Shown here: piece after piece, positions 1 through 64,000 of the stretch
How positions within the stretch are numbered: position 1 is the first letter of the stretch
How the letters are laid out: the number at the start of each line of letters is the position of its first letter
DNA from: Agaribacillus aureus
Lineage (GTDB): Bacteria > Bacteroidota > Bacteroidia > Cytophagales > Cyclobacteriaceae
NCBI GenBank assembly: GCA_030442055.1
Contig: JAUJEB010000003.1
Span: 310,001-374,000, forward strand
Direction of reading: 5' to 3'
Length of the DNA stretch: 64,000 nt
Program-made: the position numbers and the translations under genes
Notes under the pieces: generated by a model
The model's input: only the letters and a program-made list of their open reading frames with translations
What the model was told of the DNA's origin: nothing
Database searches by the model: none

Positions 1-451
1 GGAAGTCATGTTTCACCTGATTGATCACTACCTCCTTTCGCTGAAGTTTGGCAAGATCAACTTTTGAAGCTTCCTTGATAATCCTGATCAAAGTATCGTT
101 ATCGGCATTTCGACTTTCCTGGCTTCCGGGCTTATCCACAAAGTCAAAGGCGCCTGCTTGCAAGGCCTCGAAAATTTGCGGACTGTCTTTTTCCAACGCG
201 CTAACCAGGATGATTGGGGTTGGTATCGATTCCATCACTGCCTTCACCAAATGCAGGCCATCGTATTCAGGCATGACCATATCACTGACGATCACATCCG
301 GTTTTCGTTGAAGTGCTTTTTCAAAACCTTCTTTTCCATTACTGGCAGCACCAACTACTTCAATTTCGGCATTTCGGGACAACATGTTGGAAATGATTAA
401 CCTCATAAGTCCTAAATCCTCAACCACTAATATTTTGATTTTATCCTTCAT
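1..451 (-). CDS. cheB: Chemotaxis protein-glutamate methylesterase-type response regulator (CheB), N-terminal part
   Basis: The frame starts at ATG 451 and runs off the left edge, so only the first 150 residues are seen. They form a complete receiver domain: acidic residues E11/D12, phospho-acceptor D57 in the stretch SDMVMPEYDG, switch residue S84 and conserved lysine K107 in DFVDKP. The segment from S84 to K107 (SALEKDS, then ALQAGAFDFVDKP) is typical of CheB, whose C-terminal methylesterase removes methyl groups from chemoreceptors. That catalytic domain would lie left of the window and is not visible. A different output domain is therefore possible, but the residues around K107 and the charged linker after it favour CheB. 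No signal peptide is present; the protein is cytoplasmic. Confidence 0.75.
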   Translation of the reverse strand, partial: MKDKIKILVVEDLGLMRLIISNMLSRNAEIEVVGAASNGKEGFEKALQRKPDVIVSDMVMPEYDGLHLVKAVMESIPTPIILVSALEKDSPQIFEALQAGAFDFVDKPGSQESRNADNDTLIRIIKEASKVDLAKLQRKEVVINQVKHDF

Positions 452-1166
452 AGAATCTATAAAGAATTAGCTTATTCTCCTTAAACATACCTATTACTTC
501 GATATACTATCGACTTAGCGTGATTGTTTTCTTTCCATCCGGCAGGACCTATTAAGCGTCTCCCAATTAGTATAGCTAAAACCTTACAAAACTAGTTCCA
601 CTTTAAACAAAAAAAAATAATGTTTTTCTGGAAAAATAAAATTAGGTTTTTTTCCTAATCGGGTCATTTGGAAGCTAATATAAGAATAAAAAGAGTTATC
701 CAAAAAAATCACCTCCCCAAGTTCTAAATCCTACCGCGAAACCGGAAAAGAAAAGCTGTCGTGAATAGCGGGTAAATTAACTATGATATCTATATGATAT
801 TGCTGCCCTCCAAATACCCACACGCTCACATTCCTCAAGAATCACCCTTTCCGGCCAATTCATTCATGCTAATCGACCCATACCCGCCGGGCCACCTTCC
901 CCTGGGAAGGATTAATTATCCCTTTTTAAATAAGGAATAAAAAAAGCAACTAAGATCACCCACACAACCTATCCATAATCACAATCACACCCACCTCAAA
1001 CCCCTTACCCTCCCTAACAACTTATATACTCCCCTGTCAGTTTAGGGATGAACACAGTTTTTTTAAGTACCGGAATTATTAGCTGACTGTTAGAAGTTTC
1101 TGGAGCTTTTTATTATTTTTAAAGCTTTACTGTCAAAAACCATTTTTATATAAAACAACTAACCCG
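452..1166. other. Divergent intergenic region, 715 bp
   Basis: No coding frame with convincing composition is seen here. It lies between the divergent cheB-like gene and the tricorn-like protease, so it must hold both promoters, but no full TTTG/TAnnTTTG pair was found. A short tight hairpin lies at 895-910 (CCTTCCC, 2-nt loop, GGGAAGG). The stretch 940-950 is a poly-A run. Confidence 0.5.
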
Positions 1167-4100
1167 ATGAATAAAATCGCCTTTACATTTTTTTTGACGC
1201 TCCTGTCATTCGAGATCTTTTCCCAAACCAACGCCAGAATGTTTCAGCACCCCGATGTATCCGAAACACACATTTGTTTTGTTTACGCCGGAGATATCTG
1301 GATTGCACCCAAAGACGGCGGAACCGCAGTACAGCTAAGTTCACCCAAAGGTGCGGAGTCATTCCCTAAATTTTCTCCCGATGGTAAATCCATTGCCTTT
1401 TCAGGAAACTATGGGGGAAATGTTGATGTATATACCATCCCCACTGCCGGTGGCGTTCCTTTCAGGCTTACCTATCACGGCATGAGCGACCGGGTGCTGG
1501 GATGGCATCCCGATGGGGAAAAGGTGCTTTTCAATTCTTCCCGGGAAAGTGGCAAACAGCGTTTCGGCCAGTTTTATACCGTTTCCAGGAAGGGGGGACT
1601 GGCGGAGAAACTGCCAATCGCTTATGGGGAATTTGCTTCGTATGCACCTGACGGCGATCGCGTAGCTTTTACAGACAGGTCAAGAGTATTTAGAACCTGG
1701 AAAAGGTATCGTGGAGGTGCCGCGCCTGATATTCTCCTGTTTGACCTCAAAACCCTCACCCATCAAAATATCACCTCTAACGCTTCCAACGATGAAGTCC
1801 CCATGTGGCACAACAATAAAATCTATTACTTATCGGATGAAGGACCATCAAAGCGTTACAATATTTGGGTATATGACCTCGACAAAGCCAGTAACACCCA
1901 ATTGACAAAATTTACAGAGTTTGATATACATTTCCCTTCTATTGGTCACAATGATCTTGTTTTTGAAGCCGGGGGAGATCTCTATTTAATGAATTTGAGT
2001 GATGAGAAGTATAAAAAGCTGAATATCAATGTTATAACAGACAATATCTCAACGGTTACTAAAAATGAAAAAGTAGCTAATTACGTGAAAAACGGATGGG
2101 TATCACCCGACGGAAATCGCGTTGTGATCGAGGCGCGGGGAGATTTGTTTTCGCTACCGGCTGAAAAGGGATATGTCAAAAACTTAACAAATTCCAGCGG
2201 GACGGCAGAGCGAAGTCCATCCTGGTCACCTGATGGGAAGAAGATCGCATTTTGGAGTGATGAATCAGGCGAATACGAGTTGTACATTTATGATAGAAAA
2301 AGCGATCAAAAGCGGAAATTAACCAATTACGGCCCCGGATTCAGATATCACATTTTTTGGTCTCCCGACAGTAAAAAACTGGCGTTTGTGGAGCAAACCC
2401 AAAAGATCAGGGTTTTTGACACTGAAACCAACGCTACTACCGACATTGACAAAGGGCTTTGGATGGCCCATGGTGGGCTTTCAAATTTCCAGGTAAGCTG
2501 GTCTTCGGATAGTCGATGGATAGCCTACTCCAGGGGGCTGGCCAACCGGCATAATGCTATTTTTGTATTTGACATGAAAAACAAAAGCCGTCACCAATTG
2601 ACCAGCGGTTTTTATCACGACTATTCTCCCGCCTTCGATCCGGATGGAAAATATCTGTATTTTCTTACTAACAGAAGCCTTTCTCCGGTTTACAGTGATA
2701 TGGACAATACCTTTATATATCCAAACACCACTCAGCTGGCCGCTGCCTCTTTGAGAAAAGATGTGCCCTCTCCTATGGCGCCGGAAAATGATGAAGTTGA
2801 GGTAAAGGAGGATGATAAAGACAAAGCGCCTGAAAAAGGTAGCAAAAAGAAAAAGAATGGCGACAAGGAGGATGATAAAAAGGACGATGACGAAAAACCG
2901 GTGGAGATTGCTTTGGATGGATTCGAGGAACGCATGGTCATTTTACCCCCGGCACCCGGAAATTATAATAATGTACAAGCCGTTTCAGGCAAGGTAATTT
3001 ACCAGCAATACCCTAATTCAGGCTCCAGGGAGAAAAAGAGCCCCGTCAAATATTTTGACCTGGAGGAAAGGAAGGAAAAATCCATCATCGACAACAGCAA
3101 TTTCTACCAGCTCGCGGCAAATGGGAAAAAAATGCTGGTGCGGCAGGATAGTAAAATAGCGATCATTGATGTGAAGCCCAATCAGAAGATTGAAAAGAAG
3201 GTACCCATGGGCGATATGGAAATGGCAGTGAACCCCAAGGAGGAATGGAAGCAGATTTTTAATGACAGCTGGCGATTCCAGCGGGATTATTTCTATGACA
3301 AAAAAATGCATGGCGTCGATTGGGATGGGATGCGTTTAAGGTACGGAGCGCTTATTGATGAAGCCATTACCCGGTGGGATGTAAACTACGTAATCGGAGA
3401 ATTGATAGGTGAGTTAAATGCGTCTCACACCTACCGTTTTGGTGGCGACATCGAAAGCAGCAATTATCGCAATGTCGGTTACCTGGGAGTAGATTGGGAA
3501 ATAGTGAATGGGTATTACAGGATCAAGCATATTGTCAATGGTGCCCCCTGGGATGCTGAGGTGCGATCGCCATTGGCCTTGCCCGGTGTGGATGTAAACG
3601 AGGGAGACTACGTACTTGCTGTAAATGGTGTCAAAATGGACATTACCAAAGATCCGGCGGCGGCTTTCCAGGGACTTGCCAATAAAACTGTAGCCCTCAC
3701 GATTAACAGCGCTCCTACAAAATCTAATTCCCGGACTGAAGTGGTTAAACCCCTCCGGTCCGAGGCCAGGCTCCGTCATCTGGAATGGATCAATGCCAAC
3801 AGGCTAACAGTTGAAAAAGCCACCAATGGCCGTGTAGGATACGTCTACGTACCCAGCACAGGCAGGGATGGTCAAAACGAACTGATCAGACAGTTTCTGG
3901 GGCAGATAGATAAGGAAGGGCTCATTATTGACGAACGCTTTAACAATGGCGGACAAATACCTGATCGATTTGTTGAAATGTTAAACCGTAAACCACTGGC
4001 TTACTGGGCAGTAAGAGATGGCAAAGACTGGGCCTGGCCTCCATTTGGACATTTTGGTCCGAAGGCCATGCTTATTAACGGTTGGGCAGGTTCTGGTGGG

Positions 4101-4427
4101 GATGCTTTTCCGGATTACTTCAGAAAGCTAGGCATCGGACCATTGATTGGGGCCCGGACCTGGGGTGGTCTTATAGGCATATCAGGTGTACCCAGTTTAA
4201 TCGATGGCGGTGGCGTTACCGTACCAACGTTTAGCATGTACGATCCTGATGGGGAGTGGTTCAAGGAGGGCCATGGCGTCGACCCCGATATTGAGGTTTT
4301 GGAAGATCCGGGTAAACTTGCCCAGGGCATCGATACCCAATTAGAACGCGCCATCGAATACATGAATGACCAACTTAAAAACAAGCCATACGTAAAGCCT
4401 GAACACAAGCCTTACAGAACCCGGTAA
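1167..4427 (+). CDS. Secreted tricorn-like peptidase (S41 family, beta-propeller, PDZ)
   Basis: This 1086-residue protein begins with a signal peptide ending near FSQ at residue 20, so it is exported. Residues about 30-530 hold repeated WSPDGKxIAF-type blades (TolB/tricorn propellers). A very charged Lys/Asp/Glu linker lies around residues 530-580. A core domain, a PDZ domain (about 780-860) and a C-terminal S41 peptidase domain follow. The catalytic residues known from archaeal tricorn can be placed: H754 in NASHTYRF, nucleophile S976 in AGSGGDAF, and E1034 in KEGHGVDPDI. The likely role is trimming of oligopeptides in the periplasm or at the surface. Such proteins are common in Bacteroidota. 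It appears monocistronic, and a convergent gene follows 52 bp downstream. Confidence 0.9.
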   Translation: MNKIAFTFFLTLLSFEIFSQTNARMFQHPDVSETHICFVYAGDIWIAPKDGGTAVQLSSPKGAESFPKFSPDGKSIAFSGNYGGNVDVYTIPTAGGVPFRLTYHGMSDRVLGWHPDGEKVLFNSSRESGKQRFGQFYTVSRKGGLAEKLPIAYGEFASYAPDGDRVAFTDRSRVFRTWKRYRGGAAPDILLFDLKTLTHQNITSNASNDEVPMWHNNKIYYLSDEGPSKRYNIWVYDLDKASNTQLTKFTEFDIHFPSIGHNDLVFEAGGDLYLMNLSDEKYKKLNINVITDNISTVTKNEKVANYVKNGWVSPDGNRVVIEARGDLFSLPAEKGYVKNLTNSSGTAERSPSWSPDGKKIAFWSDESGEYELYIYDRKSDQKRKLTNYGPGFRYHIFWSPDSKKLAFVEQTQKIRVFDTETNATTDIDKGLWMAHGGLSNFQVSWSSDSRWIAYSRGLANRHNAIFVFDMKNKSRHQLTSGFYHDYSPAFDPDGKYLYFLTNRSLSPVYSDMDNTFIYPNTTQLAAASLRKDVPSPMAPENDEVEVKEDDKDKAPEKGSKKKKNGDKEDDKKDDDEKPVEIALDGFEERMVILPPAPGNYNNVQAVSGKVIYQQYPNSGSREKKSPVKYFDLEERKEKSIIDNSNFYQLAANGKKMLVRQDSKIAIIDVKPNQKIEKKVPMGDMEMAVNPKEEWKQIFNDSWRFQRDYFYDKKMHGVDWDGMRLRYGALIDEAITRWDVNYVIGELIGELNASHTYRFGGDIESSNYRNVGYLGVDWEIVNGYYRIKHIVNGAPWDAEVRSPLALPGVDVNEGDYVLAVNGVKMDITKDPAAAFQGLANKTVALTINSAPTKSNSRTEVVKPLRSEARLRHLEWINANRLTVEKATNGRVGYVYVPSTGRDGQNELIRQFLGQIDKEGLIIDERFNNGGQIPDRFVEMLNRKPLAYWAVRDGKDWAWPPFGHFGPKAMLINGWAGSGGDAFPDYFRKLGIGPLIGARTWGGLIGISGVPSLIDGGGVTVPTFSMYDPDGEWFKEGHGVDPDIEVLEDPGKLAQGIDTQLERAIEYMNDQLKNKPYVKPEHKPYRTR

Positions 4428-4479
4428 AATATGAGAGCACCCACCGGCAAGGTAGGTTTGGGTGAGAATTAGTGCTCCT

Positions 4480-4962
4480 TCAGTAAGGAACCAAACCTTC
4501 CATGCCTTGTGCCTTTCGCAAGATAGCAATTTGTCCCAAATGCCACGCTTCATGGTATAACCAGAAGACAAAAGCACCCCTGATAGTATTGATGCCGTGG
4601 GGTAGCTCATAGCCAATTTCAGCTTCCAGGCTTGCCCGATCCTGTAACGTCAATTGATCGAAGATCCTGGTAGAGACCTCCTGCCATACTTTTGAAAGCG
4701 TCATCAGGTCAGGATACTGGTTATCAGGGTTATAGGCTTCCTTGAAAGCGGCACTCCAGGCATACTCGCGTTTCTCTCCCAAAAGCTCCAAGAGGTGGAT
4801 ACGGCTATTGGTCAGGTGTCCGGCGATCCACAAAATGGCATTGGTTTTTTCCGCCGTTCTAAATAAAGACTGCTCCCTTGTCAGAGATGCTATTCGTTCA
4901 TCAAATAGCTGGCTGTTAAACTTTAATAGTTCCAGCACATCAGATTGTATCGCTTTGTCCAT
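4480..4962 (-). CDS. DinB-family four-helix protein
   Basis: The 160-residue product has the DinB/YfiT layout: an amphipathic four-helix bundle with three histidines that bind a divalent metal in this family. These are H49 (in IAGHLTNSR), H137 and H141 (in YHEAWHLGQI). Family members act as thiol transferases or damage-inducible proteins of unclear activity, and no specific substrate can be read here. It is the last gene of a four-gene minus-strand unit and overlaps the preceding AHSA1 gene by 23 bp, which suggests translational coupling. It is cytoplasmic; no signal peptide is seen. Confidence 0.85.
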   Translation of the reverse strand: MDKAIQSDVLELLKFNSQLFDERIASLTREQSLFRTAEKTNAILWIAGHLTNSRIHLLELLGEKREYAWSAAFKEAYNPDNQYPDLMTLSKVWQEVSTRIFDQLTLQDRASLEAEIGYELPHGINTIRGAFVFWLYHEAWHLGQIAILRKAQGMEGLVPY

Positions 4963-5407
4963 GGTCGGTTTGTTTTAAATTTAAGTATTCATACATCTTA
5001 TCAAACATCGCTTCCCAGGCCTTTGTACGACGCTCCATATTTTCAGGCACCAGGGTGAATTCCTGTTTGAATGACATCTGTGTTTTCCCATCACTTAGGG
5101 TTGAAAGACGTATGGTAACCAGGCTCTCTCCTATCCTGCTCATGGTGGTTCCTACATACTTCAGCGTAAACATTAACATCCGGGGAGGGTTTATGTCCTT
5201 GTAAGTTCCCTCAATATTAAATGCGGGACCATGGTCACCCTCCAGGTAAAAGATGTATTTACCTCCGTTGCGTAAATCGATGTCGACCTTGCGCGTTCGC
5301 ATGCCGGGTGGTCCAAACCATTGTACAACATAATCCGGGGTCGTCAATGCCTCGAAAACGACTTCCGGAGGCTGATTAAATTTCCTGGTCAGGAAGACAG
5401 TATTCAT
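4940..5407 (-). CDS. AHSA1/SRPBCC-family ligand-binding protein
   Basis: The 155-residue protein opens with a strand followed by a helix of the form PPEVVFEALTTPDYVVQWFGPPG, the signature of the Aha1-C-like START/SRPBCC fold. Later strands contain GGKYIFYLEG and the C-terminal helix carries MFDKMYEYL. These cups bind small hydrophobic ligands; the ligand is unknown. It overlaps the upstream ArsR gene by 4 bp (ATGA), and ArsR plus AHSA1 is a recurrent gene pair in bacteria. It probably acts in the cytoplasm in the process the ArsR repressor controls. Confidence 0.88.
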   Translation of the reverse strand: MNTVFLTRKFNQPPEVVFEALTTPDYVVQWFGPPGMRTRKVDIDLRNGGKYIFYLEGDHGPAFNIEGTYKDINPPRMLMFTLKYVGTTMSRIGESLVTIRLSTLSDGKTQMSFKQEFTLVPENMERRTKAWEAMFDKMYEYLNLKQTDHGQSDTI

Positions 5408-5748
5408 TTTTTGGATTTAGATGGTTTTGAATCAAGAAAGCTTTGTAAAGCATCAAAATTATGCTGCCAAAAAGCGTGATTTTTGGCGATCCAGAAAGCA
5501 GCCTCTTCCAACGGCGCCGCATTGTAAGAACAGATGAATTGTTTTCCATCCCTTCTTCTTGTTAACAAACTGGCTTTTTCAATTAGAGAAAGGTGCTTGG
5601 AGACAGCCTGAAAACTTATGTCGTAGTAACTGGCTATTTCCATTACCGAATAATCTTTTTCCTTCAACCGCGAAATAATGGATCGGCGGGTGGGATCGGA
5701 TAAGACCGCAAAAACCCTGTCTAATCTTGATTGATAAATTTTAGGCAT
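5404..5748 (-). CDS. ArsR-family winged-helix repressor
   Basis: This 114-residue protein has the ArsR winged-helix pattern: VLSDPTRRSIISRLKEKDYS, then the recognition helix AVSKHLSLIEKASLL and the wing RRRDGKQFICSY. A longer open frame starts at a TTG at 5763, but the ATG at 5748 gives the usual family N-terminus and overlaps the upstream stop codon by 8 bp. No cysteine metal site (CVC type) is seen, so it belongs to the non-metal, AHSA1-associated branch. It is the second gene of the unit and probably represses its own operon through the inverted repeat at 6108-6133. Confidence 0.9.
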   Translation of the reverse strand: MPKIYQSRLDRVFAVLSDPTRRSIISRLKEKDYSVMEIASYYDISFQAVSKHLSLIEKASLLTRRRDGKQFICSYNAAPLEEAAFWIAKNHAFWQHNFDALQSFLDSKPSKSKK

Positions 5749-6067
5749 GATCCGGACTTTCAAAAAACTCCCAGGCTGATGCGACCAAAGAAAGGTTTTC
5801 GGCTTTGGGCGGTATTTCCGGTTCGCTGGCCTTCAACTCGGCACGAAAAGTATTAAACGACGGCAATTCACTAACGATATTACCGGTTTGCTGATCGGGA
5901 TACATGGCAAAATGCAGGAAGGTTTTCCCATCCTCCAACAAAAAGGAACTGTACTTTATGTTTGGATTGTTCATAGCCCTCAGATCGGCCATCACCTTGT
6001 TGATGTTTTCTTTGTTCTTCTGAACATAGTCATCTTTTACGGTATACTGTACTTTAACGATTTTCAT
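5741..6067 (-). CDS. Small ABM-like (dimeric alpha/beta-barrel) protein, function unknown
   Basis: The 108-residue product starts with MKIVKVQYTVKDDYV and continues with a helix rich in Lys and Asn, a central strand (YSSFLLEDGKTFLHFA) and a short C-terminal helix. This is the layout of single-domain antibiotic-biosynthesis-monooxygenase-like or stress-response barrel proteins, although no catalytic residue can be assigned. It is the first gene of the four-gene unit and lies immediately downstream of the 10-6-10 inverted repeat. The ArsR gene overlaps its end. The fold assignment is an inference from the secondary-structure pattern; the gene itself is secure from coupling and codon use. Confidence 0.7.
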   Translation of the reverse strand: MKIVKVQYTVKDDYVQKNKENINKVMADLRAMNNPNIKYSSFLLEDGKTFLHFAMYPDQQTGNIVSELPSFNTFRAELKASEPEIPPKAENLSLVASAWEFFESPDHA

Positions 6068-6107
6068 TCAACTATTTGGTTTAATGTTAACAATATTATC
6101 TTTTACG

Positions 6108-6133
6108 AACATTCAACAAAAAGGTTGAATGTT
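6108..6133. promoter_or_regulatory. Putative ArsR operator (10-bp inverted repeat, 6-bp spacer)
   Basis: AACATTCAAC at 6108-6117 and GTTGAATGTT at 6124-6133 are exact reverse complements. The site lies 41-66 bp before the ATG of the ArsR-containing operon. A perfect dyad of this size next to a gene set encoding an ArsR repressor is most simply its operator. Binding is not shown by the sequence. Confidence 0.6.
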
Positions 6134-6267
6134 GGGTGAAAAAATTTGACAATCATAGAAAATAGCACCAGGAATCGCCAATAGTGCATGTGGTACATGC
6201 CGTTAAAAGCCTATTGCAACTAACGGGAAATTGGCAGGGTCTTTATGACAACACTAAATCTTTATCA

Positions 6268-6642
6268 ATGAAAAAATTGATTTTAATACTATTGGTTTGT
6301 GCATTTAGCGCTTGCTCAGATGACGATGAACCAGCTGTCGCCGACGATTTAAATGGTAAATGGCATCTGACCAATGTAACTTGTGAATGCATGCCAGCCA
6401 ATTTGGTGGCAGGAGATCACACATGGGATTTTGACTTATCTAAAAAACAATTAAATGTGGTCAATAGTGTGAACAAACCACTTCAAATACTAGAAACCGG
6501 TAGCTACGCATTTAAAATTGAAAATGACGAAATAACCATTCAGTCAGTAACCTATGATTATTATTTTGAAAAAGGTCAATTATTTTTGGCCGATGATCCC
6601 GAAGTAGATGGTCCGCTGATGACGTTTGAGCGGGTTAATTAA
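6268..6642 (+). CDS. Small lipocalin-like lipoprotein
   Basis: The 124-residue protein has a lipoprotein signal, MKKLILILLVCAFSAC, with C16 as the acylated residue, followed by an acidic DDDEP stretch. The mature part (NGKWHLTNVTCECMPA, then alternating strands ending in MTFERVN) looks like the short lipocalin-like beta barrels common in Bacteroidota. Ligand and function are unknown. An upstream in-frame start at 6184 would bury the signal peptide 28 residues inside, so ATG 6268 is chosen. It is a single gene, convergent with the permease gene across a terminator at 6732-6768. Confidence 0.8.
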   Translation: MKKLILILLVCAFSACSDDDEPAVADDLNGKWHLTNVTCECMPANLVAGDHTWDFDLSKKQLNVVNSVNKPLQILETGSYAFKIENDEITIQSVTYDYYFEKGQLFLADDPEVDGPLMTFERVN

Positions 6643-6731
6643 AAAGTCCTGCAAACTTCAACCAATGCGCAAGCCAAACCTTCAGCAGACCTCTCCCGGT
6701 TTAATGAAAAATCACTGATCCATCCAATGGC

Positions 6732-6768
6732 AGAAAACAGGATGGGTCGCTTTTCCGCCCTGTTTTCT
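6732..6768. terminator. Bidirectional intrinsic terminator candidate
   Basis: AGAAAACAGG at 6732-6741 pairs exactly with CCTGTTTTCT at 6759-6768. The site lies between the ends of two convergent genes (stops at 6642 and 6781). The T-rich arm helps termination in both directions. Confidence 0.6.
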
Positions 6769-6780
6769 CCTATTTTCTCA

Positions 6781-9438
6781 CTATTCCGATCTTAACTTAT
6801 TGGCAGGGTTGATCAGTGCCGCTTTCACAGATTCAAAACCCACGGTCAGGGCGGCAATGAGCACCACCAAAAAACCTGCTATCACAAACACGTTCCAGGT
6901 AATTGGAATCTGGTACTCAAAGTCCCGCAACCAAAAATCCATGATGTACCAACCGATCGGAACCGCCAAAACCAAAGAAACCGTGACTAGCCTCAGGAAG
7001 TTCAGCGTTAGTAGCTGCAAAATGATCCGGACCGATGCCCCGAGTACCTTGCGGATGCTGATCTCCCTGGCACGCTGCTCGACCATGAAGGCTGAAAGAC
7101 CAAAAAGTCCCAGACAGGCCACTACGATGCCAAAAACAGCAAAGGCGGAAAACAAGTCGCCCGTCCGCCGGACATCGGCATACATTCGGGCATAGCTTTC
7201 ATCGAGGAAGGTATATCGGATAGGTTGATTTGGCTTGAACCGGTCCCAAACGCCTGTAATGGAAGATAAGGTATTTGCCATATCCCCGGTATCTACTTTG
7301 ACAGACAGAATTGATCCATTCCCGCTACGCACCATGGCGAGCCCCTCTATTTTCCCTTTGAGCGTTTCGAAGTGAAAGTCTTCGACCACCCCTACTACGA
7401 CCCATCTGCCAAAATTCATGATCCATTCCCCAACAGGGTTTTCCAGACCCAACTCCTTAGCCATCGTCTGATTAATAACAATGGCTGCTGAATCAGAGGC
7501 AATATCATCGGAAAAATTTCTACCCTCAACCAGTTTCATCCCCATGACATCAATATAATCGGGGTCTACTCTCCAGATTTGCGCACTAACTCCCACATCA
7601 ATTTTGTCGCGTCCATCTTTCCAAAACATGTTACCATTCCGCTTGGTACCCTTCACAGGTAAATAGCTGCTTACGGCCGCATGTTTTACCTGTGAAAGAT
7701 TTAATAACTCTTCCTTCAGCACGGGCAACTTGTCTCCCAAAGTATTGGCACCGTGGAGCATAATTACCTGATCTTTATTAAAACCCAGTTTTTTATTAAG
7801 AATAAACTGCATCTGTTGGTGTACAACAAAGGCACCAACGATCAGAACCGTCGATGTTGTGAACTGAAACACCACCAGGCCACTCCTTAAAAAAGAATTT
7901 TTACTGCCACCGGCGAGCCTTCCCTTTAAAACACTAATGGGTTTAAAAGCGGACAAATAAAAGGAAGGATATAGTCCGGATAGCAGGCCGATACCCAGCG
8001 CAAACAAAACCAGCGTCGGTATAAACCACCATTCGGTTATTGGGAAAGCAAGGTCTTTGCCCGCGACCGCGTTAAAATAAGGCATGGCCATTGCGGCCAA
8101 TAACACACCTAACAATACTGATATGGTGCTAAAGATAACTGACTCGGTCAGGAACTGCTGAATAAGACTGCCGCGATGGGATCCAACCACCTTTCTCAAG
8201 CCTACCTCTTTGGCCCTGTTTGCGGATTTTGCGGTAGAAAGATTAATAAAATTAACACAGGCCAGTAGCATTATGAAAGCGGCAATAGCGATGAAAAACC
8301 AGACAATTTGTATATCACTAACCTCCAGAAAATCAGAAATATCCTTAGATCTCAAATGGATGTCTCCTACCGGTTGTAAAACAAGCGAATGATATTTTCG
8401 GGCCTTATCAGCTCCTTGCCGCCCTTGTTTTTCCCCGTAATCGATGATATAATTATCGCGAACGGACAGGAGTTGTTCTTCCAGGGCATCCGGGTCTGTC
8501 CCGGGTCGGACCTTGATATATGGACTGTAATTCCAACAGCACCAACTGGTTTGTTCCCCATTCCAGAATTCGACGCCACTTAGCGTAATTAAGAAGTCGA
8601 TTCCTTCAATATGAGTATTTCTCAAATTCTCCATGACACCCCCAACTACAAAAGGTTCGGATTCGTTATCATTGATAATGACAACTTTGCCCACCGGATT
8701 TTGATTGGGAAAATATTTCTCTGCCTTTCTTCTGGAAATTAATATTGAACCTGGTTCTGAAAGCGCATGTGCCCTTTTTCCATAGACCATGGGGATCTCT
8801 AGCATTTCGATAAATTCCTGATCTGCGTAGGCAAAACGCTCTTCAAAGACATTCGTTACCTGGTCTGCAGGCCTGAATAAATTGCCGCCTGCCCGAAACC
8901 ATCCATCAAAGGCTATCAATCGGCCGCTTTGCTCAATGTCGGCAAAATTCTCTTTTAACACGGCGGCGATAGGAGCGGGAAAAGACGTTCCCTTCCAACT
9001 ATCGGCCGGGTCATCGCTTTTATAAATTACGCGGTAGAGCAGCTCCCCATTTTCATAATGTTGGTCGATGCTGAGTTCATCTCTCACAAACAGGGTGATG
9101 AGGAGACAAATGGCGATACTCAGCGAAAACCCACCAATTTTGATGGCCGAATACATTTTGTACTTAAGGATGTTTCTCCAGGTGATCTTAGTAAAATTTC
9201 TGAACATGGCAATATAGTTTGTGTGGGGTGAGATAGGTTTCTTCTTAAAGGCAAAGGGCTGAAGGAAAAGAACCACATTAAACACAAAAAGCCAATTAGC
9301 CCTTCTTCTGCCGATCACAGCACACCGCCTGGCATATAGCTCCAGCAAGTCGCCCAACACCGCATCCGTCAGGTGACGGTTACAGTACCATTCGAAAAAC
9401 CGAACAGCCCATTCCGGAGGTCGATGGTTACTTTTCAT
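6781..9438 (-). CDS. MacB/FtsX-type ABC transporter permease with N-terminal prefix domain
   Basis: The 885-residue membrane protein starts with a short soluble segment (PPEWAVRFFEWYCNRHLTDAVL type) and a first membrane helix near residues 50-65. This matches the prefix domain found in PadR-linked permeases of Cytophagales. A MacB-like half follows: a membrane helix at SIAICLLITLFV, a large periplasmic core, an FtsX block with three helices near 380-510, and a second core and FtsX block near 540-880. No ATP-binding protein is encoded beside it, as is usual for this class. The ATG at 9438 overlaps the PadR stop as ATGA; an upstream in-frame start at 9480 is less likely. Substrate unknown. Confidence 0.88.
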   Translation of the reverse strand: MKSNHRPPEWAVRFFEWYCNRHLTDAVLGDLLELYARRCAVIGRRRANWLFVFNVVLFLQPFAFKKKPISPHTNYIAMFRNFTKITWRNILKYKMYSAIKIGGFSLSIAICLLITLFVRDELSIDQHYENGELLYRVIYKSDDPADSWKGTSFPAPIAAVLKENFADIEQSGRLIAFDGWFRAGGNLFRPADQVTNVFEERFAYADQEFIEMLEIPMVYGKRAHALSEPGSILISRRKAEKYFPNQNPVGKVVIINDNESEPFVVGGVMENLRNTHIEGIDFLITLSGVEFWNGEQTSWCCWNYSPYIKVRPGTDPDALEEQLLSVRDNYIIDYGEKQGRQGADKARKYHSLVLQPVGDIHLRSKDISDFLEVSDIQIVWFFIAIAAFIMLLACVNFINLSTAKSANRAKEVGLRKVVGSHRGSLIQQFLTESVIFSTISVLLGVLLAAMAMPYFNAVAGKDLAFPITEWWFIPTLVLFALGIGLLSGLYPSFYLSAFKPISVLKGRLAGGSKNSFLRSGLVVFQFTTSTVLIVGAFVVHQQMQFILNKKLGFNKDQVIMLHGANTLGDKLPVLKEELLNLSQVKHAAVSSYLPVKGTKRNGNMFWKDGRDKIDVGVSAQIWRVDPDYIDVMGMKLVEGRNFSDDIASDSAAIVINQTMAKELGLENPVGEWIMNFGRWVVVGVVEDFHFETLKGKIEGLAMVRSGNGSILSVKVDTGDMANTLSSITGVWDRFKPNQPIRYTFLDESYARMYADVRRTGDLFSAFAVFGIVVACLGLFGLSAFMVEQRAREISIRKVLGASVRIILQLLTLNFLRLVTVSLVLAVPIGWYIMDFWLRDFEYQIPITWNVFVIAGFLVVLIAALTVGFESVKAALINPANKLRSE

Positions 9439-9773
9439 ATACCACCTCCCTGCCAAATTATTTTGGGAACCTGTTTCCACATTGAATTCCGTAGTTCTTT
9501 TACTTTATTGAGCACTACGATTCCGGCTTGTGTAAGCTGATAAAGGCGCTTCTCTCTTCCCCCCCTCCTGGTCGTGGCTCCCCCCATGTGAGATTTCAGG
9601 TAGCCTTTGTCTTCCAACCTTACCAAAGTTTTGTGCACAGAACTTATCATAATTTTTCGGTCTGTCTGCTTTTCCAGCTTGTCAAGAATGGATAAGCCGT
9701 AGGCATCATCGTATAGTATGGCGACTGTCAATAAAACGAGCTCTTCAAACTCTCCTAAATGTGATCCTTTCAT
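9435..9773 (-). CDS. PadR-family transcriptional regulator
   Basis: The 112-residue protein shows the PadR winged helix: EFEELVLLTVAILYDDAYG, the recognition region SSVHKTLVRLEDKGYL, and the wing RRGGREKRLYQLTQAG. It ends in a C-terminal dimerisation helix. An open frame upstream starts at 9866, but ATG 9773 (MKGSHLGEFEEL) gives the standard family start. The stop overlaps the permease start by 4 bp, so the two are translated together. The family normally represses its partner transporter until an inducer binds. A perfect 16-bp palindrome lies about 200 bp upstream at 9971-9986. Confidence 0.92.
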   Translation of the reverse strand: MKGSHLGEFEELVLLTVAILYDDAYGLSILDKLEKQTDRKIMISSVHKTLVRLEDKGYLKSHMGGATTRRGGREKRLYQLTQAGIVVLNKVKELRNSMWKQVPKIIWQGGGI

Positions 9774-9970
9774 GTTATTTGTTTCACCTTTGTCTTTAAA
9801 AGACGCCCAAAAAATTAAAAGGTTGCATTGTCCATAAAATAATTTGAAATATGAAGTGGCATCCACACATTAAGAGAATTCTGGGATCCTCATGAATATA
9901 CCTAAACGCTTCTTATCCCTGCATTCACATCATTAGGTTATTGGTGATCCACTTGGGTTTATGGGTGTTT

Positions 9971-9986
9971 CTATCATTAATGATAG
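9971..9986. promoter_or_regulatory. Perfect 16-bp palindrome upstream of the PadR gene
   Basis: CTATCATTAATGATAG is fully self-complementary. It lies 12 bp past the end of the histidine-phosphatase gene and about 200 bp before the PadR ATG. It could be a PadR operator or part of a terminator, but no T-tract follows on either strand. Confidence 0.3.
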
Positions 9987-9997
9987 CTTGACCGTCA

Positions 9998-10765
9998 TCA
10001 ATTGTCAGGAGATTTAATTTTTGCCAGCACGTTTATAGCCAGATATCCGTTTCCTCCCTTATTGACCAGTTTCCAACCGTCTTTTTTCAGGTATTTCATC
10101 ACATATTTATTGTGAAAACCATGGGCCACCAGAATGGCTTGACCGCTGTCTTGCGCCTGCCGTGCCAGAAATGCAGCATTTTCCCTGGCTCTTGACCTCG
10201 CCGCCCGGAAAGACTCTATCTGCTTGTCATTCAACCCCATCATCCAAAGAACTCTTGAGGCTCCGAGCCAGAATCCCAGTGGCAGCTTCATATTGATAAA
10301 GCCCATTACCTTTCGTTCAAACTCGCGAAAACGTTGATCTTCTATTAATTGAAGCTTATTTTTAAATAGCAGCTGCGCTGTATGTCTGGCCCTGTGTAAA
10401 GAGCTATGATATACTTTATCGGTTTTGATACCTTCCAGACAGTGAAGCTCCTCATTAAAAGGTATCACCCCCACAGAATCATAAGCTTTTACATATTCCA
10501 TGGCTGCAGGTCTTCTCCGCCAACCTTTTTTGTTAAGGTCAGGTTCGCCATGCCGTATGAGCAGTATCTGATGGATGCTATCAGAAGGGTCCTCAAAAAT
10601 GCGCAGGCATGTTCCAGGTTCCTGGTTACTGTAATACTTTTTTAAGGGTTTCAATGTATTTTGTTGAGCAATGGCATAATAACCCCAAAATAATGCGACC
10701 AATGCTACTATATATTTGACTGACAGACGACATACCGCTTTAAGATTTCCGGACAAGATTTTCAT
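9998..10765 (-). CDS. Exported histidine phosphatase (phosphoglycerate-mutase-like)
   Basis: The 255-residue product has a hydrophobic N-terminal segment (residues 15-34, ending AIAQ) that is a signal peptide or anchor. The catalytic motif of the histidine phosphatase superfamily follows: L-I-R71-H72-G73-E, where H72 is phosphorylated. A second-half arginine lies in HSSLHRARHTA, an acidic residue in REFERK, and the second histidine is H215 in VAHGFHN. This makes it an active branch-1 type phosphatase, probably periplasmic. The substrate is not predictable. A TTG start at 10783 is possible, but ATG 10765 gives a cleaner signal peptide. It seems to be a single gene. Confidence 0.85.
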   Translation of the reverse strand: MKILSGNLKAVCRLSVKYIVALVALFWGYYAIAQQNTLKPLKKYYSNQEPGTCLRIFEDPSDSIHQILLIRHGEPDLNKKGWRRRPAAMEYVKAYDSVGVIPFNEELHCLEGIKTDKVYHSSLHRARHTAQLLFKNKLQLIEDQRFREFERKVMGFINMKLPLGFWLGASRVLWMMGLNDKQIESFRAARSRARENAAFLARQAQDSGQAILVAHGFHNKYVMKYLKKDGWKLVNKGGNGYLAINVLAKIKSPDN

Positions 10766-10935
10766 GGTCCCAAAGATATGCAATATAAATTGGATGTTTG
10801 GTATGTTAACTTCAATTCAAAGCATCCGCCTGATTTAACGGTAGGCATATGAGGTCAACGGTATTTAACAAAAAATATCTTGCCCGCCAATGTCAAAATA
10901 TATATTCCCCGTTGGGTAAGTTTTAAATCCCCTAT

Positions 10936-11802
10936 CTATGGTGTTTCGTCTATTGTCCAGGTAGCAGCCACAGAAAGCTGTTCTTCAAATCCGGTGGGTG
11001 CCCACGGATATTTACCGGCTATTCTCGGGGGTTGGTTGCCCATTCCCAGTCCGCGGTTTATAGTTGCCTTTGACCTCTTGCGGAAAGGCACATTGTTTTT
11101 TTCAATAAAACTGCCATTTAGGTTACTTCGGATCATTTCTACTGCTGAATTTTCACCGGCAGAAGATTTGACATAGAGGTATGTCCCGGACTGGTAAGCT
11201 AACAAGGCGTCAGCAAACTTTTCCCCGTAAGCTATCATACGGTCATATCCGGTGTTTATTCTATTAGCAGTTGCTACCGTCTCCGGTGACTTCTCAGATA
11301 CGGCTACCAATTTTACCGTCTCATTGGCGAATTGTACTGCGTTATCTGACGACACGGTACGAAAAAAAGCATTGCCAACCGTTACACCTTCTGCTGTCTT
11401 TCGGTCATTGTAATCAGCTACCCGGGTCTCTGTAAAATTATACACAAAATTGGCCTCGCGGACCGGTGCAGACCGAAGTCCGCCAAGGTGTACGATAACC
11501 GGTCCTGAACCCGCATTTACCGGTACCTGAACCTTGAGTTCGGTATTGGTAACCGCTTCCACCAGGACAGCATTTTTCCCGTTAATGGTCACCTGATCCA
11601 GCTCGGAAATAAATCCACTGAAATTGGTACCGGTAATCACGATGATTTCACCACCGCTGCCGTGATTAGGGTTGACACCTGTAATTACCGGGCAGTCGAG
11701 GCAAACGTCTTCGGGATTTTCCTCACATGAGCCTAGCTGTAGCAATACTGTTAGGCTCAACATCACGAATAACTTGAATTTAGACGAACTCTTATTTTTC
11801 AA
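10936..11802 (-). CDS. IPT/TIG-domain lipoprotein
   Basis: The 288-residue protein has a lysine-rich n-region, a hydrophobic core and a lipobox ending LQLGSC, so it is a lipoprotein. Residues about 38-118 form an IPT/TIG immunoglobulin-like domain (GVNPNHGSGGEIIVITGTNFS, a classic pattern). The remaining 170 residues are not recognised. The start codon is TTG at 11802; the first internal ATG (11763) would remove all positive charge from the signal peptide, and an in-frame stop lies just upstream, so TTG is preferred. The gene has a TAnnTTTG element at 11886-11893 and three 21-bp repeats at 11914-11976 upstream. Confidence 0.75.
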   Translation of the reverse strand: MKNKSSSKFKLFVMLSLTVLLQLGSCEENPEDVCLDCPVITGVNPNHGSGGEIIVITGTNFSGFISELDQVTINGKNAVLVEAVTNTELKVQVPVNAGSGPVIVHLGGLRSAPVREANFVYNFTETRVADYNDRKTAEGVTVGNAFFRTVSSDNAVQFANETVKLVAVSEKSPETVATANRINTGYDRMIAYGEKFADALLAYQSGTYLYVKSSAGENSAVEMIRSNLNGSFIEKNNVPFRKRSKATINRGLGMGNQPPRIAGKYPWAPTGFEEQLSVAATWTIDETP

Positions 11803-11885
11803 ATTTTTGGAATTCTGTTTTACACTTTTACATAAAGGCTTATGTTGTTCGAAACCCAGTCATCGTTTTAAGTTTTATAACATGA

Positions 11886-11893
11886 CAAAACTA
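11886..11893 (-). promoter_or_regulatory. Putative -7 element (TAGTTTTG) of the IPT/TIG lipoprotein gene
   Basis: Reading the minus strand, TAGTTTTG matches the Bacteroidota -7 consensus TAnnTTTG at all fixed positions. It lies about 84 bp before the TTG start. No clear -33 TTTG is found at the normal spacing; the repeats at 11914-11976 begin 21 bp upstream. Confidence 0.4.
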
Positions 11894-11913
11894 AGGGAGA
11901 ATTCGAGGGAAGG

Positions 11914-11976
11914 ATTAACAGAATAGTTCCAAAAATTAACAGAATAGTTCCAAAAATTAACAGAATAGTTCCAAAA
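11914..11976. repeat. Three perfect tandem copies of a 21-bp unit
   Basis: Copies occupy 11914-11934, 11935-11955 and 11956-11976 and are identical; each contains the core AACAGAATAGTTCC. The 21-bp period is two helical turns, so the three copies face the same side of the DNA. They lie directly upstream of the lipoprotein -7 element, in a 319-bp gene-free stretch (11803-12121) that otherwise shows nothing coding. Confidence 0.9.
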
Positions 11977-12121
11977 ATCGCAAAAAACAGTAAACCGCCA
12001 TCAATTGTATAAACAAACACCTGGCCACCCGTAGAATTGAGGTGAAAGGTCAGCTACTTTAAGGAGCAGAAACAACCTTTTGAAATCCCAGAAGTAGTAA
12101 TTGCCAATCGTTCAATCCAAC

Positions 12122-15100
12122 TTATCTATCCGATAAGAATACTTGATTTCCATCGCCGTAATTGACTTTAATGGCCTTCATAAGATCATGGTTATTTCCG
12201 GCTAGTATGAATGTCCCGCGCTTTGTCTGAATTTTTGCGAGCTCTTTGGTGTCATGTCTTAGATAGAAGCCGCTCCGGGAATAGGGAACTGCCTCAAAGT
12301 TTCCCTTGCCGTCGCCAGCCAGGAAATTGCCGTAGCTCGCGTCATTGCGAGTGGTTTCCACCTCTGCTACATATAAATTGCCGGCGACAATAATATCCTT
12401 GTGACCATCCTGATTAAAGTCATCAGCAATGATACCATTGATACTTGAAATTTGAGCGGCATTGGGGAGCTTTCTAAATTCAAATTTATCTCCTCCCTTA
12501 TTTTCAATATAGGTGCTGGCAAAGGTCCAGGCCTGAAAGTGTACGGAGGCTTCTAAGTCATTGCTCGAATACACATCTACAAGCGAAGCATCCGCAAACG
12601 AGTTATAGTCCTTGTATTTGAGTTTAATGTTGGGGATTTGTTGAGAGGAACATTGCCTACCTCTTACAGGGTATTGCACACCATTGTTGTAATAACCTAA
12701 TACGATGTCCAAATGCCCGTTCTTATCATAGTCGTAGGCATAGACATCAAATGACTCTTTTTCATTTGCCTGGTATTTGTAATTCAATCCCAGGTTACCG
12801 GCCACCAAATCCAAGTCGCCGTCTTTATCAAAATCCTCCGCGATGATACTGTACCACCAACCTGTAGATTTTTCGAGTCCAAAATCATTTGTTTTATTTT
12901 CGAATCTCTTTCCGGTATTTTTCAGGAATGTGACTGGCATCCACTCTCCTACCACCACGAGATCCAGTTGCTCGTCCAGGTCAAAGTCAACCCATACCGC
13001 GTCTGTCACTAGTCCAGCTTCCAGCAAATGGGGCGCAATATCGGGTGTGACGTCTACAAAACTAACCTCTCCGTCAACCAACCCGTCATTTCTCAAAATA
13101 AAGCTCCTCGCAGGCAGGGGATACGATCTAGGCACAACCCTTCCTCCTACAAAAAGATCAAGGTCTCCATCGCCATCGTAATCCGCCGCTTTGACTCTTG
13201 AACCGCTGGAAAACATTTTGGGAAGGGCATTAACCGCCTTTTTAAAGTTACCCTGGCCATCATTAATATATAGCCGGTCGCGAAGTTCTTCAGCGCCTGC
13301 TTCAAATTCACTTCCACCGCTTACCACATATAGATCCAGATCCTTATCTCCATCGGCATCAAACAGGGTGGCGCCCATATCTTCTTTGTCCTTGTCCTCC
13401 AGCCATGCCCCGTTTTTTGCAACAGTGAAAGTACCATCATCATTTTGTAAATGTAATGCCCCCGCGCTATCTACAGCTGCGCCAATATAAAAATCCTGTA
13501 GTTGATCGCCATTAACATCGCCAACGGCCAGGCCAGGGCCATTCCTGGAATAAACGTGTGGAAGCAAGACCTCATACTGAAAGTCATTGTAGTTATTCTC
13601 CTGGTGCCTGTAGGTAATTCCCAATTTCTGGGTAGCATCTTCAAAAAGCGGCTTCTTTTTATCGGCCACCACCTGATTTACCGGCGGATTTTCGGCATTT
13701 TGATAATCAATCGCAACCACCTGATTTCCCTGTACATTGGTCAATGTCTGCGTTTTTCCATCGACCCAGGTCACTTTTATCTCCTCAGCTATTTTTTCAT
13801 CACCCAGCCCAAAGTGGATCGGGGGTTCTACCGATGATTGAAATCCCCTCGTCAGGGTATGCTGATGATGTTGCCTGCCGCTGCGGGTCTTAACCAAAAT
13901 CCTGGTACCGAGACCCAATGGATTTTTTTGATTTCCTTTTAATTTAATCCTCAAATGATTGCCAAGCTTCAAGTCGCTGACCTTATTCTGAAATATCAAG
14001 GAAGGTTCGCCGATATTATTGACGACGATATCCAGGTCCCCGTCGTTATCCAGGTCTGCATAGGCGGCTCCGTTGGAAAAGCCTTTGTGACTTAATCCCC
14101 AATCCTTGATGACGTTATCAAAAGTCAGATCACCGTTGTTTCTGAAGGCATAATTGTCAATCTTTTCAGAGGGAATATTCCTGCTGAGTTCCAAATAATC
14201 AAAGCTTTCTCTTGTCTTTCGATCGGCTTTATCTATTTTCTGAAAGTAATCCTTGTTATTAATATCTTTCCTGGTCCCGTTGGTAACGAAAATATCCTTC
14301 CACCCATCATTGTCTAAATCTGCAAACAAGCCGGCCCAGCTCCAATCGGTGGATGAGGTGCCGGTCAATCGGGCAACGTCACTAAAATGGGGAAGTCCGT
14401 CCTCTGTTATACCATTGTTGAGTTGCAGCGCATTTTGCATGTACTGATAGTGCATGCCTAGGCCGACAATCTCATAAAATCCTGCGGGATTCATACTGGC
14501 CATATTTGCTTTGTTTCTACGGTTATCTTCCGGTGTCATATCCATCTGTATGATATCCAGCAGGCCGTCGTTATTAAAATCACCAGCATCAGTACCCATG
14601 CCAAAAAAAGCTGTGTGTTGGGTTGTTTCCTTTATTTTCTCACTAAATGTACCGTCACCGTTGTTGAAATAGAAGTGGTCAGGAGAGGCAAAATCGTTGG
14701 AAACGTAAATATCTTCCCATCCATCGTCGTTGAAATCACCTACTGTTGCATTCAAGGATAATCCAAAATTGAGCAGGCCTGCTTCCGCTGTGACATCTTC
14801 AAACGTGCCATCCCCCTTGTTGCGATACAGTTTGTCGGAATGCTCAGGCTTCTTTTCATTCATTTTGAACTTGTAGGCAAAATTGATGGTTTTGAAGCTG
14901 GTATAGGGATAGTTGGCCACATATAAATCCAAATCGCCGTCGCGATCATAGTCAAAGAAAGTACCCTGTGTGCTGTGCCCCTCATCGGCGATACCCAGTT
15001 CCTCCGCCTTTTCCGTAAAGGTCGGGATCCCACCGGCTGAAGCTCCCTCATTGATGTACAGCAGGTTTTTAGTGGAAGCAAATTTTCCGGAGACACTTAC

Positions 15101-15514
15101 ATAAATATCCAGCCAGCCATCCGCATTGACATCGGCCATTGTAACGCCGGTAACCCACCGGTCATCACCAGCGACTTTTGATCGGTCGGTAATATCCTCA
15201 AATTGTAGCCCTCCTTTATTCAAATATAGCGTGTTTCTCACCCTATTTCCGGTGAAATAGATATCCTGGAGACCATCGTTGTTTACATCTCCGACCGCCA
15301 CGCCACCTCCCATGTAAATATAAGGGTAGGTAAAATAATTGATGACAGAGTCCTCAATGATATCGTTGGTAAAGGTTACGCCACTATGATCGGGGCTTAG
15401 CTTATCAAATATCGATACAATTTTTTCATCACGATCAGCTTCGGTCTCGCGCCCATCTTTAACGCAGGACGACATACACAGAATCAGCGAAATTGTCAAT
15501 ATGGTCAATCTCAT
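12122..15514 (-). CDS. VCBS/FG-GAP repeat lipoprotein with ASPIC/UnbV domain
   Basis: The 1130-residue protein has a lipoprotein signal MRLTILTISLILCMSSC (C17). Many repeats of the form DxNxDGxxDIY follow, the calcium-binding integrin-like FG-GAP/VCBS blades, in two blocks (about 50-500 and 640-1100). Between them, about residues 530-615, is an ASPIC/UnbV domain (KLGNHLRIKLKG, then GFQSSVEPPIHFGLG and EIKVTWVDGKTQTL). It probably forms surface beta-propellers that bind polysaccharide or protein. Such proteins are regularly found next to SusCD pairs in Bacteroidota. A TTG 15 codons upstream is ignored in favour of the ATG that starts the signal peptide. It lies beyond a terminator from susD, so it may have its own promoter. 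Confidence 0.88.
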   Translation of the reverse strand: MRLTILTISLILCMSSCVKDGRETEADRDEKIVSIFDKLSPDHSGVTFTNDIIEDSVINYFTYPYIYMGGGVAVGDVNNDGLQDIYFTGNRVRNTLYLNKGGLQFEDITDRSKVAGDDRWVTGVTMADVNADGWLDIYVSVSGKFASTKNLLYINEGASAGGIPTFTEKAEELGIADEGHSTQGTFFDYDRDGDLDLYVANYPYTSFKTINFAYKFKMNEKKPEHSDKLYRNKGDGTFEDVTAEAGLLNFGLSLNATVGDFNDDGWEDIYVSNDFASPDHFYFNNGDGTFSEKIKETTQHTAFFGMGTDAGDFNNDGLLDIIQMDMTPEDNRRNKANMASMNPAGFYEIVGLGMHYQYMQNALQLNNGITEDGLPHFSDVARLTGTSSTDWSWAGLFADLDNDGWKDIFVTNGTRKDINNKDYFQKIDKADRKTRESFDYLELSRNIPSEKIDNYAFRNNGDLTFDNVIKDWGLSHKGFSNGAAYADLDNDGDLDIVVNNIGEPSLIFQNKVSDLKLGNHLRIKLKGNQKNPLGLGTRILVKTRSGRQHHQHTLTRGFQSSVEPPIHFGLGDEKIAEEIKVTWVDGKTQTLTNVQGNQVVAIDYQNAENPPVNQVVADKKKPLFEDATQKLGITYRHQENNYNDFQYEVLLPHVYSRNGPGLAVGDVNGDQLQDFYIGAAVDSAGALHLQNDDGTFTVAKNGAWLEDKDKEDMGATLFDADGDKDLDLYVVSGGSEFEAGAEELRDRLYINDGQGNFKKAVNALPKMFSSGSRVKAADYDGDGDLDLFVGGRVVPRSYPLPARSFILRNDGLVDGEVSFVDVTPDIAPHLLEAGLVTDAVWVDFDLDEQLDLVVVGEWMPVTFLKNTGKRFENKTNDFGLEKSTGWWYSIIAEDFDKDGDLDLVAGNLGLNYKYQANEKESFDVYAYDYDKNGHLDIVLGYYNNGVQYPVRGRQCSSQQIPNIKLKYKDYNSFADASLVDVYSSNDLEASVHFQAWTFASTYIENKGGDKFEFRKLPNAAQISSINGIIADDFNQDGHKDIIVAGNLYVAEVETTRNDASYGNFLAGDGKGNFEAVPYSRSGFYLRHDTKELAKIQTKRGTFILAGNNHDLMKAIKVNYGDGNQVFLSDR

Positions 15515-15614
15515 AGTTATGGGTTCTCTGGGAATGTTGTTGAAACTTAAAGGGAACAAAATGGCCGAAGATCTTTTTTTACTGAATCTATGCTGCCTTC
15601 ATCCGCTTTTCTAT

Positions 15615-15622
15615 CAAAAATA
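15615..15622 (-). promoter_or_regulatory. Putative -7 element (TATTTTTG) of the VCBS/ASPIC gene
   Basis: On the minus strand TATTTTTG matches TAnnTTTG at all fixed positions about 100 bp before the ATG and downstream of the susCD terminator. No convincing -33 element was found, so this is tentative. Confidence 0.35.
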
Positions 15623-15732
15623 ACAATAAATAGGCAAGAACTTTTAAATCTTACCATTTTGTAAATGCTTTATGTGTTCTGGGATTGATACCCATCGAAT
15701 AACGCCCCTTATAGATCATAAAAAAGTTTAAA

Positions 15733-15770
15733 TTAACAAAGGCAAGAAAATGCTTTCTCGCCTTTGTTAA
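15733..15770 (-). terminator. Intrinsic terminator after the susC-susD pair
   Basis: TTAACAAAGGC at 15733-15743 pairs exactly with GCCTTTGTTAA at 15760-15770. After one mismatch, AGAAA and TTTCT extend the stem, leaving a 4-nt loop. It starts 22 bp after the susD stop, and the minus-strand sequence that follows is T-rich. It separates susCD from the VCBS gene. Confidence 0.8.
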
Positions 15771-15791
15771 AAAAGTCAGATATCGTAGGAT

Positions 15792-17537
15792 TTAATTGAA
15801 TCCATTGTTTTGTTTTAAGACATCCTTACCCTGAAGATCTATTTCATTTTGAGGGATTGGCAAATATTCGTTTTTATTAGCCGTGAAAGATGCCCCTGCA
15901 AAAGGTGAATTGAGGAATTGGTCCTCGTGTTGCAAATAGGCATTTAAAACATCACTGGCTATCCCCCAGCGTACCAGATCATAAAAACGATGTCCTTCTC
16001 CTGAAAGCTCCAATTTGCGCTCAAAACGTACGGCAGTTATTGCCTCATCCTGGTTGGCAAATGCGGTGTACGTATTAATAACATAGTTGGCAGCATCCGA
16101 ACCACCGGCATTCTGCACCGGTGAATTGATGGCTCTGGTACGTACTCTGTTCACCAAAGCGAGCGCAGCTGGCAAGTTGTTTAACTCAGCTTCCGCTTCT
16201 GCTGCCATCAGGAGCACATCCGCAAATCTGATGATGTTATAATTTACCGCTGTATAACCAGGTGTCCAGGAGCTGGCATCATTTTCGGTACCTTCTCCCG
16301 CCTGATAATACATAAACTTTTTAGGGGAATATGGTCCACCATAAGCCTGATCGCGAATCCAGTCAAATCCGGGGTGAGGTCCCCAATCCAAGAAAGGAAT
16401 ACCGCGTCGTCCGATTGAATGATCCAATCTTGGGTCAAGGTTGCCGTCATCCGGTGTGAAAGCATCACCGCTTTGCAATCCTAAATCGGTTACCAGGGCG
16501 TTGGCGGGATCGTTGTAGGAATTATCCAATAACGGTAACCCATTGGCATCGGTACGGAAAGAATTCGCCAGATCAAAGCTTGGCTGAAAGAAACCGCAAC
16601 ATCCACCCGGACGATCAGGTCCGGCTGTACCGTGTGGGAAATTCAGAACCATGTTGGCATTTGCATTCTGTACACTGCCCGTTCCCGCAGCCGCCTGGGC
16701 GGCAAAAACAGATTCCTCACTGTTATCATTAGTAGACCTGAAAGCATCGGCATAAAAAGGAACCAGGTCATAGGGTTGACCTCCGGTGGTTACACCGCTG
16801 GTGATCACCTGGTCAAATATCCCCTTGGCTTCAGAAAATTTTTCCTGAAACAAAAAGGTTTTACCAAGATAAGCGCCGGCAGCCCATTTATTTGCCCGCC
16901 CTACTTCAGACTGTGTTTCAGGCAGGTTATTAAATGCGAACTGAAAGTCCGCTTCTATCATTGGCCAGAGATCGGCATCGTTAGTCACAGGCTCAATCCC
17001 GTCCCAGCTTTCATCCACGTAAGGGGTATTATTAAAATTCTTTTTCATATCAAAATAATAATGCCCTCTCAAAAACCTGGCCTCCGCTATTATCCTGGTC
17101 TTCACAGCTTCAGAAACGCCTTCCTCCGCCATACCTGCCAATCTTATAGTAGAATTGGCCCTGGCTATTCCCTCATAGAGTATTGTATACTTCTGGGCCA
17201 CAGAGGAGTTGTTGGTTTGAACGCTAAATGCCTGAATTTCATTCACTTGCGATTGGTCACCGGCATTGGTACCCTTATTGGCATCCCCTCCTAAAACACT
17301 ACCCCAAAACCAGTTAGAGGCGTCCGAATAAAATGGATTTGCAATCCCGTTGGCGCCTGCCCTACCTAAAAGCATACTGTAAGTGGCGATCAGGGAGCCT
17401 TCCAAACCAGCCGCTGTAGACAGTTCAGCCTCTCCCAACGATCCAGTAGGAGCCACCTCCAGAAAAGAATCTTTACACGCCACTGTTGATATTACCAATA
17501 CCAAAAGTGTCAATGAGATTAACTTTGTTATTTTCAT
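15792..17537 (-). CDS. SusD/RagB-family surface nutrient-binding lipoprotein
   Basis: The 581-residue protein has a lipoprotein signal with lipobox STVAC (C21), then KDSFLEVAPTGS, the usual start of the SusD N-terminal domain. TPR-like helices follow, and the C-terminal region contains NYNIIRFADVLLMAAEAEAE, ALVNRVRTRA and FERKLELSGEGHRFYDLVRW, all hallmarks of SusD. It forms the lid of the SusC channel on the outer membrane and captures glycans or peptides. It lies 67 bp downstream of the susC-like gene in the same direction and is followed by a terminator. The ligand cannot be told from the sequence. Confidence 0.97.
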   Translation of the reverse strand: MKITKLISLTLLVLVISTVACKDSFLEVAPTGSLGEAELSTAAGLEGSLIATYSMLLGRAGANGIANPFYSDASNWFWGSVLGGDANKGTNAGDQSQVNEIQAFSVQTNNSSVAQKYTILYEGIARANSTIRLAGMAEEGVSEAVKTRIIAEARFLRGHYYFDMKKNFNNTPYVDESWDGIEPVTNDADLWPMIEADFQFAFNNLPETQSEVGRANKWAAGAYLGKTFLFQEKFSEAKGIFDQVITSGVTTGGQPYDLVPFYADAFRSTNDNSEESVFAAQAAAGTGSVQNANANMVLNFPHGTAGPDRPGGCCGFFQPSFDLANSFRTDANGLPLLDNSYNDPANALVTDLGLQSGDAFTPDDGNLDPRLDHSIGRRGIPFLDWGPHPGFDWIRDQAYGGPYSPKKFMYYQAGEGTENDASSWTPGYTAVNYNIIRFADVLLMAAEAEAELNNLPAALALVNRVRTRAINSPVQNAGGSDAANYVINTYTAFANQDEAITAVRFERKLELSGEGHRFYDLVRWGIASDVLNAYLQHEDQFLNSPFAGASFTANKNEYLPIPQNEIDLQGKDVLKQNNGFN

Positions 17538-17604
17538 AATCTTAATATTTTATACAAATACGTTAAGTCGTTAGACATATTTAGTTAATAATGAAGTTTG
17601 CTGA

Positions 17605-20600
17605 TCAAAAGGCAACATTTACGCCCATTGTCCATGTACGAGTGATTGGAATATTACCTAGATCAATTCCAAAATTTGTATCAGCCGCACCACCTACGCT
17701 TGGATCCAACCCATCATAGCCACTAATTGTGAACACATTATTGGCGCTGACAAATACCTTCAGTTTCTCCATCCTCAACTTAGTCAAGATTTGTATTGGA
17801 AGATTATATGATAAAGTGACGTTTTGCATACGGAAGTAAGACCCGTCCTCTACATAAAAAGAGTTAGACTGTGTGTTGGTACTAAAGTTCGATATATTTT
17901 CAAATATCGGGATCTCCCCTGATCTGTTCTCAAATGTCCAGGAATCCTTCACTCTGGAGCTTATAGCCGCACCAGGGAAAAGTGGATAAAAATCAGTGAA
18001 CAACTTGGAAATATTGTAAATCTCATTGCCTATAGAAGCAAATGAATACATTTCCAGCTCAAAGTTTTTGTAATTGAGTTTAATCGTAAGACCTCCTGTG
18101 AAATCCGGCACGGGGTTACCCAATGTTGTGCGGTCTTCAAGGTTGATCACACCATCATTGTTCAGATCGGCAAAACGGAAACGACCAGGTGCTGCACCTT
18201 CCTGGGTTGGCGCATTATCAACTTCCTGCTGATCTGCGAAAAGTCCCTGTACTTCAAAGCCGAAAAAGGCAGATAAAGGATGACCAACCTGGTTTAGCAC
18301 TGGTGTTATACCGCGATAACTTGCGCTGCGATCCGGAAGATCTTCCAAACCAGGTGCTAGCTTCACGATTTCATTTTTCAGGAAACCACCATTCAGGGTA
18401 ACCTCGTAACCCAGTTCAGAACTCAGGTTCCCCTTGGTAACGATTTTAAGGTCTATCCCCTTATTTTCCATTTCACCAACATTCACGAAGGGGGCGTTGG
18501 CAAAATTACCACTTTGTACTGTTACCGGTAAACGGAATAACAGATCTTCGGTCTTTTTATGCCATAAGTCAAGAACTACGTCTACCCTACCGTCAAATAA
18601 AATCGCATCAATACCGATGTTAGTCGTAATTGCTTTTTCCCATTGCGCTGCCGGGTTACCGATTCTTGTACGATAGAATCCCTGAGCCGCTCCTGAATTG
18701 GTACCACCAATGTCATAGCTGGATTGACCAAGACCCGTGCCAAAGAGGCTAAACTGGTTATTGGGATCCACGTTATTGGAATTACCTATAATTCCATATC
18801 CTCCTCGTATTTTCAAATCGTCGACCCAAGCTACACCATCCATAAAGCTTTCAGAAGACATACGCCATGCCACTGAAAAGGCCGGGAAGGTTCCCCATCT
18901 ATTTTCCGAACCAAATCGGGAAGAGCCATCGCGACGTACCACAACTGACGCTAAATATTTGTCCTGAAAATCGTAGTTTACTCTTCCAAAGAAAGAAGAG
19001 AAATTCACACCGTTATCATTAAATCCGTTGACCACCTGGGATCCTACAGTAGTTAATGTTACAAAATCAGGATTTTGAGAGAATGGGTTAATACCTGAAG
19101 CCTGAACTACACTAAATGTACCCTGGTTCAAAGCCTCCTGGCCAAGTAAGACGTCAATTTTGCTATCTCCGAAGCTTCTCTTGTAATTGGCGGTATTGGT
19201 CCATACCCAGGAAGTGAAGAAGTTTGAATTTTGTCCGAAACCAAATGACGAATTATTTTCCGAGTTTTCGTACTGGCGTCTTGTGAAAAATTTCGCCTGT
19301 ACCGATTGAAATCGCCCACCAAAACTGGTACGTAAAACCAGGTCTTCAATGGGTTCTACCTCGAGGTAAACATTACCAAAGGCTTCAGCGGAAAAACCTC
19401 GGTTGTTTCTCTGTCCGTCAAGATTAGCCACCGGATTACGCGGGTTATTGAAACCAGGCGCCGCCGTACCGGCATATCCACCAAATTCGTCAAAAACCGG
19501 AATGATCGGAGACATTCTGGATGCATCCAGGATCACATTCTCGTCATCGGCAGACCCTCTTCCTCCGTCTGATCCAAACAGAAGGCGGGTAGAACGATAA
19601 GTAGCTTGTATATTTTCACCTATACGGACTTTACCTGGTATGACATCAAATTCACTATTTACACGGAATGAATAACGACGCAGTAGTTGGTGATTCAGAA
19701 TACCATCTTGCTCTAACAGGCCCAAGCCAAAGTAAAAGCGGCTATTTTCACCACCACCTGACATACCGATATTATGACGCTGTACAAAGGCATTGCCTGT
19801 AATGGCGTCATACCAGTCAGTTCCTTCCTTATTAGCCCGCACCACTTGATAAATGGAACCTGCTTCGGGATCAATGTTATAAAGCTGCTCCTCCGCGGCC
19901 AGATCGACCGTACCAACTACACCAGACTGACTACCTACCAACAGGTAATCCGGAATGACAGGTTGAGCGCCAGTGCCGTACTGAGGATGATTAAATTCCG
20001 GTGCCTCACCATTCTGTGTGGCGGCATTTCTAATGGCATTCCAGGTCCATTCAGCCTGTTCCTGGGGATTTAAAACCGGGGGTCCTTCTCCGGGGGTAGT
20101 AACACCCACCATACCATCGTAGGAAACTTTCAGTTTTTGTTTACCCTTTTTGCCTCTTTTGGTGGTGTAAACGATCACACCGCCAGCTGCCCGTGCCCCG
20201 TAGATGGAAGCTGCTGTCGCATCTTTCAGGACGGTTGTAGACTCAATATCATCCGGCGCCAGGAAGTCTGTAGATCCCACCGGCACACCATCAACGATGT
20301 ACAAAGGTTCGTTACCTCCAAGGGCTCCAAAACCTCTTACCCTAACGATACTGGTTGTACCAGGCTGGCCATTGGTAATAACCGTTACACCTGCTACCCT
20401 ACCTTGCAATTGCTGTTCCACGTTACCTGACGGCGATACCTGTAATGCCCTTGCCTCAACGGTTGATACTGAACCAGTGGTTTCCCGCCTTTTGTCCACG
20501 GAATAACCTGTTACAACCACCTCGGAAAGTGCCTGGGAATCAAATCCCAGATTCACATCGATCACCGACTGCGCTCCGACTTTAATTTCCTGAGTTTCAT

Positions 20601-20853
20601 ATCCCACAAAAGAAAATACCAATACATCGTCATCGGAATTAACATTAATGGAATAGTTGCCGGCGGCATCTGTAATCACACCACTGCTGGTGCCCTTTAT
20701 CAGGACATTAACGCCTGGAAGGCCGTCATTGGTGTCGATGTCAGATACTTTCCCTTGGACAACTTTGTCTTGAGCATAAGCTGTTGAACAAATGAATAGA
20801 AAAAGTACAAAAACTGTCGCTCCTCTTAATAAATAGTAAACTTTATTCTTCAT
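17605..20853 (-). CDS. SusC/RagA-family TonB-linked outer membrane transporter
   Basis: The 1082-residue protein has a signal peptide ending STAYAQ (residue 28) and a carboxypeptidase-D-like domain (about 30-115, with GLPGVNVLIKGTSSGVITDAAG and FVGYETQEI). It then has the SusC signature SEVVVTGYSVDKRRETTGSV, a plug domain (about 118-235, with IVDGVP and ATAASIYGARAAGGVI) and a long 22-strand beta barrel ending in the aromatic TWTMGVNVAF. It imports the SusD-bound ligand into the periplasm using TonB energy. It is first in the susCD unit. Upstream, AATATTTG on the minus strand (20917-20924) is a one-mismatch -7 element. The barrel looks complete. Confidence 0.97.
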   Translation of the reverse strand: MKNKVYYLLRGATVFVLFLFICSTAYAQDKVVQGKVSDIDTNDGLPGVNVLIKGTSSGVITDAAGNYSINVNSDDDVLVFSFVGYETQEIKVGAQSVIDVNLGFDSQALSEVVVTGYSVDKRRETTGSVSTVEARALQVSPSGNVEQQLQGRVAGVTVITNGQPGTTSIVRVRGFGALGGNEPLYIVDGVPVGSTDFLAPDDIESTTVLKDATAASIYGARAAGGVIVYTTKRGKKGKQKLKVSYDGMVGVTTPGEGPPVLNPQEQAEWTWNAIRNAATQNGEAPEFNHPQYGTGAQPVIPDYLLVGSQSGVVGTVDLAAEEQLYNIDPEAGSIYQVVRANKEGTDWYDAITGNAFVQRHNIGMSGGGENSRFYFGLGLLEQDGILNHQLLRRYSFRVNSEFDVIPGKVRIGENIQATYRSTRLLFGSDGGRGSADDENVILDASRMSPIIPVFDEFGGYAGTAAPGFNNPRNPVANLDGQRNNRGFSAEAFGNVYLEVEPIEDLVLRTSFGGRFQSVQAKFFTRRQYENSENNSSFGFGQNSNFFTSWVWTNTANYKRSFGDSKIDVLLGQEALNQGTFSVVQASGINPFSQNPDFVTLTTVGSQVVNGFNDNGVNFSSFFGRVNYDFQDKYLASVVVRRDGSSRFGSENRWGTFPAFSVAWRMSSESFMDGVAWVDDLKIRGGYGIIGNSNNVDPNNQFSLFGTGLGQSSYDIGGTNSGAAQGFYRTRIGNPAAQWEKAITTNIGIDAILFDGRVDVVLDLWHKKTEDLLFRLPVTVQSGNFANAPFVNVGEMENKGIDLKIVTKGNLSSELGYEVTLNGGFLKNEIVKLAPGLEDLPDRSASYRGITPVLNQVGHPLSAFFGFEVQGLFADQQEVDNAPTQEGAAPGRFRFADLNNDGVINLEDRTTLGNPVPDFTGGLTIKLNYKNFELEMYSFASIGNEIYNISKLFTDFYPLFPGAAISSRVKDSWTFENRSGEIPIFENISNFSTNTQSNSFYVEDGSYFRMQNVTLSYNLPIQILTKLRMEKLKVFVSANNVFTISGYDGLDPSVGGAADTNFGIDLGNIPITRTWTMGVNVAF

Positions 20854-21508
20854 AAGAAAGTTTAGTTAAAAATTTAATAAAATAGTTTATTTAGATATGC
20901 GTAATAGTTTCAATAGCAAATATTGAAATAACGAATCTCACCCTCTCTCCGAGCCTCGCAAAACCCGAAAAGAAAGACCTGATAGCTGTGTCAGAAAATG
21001 ATGTGAGACGTTAAAAAAGAAAATAGATATAGTAGTTTTTTCTCATAGACATTCTTGTTTTAATTAATAAATTGATTCAATTGTTATTAATAAGATTATT
21101 TCTACAATCTCCGATAATTAGCTTTATTGTATTGTATTTTTCCACTCTTAAAATATAATGCTACACAAATCTGTCTTTAGTAAAATTTTATTTGGACAGA
21201 TAAAATGCTGCAAATATTAGTTTTGTTATAAAACACTTCTTGAAGTTGGTGAAAATACTAGATGAGGCACCATGGGAAATCTCACAATAAAGGGGGGTAA
21301 ATGTGACATTCGTACCATTAACACCGAAAAATGACTAAAAATGGGTGATTTTTCAAAATATTGAGGCTGCCATCGGGGGACTTTTTGGCTGATTCAACAA
21401 CTCCTCACTACCTTTTCACGGTGCAAATACATATCTTTAAATCCGAAAAAAAACACCTTTAGTTTGTAGTCTTAAACAATTCTTATAAATAAAATTCAAT
21501 TTTTCTTT
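20854..21508. other. Divergent intergenic region between susC-like and kinase genes, 655 bp
   Basis: No coding frame is seen. The region is AT-rich and must contain the susC-like promoter (near-consensus -7 element on the minus strand at 20917-20924) and the promoter of the FGGY kinase. No strong hairpin or long repeat was found. Confidence 0.5.
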
Positions 21509-22984
21509 ATGGTGGAAATCCTGATCGGTATAGATATTGGCACAGGGAGCACAAAGGCCGTTGCCTATAATATTAATAACCCTGGTATTGCAGACAGCAG
21601 CCAGCGGTTTTACCCCACTGATTATCAAGGAGACCAACACGAGCAAAACCCGGCCCTGATCTATGACGCTTTCCAGGAAGCTTTCCGGGAACTGGTAGCC
21701 AGACTTCCACGTCACCGCTTGGCCGGCATTGTTTTCAGCAGCGCACTACATAGCCTGATAGCCGTCGACAAGGATGGAAAACCCTTAACCAATTGCATCA
21801 TCTGGTCTGATAATCGCAGCAAAGAGCAAGCAAAAAATATCCGGCAAAATGGGCAGGTCGAAGAAGTCTATTACAAAACAGGCACACCTGTTCATCCTAT
21901 GTCTCCCTTATGTAAGATAGCTTATATAAGGGAGAGCATGCCAGAGGTTTTTACCAAAACCTACAAATTTATATCCATTAAATCGTACATACTGCATCGC
22001 CTGGGGTTTCCCTTCCTTGTTGACTATTCGGTGGCCTCCGCCACCGGGTTATTTGATATCGAAAAATTAGCCTGGAGCCCTCTGGCGCTCGAGTTGGCAG
22101 GCATCAATACGGACCACCTGTCAGACCCCGTTCCTACAACTTTTCAGATTAATAGTAACCACCATGAACAAACCAAAAGCATCGGCATCCCAGAAGGAAC
22201 TCCAATCATTATCGGTGGCGGTGACGGCCCTCTGGCTAACCTGGGATCATTGACGCTTGGTAAAGGGCAGGGTTGCCTGACATTAGGTACCAGCGGTGCC
22301 ATGAGAGTTACTACCAAGCAAATATTGAAAGACCCGGACCGGCGAATTTTCAATTACATTATCGACGATCAATTATACGCGGCAGGGGGAGCTGTCAACA
22401 GCGGCGGTATTGTGTTAAGGTGGCTTCAAAGTCTTTTTCCCACCAACCACAATGGCGATACCGGCTTTGAAGAATTGCTGGAAAAAGTCAGGGAGGTAGA
22501 GCCCGGTGCCGCGGGTCTGGTTTTTCTACCATGGATACTTGGCGAAAGAGCGCCCGTGTGGGAGACTGAAGCCAAAGGCATCTATCACGGCGTTTCCTTT
22601 CAACACCAGCAGCAACATTTCATTCGGGCCGGACTGGAAGGTGTCTGCTTCAATCTGCTTAATATCTCAAAAATTATGGAAAGCCTCTCCGGGAAAATAG
22701 ACGAGATCAACTTCAATGGCGGCTTGGCGCAATCGACTTTTTTTTGCCAGATGCTCGCCGATATTTTTAAGGTGGTCATCAAGGTTACTCCCAAGGTGGA
22801 CCTATCGGCTTTTGGGGCGATCATACTGGGCCTGAAAGCGCTTGGGCATATCAGTGATTTCAATCAGATTCCTGTCTTGAACAGACAAATGCTAGCCTTT
22901 TATCCCAATGAAAAATACAGGCAGGCTTACGAACAAAGTTTCAAGAGATTCCTGTCCCTGGTCGATGCCAACCACCTGCAATAA
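21509..22984 (+). CDS. FGGY-family carbohydrate kinase, gluconokinase-like
   Basis: The 491-residue kinase begins with GIDIGTGSTKA (residues 7-17, the phosphate-1 loop). It carries GTPVHPMSPLCK (about 125-136), a sequence typical of the FGGY gluconokinases, and the catalytic base D239 in IIGGGDGP. The adenosine-binding part contains GGLAQSTFFCQM and APVWETEAKGIYHG. It would phosphorylate gluconate or a related sugar acid in the cytoplasm. No gluconate permease or 6-phosphogluconate enzyme is adjacent, so the physiological substrate remains inferred; other FGGY substrates are possible. It is transcribed away from the susC-like gene and appears monocistronic. Confidence 0.85.
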   Translation: MVEILIGIDIGTGSTKAVAYNINNPGIADSSQRFYPTDYQGDQHEQNPALIYDAFQEAFRELVARLPRHRLAGIVFSSALHSLIAVDKDGKPLTNCIIWSDNRSKEQAKNIRQNGQVEEVYYKTGTPVHPMSPLCKIAYIRESMPEVFTKTYKFISIKSYILHRLGFPFLVDYSVASATGLFDIEKLAWSPLALELAGINTDHLSDPVPTTFQINSNHHEQTKSIGIPEGTPIIIGGGDGPLANLGSLTLGKGQGCLTLGTSGAMRVTTKQILKDPDRRIFNYIIDDQLYAAGGAVNSGGIVLRWLQSLFPTNHNGDTGFEELLEKVREVEPGAAGLVFLPWILGERAPVWETEAKGIYHGVSFQHQQQHFIRAGLEGVCFNLLNISKIMESLSGKIDEINFNGGLAQSTFFCQMLADIFKVVIKVTPKVDLSAFGAIILGLKALGHISDFNQIPVLNRQMLAFYPNEKYRQAYEQSFKRFLSLVDANHLQ

Positions 22985-23156
22985 AAGCATTATTTCGTTT
23001 TTAGACGAACCTAAAAATATGAATTTATAAAACTGGTAATCAGATGGTTAACAGTGAAAAAATGAAGCATTAGTTTAAAACATTAAAAGCTCTCCCAGGC
23101 ATTTTGAAAATAAGCCCGCAATCAAACCTAGCTCATCAAACTAACGCGCCAATTGC

Positions 23157-25445
23157 TTAGTCTGCCTTCAATTTATAGCCCAGAAAAATCCCACCGTAAA
23201 AATTTCTCGGTAAGCCAGGGTAAAAATACCTGGGCGCCCTGCCGCCAAAACTTGAGGCATTCACGAGGATCATGGAAGCATATTTTTCATCAAAGATATT
23301 GTTAATTCCGGCATAGGCGTTAAGCTCCAACCTGTTATAGAATAACTTTTTGTAACCGGCCTTTACATTAGCTACCTGGTATGAAGACGCGTAAACGGTG
23401 TTGGCATCATTCACCGGAACCCGGTCTACAAACTGACTATTGATATGAGCGTACAGTCCATTTTTCATTTCATAATCCAACCCATAATTTATGATGTTGG
23501 CCGGCGTACCTGTCAATTCATTGCCCGAAAAATTATTTTCCCCATCCACAAAATCGTCAAATTTATAATCGGTTACAGACAGGTTGACAAACCCTCGAAG
23601 ACTGTGTGTACTTTTTGCTATCAGAGCATATTTTACCTGCACCTCCGCACCATCATGTGTGGTTTTACCGGCATTAACACCAATGAACTGGTCGTCCCCT
23701 ACCCTTCTTGCCACCAGCAGATTCTCAATTCTCATGGTATAGATGGAAATATCATATTCCAGTCTATCCTGAAGGAGGCTGCCCCGACTGCCTAATTCAA
23801 AATTATAGCCGGATTCCGGTTTTATATCGGGGTTGATGAGGCCATCGGGGGTCAGTGTTTCTGCCAATGTCGGTGGTGAAAACCCGTGGCTAACATTCAC
23901 ATAAACGGACTTATTTTCCTTCAATTTATGAAGAATAGCCAATCTTGGAGATAAAATAGGATTAAAGCTGTAATCACCGGATTGATCGATATTATCGTCC
24001 GCAAAAAGATCTGTTAACTCGTAATTCGTCTTATTGAGGTTTAGTCCGACAGAAACAAAGGTGTTGTTAAATAATTCATAATCAAGCTGTGAAAAAAGGT
24101 TAAGATAAAACCTGGTTTCCATATTGTTGCTCAGCACACTGCCCACTGCATTTTCATCATTTTCCAACGTTTGCCAGTCGTACCAGTCAATGAAATATTC
24201 GGTTCCAAACACCCATTGCAGCGGCTTGTTTGCCAATTTACCGTTGAACGTTGTTTTTGTCCTTGCCCCCAATGCCTGAGTCGATTCTGTCAAAATATTA
24301 AATGGCCTGACTTCGAAGGCGTTTCTGAAATTGGTAAAGAAACTTGTCTCGTTGCTCCAGTAATCATTTATATGAAGATTATAAGAGATGCCAAAATTGG
24401 ATTTATTGTAATCCTCGAAGCCCATGGCCTGTTGCCAGGTAAAAGCTGCTGCGCTGGGATTACTGGCAAAAGTCGCACTATCCAAAGAGCTTGGAATAAA
24501 TGCTTTCAAACTGATGAAGTTCCCGAATATGTTCAAAACATTGCCTTTGTTCATGAAAATCTTGCCCAGCAAAGTAATGGACTCCCTGTCGTAGCGATTA
24601 TTTTCACGATAACCATCCTGATGGGTCTTATTGTAGATAAGGCTGAAGTTTTTGTGATCATCCCCGTGTTGGGTTTTTAAGGTAAGTCTGTTCAAACCAT
24701 ATGATCCACGGGAATACCCCAATTGGGCAGAGGTATTCCTGTAGGGGGAGTCGACGGTTGTAAAATTAATAGTCCCACCTAATCCGGCGCCAAAGATGCT
24801 GGAATTGGGGCCCTTGATCACTTCTACCCTATCGACTAACTGCAAATCGATATCTTCAATCGTGGTCTCACCATCACCTGTAGTCAAAGGGATTTCATTG
24901 ATATAAGCCTTGATCTTATTGGTAGAAAAAAGCGATCTCGATCCGATCCCCCTGATCGTTATCCTATTTGTATTCAACGCGCCGGAGTGCATATAAACCC
25001 CGGGAATTCTGTTCAGGCCAGGCGTGATGACCAGATCATTATCCCGCTGAAGTTCGCGGGGCGTAATGACACCAATGGCACCGGGTTCATCTATTAATTT
25101 CCTGTCAAGATTGGAGCCTGCTACAATGACTTCCTTCAGCAGGGTCACTGACGGGGTAAGTCTGATGTTAACAAAATTCAGATTTCCGGCTAATGGTAAC
25201 TGCATTTCTTCGTAGCCTACCTTAGAGACCAGCAGTGTATCTCCTGTTTGTATAGAGGATAATGTAAAATTCCCATTGGAATCCGAGACCGTTCCCTGTC
25301 CGTTTCCCCACGAGATCGAGGCACCTTCAACAGCCACCCCGTGGGTAGCGTCTACTACTTTTCCCGACAAGACATCCTGACCCGCCGCAGCGAAAATAGA
25401 GGTGAAAAATGAAAATATAACGATTAAGTAAAATTTAGAGCTCAT
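23157..25445 (-). CDS. TonB-dependent receptor with N-terminal carboxypeptidase-like domain
   Basis: The 762-residue protein has a signal peptide ending AAAGQ, a carboxypeptidase-D-like regulatory domain (about 25-105, with LSGKVVDATHGVAVEGASI and KVGYEE), and a plug domain (about 108-225, with GVYMHSGALNTNRITIRGIG and VEVIKGPNSSIFGAGLGGTINF). A beta barrel ends in NFYGGIFLGYKLKAD. The plug resembles siderophore or ferric-citrate type receptors more than SusC, and no SusD partner follows. The ligand is unknown. It is convergent with the kinase gene and divergent from the Tat-exported TIM-barrel gene, with direct repeats in the shared promoter region. Confidence 0.92.
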   Translation of the reverse strand: MSSKFYLIVIFSFFTSIFAAAGQDVLSGKVVDATHGVAVEGASISWGNGQGTVSDSNGNFTLSSIQTGDTLLVSKVGYEEMQLPLAGNLNFVNIRLTPSVTLLKEVIVAGSNLDRKLIDEPGAIGVITPRELQRDNDLVITPGLNRIPGVYMHSGALNTNRITIRGIGSRSLFSTNKIKAYINEIPLTTGDGETTIEDIDLQLVDRVEVIKGPNSSIFGAGLGGTINFTTVDSPYRNTSAQLGYSRGSYGLNRLTLKTQHGDDHKNFSLIYNKTHQDGYRENNRYDRESITLLGKIFMNKGNVLNIFGNFISLKAFIPSSLDSATFASNPSAAAFTWQQAMGFEDYNKSNFGISYNLHINDYWSNETSFFTNFRNAFEVRPFNILTESTQALGARTKTTFNGKLANKPLQWVFGTEYFIDWYDWQTLENDENAVGSVLSNNMETRFYLNLFSQLDYELFNNTFVSVGLNLNKTNYELTDLFADDNIDQSGDYSFNPILSPRLAILHKLKENKSVYVNVSHGFSPPTLAETLTPDGLINPDIKPESGYNFELGSRGSLLQDRLEYDISIYTMRIENLLVARRVGDDQFIGVNAGKTTHDGAEVQVKYALIAKSTHSLRGFVNLSVTDYKFDDFVDGENNFSGNELTGTPANIINYGLDYEMKNGLYAHINSQFVDRVPVNDANTVYASSYQVANVKAGYKKLFYNRLELNAYAGINNIFDEKYASMILVNASSFGGRAPRYFYPGLPRNFYGGIFLGYKLKAD

Positions 25446-25508
25446 TAAAAATTTTTAACGGATTTGAAAAATAAATGGCTAAACAAATTTGTGCCTGACA
25501 GGCGAGCT

Positions 25509-25545
25509 GTTATTATTAAATAAAAAAACAACAGTTATTATTAAA
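25509..25545. repeat. Direct repeat, two copies 25 bp apart, in a divergent promoter region
   Basis: GTTATTATTAAA occurs at 25509-25520 and again at 25534-25545. The copies lie between the divergent TonB receptor and TIM-barrel genes. They could be half-sites for a regulator, but the low complexity of the sequence makes chance possible. Confidence 0.35.
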
Positions 25546-25609
25546 AAATGCATTTTTGATCCATTTTTTTGTAAATTATCCGATATTTTTTTTACAAACC
25601 AATAGAAAA

Positions 25610-26545
25610 ATGACACTTAAAAGACGAACGTTTCTAAAAAAATCTATGACCTACGGGGTTGGGATGGGTGCCTTGGGAAGCTTGAGCCCCTTATTATCAA
25701 ATGGCAAGGCTATGGCTGCTCCTTTCTTTAAAATTTCTCTGGCCCAGTGGTCGCTTCACAAGACTTTATTTAACAAAAAGTTAGATAACCTTGATTTTGC
25801 GGCAAAAACCAAAAAAGACTTCGGCATTTCAGCGGTAGAATATGTAAATCAGTTCTTTAAAGACAAAGCCAAGGACAAATCTTATTTAGGAGAGATGAAA
25901 AAACGCGCCGCGGATAACGGTGTTGAAAGTGTACTCATCATGGTTGATGGCGAAGGGCATTTAGGAAGCACCGATGACAGCAAAAGAAAACAGGCAGTAG
26001 AAAATCACTACAAATGGGTCGAGGCAGCAAAATTTTTAGGATGTCATTCGATCAGAGTTAACGCAGCCGGGCAAGGAAGTGCCGAAGAGGTGGCTAATGC
26101 TGCCGTCGATGGTCTTGGAAGTTTAGCTGAGTTTGCCAAAGATTTTAATATTAATGTTATCGTAGAAAATCACGGAGGCTATTCGTCAAATGGCGCCTGG
26201 CTGTCAGGTGTGATCTCTAAAGTAAACCTGCCAACCTGTGGCACACTGCCGGACTTTGGCAATTTTTGTATCAGCCGTAAGGCCGGAAAATGTGTGGATG
26301 AATATGACAGGTACAAGGGAACCGTGGAATTAATGCCATTTGCCAAGGGTGTCAGCGCCAAAACACATGATTTTGATGAAAACGGCAATGAAATACATAC
26401 CGACTTTACCAAAATGCTAAATATTGTCAAAAAAGCCGGATACACCGGGTATATAGGCGTTGAATATGAAGGCAGCAAGATGAGTGAGGATGAAGGGATT
26501 ATGGCCACCAAAAAATTACTTGAAAAAGTAGGAAAGTCGCTTTGA
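25610..26545 (+). CDS. Tat-exported sugar phosphate isomerase/epimerase-like TIM-barrel protein
   Basis: The 311-residue protein starts [12 protein letters not shown], a twin-arginine signal (R5-R6 with FLK), with likely cleavage near AMAA (about residue 37). The rest is an AP-endonuclease-2-type TIM barrel: [55 protein letters not shown] and [11 protein letters not shown]. Candidate metal ligands are E204/H206-type residues in VENHGG, D in LPDFGN and E in GVEYEG. The true substrate is unknown; relatives epimerise sugars or act on inositols. A longer frame from a TTG at 25556 would displace the Tat motif, so ATG 25610 is chosen. Export suggests it folds with its metal before crossing. Confidence 0.85.
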
Positions 26546-26962
26546 TCCTGTAAAACGGCCAGCCCAGGCGCCGCCTATTGGCAAACTGTTAGCTGCTATC
26601 AAAAGCCCGGCCAGGCGAAGCGGCAACAAAAAAAGGTGAAGCGCCAGGCCCCACCTAATTAATAATGGCAACTATCTTACCATCGGTTTGTGTTAATTTG
26701 TATATTTTACAAATGATTCCAAGTGGTTTAGTTCAAGTTATCCAAATCGTTCAATCATTTCCCAAAATCGCTTACAAATTAAGTACAATATTTCAATGGC
26801 CGAAAATTGACAAAAATTAGCGATTTCACACCATGACAAATCTCCCTTTTGAGAAGGGTAAATATTTCAGAACAGACATTCTATGAAGATAAGCGGGTAT
26901 GACAAATGTGTGGATCAAAAAAAATAATATCCGGAAATAGCATCCGTATCCATCCATAACCG
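26546..26962. other. Convergent intergenic region, 417 bp
   Basis: No gene is seen. The first 110 bp are GC-rich compared with the surroundings and contain several near-copies of GGCCAGGCG-like words (for example at 26561-26573 and 26608-26618). The rest is AT-rich. No clear intrinsic terminator was found despite the convergent genes. Confidence 0.4.
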
Positions 26963-29900
26963 CTATTCTACGATGGGCTCCTGGTTGTATTCGGAAGGGT
27001 TGACACCATATTGCCTCTTGAAGCAACTTCTGAAGTACTGGAGATCTGTGAATCCCACTTCATAGGTGATCTCGGAAATGGTCATTTGGTTGTGATTTAA
27101 CAGCTGAGCGGCTCTCTTTAGTCGCAAAAGTCTGATGAACTCATTGGCCGAGAAGCCTGTGAGGGACTTCAGCTTTCGATATAATTGCATACGACTCATC
27201 CCCAGTTCCCTGCCTAAATACTCAACCGTAAAATTTGCATCCGACATATTCTTTTCAACAATTTTAATGGCGTCATTTAGGAATAATTCATCCTTGGAGG
27301 TGTAGGAAACATTGGATGGTTCAACTTTCATACCATCTCTGTTCAAAAAGTGCTTCCTTAGTATTTTTCTGGAAGTAATCAGGTTCCTGGCCCTTACCTT
27401 AATAAGGCTGGCATTAAAGGGTTTGGTAATGTAATCATCGGCTCCCGTTTCCAGGCCTTCCATTTTAAAGATGAGAGAAGTTCTTGCCGTAAGCAGTATA
27501 ATGGGAATGTGGCTGGTTTTGAATTCTGATTTGAGTTTGTGACAAAGTGTGATCCCATCCATTTTTGGCATCATGACATCACTGATAATCAAATCGGGTA
27601 CTACTGATTGTGCTAATTCAAAACCTTCCAAGCCATCTTTGGCTTCGTAAAGCTTGTAATCCGCCTCAAAAACCGAGGTGATATATTTCCTCACATCATT
27701 ATTGTCCTCAATAATCAGTAAAATTGGCTGTTCATCTTCATTCTGAAAATCAACTGCTGACGGATGCTGTACCAAATCGCCATTGGTAACATGAAGTTCC
27801 TCATCGGTTTTTTGGTAATTGTAAATATCTTCACTATCCCGGAAACCTTTCAGGAAGTTATCATAATTTAAGCCTGGTCTGCCGAGTGGCAGGCGGATTC
27901 TAAAACATGAGAATTCCCCTAATTTGCTTTCCACATCAATGCTTCCATGGTGCAGTTCAACCAGCGTTTTGGCCAATGACAGACCGATACCAGTTCCTAA
28001 ATCTTCGTGCTTTTCGTGATTATCAATACTATAAAACCGTTCAAAGATGTCTTCCCAGTGCTCTTCCGCAATGCCCTTTCCGTCGTCTCGTACCGCTATT
28101 TCAACATATCCGTGCTGGAAATAGGAATTTTTCTGACTGGGGGAATCCGGGTGATCGTTTAGCTTGTCCTTTTTTATCTGATGTATATCAATCCTTATAT
28201 GGCCTTGTTCAGAGGTATATTTCAGGGCATTGGACAGCAGGTTAAAGATAACCTTTTCCATTTGGTCCCGGTCAAAATAAACCTGAACATCATCCTGGCT
28301 GGAGCTGAACTTAAGTTCAATTTGCTTTTGCGCGGCGTAGCCCTGAAATGACAGTATAATTTCTCTGATAAATTTAATAATGTTCCCCTGGGCCACCTTT
28401 AATTTGAGATTACCGGATTCCGCCTTTCTGAAGTCCAGCAGCTGTGTCACCAGCCTTAACAACCGATGGGAATTCTGGTTTATTATATAAAGCTGTTCTC
28501 TCAAAAACTTACTACCCTCATGCATGGAGATAAGCTTTTCCAGTGGTCCGATGATCAGGGTAAGCGGCGTGCGTAATTCGTGAGAGAGGTTTGTGAAAAA
28601 TTGAATTTTAGACCGGTAAAGATTTTCCGAATGCGCTCTGTTAGCTCTTTCCAACTCCAAATTACTTTTCAGGCGTTCCCGGTTGATAATATTTTTATGA
28701 AGCATATAAGCAAACGCTGCTGCCATCAGCACATAAATACAATAAGCCCACCACGTTTTCCAAAGAGGAGGCAATATGGTAATTTTCATGGAAGTTATTT
28801 TTTCATTCCATAAACCGTCATTGTTTGAACCCTTCACCCAAAATGTGTAATCACCCGGGGGAATTTTGTTGTAATGTGCACTTCTGATATTTACCACCTC
28901 TTGCCAATTCCTGTCGTATCCATCCAATTTGTAGGCAAACTTGTTCTTACTGGCCTGCGAATAGCTTAAAGCTGTGAAGTTCAGGCTGAATGTGGATTGA
29001 TCATGATTTAGTGTAATTTCCCTGGTGTCCGCTATATACCCTTTCAGCGGTGATTTTTCAGACTCCGGGGTAACTTCAACATTGTCAATAGATAAGCCGG
29101 TGATATATACAGGAGGAATAAAAGGATTGTCCTTAACCTTATCGGGATGAAAAACATTAAAACCATTGATCCCGCCGAAGTAAAATTCTCCGTCGTCGTT
29201 TTTAAAACATGATCCCCGTAAGAATTCGTTTGATTGGAGGCCATCCAGCTTATCATAGTTCCGAAAGGTCTTCTTTTGGATATTGAACTTTGAAATACCC
29301 AGGCTGGTGCTAATCCACAAATTTCCATGATCATCTTCCAGTATACCAAAAATCACATTGCTTGGAAGTCCGTCTTCCATTCGGAAAGTTTTGAAAGTCT
29401 CAGATGGCCGGTCGAATAAATTCAGCCCGCTTCCCGTTCCAATCCATAAATTCTTATTCCTATCCTCAAAAATGGTATTAACCAGGTTATTGCTTAGCCC
29501 ATAGGCATCTTTTTCATCATATTCATATTTTACAAACTTTACTTTCAAATCATCATCAATCTGCAATTTTGCGATCCCGGTTTCGGTACATATCCATATG
29601 TACCCCTCACTGTCTTCAAAAATTTTCATAGCATTCAAATTGACCGTGTTGACGACCTCTTCACTGTCGAACTTTAAATGACGAAATGAGTCAGTATCCG
29701 GGTCATAAAGGTCAATGCTATTGCGATAAGTGGACACCCAGAGCCTTCCTTTCCTGTCTTCGAGAATGCTGTAAATGTTATCGCTGTCAATGGAAGAGGG
29801 ATCGCTCTCATCATGTTTGTATCTTTTAAATGATCTGGTTTTTCGATCAAACAAGCTTAAACCGCCATTATAGGTACCCACCCACAAGTTGTTCTTTGAA

Positions 29901-31201
29901 TCTTCAAAAATACCTATTACCGCATCGCTGCCGATACTATTTGAATTGTTGGGATCATATCTGTAATAGGTGAATTTGTTGGTTTTTGCGTCGTAGAAAT
30001 TCAAGCCGCCACCATCTGTACCAATCCATAAATTGTGGTCATCATCTTCATAAATACTGGTGACATTACCATTATTAATCGAAGCCTGGTCAAATATATT
30101 GATCCCGTAATGCTTAAACCGGTGGCTGTAGACGTCCACAATATTTAAACCCTGATTGTAGGTGCCAACCCATAACATGTCAGAATTATCTTCATAAATG
30201 GACCAGATGGAATTATTACTGATACTATTTTGATTATTGGGATCATAATAATAATGATCGAATGCTCCCGTAATCGGATCATACCGGTTCAAACCTCCAT
30301 TTTCCGTTCCAATCCAAAGTTTTCCTTTGACATCCTCACATAAAGATAAAACGGTATTGTGTGAAATACTGTTCTCAGCATTTTCCCTGTGAGCAAAACG
30401 CTCGAACCGATAATCCCCTTGGGTGTCTTTATACAACAGGTTGACCCCGTTGCCCCGGGTCCCGACCCATATTTTATCCTTGCTACTTTGGTGGATTGTC
30501 GTGACAAAATTACTGCCAATGCTGGTTTCATCATCGACATCATGGACAAAACGGATAAATTCGCCACTAACCTTGTCAAACAAATTAAGGCCTCCTCCCT
30601 CCGTTCCTACCCAAAGATTCCCATCGAGATCTTCAAATAACCTGGAAATATTCTCATGGCTTAGGCTTCTGGAATTATTGACGTCGTTGCGGAAGTGTTT
30701 AAACCCTTTATCCCGACCTAAAAACAAATTTAATCCCTTATTTTTAGTACCTACCCACAGGTTACCTTCGCTGTCCTCAATAATACTGGATATGGCATTG
30801 TCGCTGATATCACCGGGCCGGTTATCCGCTTTATACCTTGTGAATGTATCATGGTCCCGCGATAAAAGATTCAAGCCGCCAAAATTAGTACCAACCCACA
30901 GATTGTTTTGCTTGTCCTCATAAATGCTTAGCACATAATTATCACTCAGGCTTGTGGTATCGTTAAAAGTGTTTTCATAAACCTTGTTGGATACCCCGTC
31001 ATACCGGTTTAAGCCGTTTCTGGTGCCAATCCATAAATAGCCATACCGATCCTGGTAAACTCTCGTGATAGTACTATTGGAAAGGCCTGGGCTTATTCGT
31101 TTAAAATTTATTTTTTGGGACAATATTGATTGCCCAATAACGTGACTCGCTTGCGCAAAAAAAATAAACAGAATTATTAACAACAACTTAACTTTCCACA
31201 T
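26963..31201 (-). CDS. Hybrid two-component system sensor-regulator (HTCS)
   Basis: This 1412-residue protein joins all steps of a two-component pathway. A signal peptide (to about residue 24) precedes some fourteen Reg_prop blades (GNLWVGTxxGGLNxF repeats, about 30-690) forming two periplasmic propellers. A Y_Y_Y domain (about 700-770) and a membrane helix near 790 follow. In the cytoplasm there is a HisKA domain with H874 (FFTNLSHELRTPLT), an ATPase domain (DDGKGI, GTGIGLSLAK), a receiver with D1208 (SDVMMPKMDG), and an AraC-type DNA-binding domain at the C-terminus. HTCS proteins sense glycan fragments in the periplasm and activate polysaccharide-utilisation genes. The nearby SusCD genes are plausible targets. 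ATG 31201 is used rather than the TTG two codons earlier. Confidence 0.95.
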   Translation of the reverse strand: MWKVKLLLIILFIFFAQASHVIGQSILSQKINFKRISPGLSNSTITRVYQDRYGYLWIGTRNGLNRYDGVSNKVYENTFNDTTSLSDNYVLSIYEDKQNNLWVGTNFGGLNLLSRDHDTFTRYKADNRPGDISDNAISSIIEDSEGNLWVGTKNKGLNLFLGRDKGFKHFRNDVNNSRSLSHENISRLFEDLDGNLWVGTEGGGLNLFDKVSGEFIRFVHDVDDETSIGSNFVTTIHQSSKDKIWVGTRGNGVNLLYKDTQGDYRFERFAHRENAENSISHNTVLSLCEDVKGKLWIGTENGGLNRYDPITGAFDHYYYDPNNQNSISNNSIWSIYEDNSDMLWVGTYNQGLNIVDVYSHRFKHYGINIFDQASINNGNVTSIYEDDDHNLWIGTDGGGLNFYDAKTNKFTYYRYDPNNSNSIGSDAVIGIFEDSKNNLWVGTYNGGLSLFDRKTRSFKRYKHDESDPSSIDSDNIYSILEDRKGRLWVSTYRNSIDLYDPDTDSFRHLKFDSEEVVNTVNLNAMKIFEDSEGYIWICTETGIAKLQIDDDLKVKFVKYEYDEKDAYGLSNNLVNTIFEDRNKNLWIGTGSGLNLFDRPSETFKTFRMEDGLPSNVIFGILEDDHGNLWISTSLGISKFNIQKKTFRNYDKLDGLQSNEFLRGSCFKNDDGEFYFGGINGFNVFHPDKVKDNPFIPPVYITGLSIDNVEVTPESEKSPLKGYIADTREITLNHDQSTFSLNFTALSYSQASKNKFAYKLDGYDRNWQEVVNIRSAHYNKIPPGDYTFWVKGSNNDGLWNEKITSMKITILPPLWKTWWAYCIYVLMAAAFAYMLHKNIINRERLKSNLELERANRAHSENLYRSKIQFFTNLSHELRTPLTLIIGPLEKLISMHEGSKFLREQLYIINQNSHRLLRLVTQLLDFRKAESGNLKLKVAQGNIIKFIREIILSFQGYAAQKQIELKFSSSQDDVQVYFDRDQMEKVIFNLLSNALKYTSEQGHIRIDIHQIKKDKLNDHPDSPSQKNSYFQHGYVEIAVRDDGKGIAEEHWEDIFERFYSIDNHEKHEDLGTGIGLSLAKTLVELHHGSIDVESKLGEFSCFRIRLPLGRPGLNYDNFLKGFRDSEDIYNYQKTDEELHVTNGDLVQHPSAVDFQNEDEQPILLIIEDNNDVRKYITSVFEADYKLYEAKDGLEGFELAQSVVPDLIISDVMMPKMDGITLCHKLKSEFKTSHIPIILLTARTSLIFKMEGLETGADDYITKPFNASLIKVRARNLITSRKILRKHFLNRDGMKVEPSNVSYTSKDELFLNDAIKIVEKNMSDANFTVEYLGRELGMSRMQLYRKLKSLTGFSANEFIRLLRLKRAAQLLNHNQMTISEITYEVGFTDLQYFRSCFKRQYGVNPSEYNQEPIVE

Positions 31202-31918
31202 GTCCAATAAGACTATTTGTTAGTAATTTACACATTTATTAACTAAAAATTAAGCCCTCCGGCCTTGGAGCGCACAAAAAACACCATTGTTTTTCGTAAA
31301 TTAAATTAAAAGAACCAACCCAAATCTTTGACTAACCCGTTTTTATCGGTGGGTGCTCATTTTGATCTTTTGCAGCTAACCTAAAGAATATTGTCATTGC
31401 CATTTATCAGCCTGAACCTGCTCCTCCGTTAGCGCTTGTTTATTCAGTCGTTCTTTTGATCTTCATCAGCCTGCTATTTTCTTCCACCTTATCTTTTGAT
31501 CGTTAGCAAAAGCGTTCATTTCGGATCATGGGATAACCATCTTCCATACTTCCTTTAAATATGTAGTATCGCTTTTCATGCTTGGACCTGGTTGACATTT
31601 AAATATCTCCTGCGACTTCTCCGGTTTCCTACAACCAGTTTAACCCGCTTAGGCAGAAAACGAAAACAAACCTAATTGACGTTGATTGGCTTTGTTTTGT
31701 GCTAAAGCATAATAATAAAACATATTTGGAAATGCATCAACTAAATTGTCTAAAATTATACCGACTTGTCGCCCCGATGTCTTTAAATCCCAAATTCCTT
31801 TCCCTTGCCTGCAGCTAGCGGGTATCTAACACGCCAGACTTCCCTATCGATCCGAGATGTTTTTAAATATTATTAGTTATTTTTATATTTACGTAGTTGA
31901 TTACGTAAATATAAAATA
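31202..31918. other. Divergent intergenic region, 717 bp
   Basis: No convincing gene lies between the HTCS and the MarR-GNAT gene. On the plus strand TTTG at 31696-31699 and CATATTTG at 31721-31728 are separated by 21 bp, a near-consensus Bacteroidota promoter that would give a leader of about 180 nt for the MarR-GNAT gene. The perfect inverted repeat at 31881-31916 is listed separately. Confidence 0.4.
31881..31916. promoter_or_regulatory. Perfect 15-bp inverted repeat, probable MarR operator
   Basis: TTTTATATTTACGTA at 31881-31895 and TACGTAAATATAAAA at 31902-31916 are exact reverse complements with a 6-bp spacer. The right arm ends 2 bp before the ATG of the MarR-GNAT gene, so a bound regulator would block both transcription and the ribosome-binding region. 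MarR proteins commonly bind palindromes of this kind in their own promoters. Confidence 0.75.
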
Positions 31919-32875
31919 ATGGACTTATTTGATCAATTGGGTGAATTGGCGCTGGGAAGTCGCTTAAAGCGATTGAGTGACGGTATTATGAAGGATGGGA
32001 TAAAAATATATCAAAACAATAACATTGATTTCGAGCCAAAGCATTTCCCGATCTTTTATTTGCTAAGCCAAAAGAAATCGCTGGCCATTATGGAAATATC
32101 CGAAACACTGGGAGTCTCCCACCCCAGCGTCATACAATCGGTGAAAGAGATGGAAAAGAAAAAACTCATTCACTCCCACCGGGATGAGGACGACGGCAGG
32201 AAAAGATTACTGTCACTGACCACTACCGGAAAGGGCATGATACCGCTATTGCAAGTAGTATGGGAAGATATAGCAGCAGGTATTCACGAGTTAATTTCAA
32301 GCCAGGAAAATAATTTACTGGAGGCCATCAGCGGTATTGAAAAGGCATTAACCACCAAAAGTCTTTCGGACAGAGTAGCACTGATCAGTGAAAAACGAAA
32401 GTTGGCAGCCATAGAAATAATCGATTACGAAGACATTTATGCAGAAGATTTTAAAAAGATCAATTATTGGTGGATAAAGAAATACTTTACAATAGAAGAC
32501 ATTGACCGCGAGGTACTGGATCATCACAAGGCCTATATACTTGAGCGTGGCGGGCACATACTTTTTGCTAAATTCCAGGAAAAAATCGTGGGCACCTGTG
32601 CACTGATCAAAGAAACCGACGACCGGTATGAGCTTTCTAAAATGGGCGTTTTGGAAGATTATCAAGGTATGCAAATCGGAAAGAAGCTGGGGCTGGCTAT
32701 CATTGAAAAAGCTAGATCGGTGGGAGCTAAAACCCTGTACCTGGACTCCAATAAAACGCTGACACCCGCCATCCGGCTTTACGAAAAACTGGGGTTTAAT
32801 CATGTACACAAAAAAACAAATGAATCGGTCTATCAACGTAGCGATGTGTGTATGGAATTGGACTTAAAACCTTAA
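31919..32875 (+). CDS. MarR-type regulator fused to a GNAT acetyltransferase
   Basis: The 318-residue protein has two halves. Residues 1-150 are a MarR winged helix (SLAIMEISETLGVSHPSVIQ as recognition region, wing RDEDDGRKRLLSLT). Residues 155-318 are a GNAT fold with the acetyl-CoA loop DYQGMQIGKKLG, followed by KTLYLDSNKTLTPAIRLYEK and LGFNHV. Such fusions are known in many bacteria, but their acetylated substrate is generally unknown. An attractive reading is that the acetyltransferase modifies the same small molecule that the MarR domain senses (inference). The gene is preceded by a perfect palindrome and appears monocistronic. A convergent kinase gene ends 35 bp beyond its stop. Confidence 0.92.
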   Translation: MDLFDQLGELALGSRLKRLSDGIMKDGIKIYQNNNIDFEPKHFPIFYLLSQKKSLAIMEISETLGVSHPSVIQSVKEMEKKKLIHSHRDEDDGRKRLLSLTTTGKGMIPLLQVVWEDIAAGIHELISSQENNLLEAISGIEKALTTKSLSDRVALISEKRKLAAIEIIDYEDIYAEDFKKINYWWIKKYFTIEDIDREVLDHHKAYILERGGHILFAKFQEKIVGTCALIKETDDRYELSKMGVLEDYQGMQIGKKLGLAIIEKARSVGAKTLYLDSNKTLTPAIRLYEKLGFNHVHKKTNESVYQRSDVCMELDLKP

Positions 32876-32910
32876 AATCGCCGCGTTTTACACATTAGCA
32901 CCAACGGACA

Positions 32911-35286
32911 CTAGTAATATCCGGCATCAATACCTTCGGCGGGCAAGGTAACTTTGAAGCTGGTGAAGGTGTTCGGCTCGCTTTCCACCGTAACGGTTCC
33001 GTTTAATTTTTCCAGGGCCAGATTGACGATAAATAATCCCAGGCCATTCCCCCTTGATTTTTCAGAGACGCGAAAAAACATATCAAATATTTTTTCGTGG
33101 TATATCTCATTGATGCCGATCCCATTATCCCACACCCTGATGATCTGCTGCTTTTCGTTTTGCTCGAATGATACCCTCACGCGAGACTTGAATTCAGGAT
33201 AGGTATTCCTGAAATAAATGGCATTTTCAATCAAATTTTGAAAAATATTCAGGATCAGGTAATGATCCGAAAAGATTTTGGCATCTTCTTCGTAGTTGAA
33301 TGTAATGGATACGTTACTCGCTTCAATAAAATTTCTATAGGACTTATTGATCTGAATCACCAGATCTTCTACCGGCCAGTATCCGTAGCTGACGGTATGT
33401 TTTCTGATCTTGCTTACGGAAAGCAATTTTCTTAAGATGTTTTCAAGATTAAGGGTACTGTCTTCAATTCTGCTGAAGTATTCCAGTGCAACAGGCTCCT
33501 TGCTTTCCAGTTGAGCGATCTTTGCCAGCCCCAACAAGCTGGCCAGCGGACCGCGTAAATCATGAGATGCACGGTAAACATACAAGTCGAGCTCCTTATT
33601 GGCATCTACCAGCTTTTCATTGGTCGTGCGAAGCGACTTTGTTCTTTGACTAACCAGCTCCTCCAGGTGGTTATTAATTGATTTAAGCTTCTTATTTGTT
33701 TCCTGCAGCTGCGTTTTGGTTTGCCTGATTTGTTTGTTCTTCTCTTCGAGCTTCCTGTTCTGTTCACTTATTTTCTTCTCGGCTCTTTTCTTTTCACTAA
33801 TATCATTTCCTATTGTGACATAATTGCTAATACCCCCGCTTTCATCGTAAATTGGCGTTACCGTCATCGAAAGCCACATTTCTTCCCCGGTCTTGGTATA
33901 GTTCAAAAGCTCGCCAACATAAGGTTTACCGTAAACCATGACAGTTTCAGTTAACTTTCGGGCTTTTTCCTTGTCAGTATTCGGCCCTCTCAAAAACGAC
34001 TCCGGCTTTTTGTAGATAACTTCATCAAGGTCGTAGCCGGTCATGTCTAAAAATGCCTGATTTACCCATTCCAGCACATCCTGCTTGTCGGTGATCATTA
34101 CATAATTATCTGTTTTACTGACGACCAGCGACAATCTTTCCAACTCCATTTGATACTTTTTCCGCTCTGTTATATTTCTTGCGACGGCAGAAAAACCCTT
34201 TATCATTTTTGTATCGTCTTCCTTGTAAAGTAAGCGCACGTTCTGCCCTACCCAAATCGACTCACCATTTTTAGTTTTAACGGGAAACTCCAGGTAGGTG
34301 CTTTGCAGTCCTTTCTTAAATTGATCCTGATAAAACGTGATTACATCCGGCGCATACTCCTCCTTTACCAAGGTGTGAAAGGGCTTACCAAGCAGCTCTT
34401 TTTGCGTAAAACCAATCATATCGGCGGTGACATCATTGATAAAGGTGAAGTTTCCGTGGAAATCGGTTTCATAAAATATCTCTGACGACTCCTCTACCAA
34501 CAACCTATACATGTTTTCGCTTTTTTCCAGCTTCTGCTGGCTTAGTTTCTTTTCTGTAACATTGCGAAAAATAGCCTGCTGGCTTTTCTTGTTGTCTACC
34601 GTATAATCGTTGTGAATGTTTCCTTCAACAAATACCTCCTCGCCATGTTTGCCTATTAAATTCAGTTCGACGTGAATAAAATCCTTTCCTTTTTTTAGCT
34701 GGCTTAGATTGGTTTTGATGTATTTAGTATAATCGGGATGGACCACATCTGTGAACCGCAGGGACGCTACGTCACGGGAATCATAGGATAACGTTGACAA
34801 CCAGGCTGGATTTACATACAGAAATACCCCTTCTTCATCGACACACTGAATTAAATCATTGGTGTTTTCAAATAAACTCTTGTATCTGAATTCGGTAGTT
34901 TTTAACAATTGCTGATCCAATTTGCTTTGTAGCGCCTTTTTTACAACTATTGGCAGCATGGTCAGAAAGTTATTTTTTTTATCCTTAAGGATAAAATCAT
35001 AAGCCCCCAACTTCATGGCTTTAACTGCTACGGCTACATCCTCGTGACCGGTAACAAAGATCACCGGAACACTACCGGCAATTTTCAATATGTCAAATCC
35101 ATCGTAGTCATCCGGGTGATGATCAGCAATAATAACATCAAAGGAATTTTGTTCCATCCGTTCTTTGGCATCGTGGATGGAGTGCGCCGCGGTAAGGCAG
35201 AAGGATTTATCATCTTCTTCCAGGCTTTTCCTTAAATGCTTGAAGGTTGTATCATTGTTCTCTATGATTAAAAGCTGATGGATCAT
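32911..35286 (-). CDS. Response-regulator-first hybrid histidine kinase with three PAS domains
   Basis: The 791-residue protein starts with a receiver domain (acidic E9/N10/N11 region, phospho-acceptor D55 in VIIADHHPDD, then VTGHEDVAVAVKAMKLGAY). Three PAS/PAC units follow (about 125-250, 255-380 and 385-500), then a coiled coil (about 500-560), a HisKA domain with H575 (RASHDLRGPLASL) and an ATPase domain (NAIYF, WDNGIGI, GNGLGLFIV). No membrane helix is seen, so it senses cytoplasmic signals. The receiver at the N-terminus may accept phosphate from another kinase and tune this one. The first receiver acidic pair is unusual (ENN instead of DD). It is monocistronic; its output regulator is not in the window. 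Confidence 0.9.
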   Translation of the reverse strand: MIHQLLIIENNDTTFKHLRKSLEEDDKSFCLTAAHSIHDAKERMEQNSFDVIIADHHPDDYDGFDILKIAGSVPVIFVTGHEDVAVAVKAMKLGAYDFILKDKKNNFLTMLPIVVKKALQSKLDQQLLKTTEFRYKSLFENTNDLIQCVDEEGVFLYVNPAWLSTLSYDSRDVASLRFTDVVHPDYTKYIKTNLSQLKKGKDFIHVELNLIGKHGEEVFVEGNIHNDYTVDNKKSQQAIFRNVTEKKLSQQKLEKSENMYRLLVEESSEIFYETDFHGNFTFINDVTADMIGFTQKELLGKPFHTLVKEEYAPDVITFYQDQFKKGLQSTYLEFPVKTKNGESIWVGQNVRLLYKEDDTKMIKGFSAVARNITERKKYQMELERLSLVVSKTDNYVMITDKQDVLEWVNQAFLDMTGYDLDEVIYKKPESFLRGPNTDKEKARKLTETVMVYGKPYVGELLNYTKTGEEMWLSMTVTPIYDESGGISNYVTIGNDISEKKRAEKKISEQNRKLEEKNKQIRQTKTQLQETNKKLKSINNHLEELVSQRTKSLRTTNEKLVDANKELDLYVYRASHDLRGPLASLLGLAKIAQLESKEPVALEYFSRIEDSTLNLENILRKLLSVSKIRKHTVSYGYWPVEDLVIQINKSYRNFIEASNVSITFNYEEDAKIFSDHYLILNIFQNLIENAIYFRNTYPEFKSRVRVSFEQNEKQQIIRVWDNGIGINEIYHEKIFDMFFRVSEKSRGNGLGLFIVNLALEKLNGTVTVESEPNTFTSFKVTLPAEGIDAGYY

Positions 35287-35507
35287 AAAGTTTAAACAGT
35301 GATTTACAATTAAATTTAAAAAATAAGTATTGAAACGTCCCTATAAAACCCTTAGAATTGACATGATATCTCTTCACCTAATATCATCCACGAATCTTTA
35401 ACTTAACATATTTTACTTATTAATAAAAACAACTCCCAAACAACTTTTGCATTTTTTACAATTTGATATCGAAATACTTATATTTAAGAATTAATATTTT
35501 TTAGCAA

Positions 35508-36272
35508 ATGCCGGACAATACATTCAATTTAGATGGCAAAGTGGCCATAATCACCGGATCAAGTAAAGGTATAGGCCTTTCCATTGCCACCCTTTTAGGA
35601 AAACATGGCGCCAAGGTGGTAATATCGAGTAGAAAACAAGCGGCAATAGAACAAATTGCCCATCAGCTGTCTGGTGAGGGCATAAACGCTATTGCGATAG
35701 CTGCAAATGCAGGTAGCCGGCAGGAACTGGAAGACCTGGTGCGCAAAACCATCTCACACTACGATGGTATTGATATTATTGTGAATAATGCCGCGACCAA
35801 CCCTGTCTTTGGCGCCATTGAGCAGGTGGATGACCAGGCCTATGGAAAAATCATGGATGTAAACCTGAAGGGACCTTTTGATCTTTGCAAAAGCGCGCTG
35901 CCTTCTATGAAATCCCGCGGAGGGGGTTCCATTATCAATATCAGTAGCGTAGAAGGCCTCAACCCTGGACATGGTCTAGGTATGTATAGCGTGAGCAAAG
36001 CCGGACTTATCATGTTAACCAAGGTTATTGCCAATGAATGGGCTCAATACGATATCAGATGTAATGCCATTTGTCCGGGATTGATTAAAACCAAATTCAG
36101 CGAGGCGCTAACAAGCAATGAGAAGGTGATGAAAATGGCGCTGGCCAGAATACCCATGAAGCGCGCCGGAGAAGCAGGTGAAATGGCAGGACTGGCCTTG
36201 TTTCTTGCTTCCGATGCCTCCTCTTATTGTACGGGTGGGGTTTACACAGCAGATGGAGGTTATACCATCTAA
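35508..36272 (+). CDS. Short-chain dehydrogenase/reductase (SDR)
   Basis: The 254-residue protein is a classical SDR: cofactor motif TGSSKGIG (residues 16-23), NNAA at 93-96, catalytic S147, Y160 and K164 (YSVSK), and a C-terminal ADGGYTI. The pattern resembles the FabG-like group. S41-R42 after the second strand favour NADP(H) or relaxed cofactor use (inference). It lies 163 bp before the acyl-CoA dehydrogenase gene in the same direction. A loosely linked role in oxidation of a hydroxyacyl or alcohol intermediate is likely. SDR enzymes also accompany the related levulinate (lva) pathway. Confidence 0.93.
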   Translation: MPDNTFNLDGKVAIITGSSKGIGLSIATLLGKHGAKVVISSRKQAAIEQIAHQLSGEGINAIAIAANAGSRQELEDLVRKTISHYDGIDIIVNNAATNPVFGAIEQVDDQAYGKIMDVNLKGPFDLCKSALPSMKSRGGGSIINISSVEGLNPGHGLGMYSVSKAGLIMLTKVIANEWAQYDIRCNAICPGLIKTKFSEALTSNEKVMKMALARIPMKRAGEAGEMAGLALFLASDASSYCTGGVYTADGGYTI

Positions 36273-36435
36273 ACCAGCCACCTGTAGACGGCCGAAAGAT
36301 CTCTGATCATCGCAAAATAGGATATTGTTAGATAGAGATTCCGAAATGGTAGCATGGTATATGTGGCGAAAATAATCGGGCGTATCCGGCGTCTTTTAAC
36401 ACTTAAGATTTCAAAAATATAGCAGGAAAATCGAT

Positions 36436-37644
36436 ATGACCTATAACCTACCAGACCATCTCCTGGCATTAAAACAACAAATCGGTGAATTCGTGGCACA
36501 GGAAATCATTCCGGGAGAACTGGAACTTTTGGAAATGCCTTTTAATGAAGCCGCGAAGGTTTTAGCCCAGAAAAGGGCCATCGCAAAATCCAAAGGACTA
36601 TTTGCACCGCATTTGCCAAAAACACACGGGGGTTTGGGCTTAAGTTTATTTGAATTTGCTTTTATCAGTGAAATACTCGCTACTACACCTTTCGGCCACT
36701 ATGTATTAAACTGCCAGGCTCCCGATATCGGCAACATGGAGTTAATGATGCGATATGCCTCGGAAGATATCAAGAACACATTCCTGAAACCATTAATGGC
36801 CGGCGAAATACGCAGCTGTTTTTCAATGACAGAACCCTCATTTGCCGGTTCCAACCCGATTCGCATGGGGACAACCGCAATCATTGAAGGCGATGAAATT
36901 GTTATCAATGGCCATAAGTGGTTTACAACTGCGGCCGACGGTGCGTCTTTTGCGATTGTTATGGCTATTACAGCCCCGGAGGCATCTGCCTACCAAAGAG
37001 CCAGTATGATATTGGTACCAGCCACCACTCCCGGTTTTAATTTAAAAAGGAATATTTCCATCATGGGAGAAGCCGGGGAAGGTTATCACAGTCATGCCGA
37101 GATTATCTATGAAAACTGTAAGGTGCCACTTGCGAATCTCATCGGCGAATTGGGGAGTGGGTTCAAGTTGGCCCAGGAAAGGCTGGGTCCCGGCAGGATA
37201 CATCATTGTATGCGATGGATTGGAATATGTGAAAGAGCCTTTGACATGATGTGTCATCGCGCAGCAACCAGAGCCCTGTCGGAAGACAAACGGTTAGGGC
37301 ATCAACAAACCATTCAAAATTGGATAGCGGAAAGCCGGGTTGAAATCGACGCCTCCAGGATGATGGTCTTAGCTGCGGCTGAAAAAATAGACCGTTTTGG
37401 TGCCAAGGAGGCTAAAAATGAGATTTCGGGAATCAAATTTTATGTAGCCGGTGTTTTAATGCGCGTACTGGACCGGGCCCTGCAAACCCACGGCGCCCTG
37501 GGCATGACCGATGATTTGTTACTGTCCTTCTGGTACCGTCATGAAAGAGGCGCCAGAATTTACGACGGCCCCGACGAGGTTCATAAAAGCGCCCTGGCCA
37601 GGTCGATATTGAAGGGTTACGGACTAGAAGTAAAACCAGGATAA
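36436..37644 (+). CDS. Acyl-CoA dehydrogenase, ACAD10/11-like
   Basis: The 402-residue flavoenzyme has the ACAD layout: N-terminal helices, the FAD/substrate segment CFSMTEPSFAGSNPIRMGTTA and GHKWFTT in the middle domain, and the C-terminal ALGMTDDLLLSFWYRHERGARIYDGPDEVH (split here: LSFWYRHERGA, IYDGPDEVHKSALA). The ending DGPDEVH is the form seen in ACAD10/ACAD11-type enzymes rather than the usual EGTxEI of short-chain dehydrogenases. It begins a tight three-gene run: the kinase gene starts 23 bp after its stop. In ACAD10/11 the dehydrogenase domain acts after phosphorylation of a 4-hydroxyacyl-CoA. It is cytoplasmic and hands electrons to ETF. Confidence 0.9.
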   Translation: MTYNLPDHLLALKQQIGEFVAQEIIPGELELLEMPFNEAAKVLAQKRAIAKSKGLFAPHLPKTHGGLGLSLFEFAFISEILATTPFGHYVLNCQAPDIGNMELMMRYASEDIKNTFLKPLMAGEIRSCFSMTEPSFAGSNPIRMGTTAIIEGDEIVINGHKWFTTAADGASFAIVMAITAPEASAYQRASMILVPATTPGFNLKRNISIMGEAGEGYHSHAEIIYENCKVPLANLIGELGSGFKLAQERLGPGRIHHCMRWIGICERAFDMMCHRAATRALSEDKRLGHQQTIQNWIAESRVEIDASRMMVLAAAEKIDRFGAKEAKNEISGIKFYVAGVLMRVLDRALQTHGALGMTDDLLLSFWYRHERGARIYDGPDEVHKSALARSILKGYGLEVKPG

Positions 37645-37667
37645 ATTAACCCATTTTACAAACCATT

Positions 37668-38732
37668 ATGATTGATGAAGCAAAAAATATCCGCCCGGGA
37701 GAGGAAGTTGACCGGGACAGGTTGCATGAATTTTTAAGTAAGGCGCCGGAAGACTTCGGTGAGATACTGGAAATCCTGCAATTCCCAGGTGGATTTTCTA
37801 ATCTAACCTATCTCATAAAAACTGATAAACAGGAATATGTGCTTAGGCGACCTCCGCGAGGGGCAAATATAAAATCAGCGCACGACATGGGCAGAGAGTT
37901 TAATGTCTTAAGTCTGCTTTATCAACATTATAAAAAGGTTCCCAAACCCCTGTTGTACCAGGCAGAGGATGATATTATTGGCGCGCCTTTTTATATAATG
38001 GAACGGGTAAAAGGGATCATCTTAAGGAACAGGCCACCAAATAACAACTCGCTGACCCCACAGCTGATGCAGCTTATTTCAGAGGCCAGCGTTGCCAACC
38101 TCGTTAAACTTCATCAGCTGGATATTTATGAAACCGGACTGGTGAATTTAGGTAAGCCCGAGGGATACGTGGAAAGGCAGGTGACCGGGTGGATAAAAAG
38201 ATATATCAATGCCGAAACCGATAATATAAAAGCTGCCAAAAATATAATGCATTGGCTGCCGGAAAATATTCCCGACACGCGTGAGGTATCGTTGATCCAC
38301 AATGACTATAAGTATGATAACCTGGTCTTAAATCCCGAAAAACCTGAAGAGATCATGGCTGTTCTGGATTGGGAGATGGCCACGGTAGGTGATCCACTCA
38401 TGGATCTCGGAACCACGTTGGCTTATTGGGCTGAGGCCAATGATGACGACCTGTTAAAACCTTTTAATCTAACCTGGATCCCGGGTAACCTGACCCGGGA
38501 TTCAGTGGTGGAAACGTATTTTCAACAACGAAATATGGCCGCGACAAACGTTTTGTTTTACTACGTTTTTGGTTGTTTTAAAGTGGCAGTTATTGTACAG
38601 CAGATCTACGCACGTTACAAAAAGGGATTCACGGATGATCCCAGATTCAAGCACTTAATTCACGTAGTAAAGGCACTGCTAACCAATGGGGAAAAGGCAA
38701 TACAACTCAACAGAATCAGTCATTTATATTAA
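37668..38732 (+). CDS. APH-family kinase, ACAD10/11-type (4-hydroxyacyl-CoA kinase candidate)
   Basis: The 354-residue protein has an aminoglycoside-phosphotransferase fold. It shows a nucleotide-binding N-lobe (QFPGGFSNLTYLIKT, VLRRPPRG), Brenner motif H211-N-D213-Y-K-Y-D-N218, and metal-binding D234 in VLDWEMATVGDPLMDLG. The glycine usual between H and D is replaced by N212. The RPPRG and DWEMATVGDP forms are those of the kinase domain fused to ACAD10/ACAD11 in animals and of LvaA in levulinate catabolism, which phosphorylate the 4-hydroxyl of 4-hydroxyacyl-CoAs. It lies between the dehydrogenase (23 bp gap) and the 3-hydroxyacyl-CoA dehydrogenase (6 bp gap), so one transcript and one pathway are likely. 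It is not an antibiotic-resistance gene. Confidence 0.88.
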   Translation: MIDEAKNIRPGEEVDRDRLHEFLSKAPEDFGEILEILQFPGGFSNLTYLIKTDKQEYVLRRPPRGANIKSAHDMGREFNVLSLLYQHYKKVPKPLLYQAEDDIIGAPFYIMERVKGIILRNRPPNNNSLTPQLMQLISEASVANLVKLHQLDIYETGLVNLGKPEGYVERQVTGWIKRYINAETDNIKAAKNIMHWLPENIPDTREVSLIHNDYKYDNLVLNPEKPEEIMAVLDWEMATVGDPLMDLGTTLAYWAEANDDDLLKPFNLTWIPGNLTRDSVVETYFQQRNMAATNVLFYYVFGCFKVAVIVQQIYARYKKGFTDDPRFKHLIHVVKALLTNGEKAIQLNRISHLY

Positions 38733-38738
38733 GCCGCC

Positions 38739-39632
38739 ATGGTCTTATCGCTAAAAGATATTCGCAATGTACTCGTATTAGGATGTGGCACGCTGGGCGC
38801 CCGGGTTGGATTGCGGTTCGCATTAAGTGGTTTTCAGGTAAAAATGTATGACATCGATAAGGACATTTTTCCTTCCGCCAAGACGTCGCAAACGCAGCTA
38901 TTGCAATACCTGGCTAAAAAGAAACTTTTTAATCCCCAAAAAACAGAAGAGGTCTTAAACAGCATTACCTGGACCACATCCCCACAACTGGCTGCGCAGG
39001 AGGTACACTTAATCAATGAATCGGTTACAGAAGATGTGGAGGTAAAACTAAAGGTTTGGGAACAATTTGGGGTTTTGAGTCCTGCATATACTATTTTCAC
39101 CACCAATACCTCTTTTTTGCTGCCTTCAATGTTTGCGGAAGCTTCCGGCAGGCCCGGTAGATTCTGCGCCTTCCATTTCCACGATATCTTTCATGCTAAT
39201 GTTGTTGATATTATGCCTCATGCCGGCACGGAGAAATGGGTAACCGAATTATTGGTAGCATTGAGCACGGTTTTAGAGCAGGTACCTGTCTACGTTGAAA
39301 AAGAATCGCCGGGATATATTTTCAACAGCATGCTGATCGGCGTGTTAAACAGCGCCTGTACGCTATTGGCCGATGGGATAGGTTCCGTGGAGACTATTGA
39401 CAAAAGTTGGATGGGTAATCTCAAAACCGGCATAGGACCATTTGGCATGATGGATGCTATTGGCCTGGATACCGCCTGGCATGTTGCCAAAAGGCACGAA
39501 GGGCGTGTCAACAAAAAATTCATTTCCCTTTTGAGGCAAATGATCGATGACGGAAAATTAGGCGTAAAATCTGGTCAAGGGTTTTACAGCTATCCCAATC
39601 CCAGGTTCAAAGATCCCAATTTTCTTAGCTAG
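38739..39632 (+). CDS. 3-hydroxyacyl-CoA dehydrogenase family protein
   Basis: The 297-residue protein opens with an NAD-binding Rossmann motif VLVLGCGTLGARVGLRFA. The family motifs NESVTEDVEVK, TTNTS, FHFHDIF (region of the catalytic histidine) and SPGYIFNSML follow. The C-terminal domain has IDKSWMGNLKTGIGPFGMMDAIGLD. It would oxidise a 3-hydroxyacyl-CoA with NAD. Starting 6 bp after the kinase stop, it is almost certainly cotranscribed with the kinase and ACAD genes. In a 4-hydroxyacid route, the 3-hydroxyacyl-CoA formed after isomerisation would be its substrate (inference). Confidence 0.9.
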   Translation: MVLSLKDIRNVLVLGCGTLGARVGLRFALSGFQVKMYDIDKDIFPSAKTSQTQLLQYLAKKKLFNPQKTEEVLNSITWTTSPQLAAQEVHLINESVTEDVEVKLKVWEQFGVLSPAYTIFTTNTSFLLPSMFAEASGRPGRFCAFHFHDIFHANVVDIMPHAGTEKWVTELLVALSTVLEQVPVYVEKESPGYIFNSMLIGVLNSACTLLADGIGSVETIDKSWMGNLKTGIGPFGMMDAIGLDTAWHVAKRHEGRVNKKFISLLRQMIDDGKLGVKSGQGFYSYPNPRFKDPNFLS

Positions 39633-39696
39633 GGTTATTTCAGGGCCAGACCTTATGGTCATACGGGTGTTGATGGATGCTATTGATCCAATACCG

Positions 39697-42447
39697 TCAA
39701 AAACGGAAATTGAAGAAAAAGTTGGGTGTAAATCCTAGCAATAATACGTCTGAGGCTAGATAGACGGGTTCATCGTCGGCTGTGGTAGCAGTATCGTTGG
39801 TAATTTCGTCTATATCCAAAGTTGAAAAGCGCTTGTATTTTACATTCTTCCTGCCGTAAACATTATATACTGACAAGCCGAATTGCGCTTTGCCCTTTCC
39901 AAGATTAAAATTGTAGGCAGCGGCCAAATCAAGTCGGTGATAAGCGGGCAATCTTTCTGTGTTAATATTATCTACTGCCACGTAGTAGGTATTTAAGCTG
40001 TCAAGCGTGACGAGTGGAGATCCTTTTCCGGGGTCTGAAAAAGGCTTTCCGGAACCATATACCCAGGTTGAAGATAAATCCCATCGGCCGGCAGACATCA
40101 TATTGACCAATTTTAGCTCATGTCTTTGATCCTGACTGGCGGCAAAGGGTCTTCCTCCGTTTAAATCCGGAAAAGAGTTTTCCACTTTGCTAAGAGAATA
40201 ACTCAGCCAACCGGTATGCTTGCCGGTTTTTTTCTGTATCAAAAAATCAACTCCGGTAGCCACGCTGTTCCCTGCCAAAAAAACATTGACCAACTCATCT
40301 TCACCACTGTCGCTGACTTTTAAATCGGGAAAGAAATCCGTAATCCCCTCGGTATCTTTACGGTAAGCCTCAACATCGATCAACCAGTTATCAGACTCAT
40401 ATGATATTCCCGCCACCAGGTGCTCCGAAACAACATGCGGGATATTATTGCCATCTGCCAACAACCAAAATGAAGAGTTTACATCGTAGAGGTTTTCCTC
40501 AAATAAAATCCTGTTGATAAACTGGTTGTGTTTCCCCCAGGCCGCTTTAAGCTTTATCTTCGGGGATACCTGGTAATGAAGTGATGCCCTGGGCTCAATA
40601 AAATCTTCACCGATTACGTCGTAATGATTGTTTCTGACACCGAAGGTGATACCCAGGTTATCAAAAGGGTAAAAGGTGTTTTGCACATAAAAAGTTAACT
40701 GTTCTCCCCTATCGGAAAAACTATCGGCAGATTCTCCGTTGATGGAGAACTGAAAATCAATTTCATTTTTTGTATAAAGCGATCCAAACGCTAACTCGGA
40801 CTTTTTACCAATTTTCAGCTGGTTATCCCATCTGATACTAACATCTGACAGACTGTTCCTGATCCGCTGCGTACGATCGCGCAATAAGGTATCAATTTCA
40901 AGTACCGGTATTGAGAAAAGTAACTTTTCAAAATTGTCCTGCTCAAGCCGGTATTCGGAATAAGCCAGGTTGATGTTGCTATAGAACTTTTGGCTCCATT
41001 GCCTTCCCCAGCGAAGACTGGTACCATCGTTACCCCAGTTAGAGTAATCATCTACCTGCCAGTCAACGTTGGCCCTAAACCCAATATTGCTGGCTTCATC
41101 TATGGTACGATATGAAAAATCCTGGTTAGCGTCGATATCCAGATTATCTCTGCCACTGTAATAAGACCACGATAATACATCCCTGGAGGATGGTCTGTAT
41201 GTTAGTTTGCCATTCAGATCATAAAAGTTAAATACCGGTTCGATATCCTCAAATTCCGCTTCACGCAAGTTGCTGATGATATCCCTGTTCTCCAGGATTA
41301 CCTTGTCAAAGATCTCGCGGTAAAGCCCGGTCTGCAATATATCTGTGTGTGACCTTCTTCCCGCCATAAACAAAGATAGCTTCTTACCTATTGGCAACTC
41401 CAACACCGCATTGGCACTAATTAAGTTTACACCAAAACCGTAAGAAGCGCGATTCATATTTCCAGTTTTGCCGGTAATATCGATGACACTTGACGCCCTA
41501 CCCCCGTATTTGGATTCAAATGCGCCTTTGTAAATCTGGATATTTTTAATGGCGTTGGAATTAAACGCACTAAAAATTCCAAAAAAATGATCGATATGAT
41601 ATACGGAAAAGCCGTCGAATAATATTAGATTCTGATCCGGTGTACTACCTCTGATCACAAGACCGGCGGAAGTTTCATCAGTCCCGCTGATCCCGGGAAG
41701 ATATTGTAATGTTCTGAAAATATCGACCTCACCAAGGCTGGGTAAGCTCAGAAGCCTGGACGGGTTCATCGATATCTGACCGATATTATCCCCGTTATAG
41801 ATCATATCGGACTTTTTCTCTTCCACTACCAATTCCTCCAGTATTTCTGTTTTGCTCGTCAAATTTATTACCAGGCGATCCCTGATATCATAATCACGGA
41901 GTGACACCAGCTTGGTGACATAGCCCAAATAGGTAATTTCTAAAGTGGAAGATCCGCTTGGTAATCCCAGCAGTGAAAAGAAGCCATCCACATTTGATGT
42001 AGTTCCTGCATCTGCGCCGTGTACCCGTATATTGGCAAAAGGTAACGTTTCTCCGGTCTGAGAATCTTTGATGACACCTTTTATATTTAGTGGTTTACTA
42101 CTCCTGATCTCCGCGCTGATGGGAAATGTCTTTCTTCGGGCCGGCGGCAAGATGATAACGCCTTGTTCCGCCACCCGAAACCTTAAGTGCGTTCCCTCAA
42201 GGAGTAATCCGACTGCCTCTGCTACCGGGAGTTGATAAATATTTTGGGTGACTTTATGGTCTGTTAAAAGCTTGTGGTCATAGGCAAACTTGATGTCGTA
42301 CTTTTTTTTCAGCTTCTTTAAAACTTTTACAAGAGGAACTTTATAAAAAGTTTCACTGATCAATACCACATCATCACTTTGACCAAAACCGGAGAGGTCA
42401 ATCAACAAAAGTGTGATTAATAGCGGTATGATGGAAAGCTTAGACAT
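39697..42447 (-). CDS. TonB-dependent receptor with STN signalling domain
   Basis: The 916-residue protein has a signal peptide ending GFGQ. An STN domain (about 30-100, with VPLVKVLKKLKKKYDIKFAYD) contacts the anti-sigma factor. A carboxypeptidase-like domain (about 122-200, IKGVIKDSQTGETLPFANI), a plug (about 215-330, with LVIRGSTPDQNLILFDGFSVY) and a barrel ending NFFFNFRF follow. It is both a transporter and a surface sensor. It is the last gene of a sigma, FecR, receptor row and starts 10 bp after the FecR stop. The ligand is unknown; plugs of this form are found in FecA-like and glycan receptors alike. Confidence 0.94.
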   Translation of the reverse strand: MSKLSIIPLLITLLLIDLSGFGQSDDVVLISETFYKVPLVKVLKKLKKKYDIKFAYDHKLLTDHKVTQNIYQLPVAEAVGLLLEGTHLRFRVAEQGVIILPPARRKTFPISAEIRSSKPLNIKGVIKDSQTGETLPFANIRVHGADAGTTSNVDGFFSLLGLPSGSSTLEITYLGYVTKLVSLRDYDIRDRLVINLTSKTEILEELVVEEKKSDMIYNGDNIGQISMNPSRLLSLPSLGEVDIFRTLQYLPGISGTDETSAGLVIRGSTPDQNLILFDGFSVYHIDHFFGIFSAFNSNAIKNIQIYKGAFESKYGGRASSVIDITGKTGNMNRASYGFGVNLISANAVLELPIGKKLSLFMAGRRSHTDILQTGLYREIFDKVILENRDIISNLREAEFEDIEPVFNFYDLNGKLTYRPSSRDVLSWSYYSGRDNLDIDANQDFSYRTIDEASNIGFRANVDWQVDDYSNWGNDGTSLRWGRQWSQKFYSNINLAYSEYRLEQDNFEKLLFSIPVLEIDTLLRDRTQRIRNSLSDVSIRWDNQLKIGKKSELAFGSLYTKNEIDFQFSINGESADSFSDRGEQLTFYVQNTFYPFDNLGITFGVRNNHYDVIGEDFIEPRASLHYQVSPKIKLKAAWGKHNQFINRILFEENLYDVNSSFWLLADGNNIPHVVSEHLVAGISYESDNWLIDVEAYRKDTEGITDFFPDLKVSDSGEDELVNVFLAGNSVATGVDFLIQKKTGKHTGWLSYSLSKVENSFPDLNGGRPFAASQDQRHELKLVNMMSAGRWDLSSTWVYGSGKPFSDPGKGSPLVTLDSLNTYYVAVDNINTERLPAYHRLDLAAAYNFNLGKGKAQFGLSVYNVYGRKNVKYKRFSTLDIDEITNDTATTADDEPVYLASDVLLLGFTPNFFFNFRF

Positions 42448-42457
42448 CCATAATCAA

Positions 42458-43408
42458 TTAATAAATGATTATTGTATTATCTTGAATTTCATATTGCAAA
42501 TCCATTGGCAAGCAAATTAGCTCCAATGCCTTTTCCATCTCAACTTTATTGAAGTATCCCGAGTAAATACGTCCGCTGATATCTGTCGTAATTTTAAGTG
42601 TTACATCAAACTGTCTGTCAAACTCTTCAAAAACATCAATCAGGGGTTGTTTATCAAAATAGTATTCGCCGGATTTCCAGCCGGCTATATTTGTCGGCTT
42701 AAAGGTAAAGGGTTCTGATAGTTTTTGGTTCATTATCTTGGTAGCAAAGCCATTTGATAAGACTTTCTCTGATTTATCATTGAAAAGTGACACCGAAACC
42801 TCACCAGTAAAACATGAAACCTCGTAGCCTTCCTTTCTCGCTTTCACGTTGAAACTGGTACCCAAAACAGTCACTTTTCCAATTTCACTATTCACCACAA
42901 ATTTCGTACCCTTTTTTACTTCAAAAAAAGCCTCCCCTTCAAGGGAGACGGATCGATTGTCTATCCAGTTGCCTGACTTAAAGGAAAGTTTGGAATCTGC
43001 ATTCAGTGTAATCAGGGAATTGTCTGGCATCGTGATGGTCTTAATTTCACTTTTTGCTGTTTTATATGTAGTCGGATTGTTTGTAAAGAATGTTGCATAG
43101 GCAATGAAGATAATGGCCAGAGAGGCAGCTATGGAAAGGTATTTAAAGATTGGTTTTTTATAGAATGGGACAACGACCGCCCCGGGCTCAGCCTTAGACG
43201 GGTTTGATTCAATTTTATCTACAAGCTTGCTCCAGGCATCTTCTTTACCCTGAGAGGCTGGTATTTTTAACCCCTGGCTTCCATCGATCAACTTTTTAAA
43301 GGTGGCAAATTCCTTGTCATCCTTAAAAACCTTTGGCCCTTCTGAGGAAATCTCTTCGTCGCTTAGATTTCCTTCAAGCCATTTTCTAAAAAACGTATCA
43401 CCCGACAT
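42458..43408 (-). CDS. FecR-family anti-sigma factor
   Basis: The 316-residue protein has a cytoplasmic anti-sigma part (residues 1-80, starting with FFRKWLEGNLSDEE), one membrane helix (about 88-106, YLSIAASLAIIFIAYA), a periplasmic FecR domain (about 120-215, with ITMPDNSLITLNADSKLSF and GEAFFEVKKG) and a C-terminal DUF4974 domain (about 245-316, with FDKQPLIDVFEEFDRQFDV). It holds the ECF sigma factor until the STN domain of the receptor signals. It sits between the sigma gene (57 bp gap) and the receptor gene (10 bp gap). Confidence 0.96.
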   Translation of the reverse strand: MSGDTFFRKWLEGNLSDEEISSEGPKVFKDDKEFATFKKLIDGSQGLKIPASQGKEDAWSKLVDKIESNPSKAEPGAVVVPFYKKPIFKYLSIAASLAIIFIAYATFFTNNPTTYKTAKSEIKTITMPDNSLITLNADSKLSFKSGNWIDNRSVSLEGEAFFEVKKGTKFVVNSEIGKVTVLGTSFNVKARKEGYEVSCFTGEVSVSLFNDKSEKVLSNGFATKIMNQKLSEPFTFKPTNIAGWKSGEYYFDKQPLIDVFEEFDRQFDVTLKITTDISGRIYSGYFNKVEMEKALELICLPMDLQYEIQDNTIIIY

Positions 43409-43465
43409 AATAGCTATGTTAAGTCATTAAAATTATATAACAATATACCCCTGAAAAAATTCATC

Positions 43466-43957
43466 TCAAATAGGATGCTTTAATTTTTCCCTAAGAAATG
43501 ACAACGCATTGCTCATTCGCTTTTCAATAGCCTTCACGCTCAACTCCAGTCGCTCTGCTATTTCGTTATAAGTAAGTTTGTCAATTCTATTCATCAAAAA
43601 CACGACTCTATAGTTTTCAGGCATTTCTGCCAGCAGGCGCTCCAGGTTTTCTTTGAATTCTTTCATTTCAAGTTCATAATGAGGAGAATCCACCTTTTCA
43701 TTGTGATGCTCATTTCTGGCAAAATTGAAGACTATGCTTCTGTGTTTCAAATGATTGATAGCCATGTTGTTAGCTATAGTAAACAAGAAGCTTTTGACTG
43801 TTTTTAATTCAATCGATGCCCTTTTATCCCATAGTTTCAGAAAGACCTCCTGAACGATGTCTTCGGCTATTTCAATATCTCCGATCTTATAATATAGAAA
43901 GCTCTTAATACCTTCATAATGCTGATCAAATAATGATTTAAAATCGTCAATATTCAT
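43466..43957 (-). CDS. ECF-type RNA polymerase sigma factor
   Basis: The 163-residue protein contains region 2 (YYKIGDIEIAEDIVQEVFLK and LWDKRASIE, then SFLFTIANNMAINHLKH) and region 4 (LPENYRVVF-like AEMPENYRVVFLMNR, LTYNEIAERLELSVKAIE, KRMSNALSFL). This is the ECF group paired with FecR in Bacteroidota. It directs transcription of the downstream receptor and possibly other genes when released. A TTG at 43969 would add four residues; ATG 43957 is preferred because MNIDDFKSLFDQHY is the usual start. Confidence 0.95.
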   Translation of the reverse strand: MNIDDFKSLFDQHYEGIKSFLYYKIGDIEIAEDIVQEVFLKLWDKRASIELKTVKSFLFTIANNMAINHLKHRSIVFNFARNEHHNEKVDSPHYELEMKEFKENLERLLAEMPENYRVVFLMNRIDKLTYNEIAERLELSVKAIEKRMSNALSFLREKLKHPI

Positions 43958-44275
43958 AAAACCCAACAATACCTACTTTTAACAAAAATAATTTGATTCC
44001 AATAATATGCAGGCCAAAAGCCCGCTGGCTTTAAATGATGTAATAAAAGGACTTAGATCGTTTAAAAATAAACAATGTATTCTAAATAATTGGCAAATTG
44101 GGTGATATTCATTTCGCTAATTTGCTTAACCCATCCAACGAGCCTTCAATTTTCCTGTCGATATATTAAAATTAACACAGTATTCATCAAATAATTCCCA
44201 ACATTTTTAGGACTATTAATTTCTATTTTTAAATATTGCAGAAAATTAAATTTAAAACCGGAAACAGGTAAATTG
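43958..44275. other. Divergent intergenic region, 318 bp
   Basis: AT-rich region between the sigma-factor gene and the nucleotidyltransferase gene. It must contain both promoters. No complete promoter pair, hairpin or repeat stands out. Confidence 0.4.
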
Positions 44276-45184
44276 ATGAAACCAACACTATTAGTATTAG
44301 CAGCAGGAATGGGTAGCCGCTACGGAGGACTTAAGCAAATTGATCAACTCGGACCTTCAGGTGAAACCATTATTGAATACTCAGTCTATGATGCCATTAA
44401 AGCGGGCTTCGGGAAGGTGGTATTTGTAATAAGAAGAAGTATTGAAAAAGAATTTAAAGAGGCCCTGGGAGATAAATTTTCGCACCTGATCGAGGTCGAT
44501 TACGCTATCCAGGAAATCGATGTTCACATCGAAGGGATAGACAACATGCCTAAAAGAGAAAAGCCCTGGGGCACCGGCCATGCTGTTTTGGTAGCTGCTG
44601 ATAAAATAGATACACCTTTTGCCGTCATCAATGCCGACGACTTTTACGGACGCGGCGCATTCCAGGAGCTGGCTACATTTGCAGAACAGCTGAACGGAAG
44701 CGACGACTACGCCTATGCCATGGTAGGTTATATCTTAAAAAATACATTGTCTGATCATGGGTCGGTATCGCGGGGTGTTTGCGAAACCAACACGGAAAAT
44801 CACCTGGTGACTGTCACTGAAAGGACCAAAATCCAGGCGGATAGTGGAAAAATACATTATATAGATAATGAAGGGCAAAAACATGAATTGGCAGAAAATA
44901 CTGTGGTCTCCATGAACTTCTGGGGATTTACACCCTCCATATTTGAGGAGCTAAGAAAGCAATTCATCCGGTTTGTCGCCGAAAATACAGACAATCCTAA
45001 AGCAGAGTTTTTTATTCCGTTGGTTGTTAATCACATGATTGTAAACGATATGGCCTCCATCGAAGTATTAACCTGCGAGGATAAGTGGTTTGGTATCACC
45101 TACAAAGAAGATAAGGAAATTGTAAAAGAAGCCTTTAACAGATTTGTTGAAAGCGGTACATATCCAAGTCCTTTGTGGGGTTAG
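44276..45184 (+). CDS. Sugar-phosphate nucleotidyltransferase-like protein
   Basis: The 302-residue protein begins LLVLAAGMGSRYGGLKQID, the nucleotide-binding motif of the glucose-1-phosphate thymidylyl/uridylyltransferase class, with VINADDFYG (metal-binding acidic pair) near residue 120. The region EKPWGTGHAVL and the C-terminal MNFWGFTPSIFEEL match a Bacteroidota group of NDP-sugar transferases. The exact sugar is not predictable. A TTG in the preceding codon (44273) is not needed; ATG 44276 gives the family start. It is monocistronic, followed by 1.2 kb without genes. Confidence 0.88.
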   Translation: MKPTLLVLAAGMGSRYGGLKQIDQLGPSGETIIEYSVYDAIKAGFGKVVFVIRRSIEKEFKEALGDKFSHLIEVDYAIQEIDVHIEGIDNMPKREKPWGTGHAVLVAADKIDTPFAVINADDFYGRGAFQELATFAEQLNGSDDYAYAMVGYILKNTLSDHGSVSRGVCETNTENHLVTVTERTKIQADSGKIHYIDNEGQKHELAENTVVSMNFWGFTPSIFEELRKQFIRFVAENTDNPKAEFFIPLVVNHMIVNDMASIEVLTCEDKWFGITYKEDKEIVKEAFNRFVESGTYPSPLWG

Positions 45185-45369
45185 GTCTTGACCTTTGTAT
45201 TCAGTCTTTGAAAATACTTAATTCCTACAAGGGATTACCATCAACGCGCGGAGGTGCATAAGCATAGCTGTCAGTGGTGGAAATCATTTAACGCTAAAAT
45301 AGGCCAAGGCCTTCAAAAGTAGCGTTTATGTCCTATGGCTATTTTCTAATTTTCAAATGTAGAGACAAT

Positions 45370-45514
45370 AAAAAAGCACGCGCTTGGGAACGCGTGCCTA
45401 TTGGATTTTAAACCAAAATTACAACCAAAACATCCAATTTCCTTTTAGAAAGTTTTCTTAGTTCGTTACTAAGTCAACGTTTTTATATCTTGGAATATTT
45501 TATTCTACACTTCG
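45370..45514 (-). ncRNA. Candidate structured small RNA with a four-codon minigene
   Basis: Reading the minus strand, three hairpins follow one another. The first is CTTAGT/ACTAAG (45473-45457). The second is ATTGGAT/ATCCAAT (45438-45432 with 45406-45400), extended by TTTT/AAAA after one bulged G. The third is GCACGCG/CGCGTGC (45397-45376), directly followed by six U (45375-45370), a textbook terminator. Between the first and second lies AAAAGGA (45446-45440), then exactly 6 nt, then ATG at 45433 opening the ORF M-F-W-L-stop (ends 45419). The ATG sits inside the second stem. A near-consensus -7 element, CATATTTG, lies at 45528-45521. The transcript would be about 145 nt. No Rfam family is recognised from memory. 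The alternative is a terminator of the nucleotidyltransferase gene on the plus strand, but the U-tract is on the other strand. Confidence 0.5.
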
Positions 45515-45520
45515 TAAATA

Positions 45521-45528
45521 CAAATATG
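45521..45528 (-). promoter_or_regulatory. Near-consensus -7 element (CATATTTG) for the candidate small RNA
   Basis: It matches TAnnTTTG at five of six fixed positions on the minus strand and would place the start near 45514. No -33 TTTG is found at the usual spacing, so the element is weak on its own. Confidence 0.35.
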
Positions 45529-46283
45529 CCAATAAAAACTTTTAAAACCTAGACTATTAAAAATAAAAGATATTCGACATTACTTTAAATAGTCCTAAAA
45601 ATTATTTGAATTATTAAATATATAACAATTTTTTTAAATATCCAATTTTATAGGTATTTATTTAGCGATCAATTTTGCAACAGGCAGACCGGGTGTTGAT
45701 AAAAAGTGTCTATCGCCCTAACGAAAAATATCTTAACCGTCAATCCGTCGCCAAATAGGGCCAGTCGCTAAGAAGTTAAGTTCCGGATCTATCCGTTAGT
45801 CGGCTATTTGGTATACCGTTAACCCACTTATTTTCAAGTGTAATAAATCGCATCAATAAAGAAGAAAATTAAATGATCAAAGGATATGTATATTGCAATC
45901 GACCGGAATATATTCTAAAAAAAATTGAACACTTTTATGTAAATTTTAAAAGGGCCTGTGCAATTGAAATGTTCATATTACCCGAATTTTATTAAAATAA
46001 TTATATTTTTATAGGTAAATAGTTCAAATTTTTAATTTATAAATCCCGAATCTTACACTCTGATTAATTATAATTTTTCTTATAAAAACAATAGCTTTTG
46101 CGAGTAGCTTATTCGAGAATATTGAATTAACATATTTATTTCTAAGGATTAAATTTGAATTATAGGTTTTAAAAATTTTGAAAAGTTAAAGAAGGAAGAA
46201 TTAATTAATCAGTAATGCCCAAGTTAGGATTAATTGATAAGTTTTAAAATCTATGATTAAAAGTCTCATTATGGTTAACTTCA
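45529..46283. other. AT-rich non-coding stretch with a more GC-rich island
   Basis: No gene is supported. An island near 45680-45840 is less AT-rich and holds CTTAAC (45732-45737) with GTTAAG (45775-45780) and CCAAATAG (45751-45758) with CTATTTGG (45804-45811), two interleaved inverted repeats, plus a small hairpin CACTT/AAGTG near 45826-45841. The stretch ends at a strong plus-strand terminator. It may contain an untranslated RNA or a decayed gene. Confidence 0.35.
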
Positions 46284-46318
46284 AAATGCTACCGGCTCTT
46301 CGTTGGTAGCATTTTTTA
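46284..46318 (+). terminator. Strong intrinsic terminator with no obvious gene upstream
   Basis: AAAATGCTACC at 46284-46294 pairs exactly with GGTAGCATTTT at 46306-46316, with an 11-nt loop and a T-tract running through 46318. It points along the plus strand but the nearest plus-strand gene ends 1.1 kb upstream. It lies just before the tyrS promoter. Confidence 0.8.
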
Positions 46319-46364
46319 TGACAATATCCTCCCCGATATGGCCCTGTAAATAACGCAAAGTTTA

Positions 46365-46372
46365 TATATTTG
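46365..46372 (+). promoter_or_regulatory. tyrS -7 promoter element (TATATTTG)
   Basis: TATATTTG matches the Bacteroidota -7 consensus TAnnTTTG exactly, 24 bp before the tyrS ATG. A CCTG 18 bp upstream (46343-46346) is a weak -33. Transcription would start near 46379, leaving a leader of about 18 nt. The in-frame TTG at 46370 lies inside this element and so cannot be the start codon. Confidence 0.65.
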
Positions 46373-46396
46373 CAGCGCTTAACCACAACGAACAGT

Positions 46397-47680
46397 ATGA
46401 AAGATTTTATTGAAGAGCTAGAATGGCGGGGTATGTTACACGATATAATGCCTGGTACCAGGGAGCAATTGCAGCAAGAAGTTACCTCCGCCTACATCGG
46501 ATTTGATCCGACTTCAGACTCGCTTCATATTGGCAATCTGGCCACTATCATGCTGTTGGCTCATTTTCAACGCGCCGGGCACAAGCCCTATGCATTGGTA
46601 GGTGGCGCCACTGGAATGATCGGTGATCCTTCCGGAAAATCACAGGAACGACAGCTGTTGGACGAAGAACAGTTGAGGTATAATGAGGAATGTATTAAAA
46701 AGCAATTAAGTCATTTTCTGGATTTTGATTCTGTTTCGAATGCGGCCGAAATGGTCAATAATTACGACTGGTTTCAAAATGTCAGTTTTCTCAATTTTCT
46801 CAGAGATACAGGGAAACACCTTTCGATCAACTATATGCTGGCCAAGGACTCCGTCAAAAACAGGCTGGAATCGGGCTTGTCTTTTACTGAATTTTCCTAT
46901 CAGTTGTTGCAAGGTTATGATTTTTACTACCTGAATACCCACCATAATGTCAAATTACAAATGGGTGGATCAGATCAATGGGGAAATATCACAACGGGAA
47001 CGGAATTGATAAGAAGAAAAGCAGGCAAGGAGGCCTTTGCACTGACCACACCATTGCTGACCAAGTCCGACGGAAGCAAATTCGGAAAATCAGAGGAAGG
47101 AAATGTATGGCTGGATCCCACCAAAACCTCCCCATATAAATTTTATCAATTTCTATTAAATTGTGCTGATGAGGAGGCTCCCAGGCTATTGAGGGTCTTT
47201 ACTTTTTTAAGCAAGGAGGAAGTGGAAGAACTGGAAAAAAAGCATCAGGAAGCACCTCATTTAAGAATACTTCAAAAAGCCATCGCCGAGGAATTAACAA
47301 TTCGGGTGCATTCCAGGGAAGAATTTGAGATGGCAGTGAAAGCTTCTGAAATTCTTTTTGGCAAATCCACTACCGACGATCTTGCGTCGATCAATGAAGC
47401 TACTTTATTGTCAGTTTTTGAAGGAGTTCCTCAGGTAACGGTCTCCCGGGATTCGCTTGGCCAGGAAAATGATATGCTCACTTTTCTTTCCGAAACCACG
47501 CAGGGGCTTGTCTTCGCATCCAAAGGCGAGGCCCGGAGAATGATACAGGGAGGAGGCGTGAGTATTAATAAAAACAAAATCACCGCCATTGATCAAAAGC
47601 TGGATTTTGAATTACTACAGGATAAATACCTGCTGGTTCAAAAAGGCCGGCGCAATTATTATTTGGTTACCTTCGACTAG
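46397..47680 (+). CDS. tyrS: Tyrosyl-tRNA synthetase
   Basis: The 427-residue protein is a class I aminoacyl-tRNA synthetase that charges tRNA-Tyr. The ATP-binding HIGH motif appears as HIGN (residues 44-47 in [14 protein letters not shown]). The tyrosine site includes YDFYYLN and [11 protein letters not shown], and the KMSKS loop is KFGKS (228-232). A C-terminal S4 RNA-binding domain contains [18 protein letters not shown]. The length is normal for the bacterial TyrS type. The ATG at 46397 is chosen because a longer frame starts inside the -7 promoter element. It is monocistronic and convergent with a small outer membrane protein gene. Confidence 0.98.
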
Positions 47681-47765
47681 GTACGACAAGTTTTTTTTCG
47701 CTAACCCAGGATAATCGCTTTATTGCCATATCCGGTCCTACCAAAATCAACTGTTTTAAGGAGAT

Positions 47766-47791
47766 AAAAAAAGCCAGGAAGAACTCCTGGC
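47766..47791 (-). terminator. Intrinsic terminator of the small outer membrane protein gene
   Basis: On the minus strand GCCAGGA (47791-47785) pairs with TCCTGGC (47779-47773) around a 5-nt loop and is followed by seven T (47772-47766). It starts about 30 bp after the stop codon of the minus-strand gene at 47823. It may also stop tyrS transcription. Confidence 0.85.
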
Positions 47792-47822
47792 CTTGCAAAG
47801 TCTTTAAAATATAATGTATTCC

Positions 47823-48308
47823 TTAATTTCCTATTGGGAACAAAACACCGCCGGTCAATGAGAAATCCTCAAAGCCGCCCAATAACAACCTGCCTTCGGC
47901 AAAGGCGCTGATTCCTCCAAGATCAAAGTTTATACCACCTCCCAGGTTCAATCCGACATCGGTACCGTCAGCCTCAATACCAAATCCTAATATTTCCGTG
48001 TCATAAGAAAAGTGCGATATATTCAATCCTGCCAACGCGTATGGTTGCACCGTGTCTCCTGCGTCAAAATTATAATGTCCGTTGGCGTTGACTTCAAAGA
48101 TGTTTATATTACTCTCAAAATAATAGATAAACCCAGGTACGACATCAATTTCATCCGTGACAGGAATATCTCCCCTTACGTTGATGCCAACAGTTCCAAT
48201 ATCAAAGCCAAAAACGAGTCCTCCGCCGATTTGAGCTTGTGCCTGGGAATTTTGGGAGTAAGCTAAAAAGCCAATAAAAAAAAACGTTGCAACGATAATC
48301 TTTTTCAT
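47823..48308 (-). CDS. Small outer membrane beta-barrel protein
   Basis: The 161-residue protein has a signal peptide (MKKIIVATFFFIGFLAYSQ, cleaved near SQAQAQ). About eight alternating strands follow, rich in Gly, Phe and Tyr (LVFGFDIGTVGINVRGDI, VVPGFIYYFE, PYALAGLNISHF, LNLGGGINFDLGG), ending in GGVLFPIGN. This is the layout of small porin-like or OmpW/OmpX-like barrels in Bacteroidota. Function unknown. Single gene with its own terminator. Confidence 0.85.
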   Translation of the reverse strand: MKKIIVATFFFIGFLAYSQNSQAQAQIGGGLVFGFDIGTVGINVRGDIPVTDEIDVVPGFIYYFESNINIFEVNANGHYNFDAGDTVQPYALAGLNISHFSYDTEILGFGIEADGTDVGLNLGGGINFDLGGISAFAEGRLLLGGFEDFSLTGGVLFPIGN

Positions 48309-48663
48309 GTTAATTGATTTTAAAGTTAATTGTCTGATTCAAGTGTATTTATAGGTTCAATAAGTAAAATGGTAAATTATTGGTCTTTACCACCCGGTTC
48401 AAAGTAAATTCCCAAATTTTTACACCAATATTACTATTTAATCTTGATAAAAACCAATAAGGGGGTGGAAATATCTACGTGTAACTATTTATTCCATCAC
48501 CTCAAGGTTGTATATTTCGGGCAAATATATTCCATTAAATAATTTATGTCAATTACCCAAATGAGGTATATGTCTTAATCTCTTTGCCCGATTTTTGTCA
48601 AAATAGTATTATCAAGTTTTATAAATTTTGTTAATTTAAAAAAAATTAATCCCTTACGCTGTT
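48309..48663. other. Divergent intergenic region, 355 bp
   Basis: Lies between the small barrel gene and the four-repeat protein gene. It is strongly AT-rich near the plus-strand gene. No full promoter pair or hairpin could be supported. Confidence 0.4.
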
Positions 48664-50349
48664 ATGAGAAATTTAGCGACCTTTTTCCTTATTATTTTTT
48701 TTGGTTTCCACACACAGGCTCAATCTTTAGACGATAAGCTTGAACAGTTACAATCGTCTGTTAAGAAGGTAATTATAAAAGATGTAGAATACGATCAAAA
48801 ACTAAAGTTCGAAAAATCATCAGGCTATATCATTACCGTCACCGTCAGTGAGTCAAAAAGAGGAAAGGTAACAGAATACACTTTTAATTTGTTTGACCTG
48901 GAAAAAAACAAAATAAAGTTCGATACCAAAAAAAATGTCGCCATTGTTCAAATCGGTACCAAGGCCGACAAGAAGGTTATCAAAAATGTTATCGACCAGA
49001 AGGTCTCCAGCTACCTGAACAAAATAAGCATCATGGCTGAGGGGGTAGAATCGGCCAGGTCGCTGAATGATCAATTAAAGGCAGTGGTTGAGGAAGCGGA
49101 CAAGGCTCAACACGATTTCTTTCCGAAAATGACATCTCTTGTTGATCTCTTAGGATTTCTGGAAAGTAATTTGGGCAAAGTAGAGGTAAATGACGACGTA
49201 TATGAACAGTCTTTTTCCTTTAAGAAAGATAATAACGTCATTGTAACTTTTACCACAAATGATGTCAACAAGTCAAGCAGCGAATCAATGACCTTAAATT
49301 TCGGTGATATAAACCAAAGGAAAATAGATTTTATCACCAGGGGAAACGCGGTTTATATAGAGGCCGAAACAAACGGCAAAAGAAATTTAATCGAGCAGAC
49401 TAAAAATGGAGAGATTTCCGGGTTCAAAAATAAAATTGTACTAAGGGGTAACAGTATCGAGGAGGGCAGAAAGATTGCTGCCGCGCTTCTCAACCTAAAA
49501 GAGTTGGCAGATCAAAACCAAAAGGAGCTGTACGACCCAAATGCGGACTGGGCAACCACGGTTGATTACCTTCGCGCCAATGTAAAAAAAGTCACCAGAA
49601 ATGAGATCGTTTACGACCAATCTATCCAGGAGCATGATCGGATTGACAATCAATTGATATTTGAAAGCATTGAAAAAAACAAAGATAAAACGAGTAAATA
49701 TATATTTAACCCGTCAGACCTGAATGGGGCCAAAATCGGCTTCTCAACCAGAGGGACTGCCATCATGATCAATTGCGAGACCAAGGGAAAAAAATCCCTG
49801 ATTCAATTGCAGGAAAATGGAGGACTGGGGAATTATCAAAGTTCCTTCAACATTCATTTTGAAAGCATTGAAAAAGCGAGAGCTATGAAAAAAGCGCTGG
49901 TTAGACTGGTACAGTTAAGCAATGAAAAAAACCAGGCTTTCTTGATCCAGGGGAAGGAAAATCCCGCTGTTAAGGAATCATTAGACTACTTAATTCACAA
50001 CATCATTGATGTTTCAGTCAATGAAAAAACCTATAAGCAATCGCTTTTCTATGAAGAAGATAAGCCCGAGATCATTACTTTTGAAATCGTGGATCTGGAC
50101 AAAGATGACAAACTGAGCTATGAACTAAACCTGAAAGATTTAAACGAGCAAAAGGTTAGTTTTGACACACGCGGCAAAGAGGTATTGGTAATGGCTGAGG
50201 TCAAGGGTAAGCAGGATTTAATCAAATCAACCAAAAACGGTGAAGACGATAAATTCGTCGATAAGTTATCCATCAAAGCCAAAGGTATAGAGGAAGCGCG
50301 AATCATCGTTCATGCCCTGAAGTATCTAATCAATAAGTTTAATGGCTGA
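48664..50349 (+). CDS. Exported protein with four internal repeats, family not recognised
   Basis: The 561-residue protein has a signal peptide ending HTQAQ (residue 20). Four copies of a unit of about 130 residues follow: roughly 22-150, 157-287, 297-428 and 436-561. Each has the order: helix, V-x-V/I-N-x-x-x-Y-x-Q-S, strands, a segment like FNxxDLN, then K-I-x-F-x-T-R-G, then T-K-G-K-x-x-L-I, then NGE, and a closing helix S/G-I-E-E-A-R with A-L-x-x-L. Copies 2 to 4 share the FxTRG and KGKxxLI motifs; copy 1 has diverged to FDTKKN. No known domain is identified. It is probably periplasmic. It is a single gene, convergent with the DUF2911 gene across a structured intergenic region. Confidence 0.85.
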   Translation: MRNLATFFLIIFFGFHTQAQSLDDKLEQLQSSVKKVIIKDVEYDQKLKFEKSSGYIITVTVSESKRGKVTEYTFNLFDLEKNKIKFDTKKNVAIVQIGTKADKKVIKNVIDQKVSSYLNKISIMAEGVESARSLNDQLKAVVEEADKAQHDFFPKMTSLVDLLGFLESNLGKVEVNDDVYEQSFSFKKDNNVIVTFTTNDVNKSSSESMTLNFGDINQRKIDFITRGNAVYIEAETNGKRNLIEQTKNGEISGFKNKIVLRGNSIEEGRKIAAALLNLKELADQNQKELYDPNADWATTVDYLRANVKKVTRNEIVYDQSIQEHDRIDNQLIFESIEKNKDKTSKYIFNPSDLNGAKIGFSTRGTAIMINCETKGKKSLIQLQENGGLGNYQSSFNIHFESIEKARAMKKALVRLVQLSNEKNQAFLIQGKENPAVKESLDYLIHNIIDVSVNEKTYKQSLFYEEDKPEIITFEIVDLDKDDKLSYELNLKDLNEQKVSFDTRGKEVLVMAEVKGKQDLIKSTKNGEDDKFVDKLSIKAKGIEEARIIVHALKYLINKFNG

Positions 50350-50389
50350 TTGCTGACAACAAGCTGCTGCCAGAAACAAAGCGTTTTTA

Positions 50390-50481
50390 GTACGCCGCGA
50401 GAAGGTGGTTTGATGGTTTTCAGGTTGGTATATCTCCTATGTCAAAAAACGGCGTACAGCATCGCCTTTCAACATAGGAGA
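50390..50481. other. Intergenic element with two interleaved inverted repeats (possible pseudoknot)
   Basis: GTACGCCG (50390-50397) pairs with CGGCGTAC (50450-50457), and TCTCCTATGT (50433-50442) pairs with ACATAGGAGA (50472-50481). The arms interleave as A-B-A'-B', which as RNA would be a pseudoknot. An alternative nested hairpin inside the second pair is GGCG/CGCC. A further stem, CGCACC/GGTGCG, lies at 50497-50524, and six T occur at 50489-50494. It sits between two convergent genes. Confidence 0.5.
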
Positions 50482-50563
50482 CACAAAGTTTTTTAGCGCA
50501 CCAGGTCTTAGAAATTTGGGTGCGGGTTTAAAAAACAGTTTAAAAACAGCATCCCTATCTTCG

Positions 50564-51109
50564 TTATTTAATAGGGACTGCTACCTGATAATTTTCCCAT
50601 GCCATATACATTTTTCCATTGCCGGCACCGTCGCCGTCAAAAGCAATGGAAAATGCTTCTATTTCTTTGGAGGGTTTTTCCACATTAACATCAACACGAG
50701 CAACGTCTTTACTTTGATCGTAGCTGTAGGCACCCCAGGTGTCTATTTTGGAATTGATAATAACCGTCCACTTATCTTCGTTGGGAATGGCATATAAAGT
50801 ATAAGTTCCTGCCTTTATCGACTTATCTCCAAAAGTTACATCCCGATAAAATTTGATTTCAGCAGATTCGTTGGCTCCGACCCGCCATATTTTACCAAAT
50901 GGCTCTTTTGCGCCTATCATTTTTCTTCCCTTCTTCTGGGGTCGGGAGTAGATTACTTTCGCTACTGGTTGCGAGTTTCTTCCTCCAGGCCTGAAATAGG
51001 CAATATCTGCCGGGCTTTTATCCAGTGATGAATATTTTTGAGCCGATACGAACTCAGGAAGGGAAACTGCTAACAGCATAGCAACTGCGATCAAAATTAA
51101 TTTTTTCAT
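50564..51109 (-). CDS. DUF2911 family exported protein
   Basis: The 181-residue protein has a signal peptide ending EFVSAQ. The mature part contains SPADIAYFRPGG, VIYSRPQKKGRKMIG, PFGKIWRVGANESAEIKF, IKAGTYTLYAIPNEDKWTVI and WGAYSYD, the standard order of the DUF2911 family, widespread in Bacteroidota. The fold is probably a beta sandwich; no activity is established. The usual metal or catalytic residues are not defined for this family. It is a single gene. Confidence 0.92.
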   Translation of the reverse strand: MKKLILIAVAMLLAVSLPEFVSAQKYSSLDKSPADIAYFRPGGRNSQPVAKVIYSRPQKKGRKMIGAKEPFGKIWRVGANESAEIKFYRDVTFGDKSIKAGTYTLYAIPNEDKWTVIINSKIDTWGAYSYDQSKDVARVDVNVEKPSKEIEAFSIAFDGDGAGNGKMYMAWENYQVAVPIK

Positions 51110-51212
51110 AGTAATATTTTTAGGTTAAAATAGCTTTAGCTTTTATCTTTTACGGATTCTGTTAAAAATGTTTTAATTTTTGTGCGCTTTTGTGTTAAAG
51201 GGCATGGCCGGC

Positions 51213-52106
51213 CTATTCACCCGCTTCCTTCTTCTTTTTCCAATATCTCAAAAGTCCTGCCACACTCATCCAGGACGGATTGGCTGTTTCATACTTTTTT
51301 ATCTCCGATTCATTTAGTCCCAACGCTTTCAACTGTTGTTCCGTGTACCTTTGAAATTCCGGAATAATTTCCTGGGGTAATTCATTATTTTCAAACCTCG
51401 GTTTTATCCATTGGGCCCAGTTATTTAAGATTTCCCATAACTCATTTAACTGTGCTTCAACCTCAACTATCTCTCCAAAATGGGTCAAATGAAGCTTTTC
51501 AGGCTGCAAGTCTTTAATCAGTGCGATCGAATCACGCCATTTTTCGAGGTTTATATCCGGAGGCGGGCAAGGTGGAACTACGGGTCCCCTATCAATTTTT
51601 ACTCCCGCTACATCGCCACAAAATACCTCGCGCTCCATTTGCCAGGCAATGTGGTGATTCGCATGGCCGGGTGTATGCCATGCCGTAATGGTACGTTCAC
51701 CAATATTGATTGATTCTCCATGCATTACCGGGCGCAATTGATCTTCCTTGATAGCTTCCATCTTCCCCCATAAAAATTCCATCTTATCACCGTAAATAAG
51801 CTGAGCGGACTTCCATAACTTGGTTGGATCGGCCATATGGGCTACTCCAAAAGGATGCAAGTAGACCGTTGCACCCCTTTCAGCCAGGGCCCAGGCGCCA
51901 CCCGCATGGTCGAGGTGGATATGGGTGATAAAAACATGTTGTATATCCTGTAAACTGTAACCATATGATTCTACTAGCTTTTGCAATTGTTTAAAGCAAG
52001 AATAGGGTCCGGTTTCAATCAATATTGGCCCTTCGGAAGTTTCTATTAAAAAGGAGGCAATAGTCTTTTCTATTCCCTGAAAATTCAGATCAAGTGTTCT
52101 TAACAT
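51213..52106 (-). CDS. Metallo-beta-lactamase-fold hydrolase
   Basis: The 297-residue protein has the MBL zinc motif THIHLDHAGG (H62, H64, D66, H67). The next histidine is in WHTPGHANHH, the bridging aspartate in FCGDVAG, and the last histidine in LTHFGE. There is no signal peptide, so it is cytoplasmic. The large segment between the motifs and the C-terminal helical tail (about 60 residues) suggest a hydrolase of thioesters, lactones or glyoxalase type. It is not a resistance beta-lactamase: it lacks the class B signatures and export signal. It appears monocistronic. Confidence 0.9.
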   Translation of the reverse strand: MLRTLDLNFQGIEKTIASFLIETSEGPILIETGPYSCFKQLQKLVESYGYSLQDIQHVFITHIHLDHAGGAWALAERGATVYLHPFGVAHMADPTKLWKSAQLIYGDKMEFLWGKMEAIKEDQLRPVMHGESINIGERTITAWHTPGHANHHIAWQMEREVFCGDVAGVKIDRGPVVPPCPPPDINLEKWRDSIALIKDLQPEKLHLTHFGEIVEVEAQLNELWEILNNWAQWIKPRFENNELPQEIIPEFQRYTEQQLKALGLNESEIKKYETANPSWMSVAGLLRYWKKKKEAGE

Positions 52107-52214
52107 ACGGATTGATTAAAGCAAAAAAATGACCGGCAATGTACAAAATAAACCATTACTATTCGAAGTTATTGCTCATCCGTCTTTGAAAATCCTTTTG
52201 CAACTTTGATTGGA

Positions 52215-53453
52215 TCACCTAAGCGATATAAACCAGGGAATTGCCTTTTCCAACATTGGGATCAGGGCACTACCATGGGAATTACCACCAATTTCAACAA
52301 ATTCAACTTGATCTCCTCCGTTGGCAATTAACTTGTTGGCAGTATCAATAGAGTTTACGATGGGTATGATATTATCACCTGGGCTATGATATAATTTCAC
52401 CGGGGAGGTCGGCAACCAATCATCTACACTGTTTAATCTGAATTCATCTGAAAGTTGCGTAGGCACTCCGTTCCTTAAATTGGCCAACAGGGTTGGGTTA
52501 AACAGGTCACCCAGATCATCCGATAAGGCGTTGTTAACCCCACTTTGTGTAAGGCTTCCATCAAACAGATCCGGAATTCGGCTGGCAAAAGGTTCCTGAA
52601 AAAAACCGGTTAAAGGTTCTGACCATTGATTGGTTTCTATAGCCGCGTAGGTAATAAAGGCCAGGTAACCTGGCGAGTCGTAAGTATCATTTTTAAGAAT
52701 TTCATCCATAACGCCCGGAATATCGTATCCGCCCGCGCCGGCGGCCGTGGCAGTCACTGACAGCGTTCCATCTGGGTCTTCCTCAATAGCCCGCTGCACG
52801 GCCAAAGTCGCATAGCCCCCTTCGGAATAACCTATCAAAAACAGTTTTTCACTATACCTTATATTTTGGTCGTCCAAAAATTCTTTCGCCGCAGAAATCA
52901 TGTCCAGGATTGCTGAGGAAGTATATTTGAAATTGTAATATGGATGCAAAATGTCTTTTGACTCCCCGTAACCTATAAAGTCGGGGATGATAGATACAAA
53001 CCCCGCAGCTGAAAGAAGTTCAAATCCTGAGATCCCATTAGTCAGCGAGAACTCTGAAGGTGCTTCGTCATTGGAAAAAATGGTTCCGTGGTGAGCACTA
53101 AGCAAAGGAAGCGGTCCATCCAATCCGTTTGGAATCACCACGAGGCCTGAGGCGGTGATAGGTTCATCTCTGAAAGTCGTTTTGTAGGTAACGCGATGAA
53201 TGGTAAAGCCATTTTCAATCAACCCGGTAAATTGACCGAAACCTGCTAACACCGCCAGCTGCTGAATATCGGACTGCGAAACAGTTAGTAATTCAGTTGA
53301 TGATACAAAAAATTCATTTTCCGCCGGCATGGGAGCCGGTTGTTCATCACTGCTGCAAGCCTGAATGGCCACCACAAACACAAGCAACCAGTAACTCCGC
53401 AAAGAGGTGAAAAAGTTAAAAGGGTGTATCTTGTCTGTTATATTTTTATCCAT
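52215..53453 (-). CDS. Alpha/beta-hydrolase lipoprotein (secretory lipase-like)
   Basis: The 412-residue protein has a long N-region, a hydrophobic core and a lipobox ending AIQAC (C33), so it is a lipoprotein. The hydrolase domain has GYSEGGYATLA with nucleophile S210, D360 in YHSPGDNIIP and H393 in GGNSHGSAL, a full catalytic triad. The oxyanion region is SAHHGTIF. Together with the cap region 240-340 this resembles secretory lipases or esterases. Substrate not predictable. A lipoprotein location suggests action at the outer membrane. Monocistronic by spacing. Confidence 0.88.
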   Translation of the reverse strand: MDKNITDKIHPFNFFTSLRSYWLLVFVVAIQACSSDEQPAPMPAENEFFVSSTELLTVSQSDIQQLAVLAGFGQFTGLIENGFTIHRVTYKTTFRDEPITASGLVVIPNGLDGPLPLLSAHHGTIFSNDEAPSEFSLTNGISGFELLSAAGFVSIIPDFIGYGESKDILHPYYNFKYTSSAILDMISAAKEFLDDQNIRYSEKLFLIGYSEGGYATLAVQRAIEEDPDGTLSVTATAAGAGGYDIPGVMDEILKNDTYDSPGYLAFITYAAIETNQWSEPLTGFFQEPFASRIPDLFDGSLTQSGVNNALSDDLGDLFNPTLLANLRNGVPTQLSDEFRLNSVDDWLPTSPVKLYHSPGDNIIPIVNSIDTANKLIANGGDQVEFVEIGGNSHGSALIPMLEKAIPWFISLR

Positions 53454-53614
53454 TTTTTCGATGCATATTTGGTTTGGGAAATACTTTTACCAGGATATCA
53501 TTACTATTCTTTACAAGTAAAAGGCAGAAAAAGTGCCAAAATAAAGTGTTTTCAACAACAAGAACAAAATAATGGCCATATTAAAGGGACCACCGGGATT
53601 TGGCTTTGTCAAAA

Positions 53615-54241
53615 CTACTCCCCTTCTGTTTTTTTTAACGCCAGAAAATAATCTTCATAGGTATCAATGTCAATTTCTCCCTGCTCAAAGGGTACGTTTT
53701 GAACAAACCTTGGATCAAATTGTTTGATCAGCTTTCTGGCTCCTGTATCACCGGATAGCCGCAACAGGTCTGAAAAAAGTCGTTTATCAAAAAGTGCCGG
53801 AACGCCTAGTAATCCATTATAACCGGAAGCGACGATCAGGCTGTCGGACTGCACATATTTGAATACTAAATCATTGATGGTTTGCGCGGTTACATAGGGT
53901 TGATCACATACCATGATAATGACCGCATCCAAACTACGGTAGGCCTCGAGAATTTTTTTTAACCCAAAACTGATCGAAGTTGACATGCCTTTCGACCAAT
54001 CGTTGTTGATATCAATGTACACGGGCAGGTTTTCAATTTCCCGTAAAACCTGAAAATGGTTCGCACCCAAAACCACTTGCACGGGGAAGCACACGGACCT
54101 TAACCCCGCCCTTGTCATTTTAAATATCAAGGTCTGATCATCAAATTTCAGTAGTTGTTTGGCTTGTCCCAATCGCACCGAAGCACCTGCTGCCAGAATG
54201 ATTAAGCCTACAGACGGTTTTTGAGGGTCTTCAGGGGCCAT
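53615..54241 (-). CDS. MocA/MobA-like nucleotidyltransferase (molybdenum cofactor cytidylyltransferase type)
   Basis: The 208-residue protein starts GLIILAAGASVRLGQAKQLL, the nucleotide-binding loop of the MobA/MocA class. It has VQVVLGANHF, MSTSISFGL, IIMVCDQPYV (metal-binding Asp) and DTGARKLI, all typical of MocA-like CTP:molybdopterin cytidylyltransferases. No molybdenum enzyme or XdhC-type helper lies nearby in the window, so the actual acceptor may differ. The frame is open back to a GTG at 54373, but ATG 54241 puts the glycine loop at the usual distance from the N-terminus. Confidence 0.8.
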   Translation of the reverse strand: MAPEDPQKPSVGLIILAAGASVRLGQAKQLLKFDDQTLIFKMTRAGLRSVCFPVQVVLGANHFQVLREIENLPVYIDINNDWSKGMSTSISFGLKKILEAYRSLDAVIIMVCDQPYVTAQTINDLVFKYVQSDSLIVASGYNGLLGVPALFDKRLFSDLLRLSGDTGARKLIKQFDPRFVQNVPFEQGEIDIDTYEDYFLALKKTEGE

Positions 54242-54771
54242 AATGGTAAAGTTGTTGCCGAAGCCAATTAAACAAAAAGGACGATAATAAGCAACATTAA
54301 GTCTTCTTTTACGCGATTCTACAATGGGCAAAGTATCAATAAAATATGCCGGATCAATCACTTTTATCGACACTGTTGATCCAAATCAGCTAAATACAAT
54401 TCCATATTGGAATAGACATAGTATATCTACTAAATTTATTTTTAAGTAATTCAAAAATTTGCGCAAGGATATTGGACATTCTAAATTTGCTTTTGTAAAA
54501 GAGTTTCAGCTAAAAACTCTCAAGCATAATCAAGACTGTATTAACACAAGCCAAAAACAGGTGACACAGTAAATATTTTTGATAAACCGGAGAGCTGTTA
54601 TTTACCAGATATAACAGCATTGAAATCAGCTACGGTATCCTGGATTTTTTCTACCAGGCAAACTTAATAGAGCAACGCCACATCAAGGGCCTTTTAACCA
54701 ATTGTTTGTTACTGGTATTTAATCATTTAAGAAAACGCTTAATATTTTTTTAACCTTAAACTATACAAATC
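54242..54771. other. Divergent intergenic region, 530 bp, with two perfect dyads
   Basis: No gene is supported, although the mocA-like frame remains open to 54373. ATTCCATATTGGAAT (54399-54413) is a perfect dyad. GCTGTTAT (54594-54601) pairs with ATAACAGC (54611-54618). Either could be an operator. The 45 bp before the plus-strand ATG are AT-rich and probably hold its promoter. Confidence 0.4.
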
Positions 54772-55806
54772 ATGAGAAACTCAAAAATTCCCGCACTCAT
54801 CTTAAGTTTATTTTTATTTTGGAGCCAACCCTCTTTTTCGCAACAGTGGACAGGCTCAAGCGGAAGTACCGGTAACATTAGCCGAGAAGGTAACGTTAGC
54901 ATCGGCACCACAACAAGCGGTGCAAAATTAAGGGTAGACGCCGACAGTGCCCTGGGACTTCTCCTTGAGCGGAACAATAACATTTATACCGATACACAGG
55001 CCAGAATTGGAATTAGTTCTAACAACCTCGGTGGTCCGGGACTCCGCCTTTCAATTTCTTCGAATAATGGTTCGACCTTTCTCGATGGCATATTTTTGCA
55101 TGAAAACACTAATGTCGGTATCGGCAATACTACCCCAAGCCAAAAACTTCATGTTTCAGGTAGCGTTTTAGCCAATTCCTATCTCACTAGTTCTGATAAA
55201 AGATATAAAAAGAATATCAGAAAGGTTGAAAACAGCACCTCCAAACTCACGTTGTTGAGAGGGGTTCAATACAACATGGATCAGGGTAACTTTCAAAGCA
55301 ATGGTTTTACCGCTCAAAACAAGATCGGATTAATCGCTCAGGAAGTTAAAAAGGTTTTCCCTGAATTGGTTCATGAAGATGCCAAGGGCTTTCTTTCCGT
55401 GGATTATATCTCATTGATTCCGGTAATAATTGAAGCGTTGAAAGAGCAAAACCAAACTATCGCCAATCAACAAAATCAAATTTTAGCGTTAGAAAATAAG
55501 TTGTCTGCGGTGGACAAAAATAATTTATTGCAGCAGCGTCTTGAGCCAGCAATGCTGGAACAAAATAGTCCAAATCCCTTTGATCAAAATACAGAAATAA
55601 GATATTCCTTGCCGGCCAACTCAGCACAAGCTACTATTTTTATTTATGATCTCAGCGGCAAGCAATTGATAAACTACGCCTTATCCAGTAATGGTCAAGG
55701 AAGTGTTTCCATTGGCGCTGGTGAACTTGAAGCGGGCCTTTATATCTATTCGCTCGTAGTTGACGGAAAAGAAGTAGCAAGTCGCAGAATGATCCTGACT
55801 AAATAA
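54772..55806 (+). CDS. S74 intramolecular-chaperone protein with T9SS sorting domain
   Basis: The 344-residue protein has a signal peptide ending SFSQ, then about 110 residues of glycine- and serine-rich beta-repeat sequence (SIGTTTSGAKLRVDADS, NVGIGNTTPSQKLHVSG). A peptidase S74 chaperone domain starts at S141-D142-K143-R144-Y145-K146, with NKIGLIAQEVKKVFPELV and GFLSVDYISLIPVIIEAL, followed by a coiled coil (about 225-255). Residues about 265-344 are a type IX secretion sorting domain (EQNSPNPFDQNTEIRYSL, FIYDLSGKQL, LEAGLYIYSLVVDGKEV). The Ser-Lys dyad known from S74 autocleavage is present. It is probably secreted through T9SS as a trimer. The combination is discussed under findings. Confidence 0.9.
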   Translation: MRNSKIPALILSLFLFWSQPSFSQQWTGSSGSTGNISREGNVSIGTTTSGAKLRVDADSALGLLLERNNNIYTDTQARIGISSNNLGGPGLRLSISSNNGSTFLDGIFLHENTNVGIGNTTPSQKLHVSGSVLANSYLTSSDKRYKKNIRKVENSTSKLTLLRGVQYNMDQGNFQSNGFTAQNKIGLIAQEVKKVFPELVHEDAKGFLSVDYISLIPVIIEALKEQNQTIANQQNQILALENKLSAVDKNNLLQQRLEPAMLEQNSPNPFDQNTEIRYSLPANSAQATIFIYDLSGKQLINYALSSNGQGSVSIGAGELEAGLYIYSLVVDGKEVASRRMILTK

Positions 55807-55842
55807 AATTACTACCCTATTTCCAGTATTGGACAGCTAAGA

Positions 55843-55871
55843 TCCCTGGCTTACATAAAATAAGCCAGGGA
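55843..55871 (+). terminator. Hairpin terminator after the S74/T9SS gene
   Basis: TCCCTGGCTTA (55843-55853) pairs exactly with TAAGCCAGGGA (55861-55871) around a 7-nt loop. It lies 36 bp after the stop of the plus-strand gene. No long T-tract follows, so termination may be partial. Confidence 0.6.
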
Positions 55872-55922
55872 CTTAATGCTCAGGCTTTCTCTACTTGTTT
55901 GAAGGAATAATCCAACCAAAAC

Positions 55923-55957
55923 AAAAAATGATGGCCACAAAGGATAGCCATCATTTT
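55923..55957 (-). terminator. Intrinsic terminator of the minus-strand lipoprotein gene
   Basis: On the minus strand AAAATGATGGC (55957-55947) pairs with GCCATCATTTT (55935-55925), and the T-run continues to 55923, giving six T in all. It points away from the small lipoprotein gene at 56120. Confidence 0.7.
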
Positions 55958-56119
55958 AGAATTAGTAGTGATCTAATAGAATATTCTTATATTCGAAATT
56001 TCTCTATTTTAATGCAATTGTCTTTCAGGCCCGGATAGAAAAGACAATTAACGCATCCAATTTAGTAATAGTTTGGTAGGAAACAAACATTCCTGACAAA
56101 TTCTGACAAATGCGTGCTA

Positions 56120-56587
56120 TCAACAACCCGGGTCACAGCTTCCGTCAAAAGGTGCAATTCGCAAAAACAGCAGATCATTAGAGATCGTTGTATCCGAACT
56201 GTCCAGTCTTATATTTATTAAAAAGGATCCGGCTTCAAACTTTTCCATATTGACAAAAGTGAACTTGTCGTCAACCACGGTATACGTAACATTGTCTATG
56301 GTAACCCTGAGTGCAGTAATTAACTGGTCGCGTCCTACCTGCGTCCAGGTATAGTTGGCTAAATCAATCCTGTCTCCTCCGGCTACTAGTTCAATGGGCC
56401 CGTCGATCTGAATAGCCTCCCCGTCATTGTTGATTATCAATATGGTTGTAACCACATTGATCTTATCGGGGACTATCTCTCCGGCCGGTGGCGGTGCACA
56501 ACTTGCCTGGCAATCTACCGAGTCGCACGAATTGCCACCTATGGCCAGCACTATGGACAAAATAATTATAAACAGTCTTACTTTCAA
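56120..56587 (-). CDS. Small lipoprotein, family not recognised
   Basis: The 155-residue product has a hydrophobic N-terminus with lipobox IGGNSC (C21) followed by a cysteine-containing stretch (CDSVDCQASCAPPPAG). The rest is a run of strands (INVVTTILIINND, IDLANYTWTQVG, VTYTVVDDKFTFV) ending FDGSCDPGC, probably a beta sandwich with disulfides. No ATG is available near the signal peptide; the start is TTG at 56587. It is a single gene. Function unknown. Confidence 0.7.
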   Translation of the reverse strand: MKVRLFIIILSIVLAIGGNSCDSVDCQASCAPPPAGEIVPDKINVVTTILIINNDGEAIQIDGPIELVAGGDRIDLANYTWTQVGRDQLITALRVTIDNVTYTVVDDKFTFVNMEKFEAGSFLINIRLDSSDTTISNDLLFLRIAPFDGSCDPGC

Positions 56588-56762
56588 CTTACTAATTGTT
56601 TATAAAGAAGACACACGGGAATCGGAAATGGTTGCTGGATGATAAGAAATTCTTTAGGCGGATTGAAAAAAATGGTTCCTTCCCGGATTACCAAATGGCC
56701 ATAGCCACTAATTAGTATACAAAATTAATGGCACAAAAATTCCCGGAACACCTGCGTTCAGG

Positions 56763-57800
56763 GTGATAGGGATTTCAAACAGCATAAAAATTCGTATTGA
56801 TCCTCCCGCATTTTTTTTTACAAATCGATTTATTACCTATTTTCGCCTTAAAAGAGAAATTATCAAAGTTATCCTTTCCTATATCCGCGATCATTTCAAA
56901 TATGATTTTAATCCCAAATCATATTTTTACGCATTTATATTTCTCGTCATATTCACAACTGTCAACTATGCCATTGACTTTGAGAACCGGTATCTGGATA
57001 TTCATATTGGAACCCTAAAGGGCATCCTTTTCAATACCCTTTTTTTTAGCCTCGCCTACTTTGGAATGGTGATCCCGGTTGCTTTTTTAAACCATCAAAA
57101 ACCAGTTATTGCCAATAAAGCTTTTTGGTGGAAAAGCATATTATTAATCAGCAGTATTGGTTTATTCAATGGATATTACCTTTTTCCGGGATTCATCAGG
57201 GCATTGCCGGATTATAGTGATCGCGTTTACCTCTTTTACCTGTCGAACGCCATGAAGGGATGGGTATTTTATCTGATCCCTTTATTGCTGATTCATTACT
57301 TTTTTGATCGCGGGGAAAAGACTATCTATGGCTTTAAGCTTTCCGGGGTTAACTACCGTCCCTATTTATTACTCTTTCTGCTAGCCGCACCGTTTATTAT
57401 CTACGCCTCCTACCAGCCGGATTTTCTAATGAAATACCCTTTTTTCAAACCGTGGCTACACCCGGAGGTGCTTGGCTATGACGCAAAAAAACCAGCTGTT
57501 TTATTTGAATTTGCCTATGGCATTAATTTTATTTTTCTGGAATGGATGTTCAGGGGAGCACTGGTAATTGGTATGGCTAATTTTTTAGGAAAACATGCTA
57601 TCCTGCCCATGGTATCGGTATATGTGTTCCTTCATTTTGGAAAGCCACTGCCCGAAACCATTGCCGCGGCTTTTGGCGGTTATTTATTAGGTATCATTGC
57701 CTATTATAGCCGCAGTATATTTGCGGGTTGCCTGATACATGTGGGTATAGCGTGCCTTATGGATGCTTTAGCGTATTGGCAGTATTATTACGGGAAGTAG
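56763..57800 (+). CDS. CPBP-family intramembrane metalloprotease-like protein
   Basis: The product is a membrane protein with about eight helices. It carries the Abi/CPBP motifs in the C-terminal half: E260-W-M-F-R264-G (usually EExxxR), H291 in FLHFGKP, and H326 in LIHVGIA. These form the metal site of this type II CAAX-prenyl-protease-like family. Its role is unknown; relatives cleave or process membrane proteins. The frame is open from a GTG at 56763, but the first 32 residues look non-coding, with no methionine. The natural start may be an ATT at 56859 (IIKVILSYIRDHF), 14 bp after a TATTTTCG element. The stop is only 6 bp from the stop of the convergent TetR gene. Confidence 0.75.
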   Translation: MIGISNSIKIRIDPPAFFFTNRFITYFRLKREIIKVILSYIRDHFKYDFNPKSYFYAFIFLVIFTTVNYAIDFENRYLDIHIGTLKGILFNTLFFSLAYFGMVIPVAFLNHQKPVIANKAFWWKSILLISSIGLFNGYYLFPGFIRALPDYSDRVYLFYLSNAMKGWVFYLIPLLLIHYFFDRGEKTIYGFKLSGVNYRPYLLLFLLAAPFIIYASYQPDFLMKYPFFKPWLHPEVLGYDAKKPAVLFEFAYGINFIFLEWMFRGALVIGMANFLGKHAILPMVSVYVFLHFGKPLPETIAAAFGGYLLGIIAYYSRSIFAGCLIHVGIACLMDALAYWQYYYGK

Positions 57801-57806
57801 AAACAG

Positions 57807-58361
57807 TCAAACCCTGGCAGTAATATTTTGGATGGTGTCTTTGATCAATTCGTCATTTTTAAAAATTCTGCCCATCATTACAGCACCTTCGAATTCCTGA
57901 ATAGACAACTGCGCGAGTTTCAAGGCCTTTTTGCTTTTATATTTTTCGGAAAAAACATGGACAAAGGCATTTAACCAGTCCTGAAAATATTTTTCAAGGC
58001 AGGCTTTAAATTCATTGCTGCTGTTATACAACTCAAGGGTCATATTGCCTACAAGGCACCCCCCCTGGTCGGATCGTAAAACATGGCTCAGTTTATCTAA
58101 CATCTTTTGCAGCCTCTCCCCTGGCATCAATTCGTTATCATAGGCAATTTTAAATATCCTTTCATTCAGATAATCATTCAAAGACTTGATGGTCACCAAT
58201 AATATATCCTCCTTACTGGTAAAATGATTATAAAAACTTCCTTTCATCAGGCCGCAGGCCTTGGCTAACCTAGCCATGGAAGTGCCATGATAGCCATTGT
58301 TTCTAAAGATATTGATGGCAATCCCGATAATTTCGGGTGTGGTTATTTTTTGTCTTGGCAT
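57807..58361 (-). CDS. TetR-family transcriptional regulator
   Basis: The 184-residue protein has a TetR N-terminal DNA-binding domain: TPEIIGIAINIFRNNGYHGT, then SMARLAKACGLMKGSFYNHF as helix-turn-helix, followed by TSKEDILL. The C-terminal ligand domain contains GGCLVGNMTLELYNSS, a pattern of TetR_C-type regulators such as AcrR/NemR relatives. It lies 57 bp downstream of the large LRR gene and in the same direction, so partial readthrough is possible. Its target may be the convergent CPBP gene or a gene elsewhere. No operator palindrome was found upstream. Confidence 0.92.
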   Translation of the reverse strand: MPRQKITTPEIIGIAINIFRNNGYHGTSMARLAKACGLMKGSFYNHFTSKEDILLVTIKSLNDYLNERIFKIAYDNELMPGERLQKMLDKLSHVLRSDQGGCLVGNMTLELYNSSNEFKACLEKYFQDWLNAFVHVFSEKYKSKKALKLAQLSIQEFEGAVMMGRIFKNDELIKDTIQNITARV

Positions 58362-58418
58362 GCAACGAAGGTTTTATTGGTAAACTAATTCATCCATAAA
58401 ATCAATTAATTTTTGCTA

Positions 58419-60860
58419 TTAGTAAAAGGTAACCTTGCATCCGGGGTTAACAGCTCTGAATTTATCGATCTTTTTCTGGCTCAATTTTGTATTGTAACAA
58501 ACCAGGGTCTGCAAATCATACAAATCCATAATAGGTGACAAACTACTCACATTAGTGTTGTCAAACTCCGTATGTTTCAATTTTATAAGATACGACAAAG
58601 CTTTGACACTCTTGACCTCGGTACCTGAAAATTTCAGGTAATCGAGCTCTGTGAGTATAGTGATGGGTTCAATGCTTTCTATGGGCGTATTTGAAATATC
58701 CAGGTGGCGGATACTGGTCAAATTCCGGATTGGAGCAAGGCTTTTTACAGGGCTTTTGGTGACCTGCAAATGTGTTAATTGATGGAGGCTTTGCAGCGAA
58801 CTCAGGTTATTGACAGCGGTATTATTAATCCTCAGCTCCTTTAACCTGTTAAGTTTCTCCAGGGGTTCCAGGCTATTAATATCGAAATCATTTTCGATGG
58901 ATAAACTTTCAATATTGGTCAGCGTGTGCAACTGTATGGCATCGGGCGTGCCCTGTACACCCATATGGCTTTTGAATACGGTGACCCATGCGGGCAATAA
59001 ACTTTCCCACCAGGTTTTTAGAGCCTCGGACTGGTAAATGACAAGGCATTGGGGATTATTGTCGGCAAATGCTTCAATCAAGTCTTTGCTAACTTCCGTT
59101 TTTTCACAACCCAGATACTCCAGGGTTTTTAATCCATCGATTGCGTTCAGAGAATCAATGAAGGTTTCATTAATGATCAAACGTTTCAAATTGATCATTG
59201 AAGAAAGACTGTGTAGCGTTTTCACGGAGGTGCTACTAATATCTATTTCTTCCAATTGTGTCAGGGAGTTTAAAGGCTCTAGACTCGTAATGGTGGTGTT
59301 ATTACACTTAAGTGATTTAAGGCTTCTAAGCGCACTTAAAGGCACTAAATCAACGACATTGGAGCTGCTTACATCCAGGGCAGTAAGATCTGTTATACGG
59401 GCCAGCTCGTCTTTTGACGGATCGCTCTTGAAATCCAGGTTTTTGCGCATAGCCTCTTTCCAATCAAAAGATAATCCAGACCACCAGGTTTCCATGTTCT
59501 CGGATTTATGGATTACCAGCACTTTTGGATTTTTCAATTTGAATTTGCTTACCTCCTCATCATCTATTTTGGTGTGATCACAATATATCTTTTCCAATGA
59601 GCTGGTTCCGGCCAATGGGTCCAGTGAACTCACTTCAGTGCTGTCGGCAAAAATATATTTAAGATTAGCGGCGCCCTCAAGGGGATAAAAATTATCGATA
59701 ATAGTTTGCGTGATACTTAGCACCTCCAGGCTATCGACTTCTTCCAAACCATTCAACTGGTTTACAGGGGTGCCTGATAACATCAATGTTTTCAGGCCTT
59801 TCATCTTTCTCACAAAATCAAGGCTGCCAACCTGTGTAAAAGACAAATCCATTTCATTCATATTGATAGCCCCGGCTACTGCATCCGGCGAAATGATCCG
59901 CGTATAGCTGATGTCCAGCTTCTCCAATTCTTCCAGGCTACTCAAAACTGAAATGTCTTCAATGTTGGTATTATTCATCACCAGCTCTTTTAAGCCGATT
60001 GCATACTTCAGGGGAGACAGGTCGTCAACCACCGTAAAAGCAAAATTTAAGGTTTCAAGATTGGTGAGGTTCCTTAACGGCTTCAGGTCAGATATCTGGG
60101 TATTGGATATATTCAATGACTTCAACCCTGTAACTTTAGACAGCGGCTCTATTTCCATGATATACCGGTTGTTATTTATATCCAGATCCTGCATATCTAC
60201 AATGCGGAGTAATTGTTCGGTACTCAAGGAATCACTTACCGCCCCTATCGCCCGTTTAAAGATGGATTTCCATTCATAGCTAAGCTCATCCCACCAATTT
60301 TTAAGATCATCTTCTATGCTAAGTTTTGTAGTATAAATGCTAACGATCTTCAGATCCTGTTGCTGATCATCCACATTGACCTCGATAAACCGGGGAGCCG
60401 TGTTGTTGATCGGGTTTCCTTCCACCGTGGTCCCATTCAGGTTTCGGGTCAGGCTCACCTTAAAAAATAACGTATTTTGCGCATTTACATAATGCTCGAT
60501 CTTATCGATGTTCAACTCAAATTTGACATTTTGGAAAAAAAAGTCAATGTCTTTAAGGTAGGCTTGCACATCTTTATTGGTGACCACGTCTCTGTTTTCA
60601 TCCAGGTCGTCCTCCACCTGTACCTTATCATCGCGAAAGGCCTTTAAATAGCTTTGTGTAATAATAACCTCCTTTTCCCTGGCAGTAGTCTGCTCATCGC
60701 CAATAGTATTCATGGAAAAGTTGAGAAAGGAAACCAGACTTTTCACCTTTTCCTCGTACCCCTTGATCTCCTCCTCCGGCAGGGCGGCCGTTTGCGAAAA
60801 CACGTTGTTGCTTAATGAAAATGCAAAAAGTGGAATTATAAGTAAGGCTTTGACTTTCAT
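58419..60860 (-). CDS. Large exported leucine-rich-repeat protein with three WW-led modules
   Basis: The 813-residue protein has a signal peptide ending VFSQ (residue 23), a non-repeat N-domain (24-186), then leucine-rich repeats of about 22 residues (LEKLDISYT, LKTLMLSGTPV, LDISNTPI type). The repeats are in three modules, each headed by a Trp-Trp motif: WWDELSYEWKSIF (W189-W190), WWSGLSFDWKEAM (W459-W460) and WWESLLPAWVTVF (W617-W618). Each closes with NP-x-x-L-V-I-type sequence (NPKVLVIHKSENM, NPQCLVIYQSEAL, final NPGCKVTFY). This suggests triplication of a capped LRR unit. It is probably a periplasmic or surface binding protein. It is the last of four co-oriented genes; the next upstream gene ends 47 bp before its ATG. 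Confidence 0.9.
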   Translation of the reverse strand: MKVKALLIIPLFAFSLSNNVFSQTAALPEEEIKGYEEKVKSLVSFLNFSMNTIGDEQTTAREKEVIITQSYLKAFRDDKVQVEDDLDENRDVVTNKDVQAYLKDIDFFFQNVKFELNIDKIEHYVNAQNTLFFKVSLTRNLNGTTVEGNPINNTAPRFIEVNVDDQQQDLKIVSIYTTKLSIEDDLKNWWDELSYEWKSIFKRAIGAVSDSLSTEQLLRIVDMQDLDINNNRYIMEIEPLSKVTGLKSLNISNTQISDLKPLRNLTNLETLNFAFTVVDDLSPLKYAIGLKELVMNNTNIEDISVLSSLEELEKLDISYTRIISPDAVAGAINMNEMDLSFTQVGSLDFVRKMKGLKTLMLSGTPVNQLNGLEEVDSLEVLSITQTIIDNFYPLEGAANLKYIFADSTEVSSLDPLAGTSSLEKIYCDHTKIDDEEVSKFKLKNPKVLVIHKSENMETWWSGLSFDWKEAMRKNLDFKSDPSKDELARITDLTALDVSSSNVVDLVPLSALRSLKSLKCNNTTITSLEPLNSLTQLEEIDISSTSVKTLHSLSSMINLKRLIINETFIDSLNAIDGLKTLEYLGCEKTEVSKDLIEAFADNNPQCLVIYQSEALKTWWESLLPAWVTVFKSHMGVQGTPDAIQLHTLTNIESLSIENDFDINSLEPLEKLNRLKELRINNTAVNNLSSLQSLHQLTHLQVTKSPVKSLAPIRNLTSIRHLDISNTPIESIEPITILTELDYLKFSGTEVKSVKALSYLIKLKHTEFDNTNVSSLSPIMDLYDLQTLVCYNTKLSQKKIDKFRAVNPGCKVTFY

Positions 60861-60907
60861 TTTTTTAGTGATATAAAACCAATTGATCTACAGAGATACT
60901 GGCCGGG

Positions 60908-61750
60908 TTAATCGTTCTCAAAGAAAATAAACTTCTTATAACTTTCTTTTTGTTCACCATCCAATTTCGCGAGGTTCGAAATCAACCAGCCCGTGTTATA
61001 ACCTTTTCGGTTGAATTCTGATAATTCAAAATACCAATTATCTATTTGGAAAAAGTGAAATTTTACGTTTTTGATCGTGACAAAAGACAAATTCCCCTTT
61101 TTCAGCTCCAGTAAAAACAGCGAGAGGTGATCCGGCTTATGCTCACGACTTGTGTACAATTCCACATCTTCTTTTTTCTCAAAAATCTTATTCAGATTCA
61201 TGAAATCCAATTCGTGACTTAGAGGGTGTAAAAACTTTCCGTCTTTATCAGATTTCTTTTTAAAAAGTTCATTAAAAGGTTCAAAATAAACCTTGTCGAT
61301 CACCCATTTTGATCCTACCGGCTCCTCCTGCAACTTCATAAACAGGATGGCTGCCGACTCCTTGCCGTAAAAGTTGAACCTTGTATGTACTTCGGCAAAC
61401 CATTCACCGCCGTGAAACTCCAAAAAAATCGGCGCTGTCGCATCGGTCACATCTTTAATAAATATTTCCTTGAGTGCCTTGTCCAGGGAAGAGGTTTCAT
61501 TGTCAAAAAGTATCTCAATGTACTTCCTTCTCAACCTCGGGCTATGATATTTTTTGGAGTCGTTATAAATGCGGTTTCCCTCTTCATCCTCCTCGCTGTT
61601 AAAGCGCCTGAAAAATTGATTTACCTGTTTGGTTGATGCATAAAATGCACTTTCATCGCCAAGGTAGGTCCCCACACCTTTTTGCCCGTTAACCGTGAAA
61701 GGCAAAGCAGTTACAATCAAGGCATAAATCAATAATTTTGTTAGGTGCAT
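60908..61750 (-). CDS. Exported protein of unknown family
   Basis: The 280-residue product has a signal peptide (MHLTKLLIYALIVTALPFTVNGQ). The mature protein is rich in charged helices and aromatic strands (FFRRFNSEEDEEG, FLEFHGGEWFAEVHTRFNFYG, WVIDKVYFEPFNELFKKK, VKFHFFQIDNWYFEL, GYNTGWLISNLAKLD). It resembles no domain I can name, but the helix-then-curved-sheet order would fit an NTF2-like or lumenal binding domain (inference). A longer frame from 61789 adds 13 residues ahead of the signal peptide, so ATG 61750 is chosen. It is third in the co-oriented cluster. Confidence 0.75.
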   Translation of the reverse strand: MHLTKLLIYALIVTALPFTVNGQKGVGTYLGDESAFYASTKQVNQFFRRFNSEEDEEGNRIYNDSKKYHSPRLRRKYIEILFDNETSSLDKALKEIFIKDVTDATAPIFLEFHGGEWFAEVHTRFNFYGKESAAILFMKLQEEPVGSKWVIDKVYFEPFNELFKKKSDKDGKFLHPLSHELDFMNLNKIFEKKEDVELYTSREHKPDHLSLFLLELKKGNLSFVTIKNVKFHFFQIDNWYFELSEFNRKGYNTGWLISNLAKLDGEQKESYKKFIFFEND

Positions 61751-61876
61751 ATCTGTTATGGATAAAAAAGAAGCCACAACAAAAGTCATTGCCTCAGACA
61801 GTACTTAAAATAACGTATCCGTTTATTTTCCTGCACAAAGCCATGTTTCTCTTGTTACAGCTTCCCACGGTTAAAT

Positions 61877-62452
61877 TTATGATGTAGTTTCAGTAACCCT
61901 AATATCCCCCAATAAAACGTCCCAGAAGCCTATTACGCGTCCCCCGATTTGGGTCTGTTTTCTTTCAACATAAATAGTTATATCCTTTTTGGTTGTATCC
62001 ATGTATTTTAGCCCATCATCAGATTCTCCCTGAAATCGTTGATAGATGGTAATTACCCCAACATATCGTCCATCAGGTTGTCTTTCCAGGTCACTGATAT
62101 ACTGGATGTTAAACCATTTGATAGTAACGCGATCGTAATTGAGGGCCATTAGTCTTTCAAAATATTCTCTGGCGCCATAATATTTTACTTCTTCACGGTT
62201 GAGTGATGAAACACCCATCTGGGCACCCTCTGCAAACAATTCCATCGCCCTGTTGATGACTCTGTTAGCTTCAGAGAACGGCGTATCTTTGTTGCCAATG
62301 ATGCTGATATATTTTCCCAGATCCTTTACTTTTTCCAGGGCCAGCGAATCAATCGCCTGTTTTCTTTCAGGGCTTACTTCATCCTGCGCCAGTAACTGAC
62401 CGGATATCGACAAGGCAAAAATGGCAATAAATAAAAATTTATACTTTGACAT
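61877..62452 (-). CDS. Exported protein of unknown family
   Basis: The 191-residue product has a clean signal peptide (MSKYKFLFIAIFALSISGQ, cleaved near LLAQ). The mature part is one domain: a helical start (PERKQAIDSLALEKVKDLG), INRAMELFAEGAQMGVSSL, AREYFERLMALNYDRVTIKW, then strands (RYVGVITIYQRFQG, KDITIYVERKQ, RVIGFWDVLLGDIRV). The helix-helix-sheet order resembles NTF2-like folds and the N-domain of the downstream LRR protein. A TTG start 7 codons earlier is not used. It starts 43 bp after the preceding lipoprotein stop, so the two are likely cotranscribed. Confidence 0.78.
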   Translation of the reverse strand: MSKYKFLFIAIFALSISGQLLAQDEVSPERKQAIDSLALEKVKDLGKYISIIGNKDTPFSEANRVINRAMELFAEGAQMGVSSLNREEVKYYGAREYFERLMALNYDRVTIKWFNIQYISDLERQPDGRYVGVITIYQRFQGESDDGLKYMDTTKKDITIYVERKQTQIGGRVIGFWDVLLGDIRVTETTS

Positions 62453-62495
62453 AATTATTTTATTAATATTCAAAACGAAATGAAGAAGGGTTAAA

Positions 62496-63158
62496 TTATT
62501 TTTTAATTAATTCCAGTTCCTTGATTTTACCCTGGTTATCATAAACAATTTTATCAACTGCATTGATATTTTTTTTCTGATCTTTAATGTATTCAAGGTA
62601 TTTTTTGATAGTCGTGGGCCTATCGTAGTCTTTTTGCCCTCCGGACTGACTAATAATGATCAGCACCAATGCATCGGGAGAGCTGAACATTCCCAACGCT
62701 TCATTGATATTTCTATTAGCACCTGCCAGAGATCCGGCTCCTGCAATCGCTTCAAAATACTGGTTCAATCGCTGTCCCGCTTCCATATTTTCGGCCGCTT
62801 CGCCGGCTGCATTCTCCAATGCGGCTCTTTCTTCAGCCAGTTTGTTTTCAACCTGACGAATCAAGGCATTTACCTCTGGATCATTAAGATTCATAGACTT
62901 CACCCTGTTCAAAATTCTCTCTTTTTCTTCCAGTGACAAACCACTATTGGGATCCAATAGTCTGTTTAACTCAGCTTTTGCTTTTTCAACCTGGATGGCC
63001 TTGGCTTCTGCTTCTTTTGCCGCAGCCTCCTTTGCCAATTTTTTCTGACTTTTACATCCTACAGACCCGACACTTATCGCTGCTATCATTAAAACTAACA
63101 GTAGTTTGCCTGTCGAAAAATTTGACGTTTTAAAGGGGATGACTTCTTTGATATTCAT
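62496..63158 (-). CDS. Coiled-coil lipoprotein, family not recognised
   Basis: The 220-residue product has a hydrophobic segment with a lipobox GSVGC (C35), then a lysine- and alanine-rich coiled coil (KLAKEAAAKEAEAKAIQVEK and following, about 36-125). The C-terminal domain is globular (GSLAGANRNINEALGMF, ALVLIIISQSGG, RPTTIKKYLEYIKDQ). The coiled coil may place the domain away from the membrane. It is first of the four-gene cluster, with 290 bp to the LytTR gene upstream. Function unknown. Confidence 0.8.
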   Translation of the reverse strand: MNIKEVIPFKTSNFSTGKLLLVLMIAAISVGSVGCKSQKKLAKEAAAKEAEAKAIQVEKAKAELNRLLDPNSGLSLEEKERILNRVKSMNLNDPEVNALIRQVENKLAEERAALENAAGEAAENMEAGQRLNQYFEAIAGAGSLAGANRNINEALGMFSSPDALVLIIISQSGGQKDYDRPTTIKKYLEYIKDQKKNINAVDKIVYDNQGKIKELELIKK

Positions 63159-63448
63159 TTTTTATATGGTGTTTAATTAAAACCGGTGATTACATTTCCT
63201 ATTTAACAGAGATAAAACTATGCCATTTTCCCGTCAAACATAACCTTAAAAATCCAAAAAAAGTCCTTATTCGTGGATTAAAGACAATTTTTATTAAAAA
63301 TTTATTGATTTTGTAGAATGACTGTTCGTTCACACATTACATTCTGACTTAAAATATGAAAGAATGTTATCGCGAATTTGGGTATTTTTTCTACAATTAG
63401 GAAGGATTTTCCACAAAGTAAATTTTCTATGGTAACCACCCAGAAAGG

Positions 63449-64000
63449 CTAAAAATTTAAGGCCTGCTTCAATTTTGGGTAACCGGTTTTACTGACTTTC
63501 AGCTTTGTCTGGTCTTTAAGCCACAGGCAGTAGGAATCCTTTTCCATTAATTCCAGCCGGTCTATTTCAGCTATTTTTACAATAAAAGAACGGTGAATTC
63601 TTACAAAGTGCTTCGGGTCCAAATGCTCCTCATAGAATTTCATGGTATTTTGTTTCAGATACTTTCCGCCGGGGGAATGTATCATCACGTAATCGTCCTG
63701 CGCCTCGAGATAAAGAATTTGATCGATGGTAATCACGTGTATCTTTGCCCCTGTTTTGACAACAACTCTCTCCAAAAAACCCGGCACATTTTCTTTTACG
63801 TGATTGATCAGGTCGCTTACCTCGTTGCTTTCCGACTGCCGGCTTAGTTTTTTATCTTTCGCCTTGCTCAGGGCTTCTGAAAATCTTTGTTTTGAATAAG
63901 GCTTCAGCAAGTAATCTACCGCATTTAATTCAAATGCTTTGATGGCAAATTCATTATAAGCCGTGCTGAAAATGATAATCGGGTGATGCTCCAGCAGCTC
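63449..64000 (-). CDS. LytTR-type response regulator, N-terminus beyond the window
   Basis: The visible 183 residues show the end of a receiver domain (PIIIFSTAYNEFAIKAFELN and DYLLKPYSKQRF, where the lysine of LKP is the conserved receiver lysine). A linker and a LytTR DNA-binding domain follow (KIHVITIDQILYLEAQDDYV, KYLKQNTMKFYEEHL, FVRIHRSFIVKIAEID). LytTR regulators usually pair with LytS-type kinases and bind direct repeats near their target promoters. The cluster of exported proteins downstream (starting 290 bp away) is a possible target. The start and the phospho-acceptor are outside the window. Confidence 0.9.
   Translation of the reverse strand, partial: ELLEHHPIIIFSTAYNEFAIKAFELNAVDYLLKPYSKQRFSEALSKAKDKKLSRQSESNEVSDLINHVKENVPGFLERVVVKTGAKIHVITIDQILYLEAQDDYVMIHSPGGKYLKQNTMKFYEEHLDPKHFVRIHRSFIVKIAEIDRLELMEKDSYCLWLKDQTKLKVSKTGYPKLKQALNF

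Follow-up and report, generated by a model that had tools for sequence, protein, structure and literature searches.

Small RNAs of the Bacteroidota, as described in the parts of the literature drawn on here, come from Bacteroides and Flavobacterium. In Bacteroides thetaiotaomicron, GibS (∼145 nt) and FopS (∼65–70 nt) carry a long conserved single-stranded seed in their 5′ part; such RNAs are mostly intergenic, and they pair around start codons through this seed and repress the mRNA (PMC7366714, PMC11697453). GibS is described there as intergenic with a terminator, and FopS as having 14 paralogues (PMC7366714, PMC11697453). Rfp18 of Flavobacterium psychrophilum is a structured small RNA conserved in a limited group; its pairing region is predicted to be a stem-loop, and its deletion is reported to lower two metalloprotease mRNAs (PMC9723704). 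The locus considered here lies in a 64,000-nt stretch of the Agaribacillus aureus genome (the window) and, by description rather than by direct sequence comparison, is like GibS in being intergenic with a terminator of its own, like GibS and FopS in its long conserved loop, and like Rfp18 in being structured and confined to few genomes. It differs from GibS and FopS in that conservation falls on a stem-loop immediately ahead of the terminator instead of on a 5′ seed, from FopS in being single-copy, and from Rfp18 in lineage and in that RNA's link to metalloproteases. Among the titles listed by literature searches none names this RNA, and a search on four terms for small RNAs of the Cytophagales found nothing. 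For that order the locus provides a compact candidate, strongly conserved and amenable to testing.

The candidate small RNA is on the minus strand between a nucleotidyltransferase (NTP-transferase) gene (plus strand, 44276–45184) and tyrS (plus strand, 46400–47680), tail to tail with the former and pointing away from the latter. The assumed transcript (45370–45515, ∼145–146 nt) spans the stretch from a promoter-like box to an intrinsic terminator. From the letters of the window, the original prediction had described three hairpins, an AAAAGGA 6 nt before an ATG that encodes only M-F-W-L-stop, and a terminator with a U tract, all on the minus strand, and all of these are present as it described them. 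The first hairpin, CTTAG/CTAAG, lies at ∼45457–45473 and is followed by AAAAGGA at 45440–45446; six bases further on is the ATG (45433–45431) of the four-codon frame ATG-TTT-TGG-TTG-TAA (45419–45433). The second stem, ATTGGAT/ATCCAAT, can be read directly as 45438–45432 with 45406–45400, and the terminator (45370–45399) consists of an 11-pair hairpin (45399–45374) and its U tract. On the strand of the RNA, the sole open reading frame (ORF) listed downstream before an ECF sigma-factor gene (43969–43466) is one of 66 amino acids within the NTP-transferase gene. Because the tail-to-tail placement beside tyrS recurs in each of the three genomes that carry the element, the candidate leads no gene and is neither a riboswitch nor a leader. 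It thus combines intergenic placement and its own intrinsic terminator with the lack of a leader role, the features that mark the trans-acting intergenic type of GibS, FopS and Rfp18. The ECF sigma-factor gene, identified by Pfam, opens a minus-strand cluster within 39697–43969, whose following genes we take from their sequence to be FecR-like and then TonB-dependent receptor-like.

The conserved core is a 47-nt segment (45393–45439, minus strand) made up of the second stem, a 25-nt loop (45407–45431) and the start of the terminator stem. A DNA search found it in three of 59 relatives, namely A. aureus itself, a genome of the same genus (G001) and a genome of the same family (G016), and a pattern search allowing up to three mismatches found it in three of 196 family genomes. 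The three sequences agree at 46 of 47 positions; the loop, GUUUUGGUUGUAAUUUUGGUUUAAA, contains UUUUGGUU twice and is invariant at 24 of its 25 positions, the final one being U in G016. In all three carriers the core adjoins tyrS in the same orientation, and the tail-to-tail spacing to the facing gene is ∼130–190 bases. This facing gene is the NTP transferase in A. aureus and G001, and in G016 an APH-type kinase that comes after an NTP-transferase-like ORF. Identity at fourfold-degenerate sites of tyrS is 27–37% (49/131 between the window and G001, 30/104 between the window and G016, and 28/104 between G001 and G016), near saturation, and the remaining intergenic DNA gives no convincing alignment with G016. 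Since 46 of 47 core positions are invariant while these synonymous sites are near saturation, the core is, as judged by sequence comparison, under strong selection, and on the same footing the element is real, strongly conserved and lineage-restricted. The pairs of the second stem are themselves invariant, and therefore neither support nor refute the hairpin.

The strand and the 3′ end of the RNA are indicated by the terminator. Its stems are GGCACGCG/CGCGUGCC in G001, GGCACGCG/CGCGUGCU in the window and GGCACGCU/AGCGUGCC in G016, so that the pairs are kept as the innermost changes from G-C to U-A and the outermost from G-C to G-U; these changes were read by eye, the stems not being lined up in the automatic alignments A1 and A2. 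In all three genomes the hairpin runs into a T-rich tract when read on the RNA strand; read on the plus strand in the window, it has no such tract. The minus-strand T tract in three of three genomes and conservation that extends past the hairpin speak against the alternative that had been named from the start, in which the hairpin only ends a plus-strand mRNA. Upstream, a promoter-like box, CATATTTG (45521–45528, minus strand), is marked by CATATTTGT, the sole 9-mer common to the 200-nt upstream stretches of the three genomes. Some 9-mer is shared by 48 of 2000 shuffled triples, and as promoter evidence the shared string is suggestive only. Lacking the first base, CATATTTGT resembles TAnnTTTG, the consensus reported for sigma-A in F. 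psychrophilum (PMC9723704). No clear −33 element is seen at the box, and it is not among the E. coli-type sites predicted.

Transcription is assumed to start near 45513–45515. The box directly precedes the hairpin in G016, and the predicted RNAs would accordingly differ in length, at ∼85 nt in G016, ∼145 nt in the window and ∼165 nt in G001. The 5′ half is variable and not common to G016: the first hairpin of the window is replaced by a different hairpin in G001, and the segment is missing in G016, leaving the second hairpin and the terminator as the constant part. For an sRNA gene, then, the core, the terminator and the synteny are observed, and we infer transcription and the 5′ end. The prediction of a small RNA at this position gains support because three genomes combine conservation and synteny with a shared upstream box and a same-strand terminator whose pairing is kept by compensation, and the locus is most probably a stand-alone small RNA, ordinary in kind.

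Searches for wider homologues add little to these three genomes. Rfam gave no match at the gathering threshold over the window and six permissive matches within 45150–46400, all below their thresholds; the best of those that overlap the core in its own orientation, to the trpB motif, reached 20.6 bits against a threshold of 59, and the core matches no family of Rfam 15 at that standard. The exact 20-nt loop string occurs in seven stretches among 84,980 species, two of which are real (G001 and G016) and five of which have neither stem nor terminator. A covariance model (R1) built from the three carriers scored them at 104.3, 97 and 86.9 bits, these being the sequences that built the model. Applied to 390 genomes of the order, a sample in which G001 and G016 were presumably not drawn, R1 matched 46 at E up to 1, with A. 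aureus alone below 0.001 and the next at 0.0074. Eight of the weak order matches were examined by score, five by alignment and three by ORF context, and none of those three lies beside tyrS. Among 390 family genomes, nine matched at E up to 0.1, comprising the three carriers and six weak matches (30.2–38 bits), the best of them in G540 (E 4.6e-4 for one genome). Alignments were viewed for three of the six and context for all: two overlap the start of an ORF read in the opposite direction, another two come after an ORF in the position of a terminator, a fifth falls inside an ORF of the opposite strand, and the sixth, in G030, is intergenic and similar-looking. We read the weak matches as chance or unproven. 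The G030 match (L117, 2645–2723, plus strand; 34.9 bits) is a hairpin, AUCUGAU/AUCAGAU, whose loop starts with GUUUUGGCUG and which has a terminator-like hairpin directly after it; it is core-like with a compensated stem and does not lie beside tyrS.

The tyrS loci of 30 of 57 matching genomes were scanned for the loop, and beyond the three carriers none had it with fewer than four mismatches; no NTP-transferase neighbour was seen at two further tyrS loci that were viewed. Viral contigs, phages and plasmids held no homologue. The A. aureus genome has a single copy of the core, a second match (E 3.38) being rejected as a copy because it coincides with a coding sequence that we presume to be cytochrome-maturation-like. 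In the searches made there is no convincing homologue beyond the three genomes, and since the 390-genome samples overlap and cover part of the family and order, the filters were strict and the model had three sequences, diverged relatives could be missed.

The explanation we prefer, with a probability of about one half, is a stand-alone, lineage-restricted, trans-acting intergenic small RNA whose U/G-rich loop is an mRNA seed, with the Shine-Dalgarno-like sequence and the minigene being accidental. A promoter near 45521–45528 would start the ∼145-nt minus-strand RNA, which would be ended by the terminator at 45399–45370; the selected part would be the short stem and the 25-nt U/G-rich loop with its two UUUUGGUU repeats, directly before the terminator. 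As an extended seed, its most likely role, the loop would pair in trans with the start regions of at least one mRNA and so alter translation or stability, by analogy with the repression exerted by GibS and FopS in Bacteroides. The predicted folds bear on how accessible such a seed would be. The region is more stable than dinucleotide shuffles (z = −3.27, with 1 of 200 shuffles as stable; z = −3.33 and 0 of 200 for 45515–45370), an excess for which the terminator accounts in part. The original prediction had the ATG inside the second stem; this stem is present and forms with pair probabilities of 0.70–0.96 in the isolated 3′ part of the window RNA, but in the assumed 146-nt RNA its probability is at most 0.001 because the 5′ segment pairs with the stem instead. 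The corresponding values are 0.35–0.47 in the assumed G001 RNA and 0.85–1.0 in the shorter G016 RNA. When the core alone is folded, the loop stays single-stranded in both the window and the G001 sequence; in the predicted fold of the complete window RNA it pairs with the 5′ segment. Against the preferred explanation, the seed would be partly buried in the full window RNA, and the core is carried by three genomes only.

Target tests gave no support for any target. Sites within three mismatches of the 18-nt loop complement, counted with the locus itself included, numbered 35, 30 and 32 in the three genomes, where the reversed control pattern gave 75, 42 and 59, so that complementary sites are in no genome in excess and are fewer than in the control. 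The best start-codon candidate was a DUF1501-like gene of G001, with ACCAAAAUUUAAACCAAAAUG at its start (−20.3 kcal/mol). Its A. aureus counterpart keeps AAACCAAAAUG (−15.7 kcal/mol) and the G016 counterpart has lost the site (−14.6 kcal/mol using a longer segment of the small RNA), and 4 of 44 ORF starts in the window score −18 or better. Because its pairing weakens in A. aureus, is lost from G016 and lies inside the spread of scores for ORF starts of the window, the gene was rejected as a target.

That complementary sites are not in excess in any of the three genomes also suits the main rival to the seed reading, a protein-binding RNA in which the loop with its two UUUUGGUU copies would serve as a single-stranded platform or decoy for an RNA-binding protein rather than as an mRNA seed. 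The invariance of a duplicated U/G-rich loop fits this proposal, as does the Bacteroides protein RbpB, which binds single-stranded regions of small RNAs; the RbpB-bound small RNAs nevertheless also act by base pairing (PMC11697453). Any partner protein of the present RNA would be hypothetical, and we regard this rival as unlikely. A further idea takes the hairpin with its duplicated loop by the terminator as the whole of the selected content, either a double seed or a two-site protein platform, with the variable 5′ extension of two genomes, missing from the third, masking or freeing the hairpin and thereby regulating its availability; the idea is quite doubtful. Action in cis on the convergent NTP-transferase or kinase mRNA, whether the element is antisense to that mRNA or serves as a convergent terminator region, would account for the tail-to-tail arrangement ∼130–190 bases apart in all three genomes. 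It is improbable, as the facing gene is not the same in the third genome and the window hairpin has no plus-strand T tract; moreover, an antisense RNA acting in cis stays complementary however its sequence drifts and would not need a core invariant at 46 of 47 positions. More improbable again is a conserved DNA element, a protein-binding inverted repeat by an ordinary terminator, with no RNA function: ATTGGAT/ATCCAAT is indeed an inverted repeat and is invariant in the three genomes, yet the conserved block takes in the whole loop and runs into the co-oriented terminator, and the upstream box is found in all three.

Least probable is the reading that had drawn attention to the locus, a four-codon minigene driven by a Shine-Dalgarno (SD) sequence that senses ribosomes, acts as a switch or serves as an anti-SD decoy. 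In the window AAAAGGA is well spaced before the ATG, with a predicted pairing of −5.8 kcal/mol to the 16S tail; the same calculation for the 16 nt upstream of the ATG gives −0.6 in G001 and −1.1 in G016, where the counterparts of the motif are AAAAGTC and AAAGATA. Equal or stronger pairing is found at 12% of the 2163 window ATGs for the window value, 73% for G001 and 67% for G016. The motif AAAGGA-N5-9-ATG occurs three times in the window against a mean of 5.94 in shuffles, and because of this and of the 12% of ATGs that match or exceed its pairing, an SD before an ATG is not above chance here. Nor is the conservation of the frame evidence of translation, because neighbouring positions are equally conserved: the ATG...TAA string is kept only within the 47-nt stretch where all positions but one are. 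Strong SDs are read by Bacteroidota ribosomes without bS21, and one SD-dependent case is known in this group, where SDs are not the norm: rpsU (bS21) mRNA, whose pairing lies below −13 kcal/mol and is widespread (PMC9976891). By comparison, the pairing at this locus is weaker and its SD is present in one of three genomes. The minigene was rejected on these grounds, and a buried start codon working as a switch is likewise unsupported; AAAAGGA and the four-codon frame look accidental when the relatives are aligned, the frame is probably not a gene, and a reading attractive in one genome dissolves on comparison with two relatives.

Two further observations concern the surrounding DNA. Exact copies of the motif TAGGACTATT stand at two places in the window, 44208–44217 (plus strand) upstream of the NTP-transferase gene and 45588–45597 (minus strand) upstream of the candidate RNA; G001 keeps the second. 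With one mismatch it is found eight times against 3.84 expected; a longer form is present in A. aureus and G001 and not in G016, and a reversed control pattern is equally frequent or commoner. On the other side, a second conserved non-coding block (46177–46326, plus strand; fold z = −2.47) ends in a terminator-like hairpin, GCTACC...GGTAGC followed by T6, ∼70 bases before tyrS. Among 59 genomes the query 46085–46340 matched three overall, with 85% identity in G001 (E 6.3e-71), a 29-nt match in G020 (E 9.8e-4) and no match in G016, and the block is possibly a second small RNA. The tyrS gene itself is preceded by a perfect TAnnTTTG box, TATATTTG (46365–46372, plus strand), in a surrounding sequence that is similar in G001 and G016.
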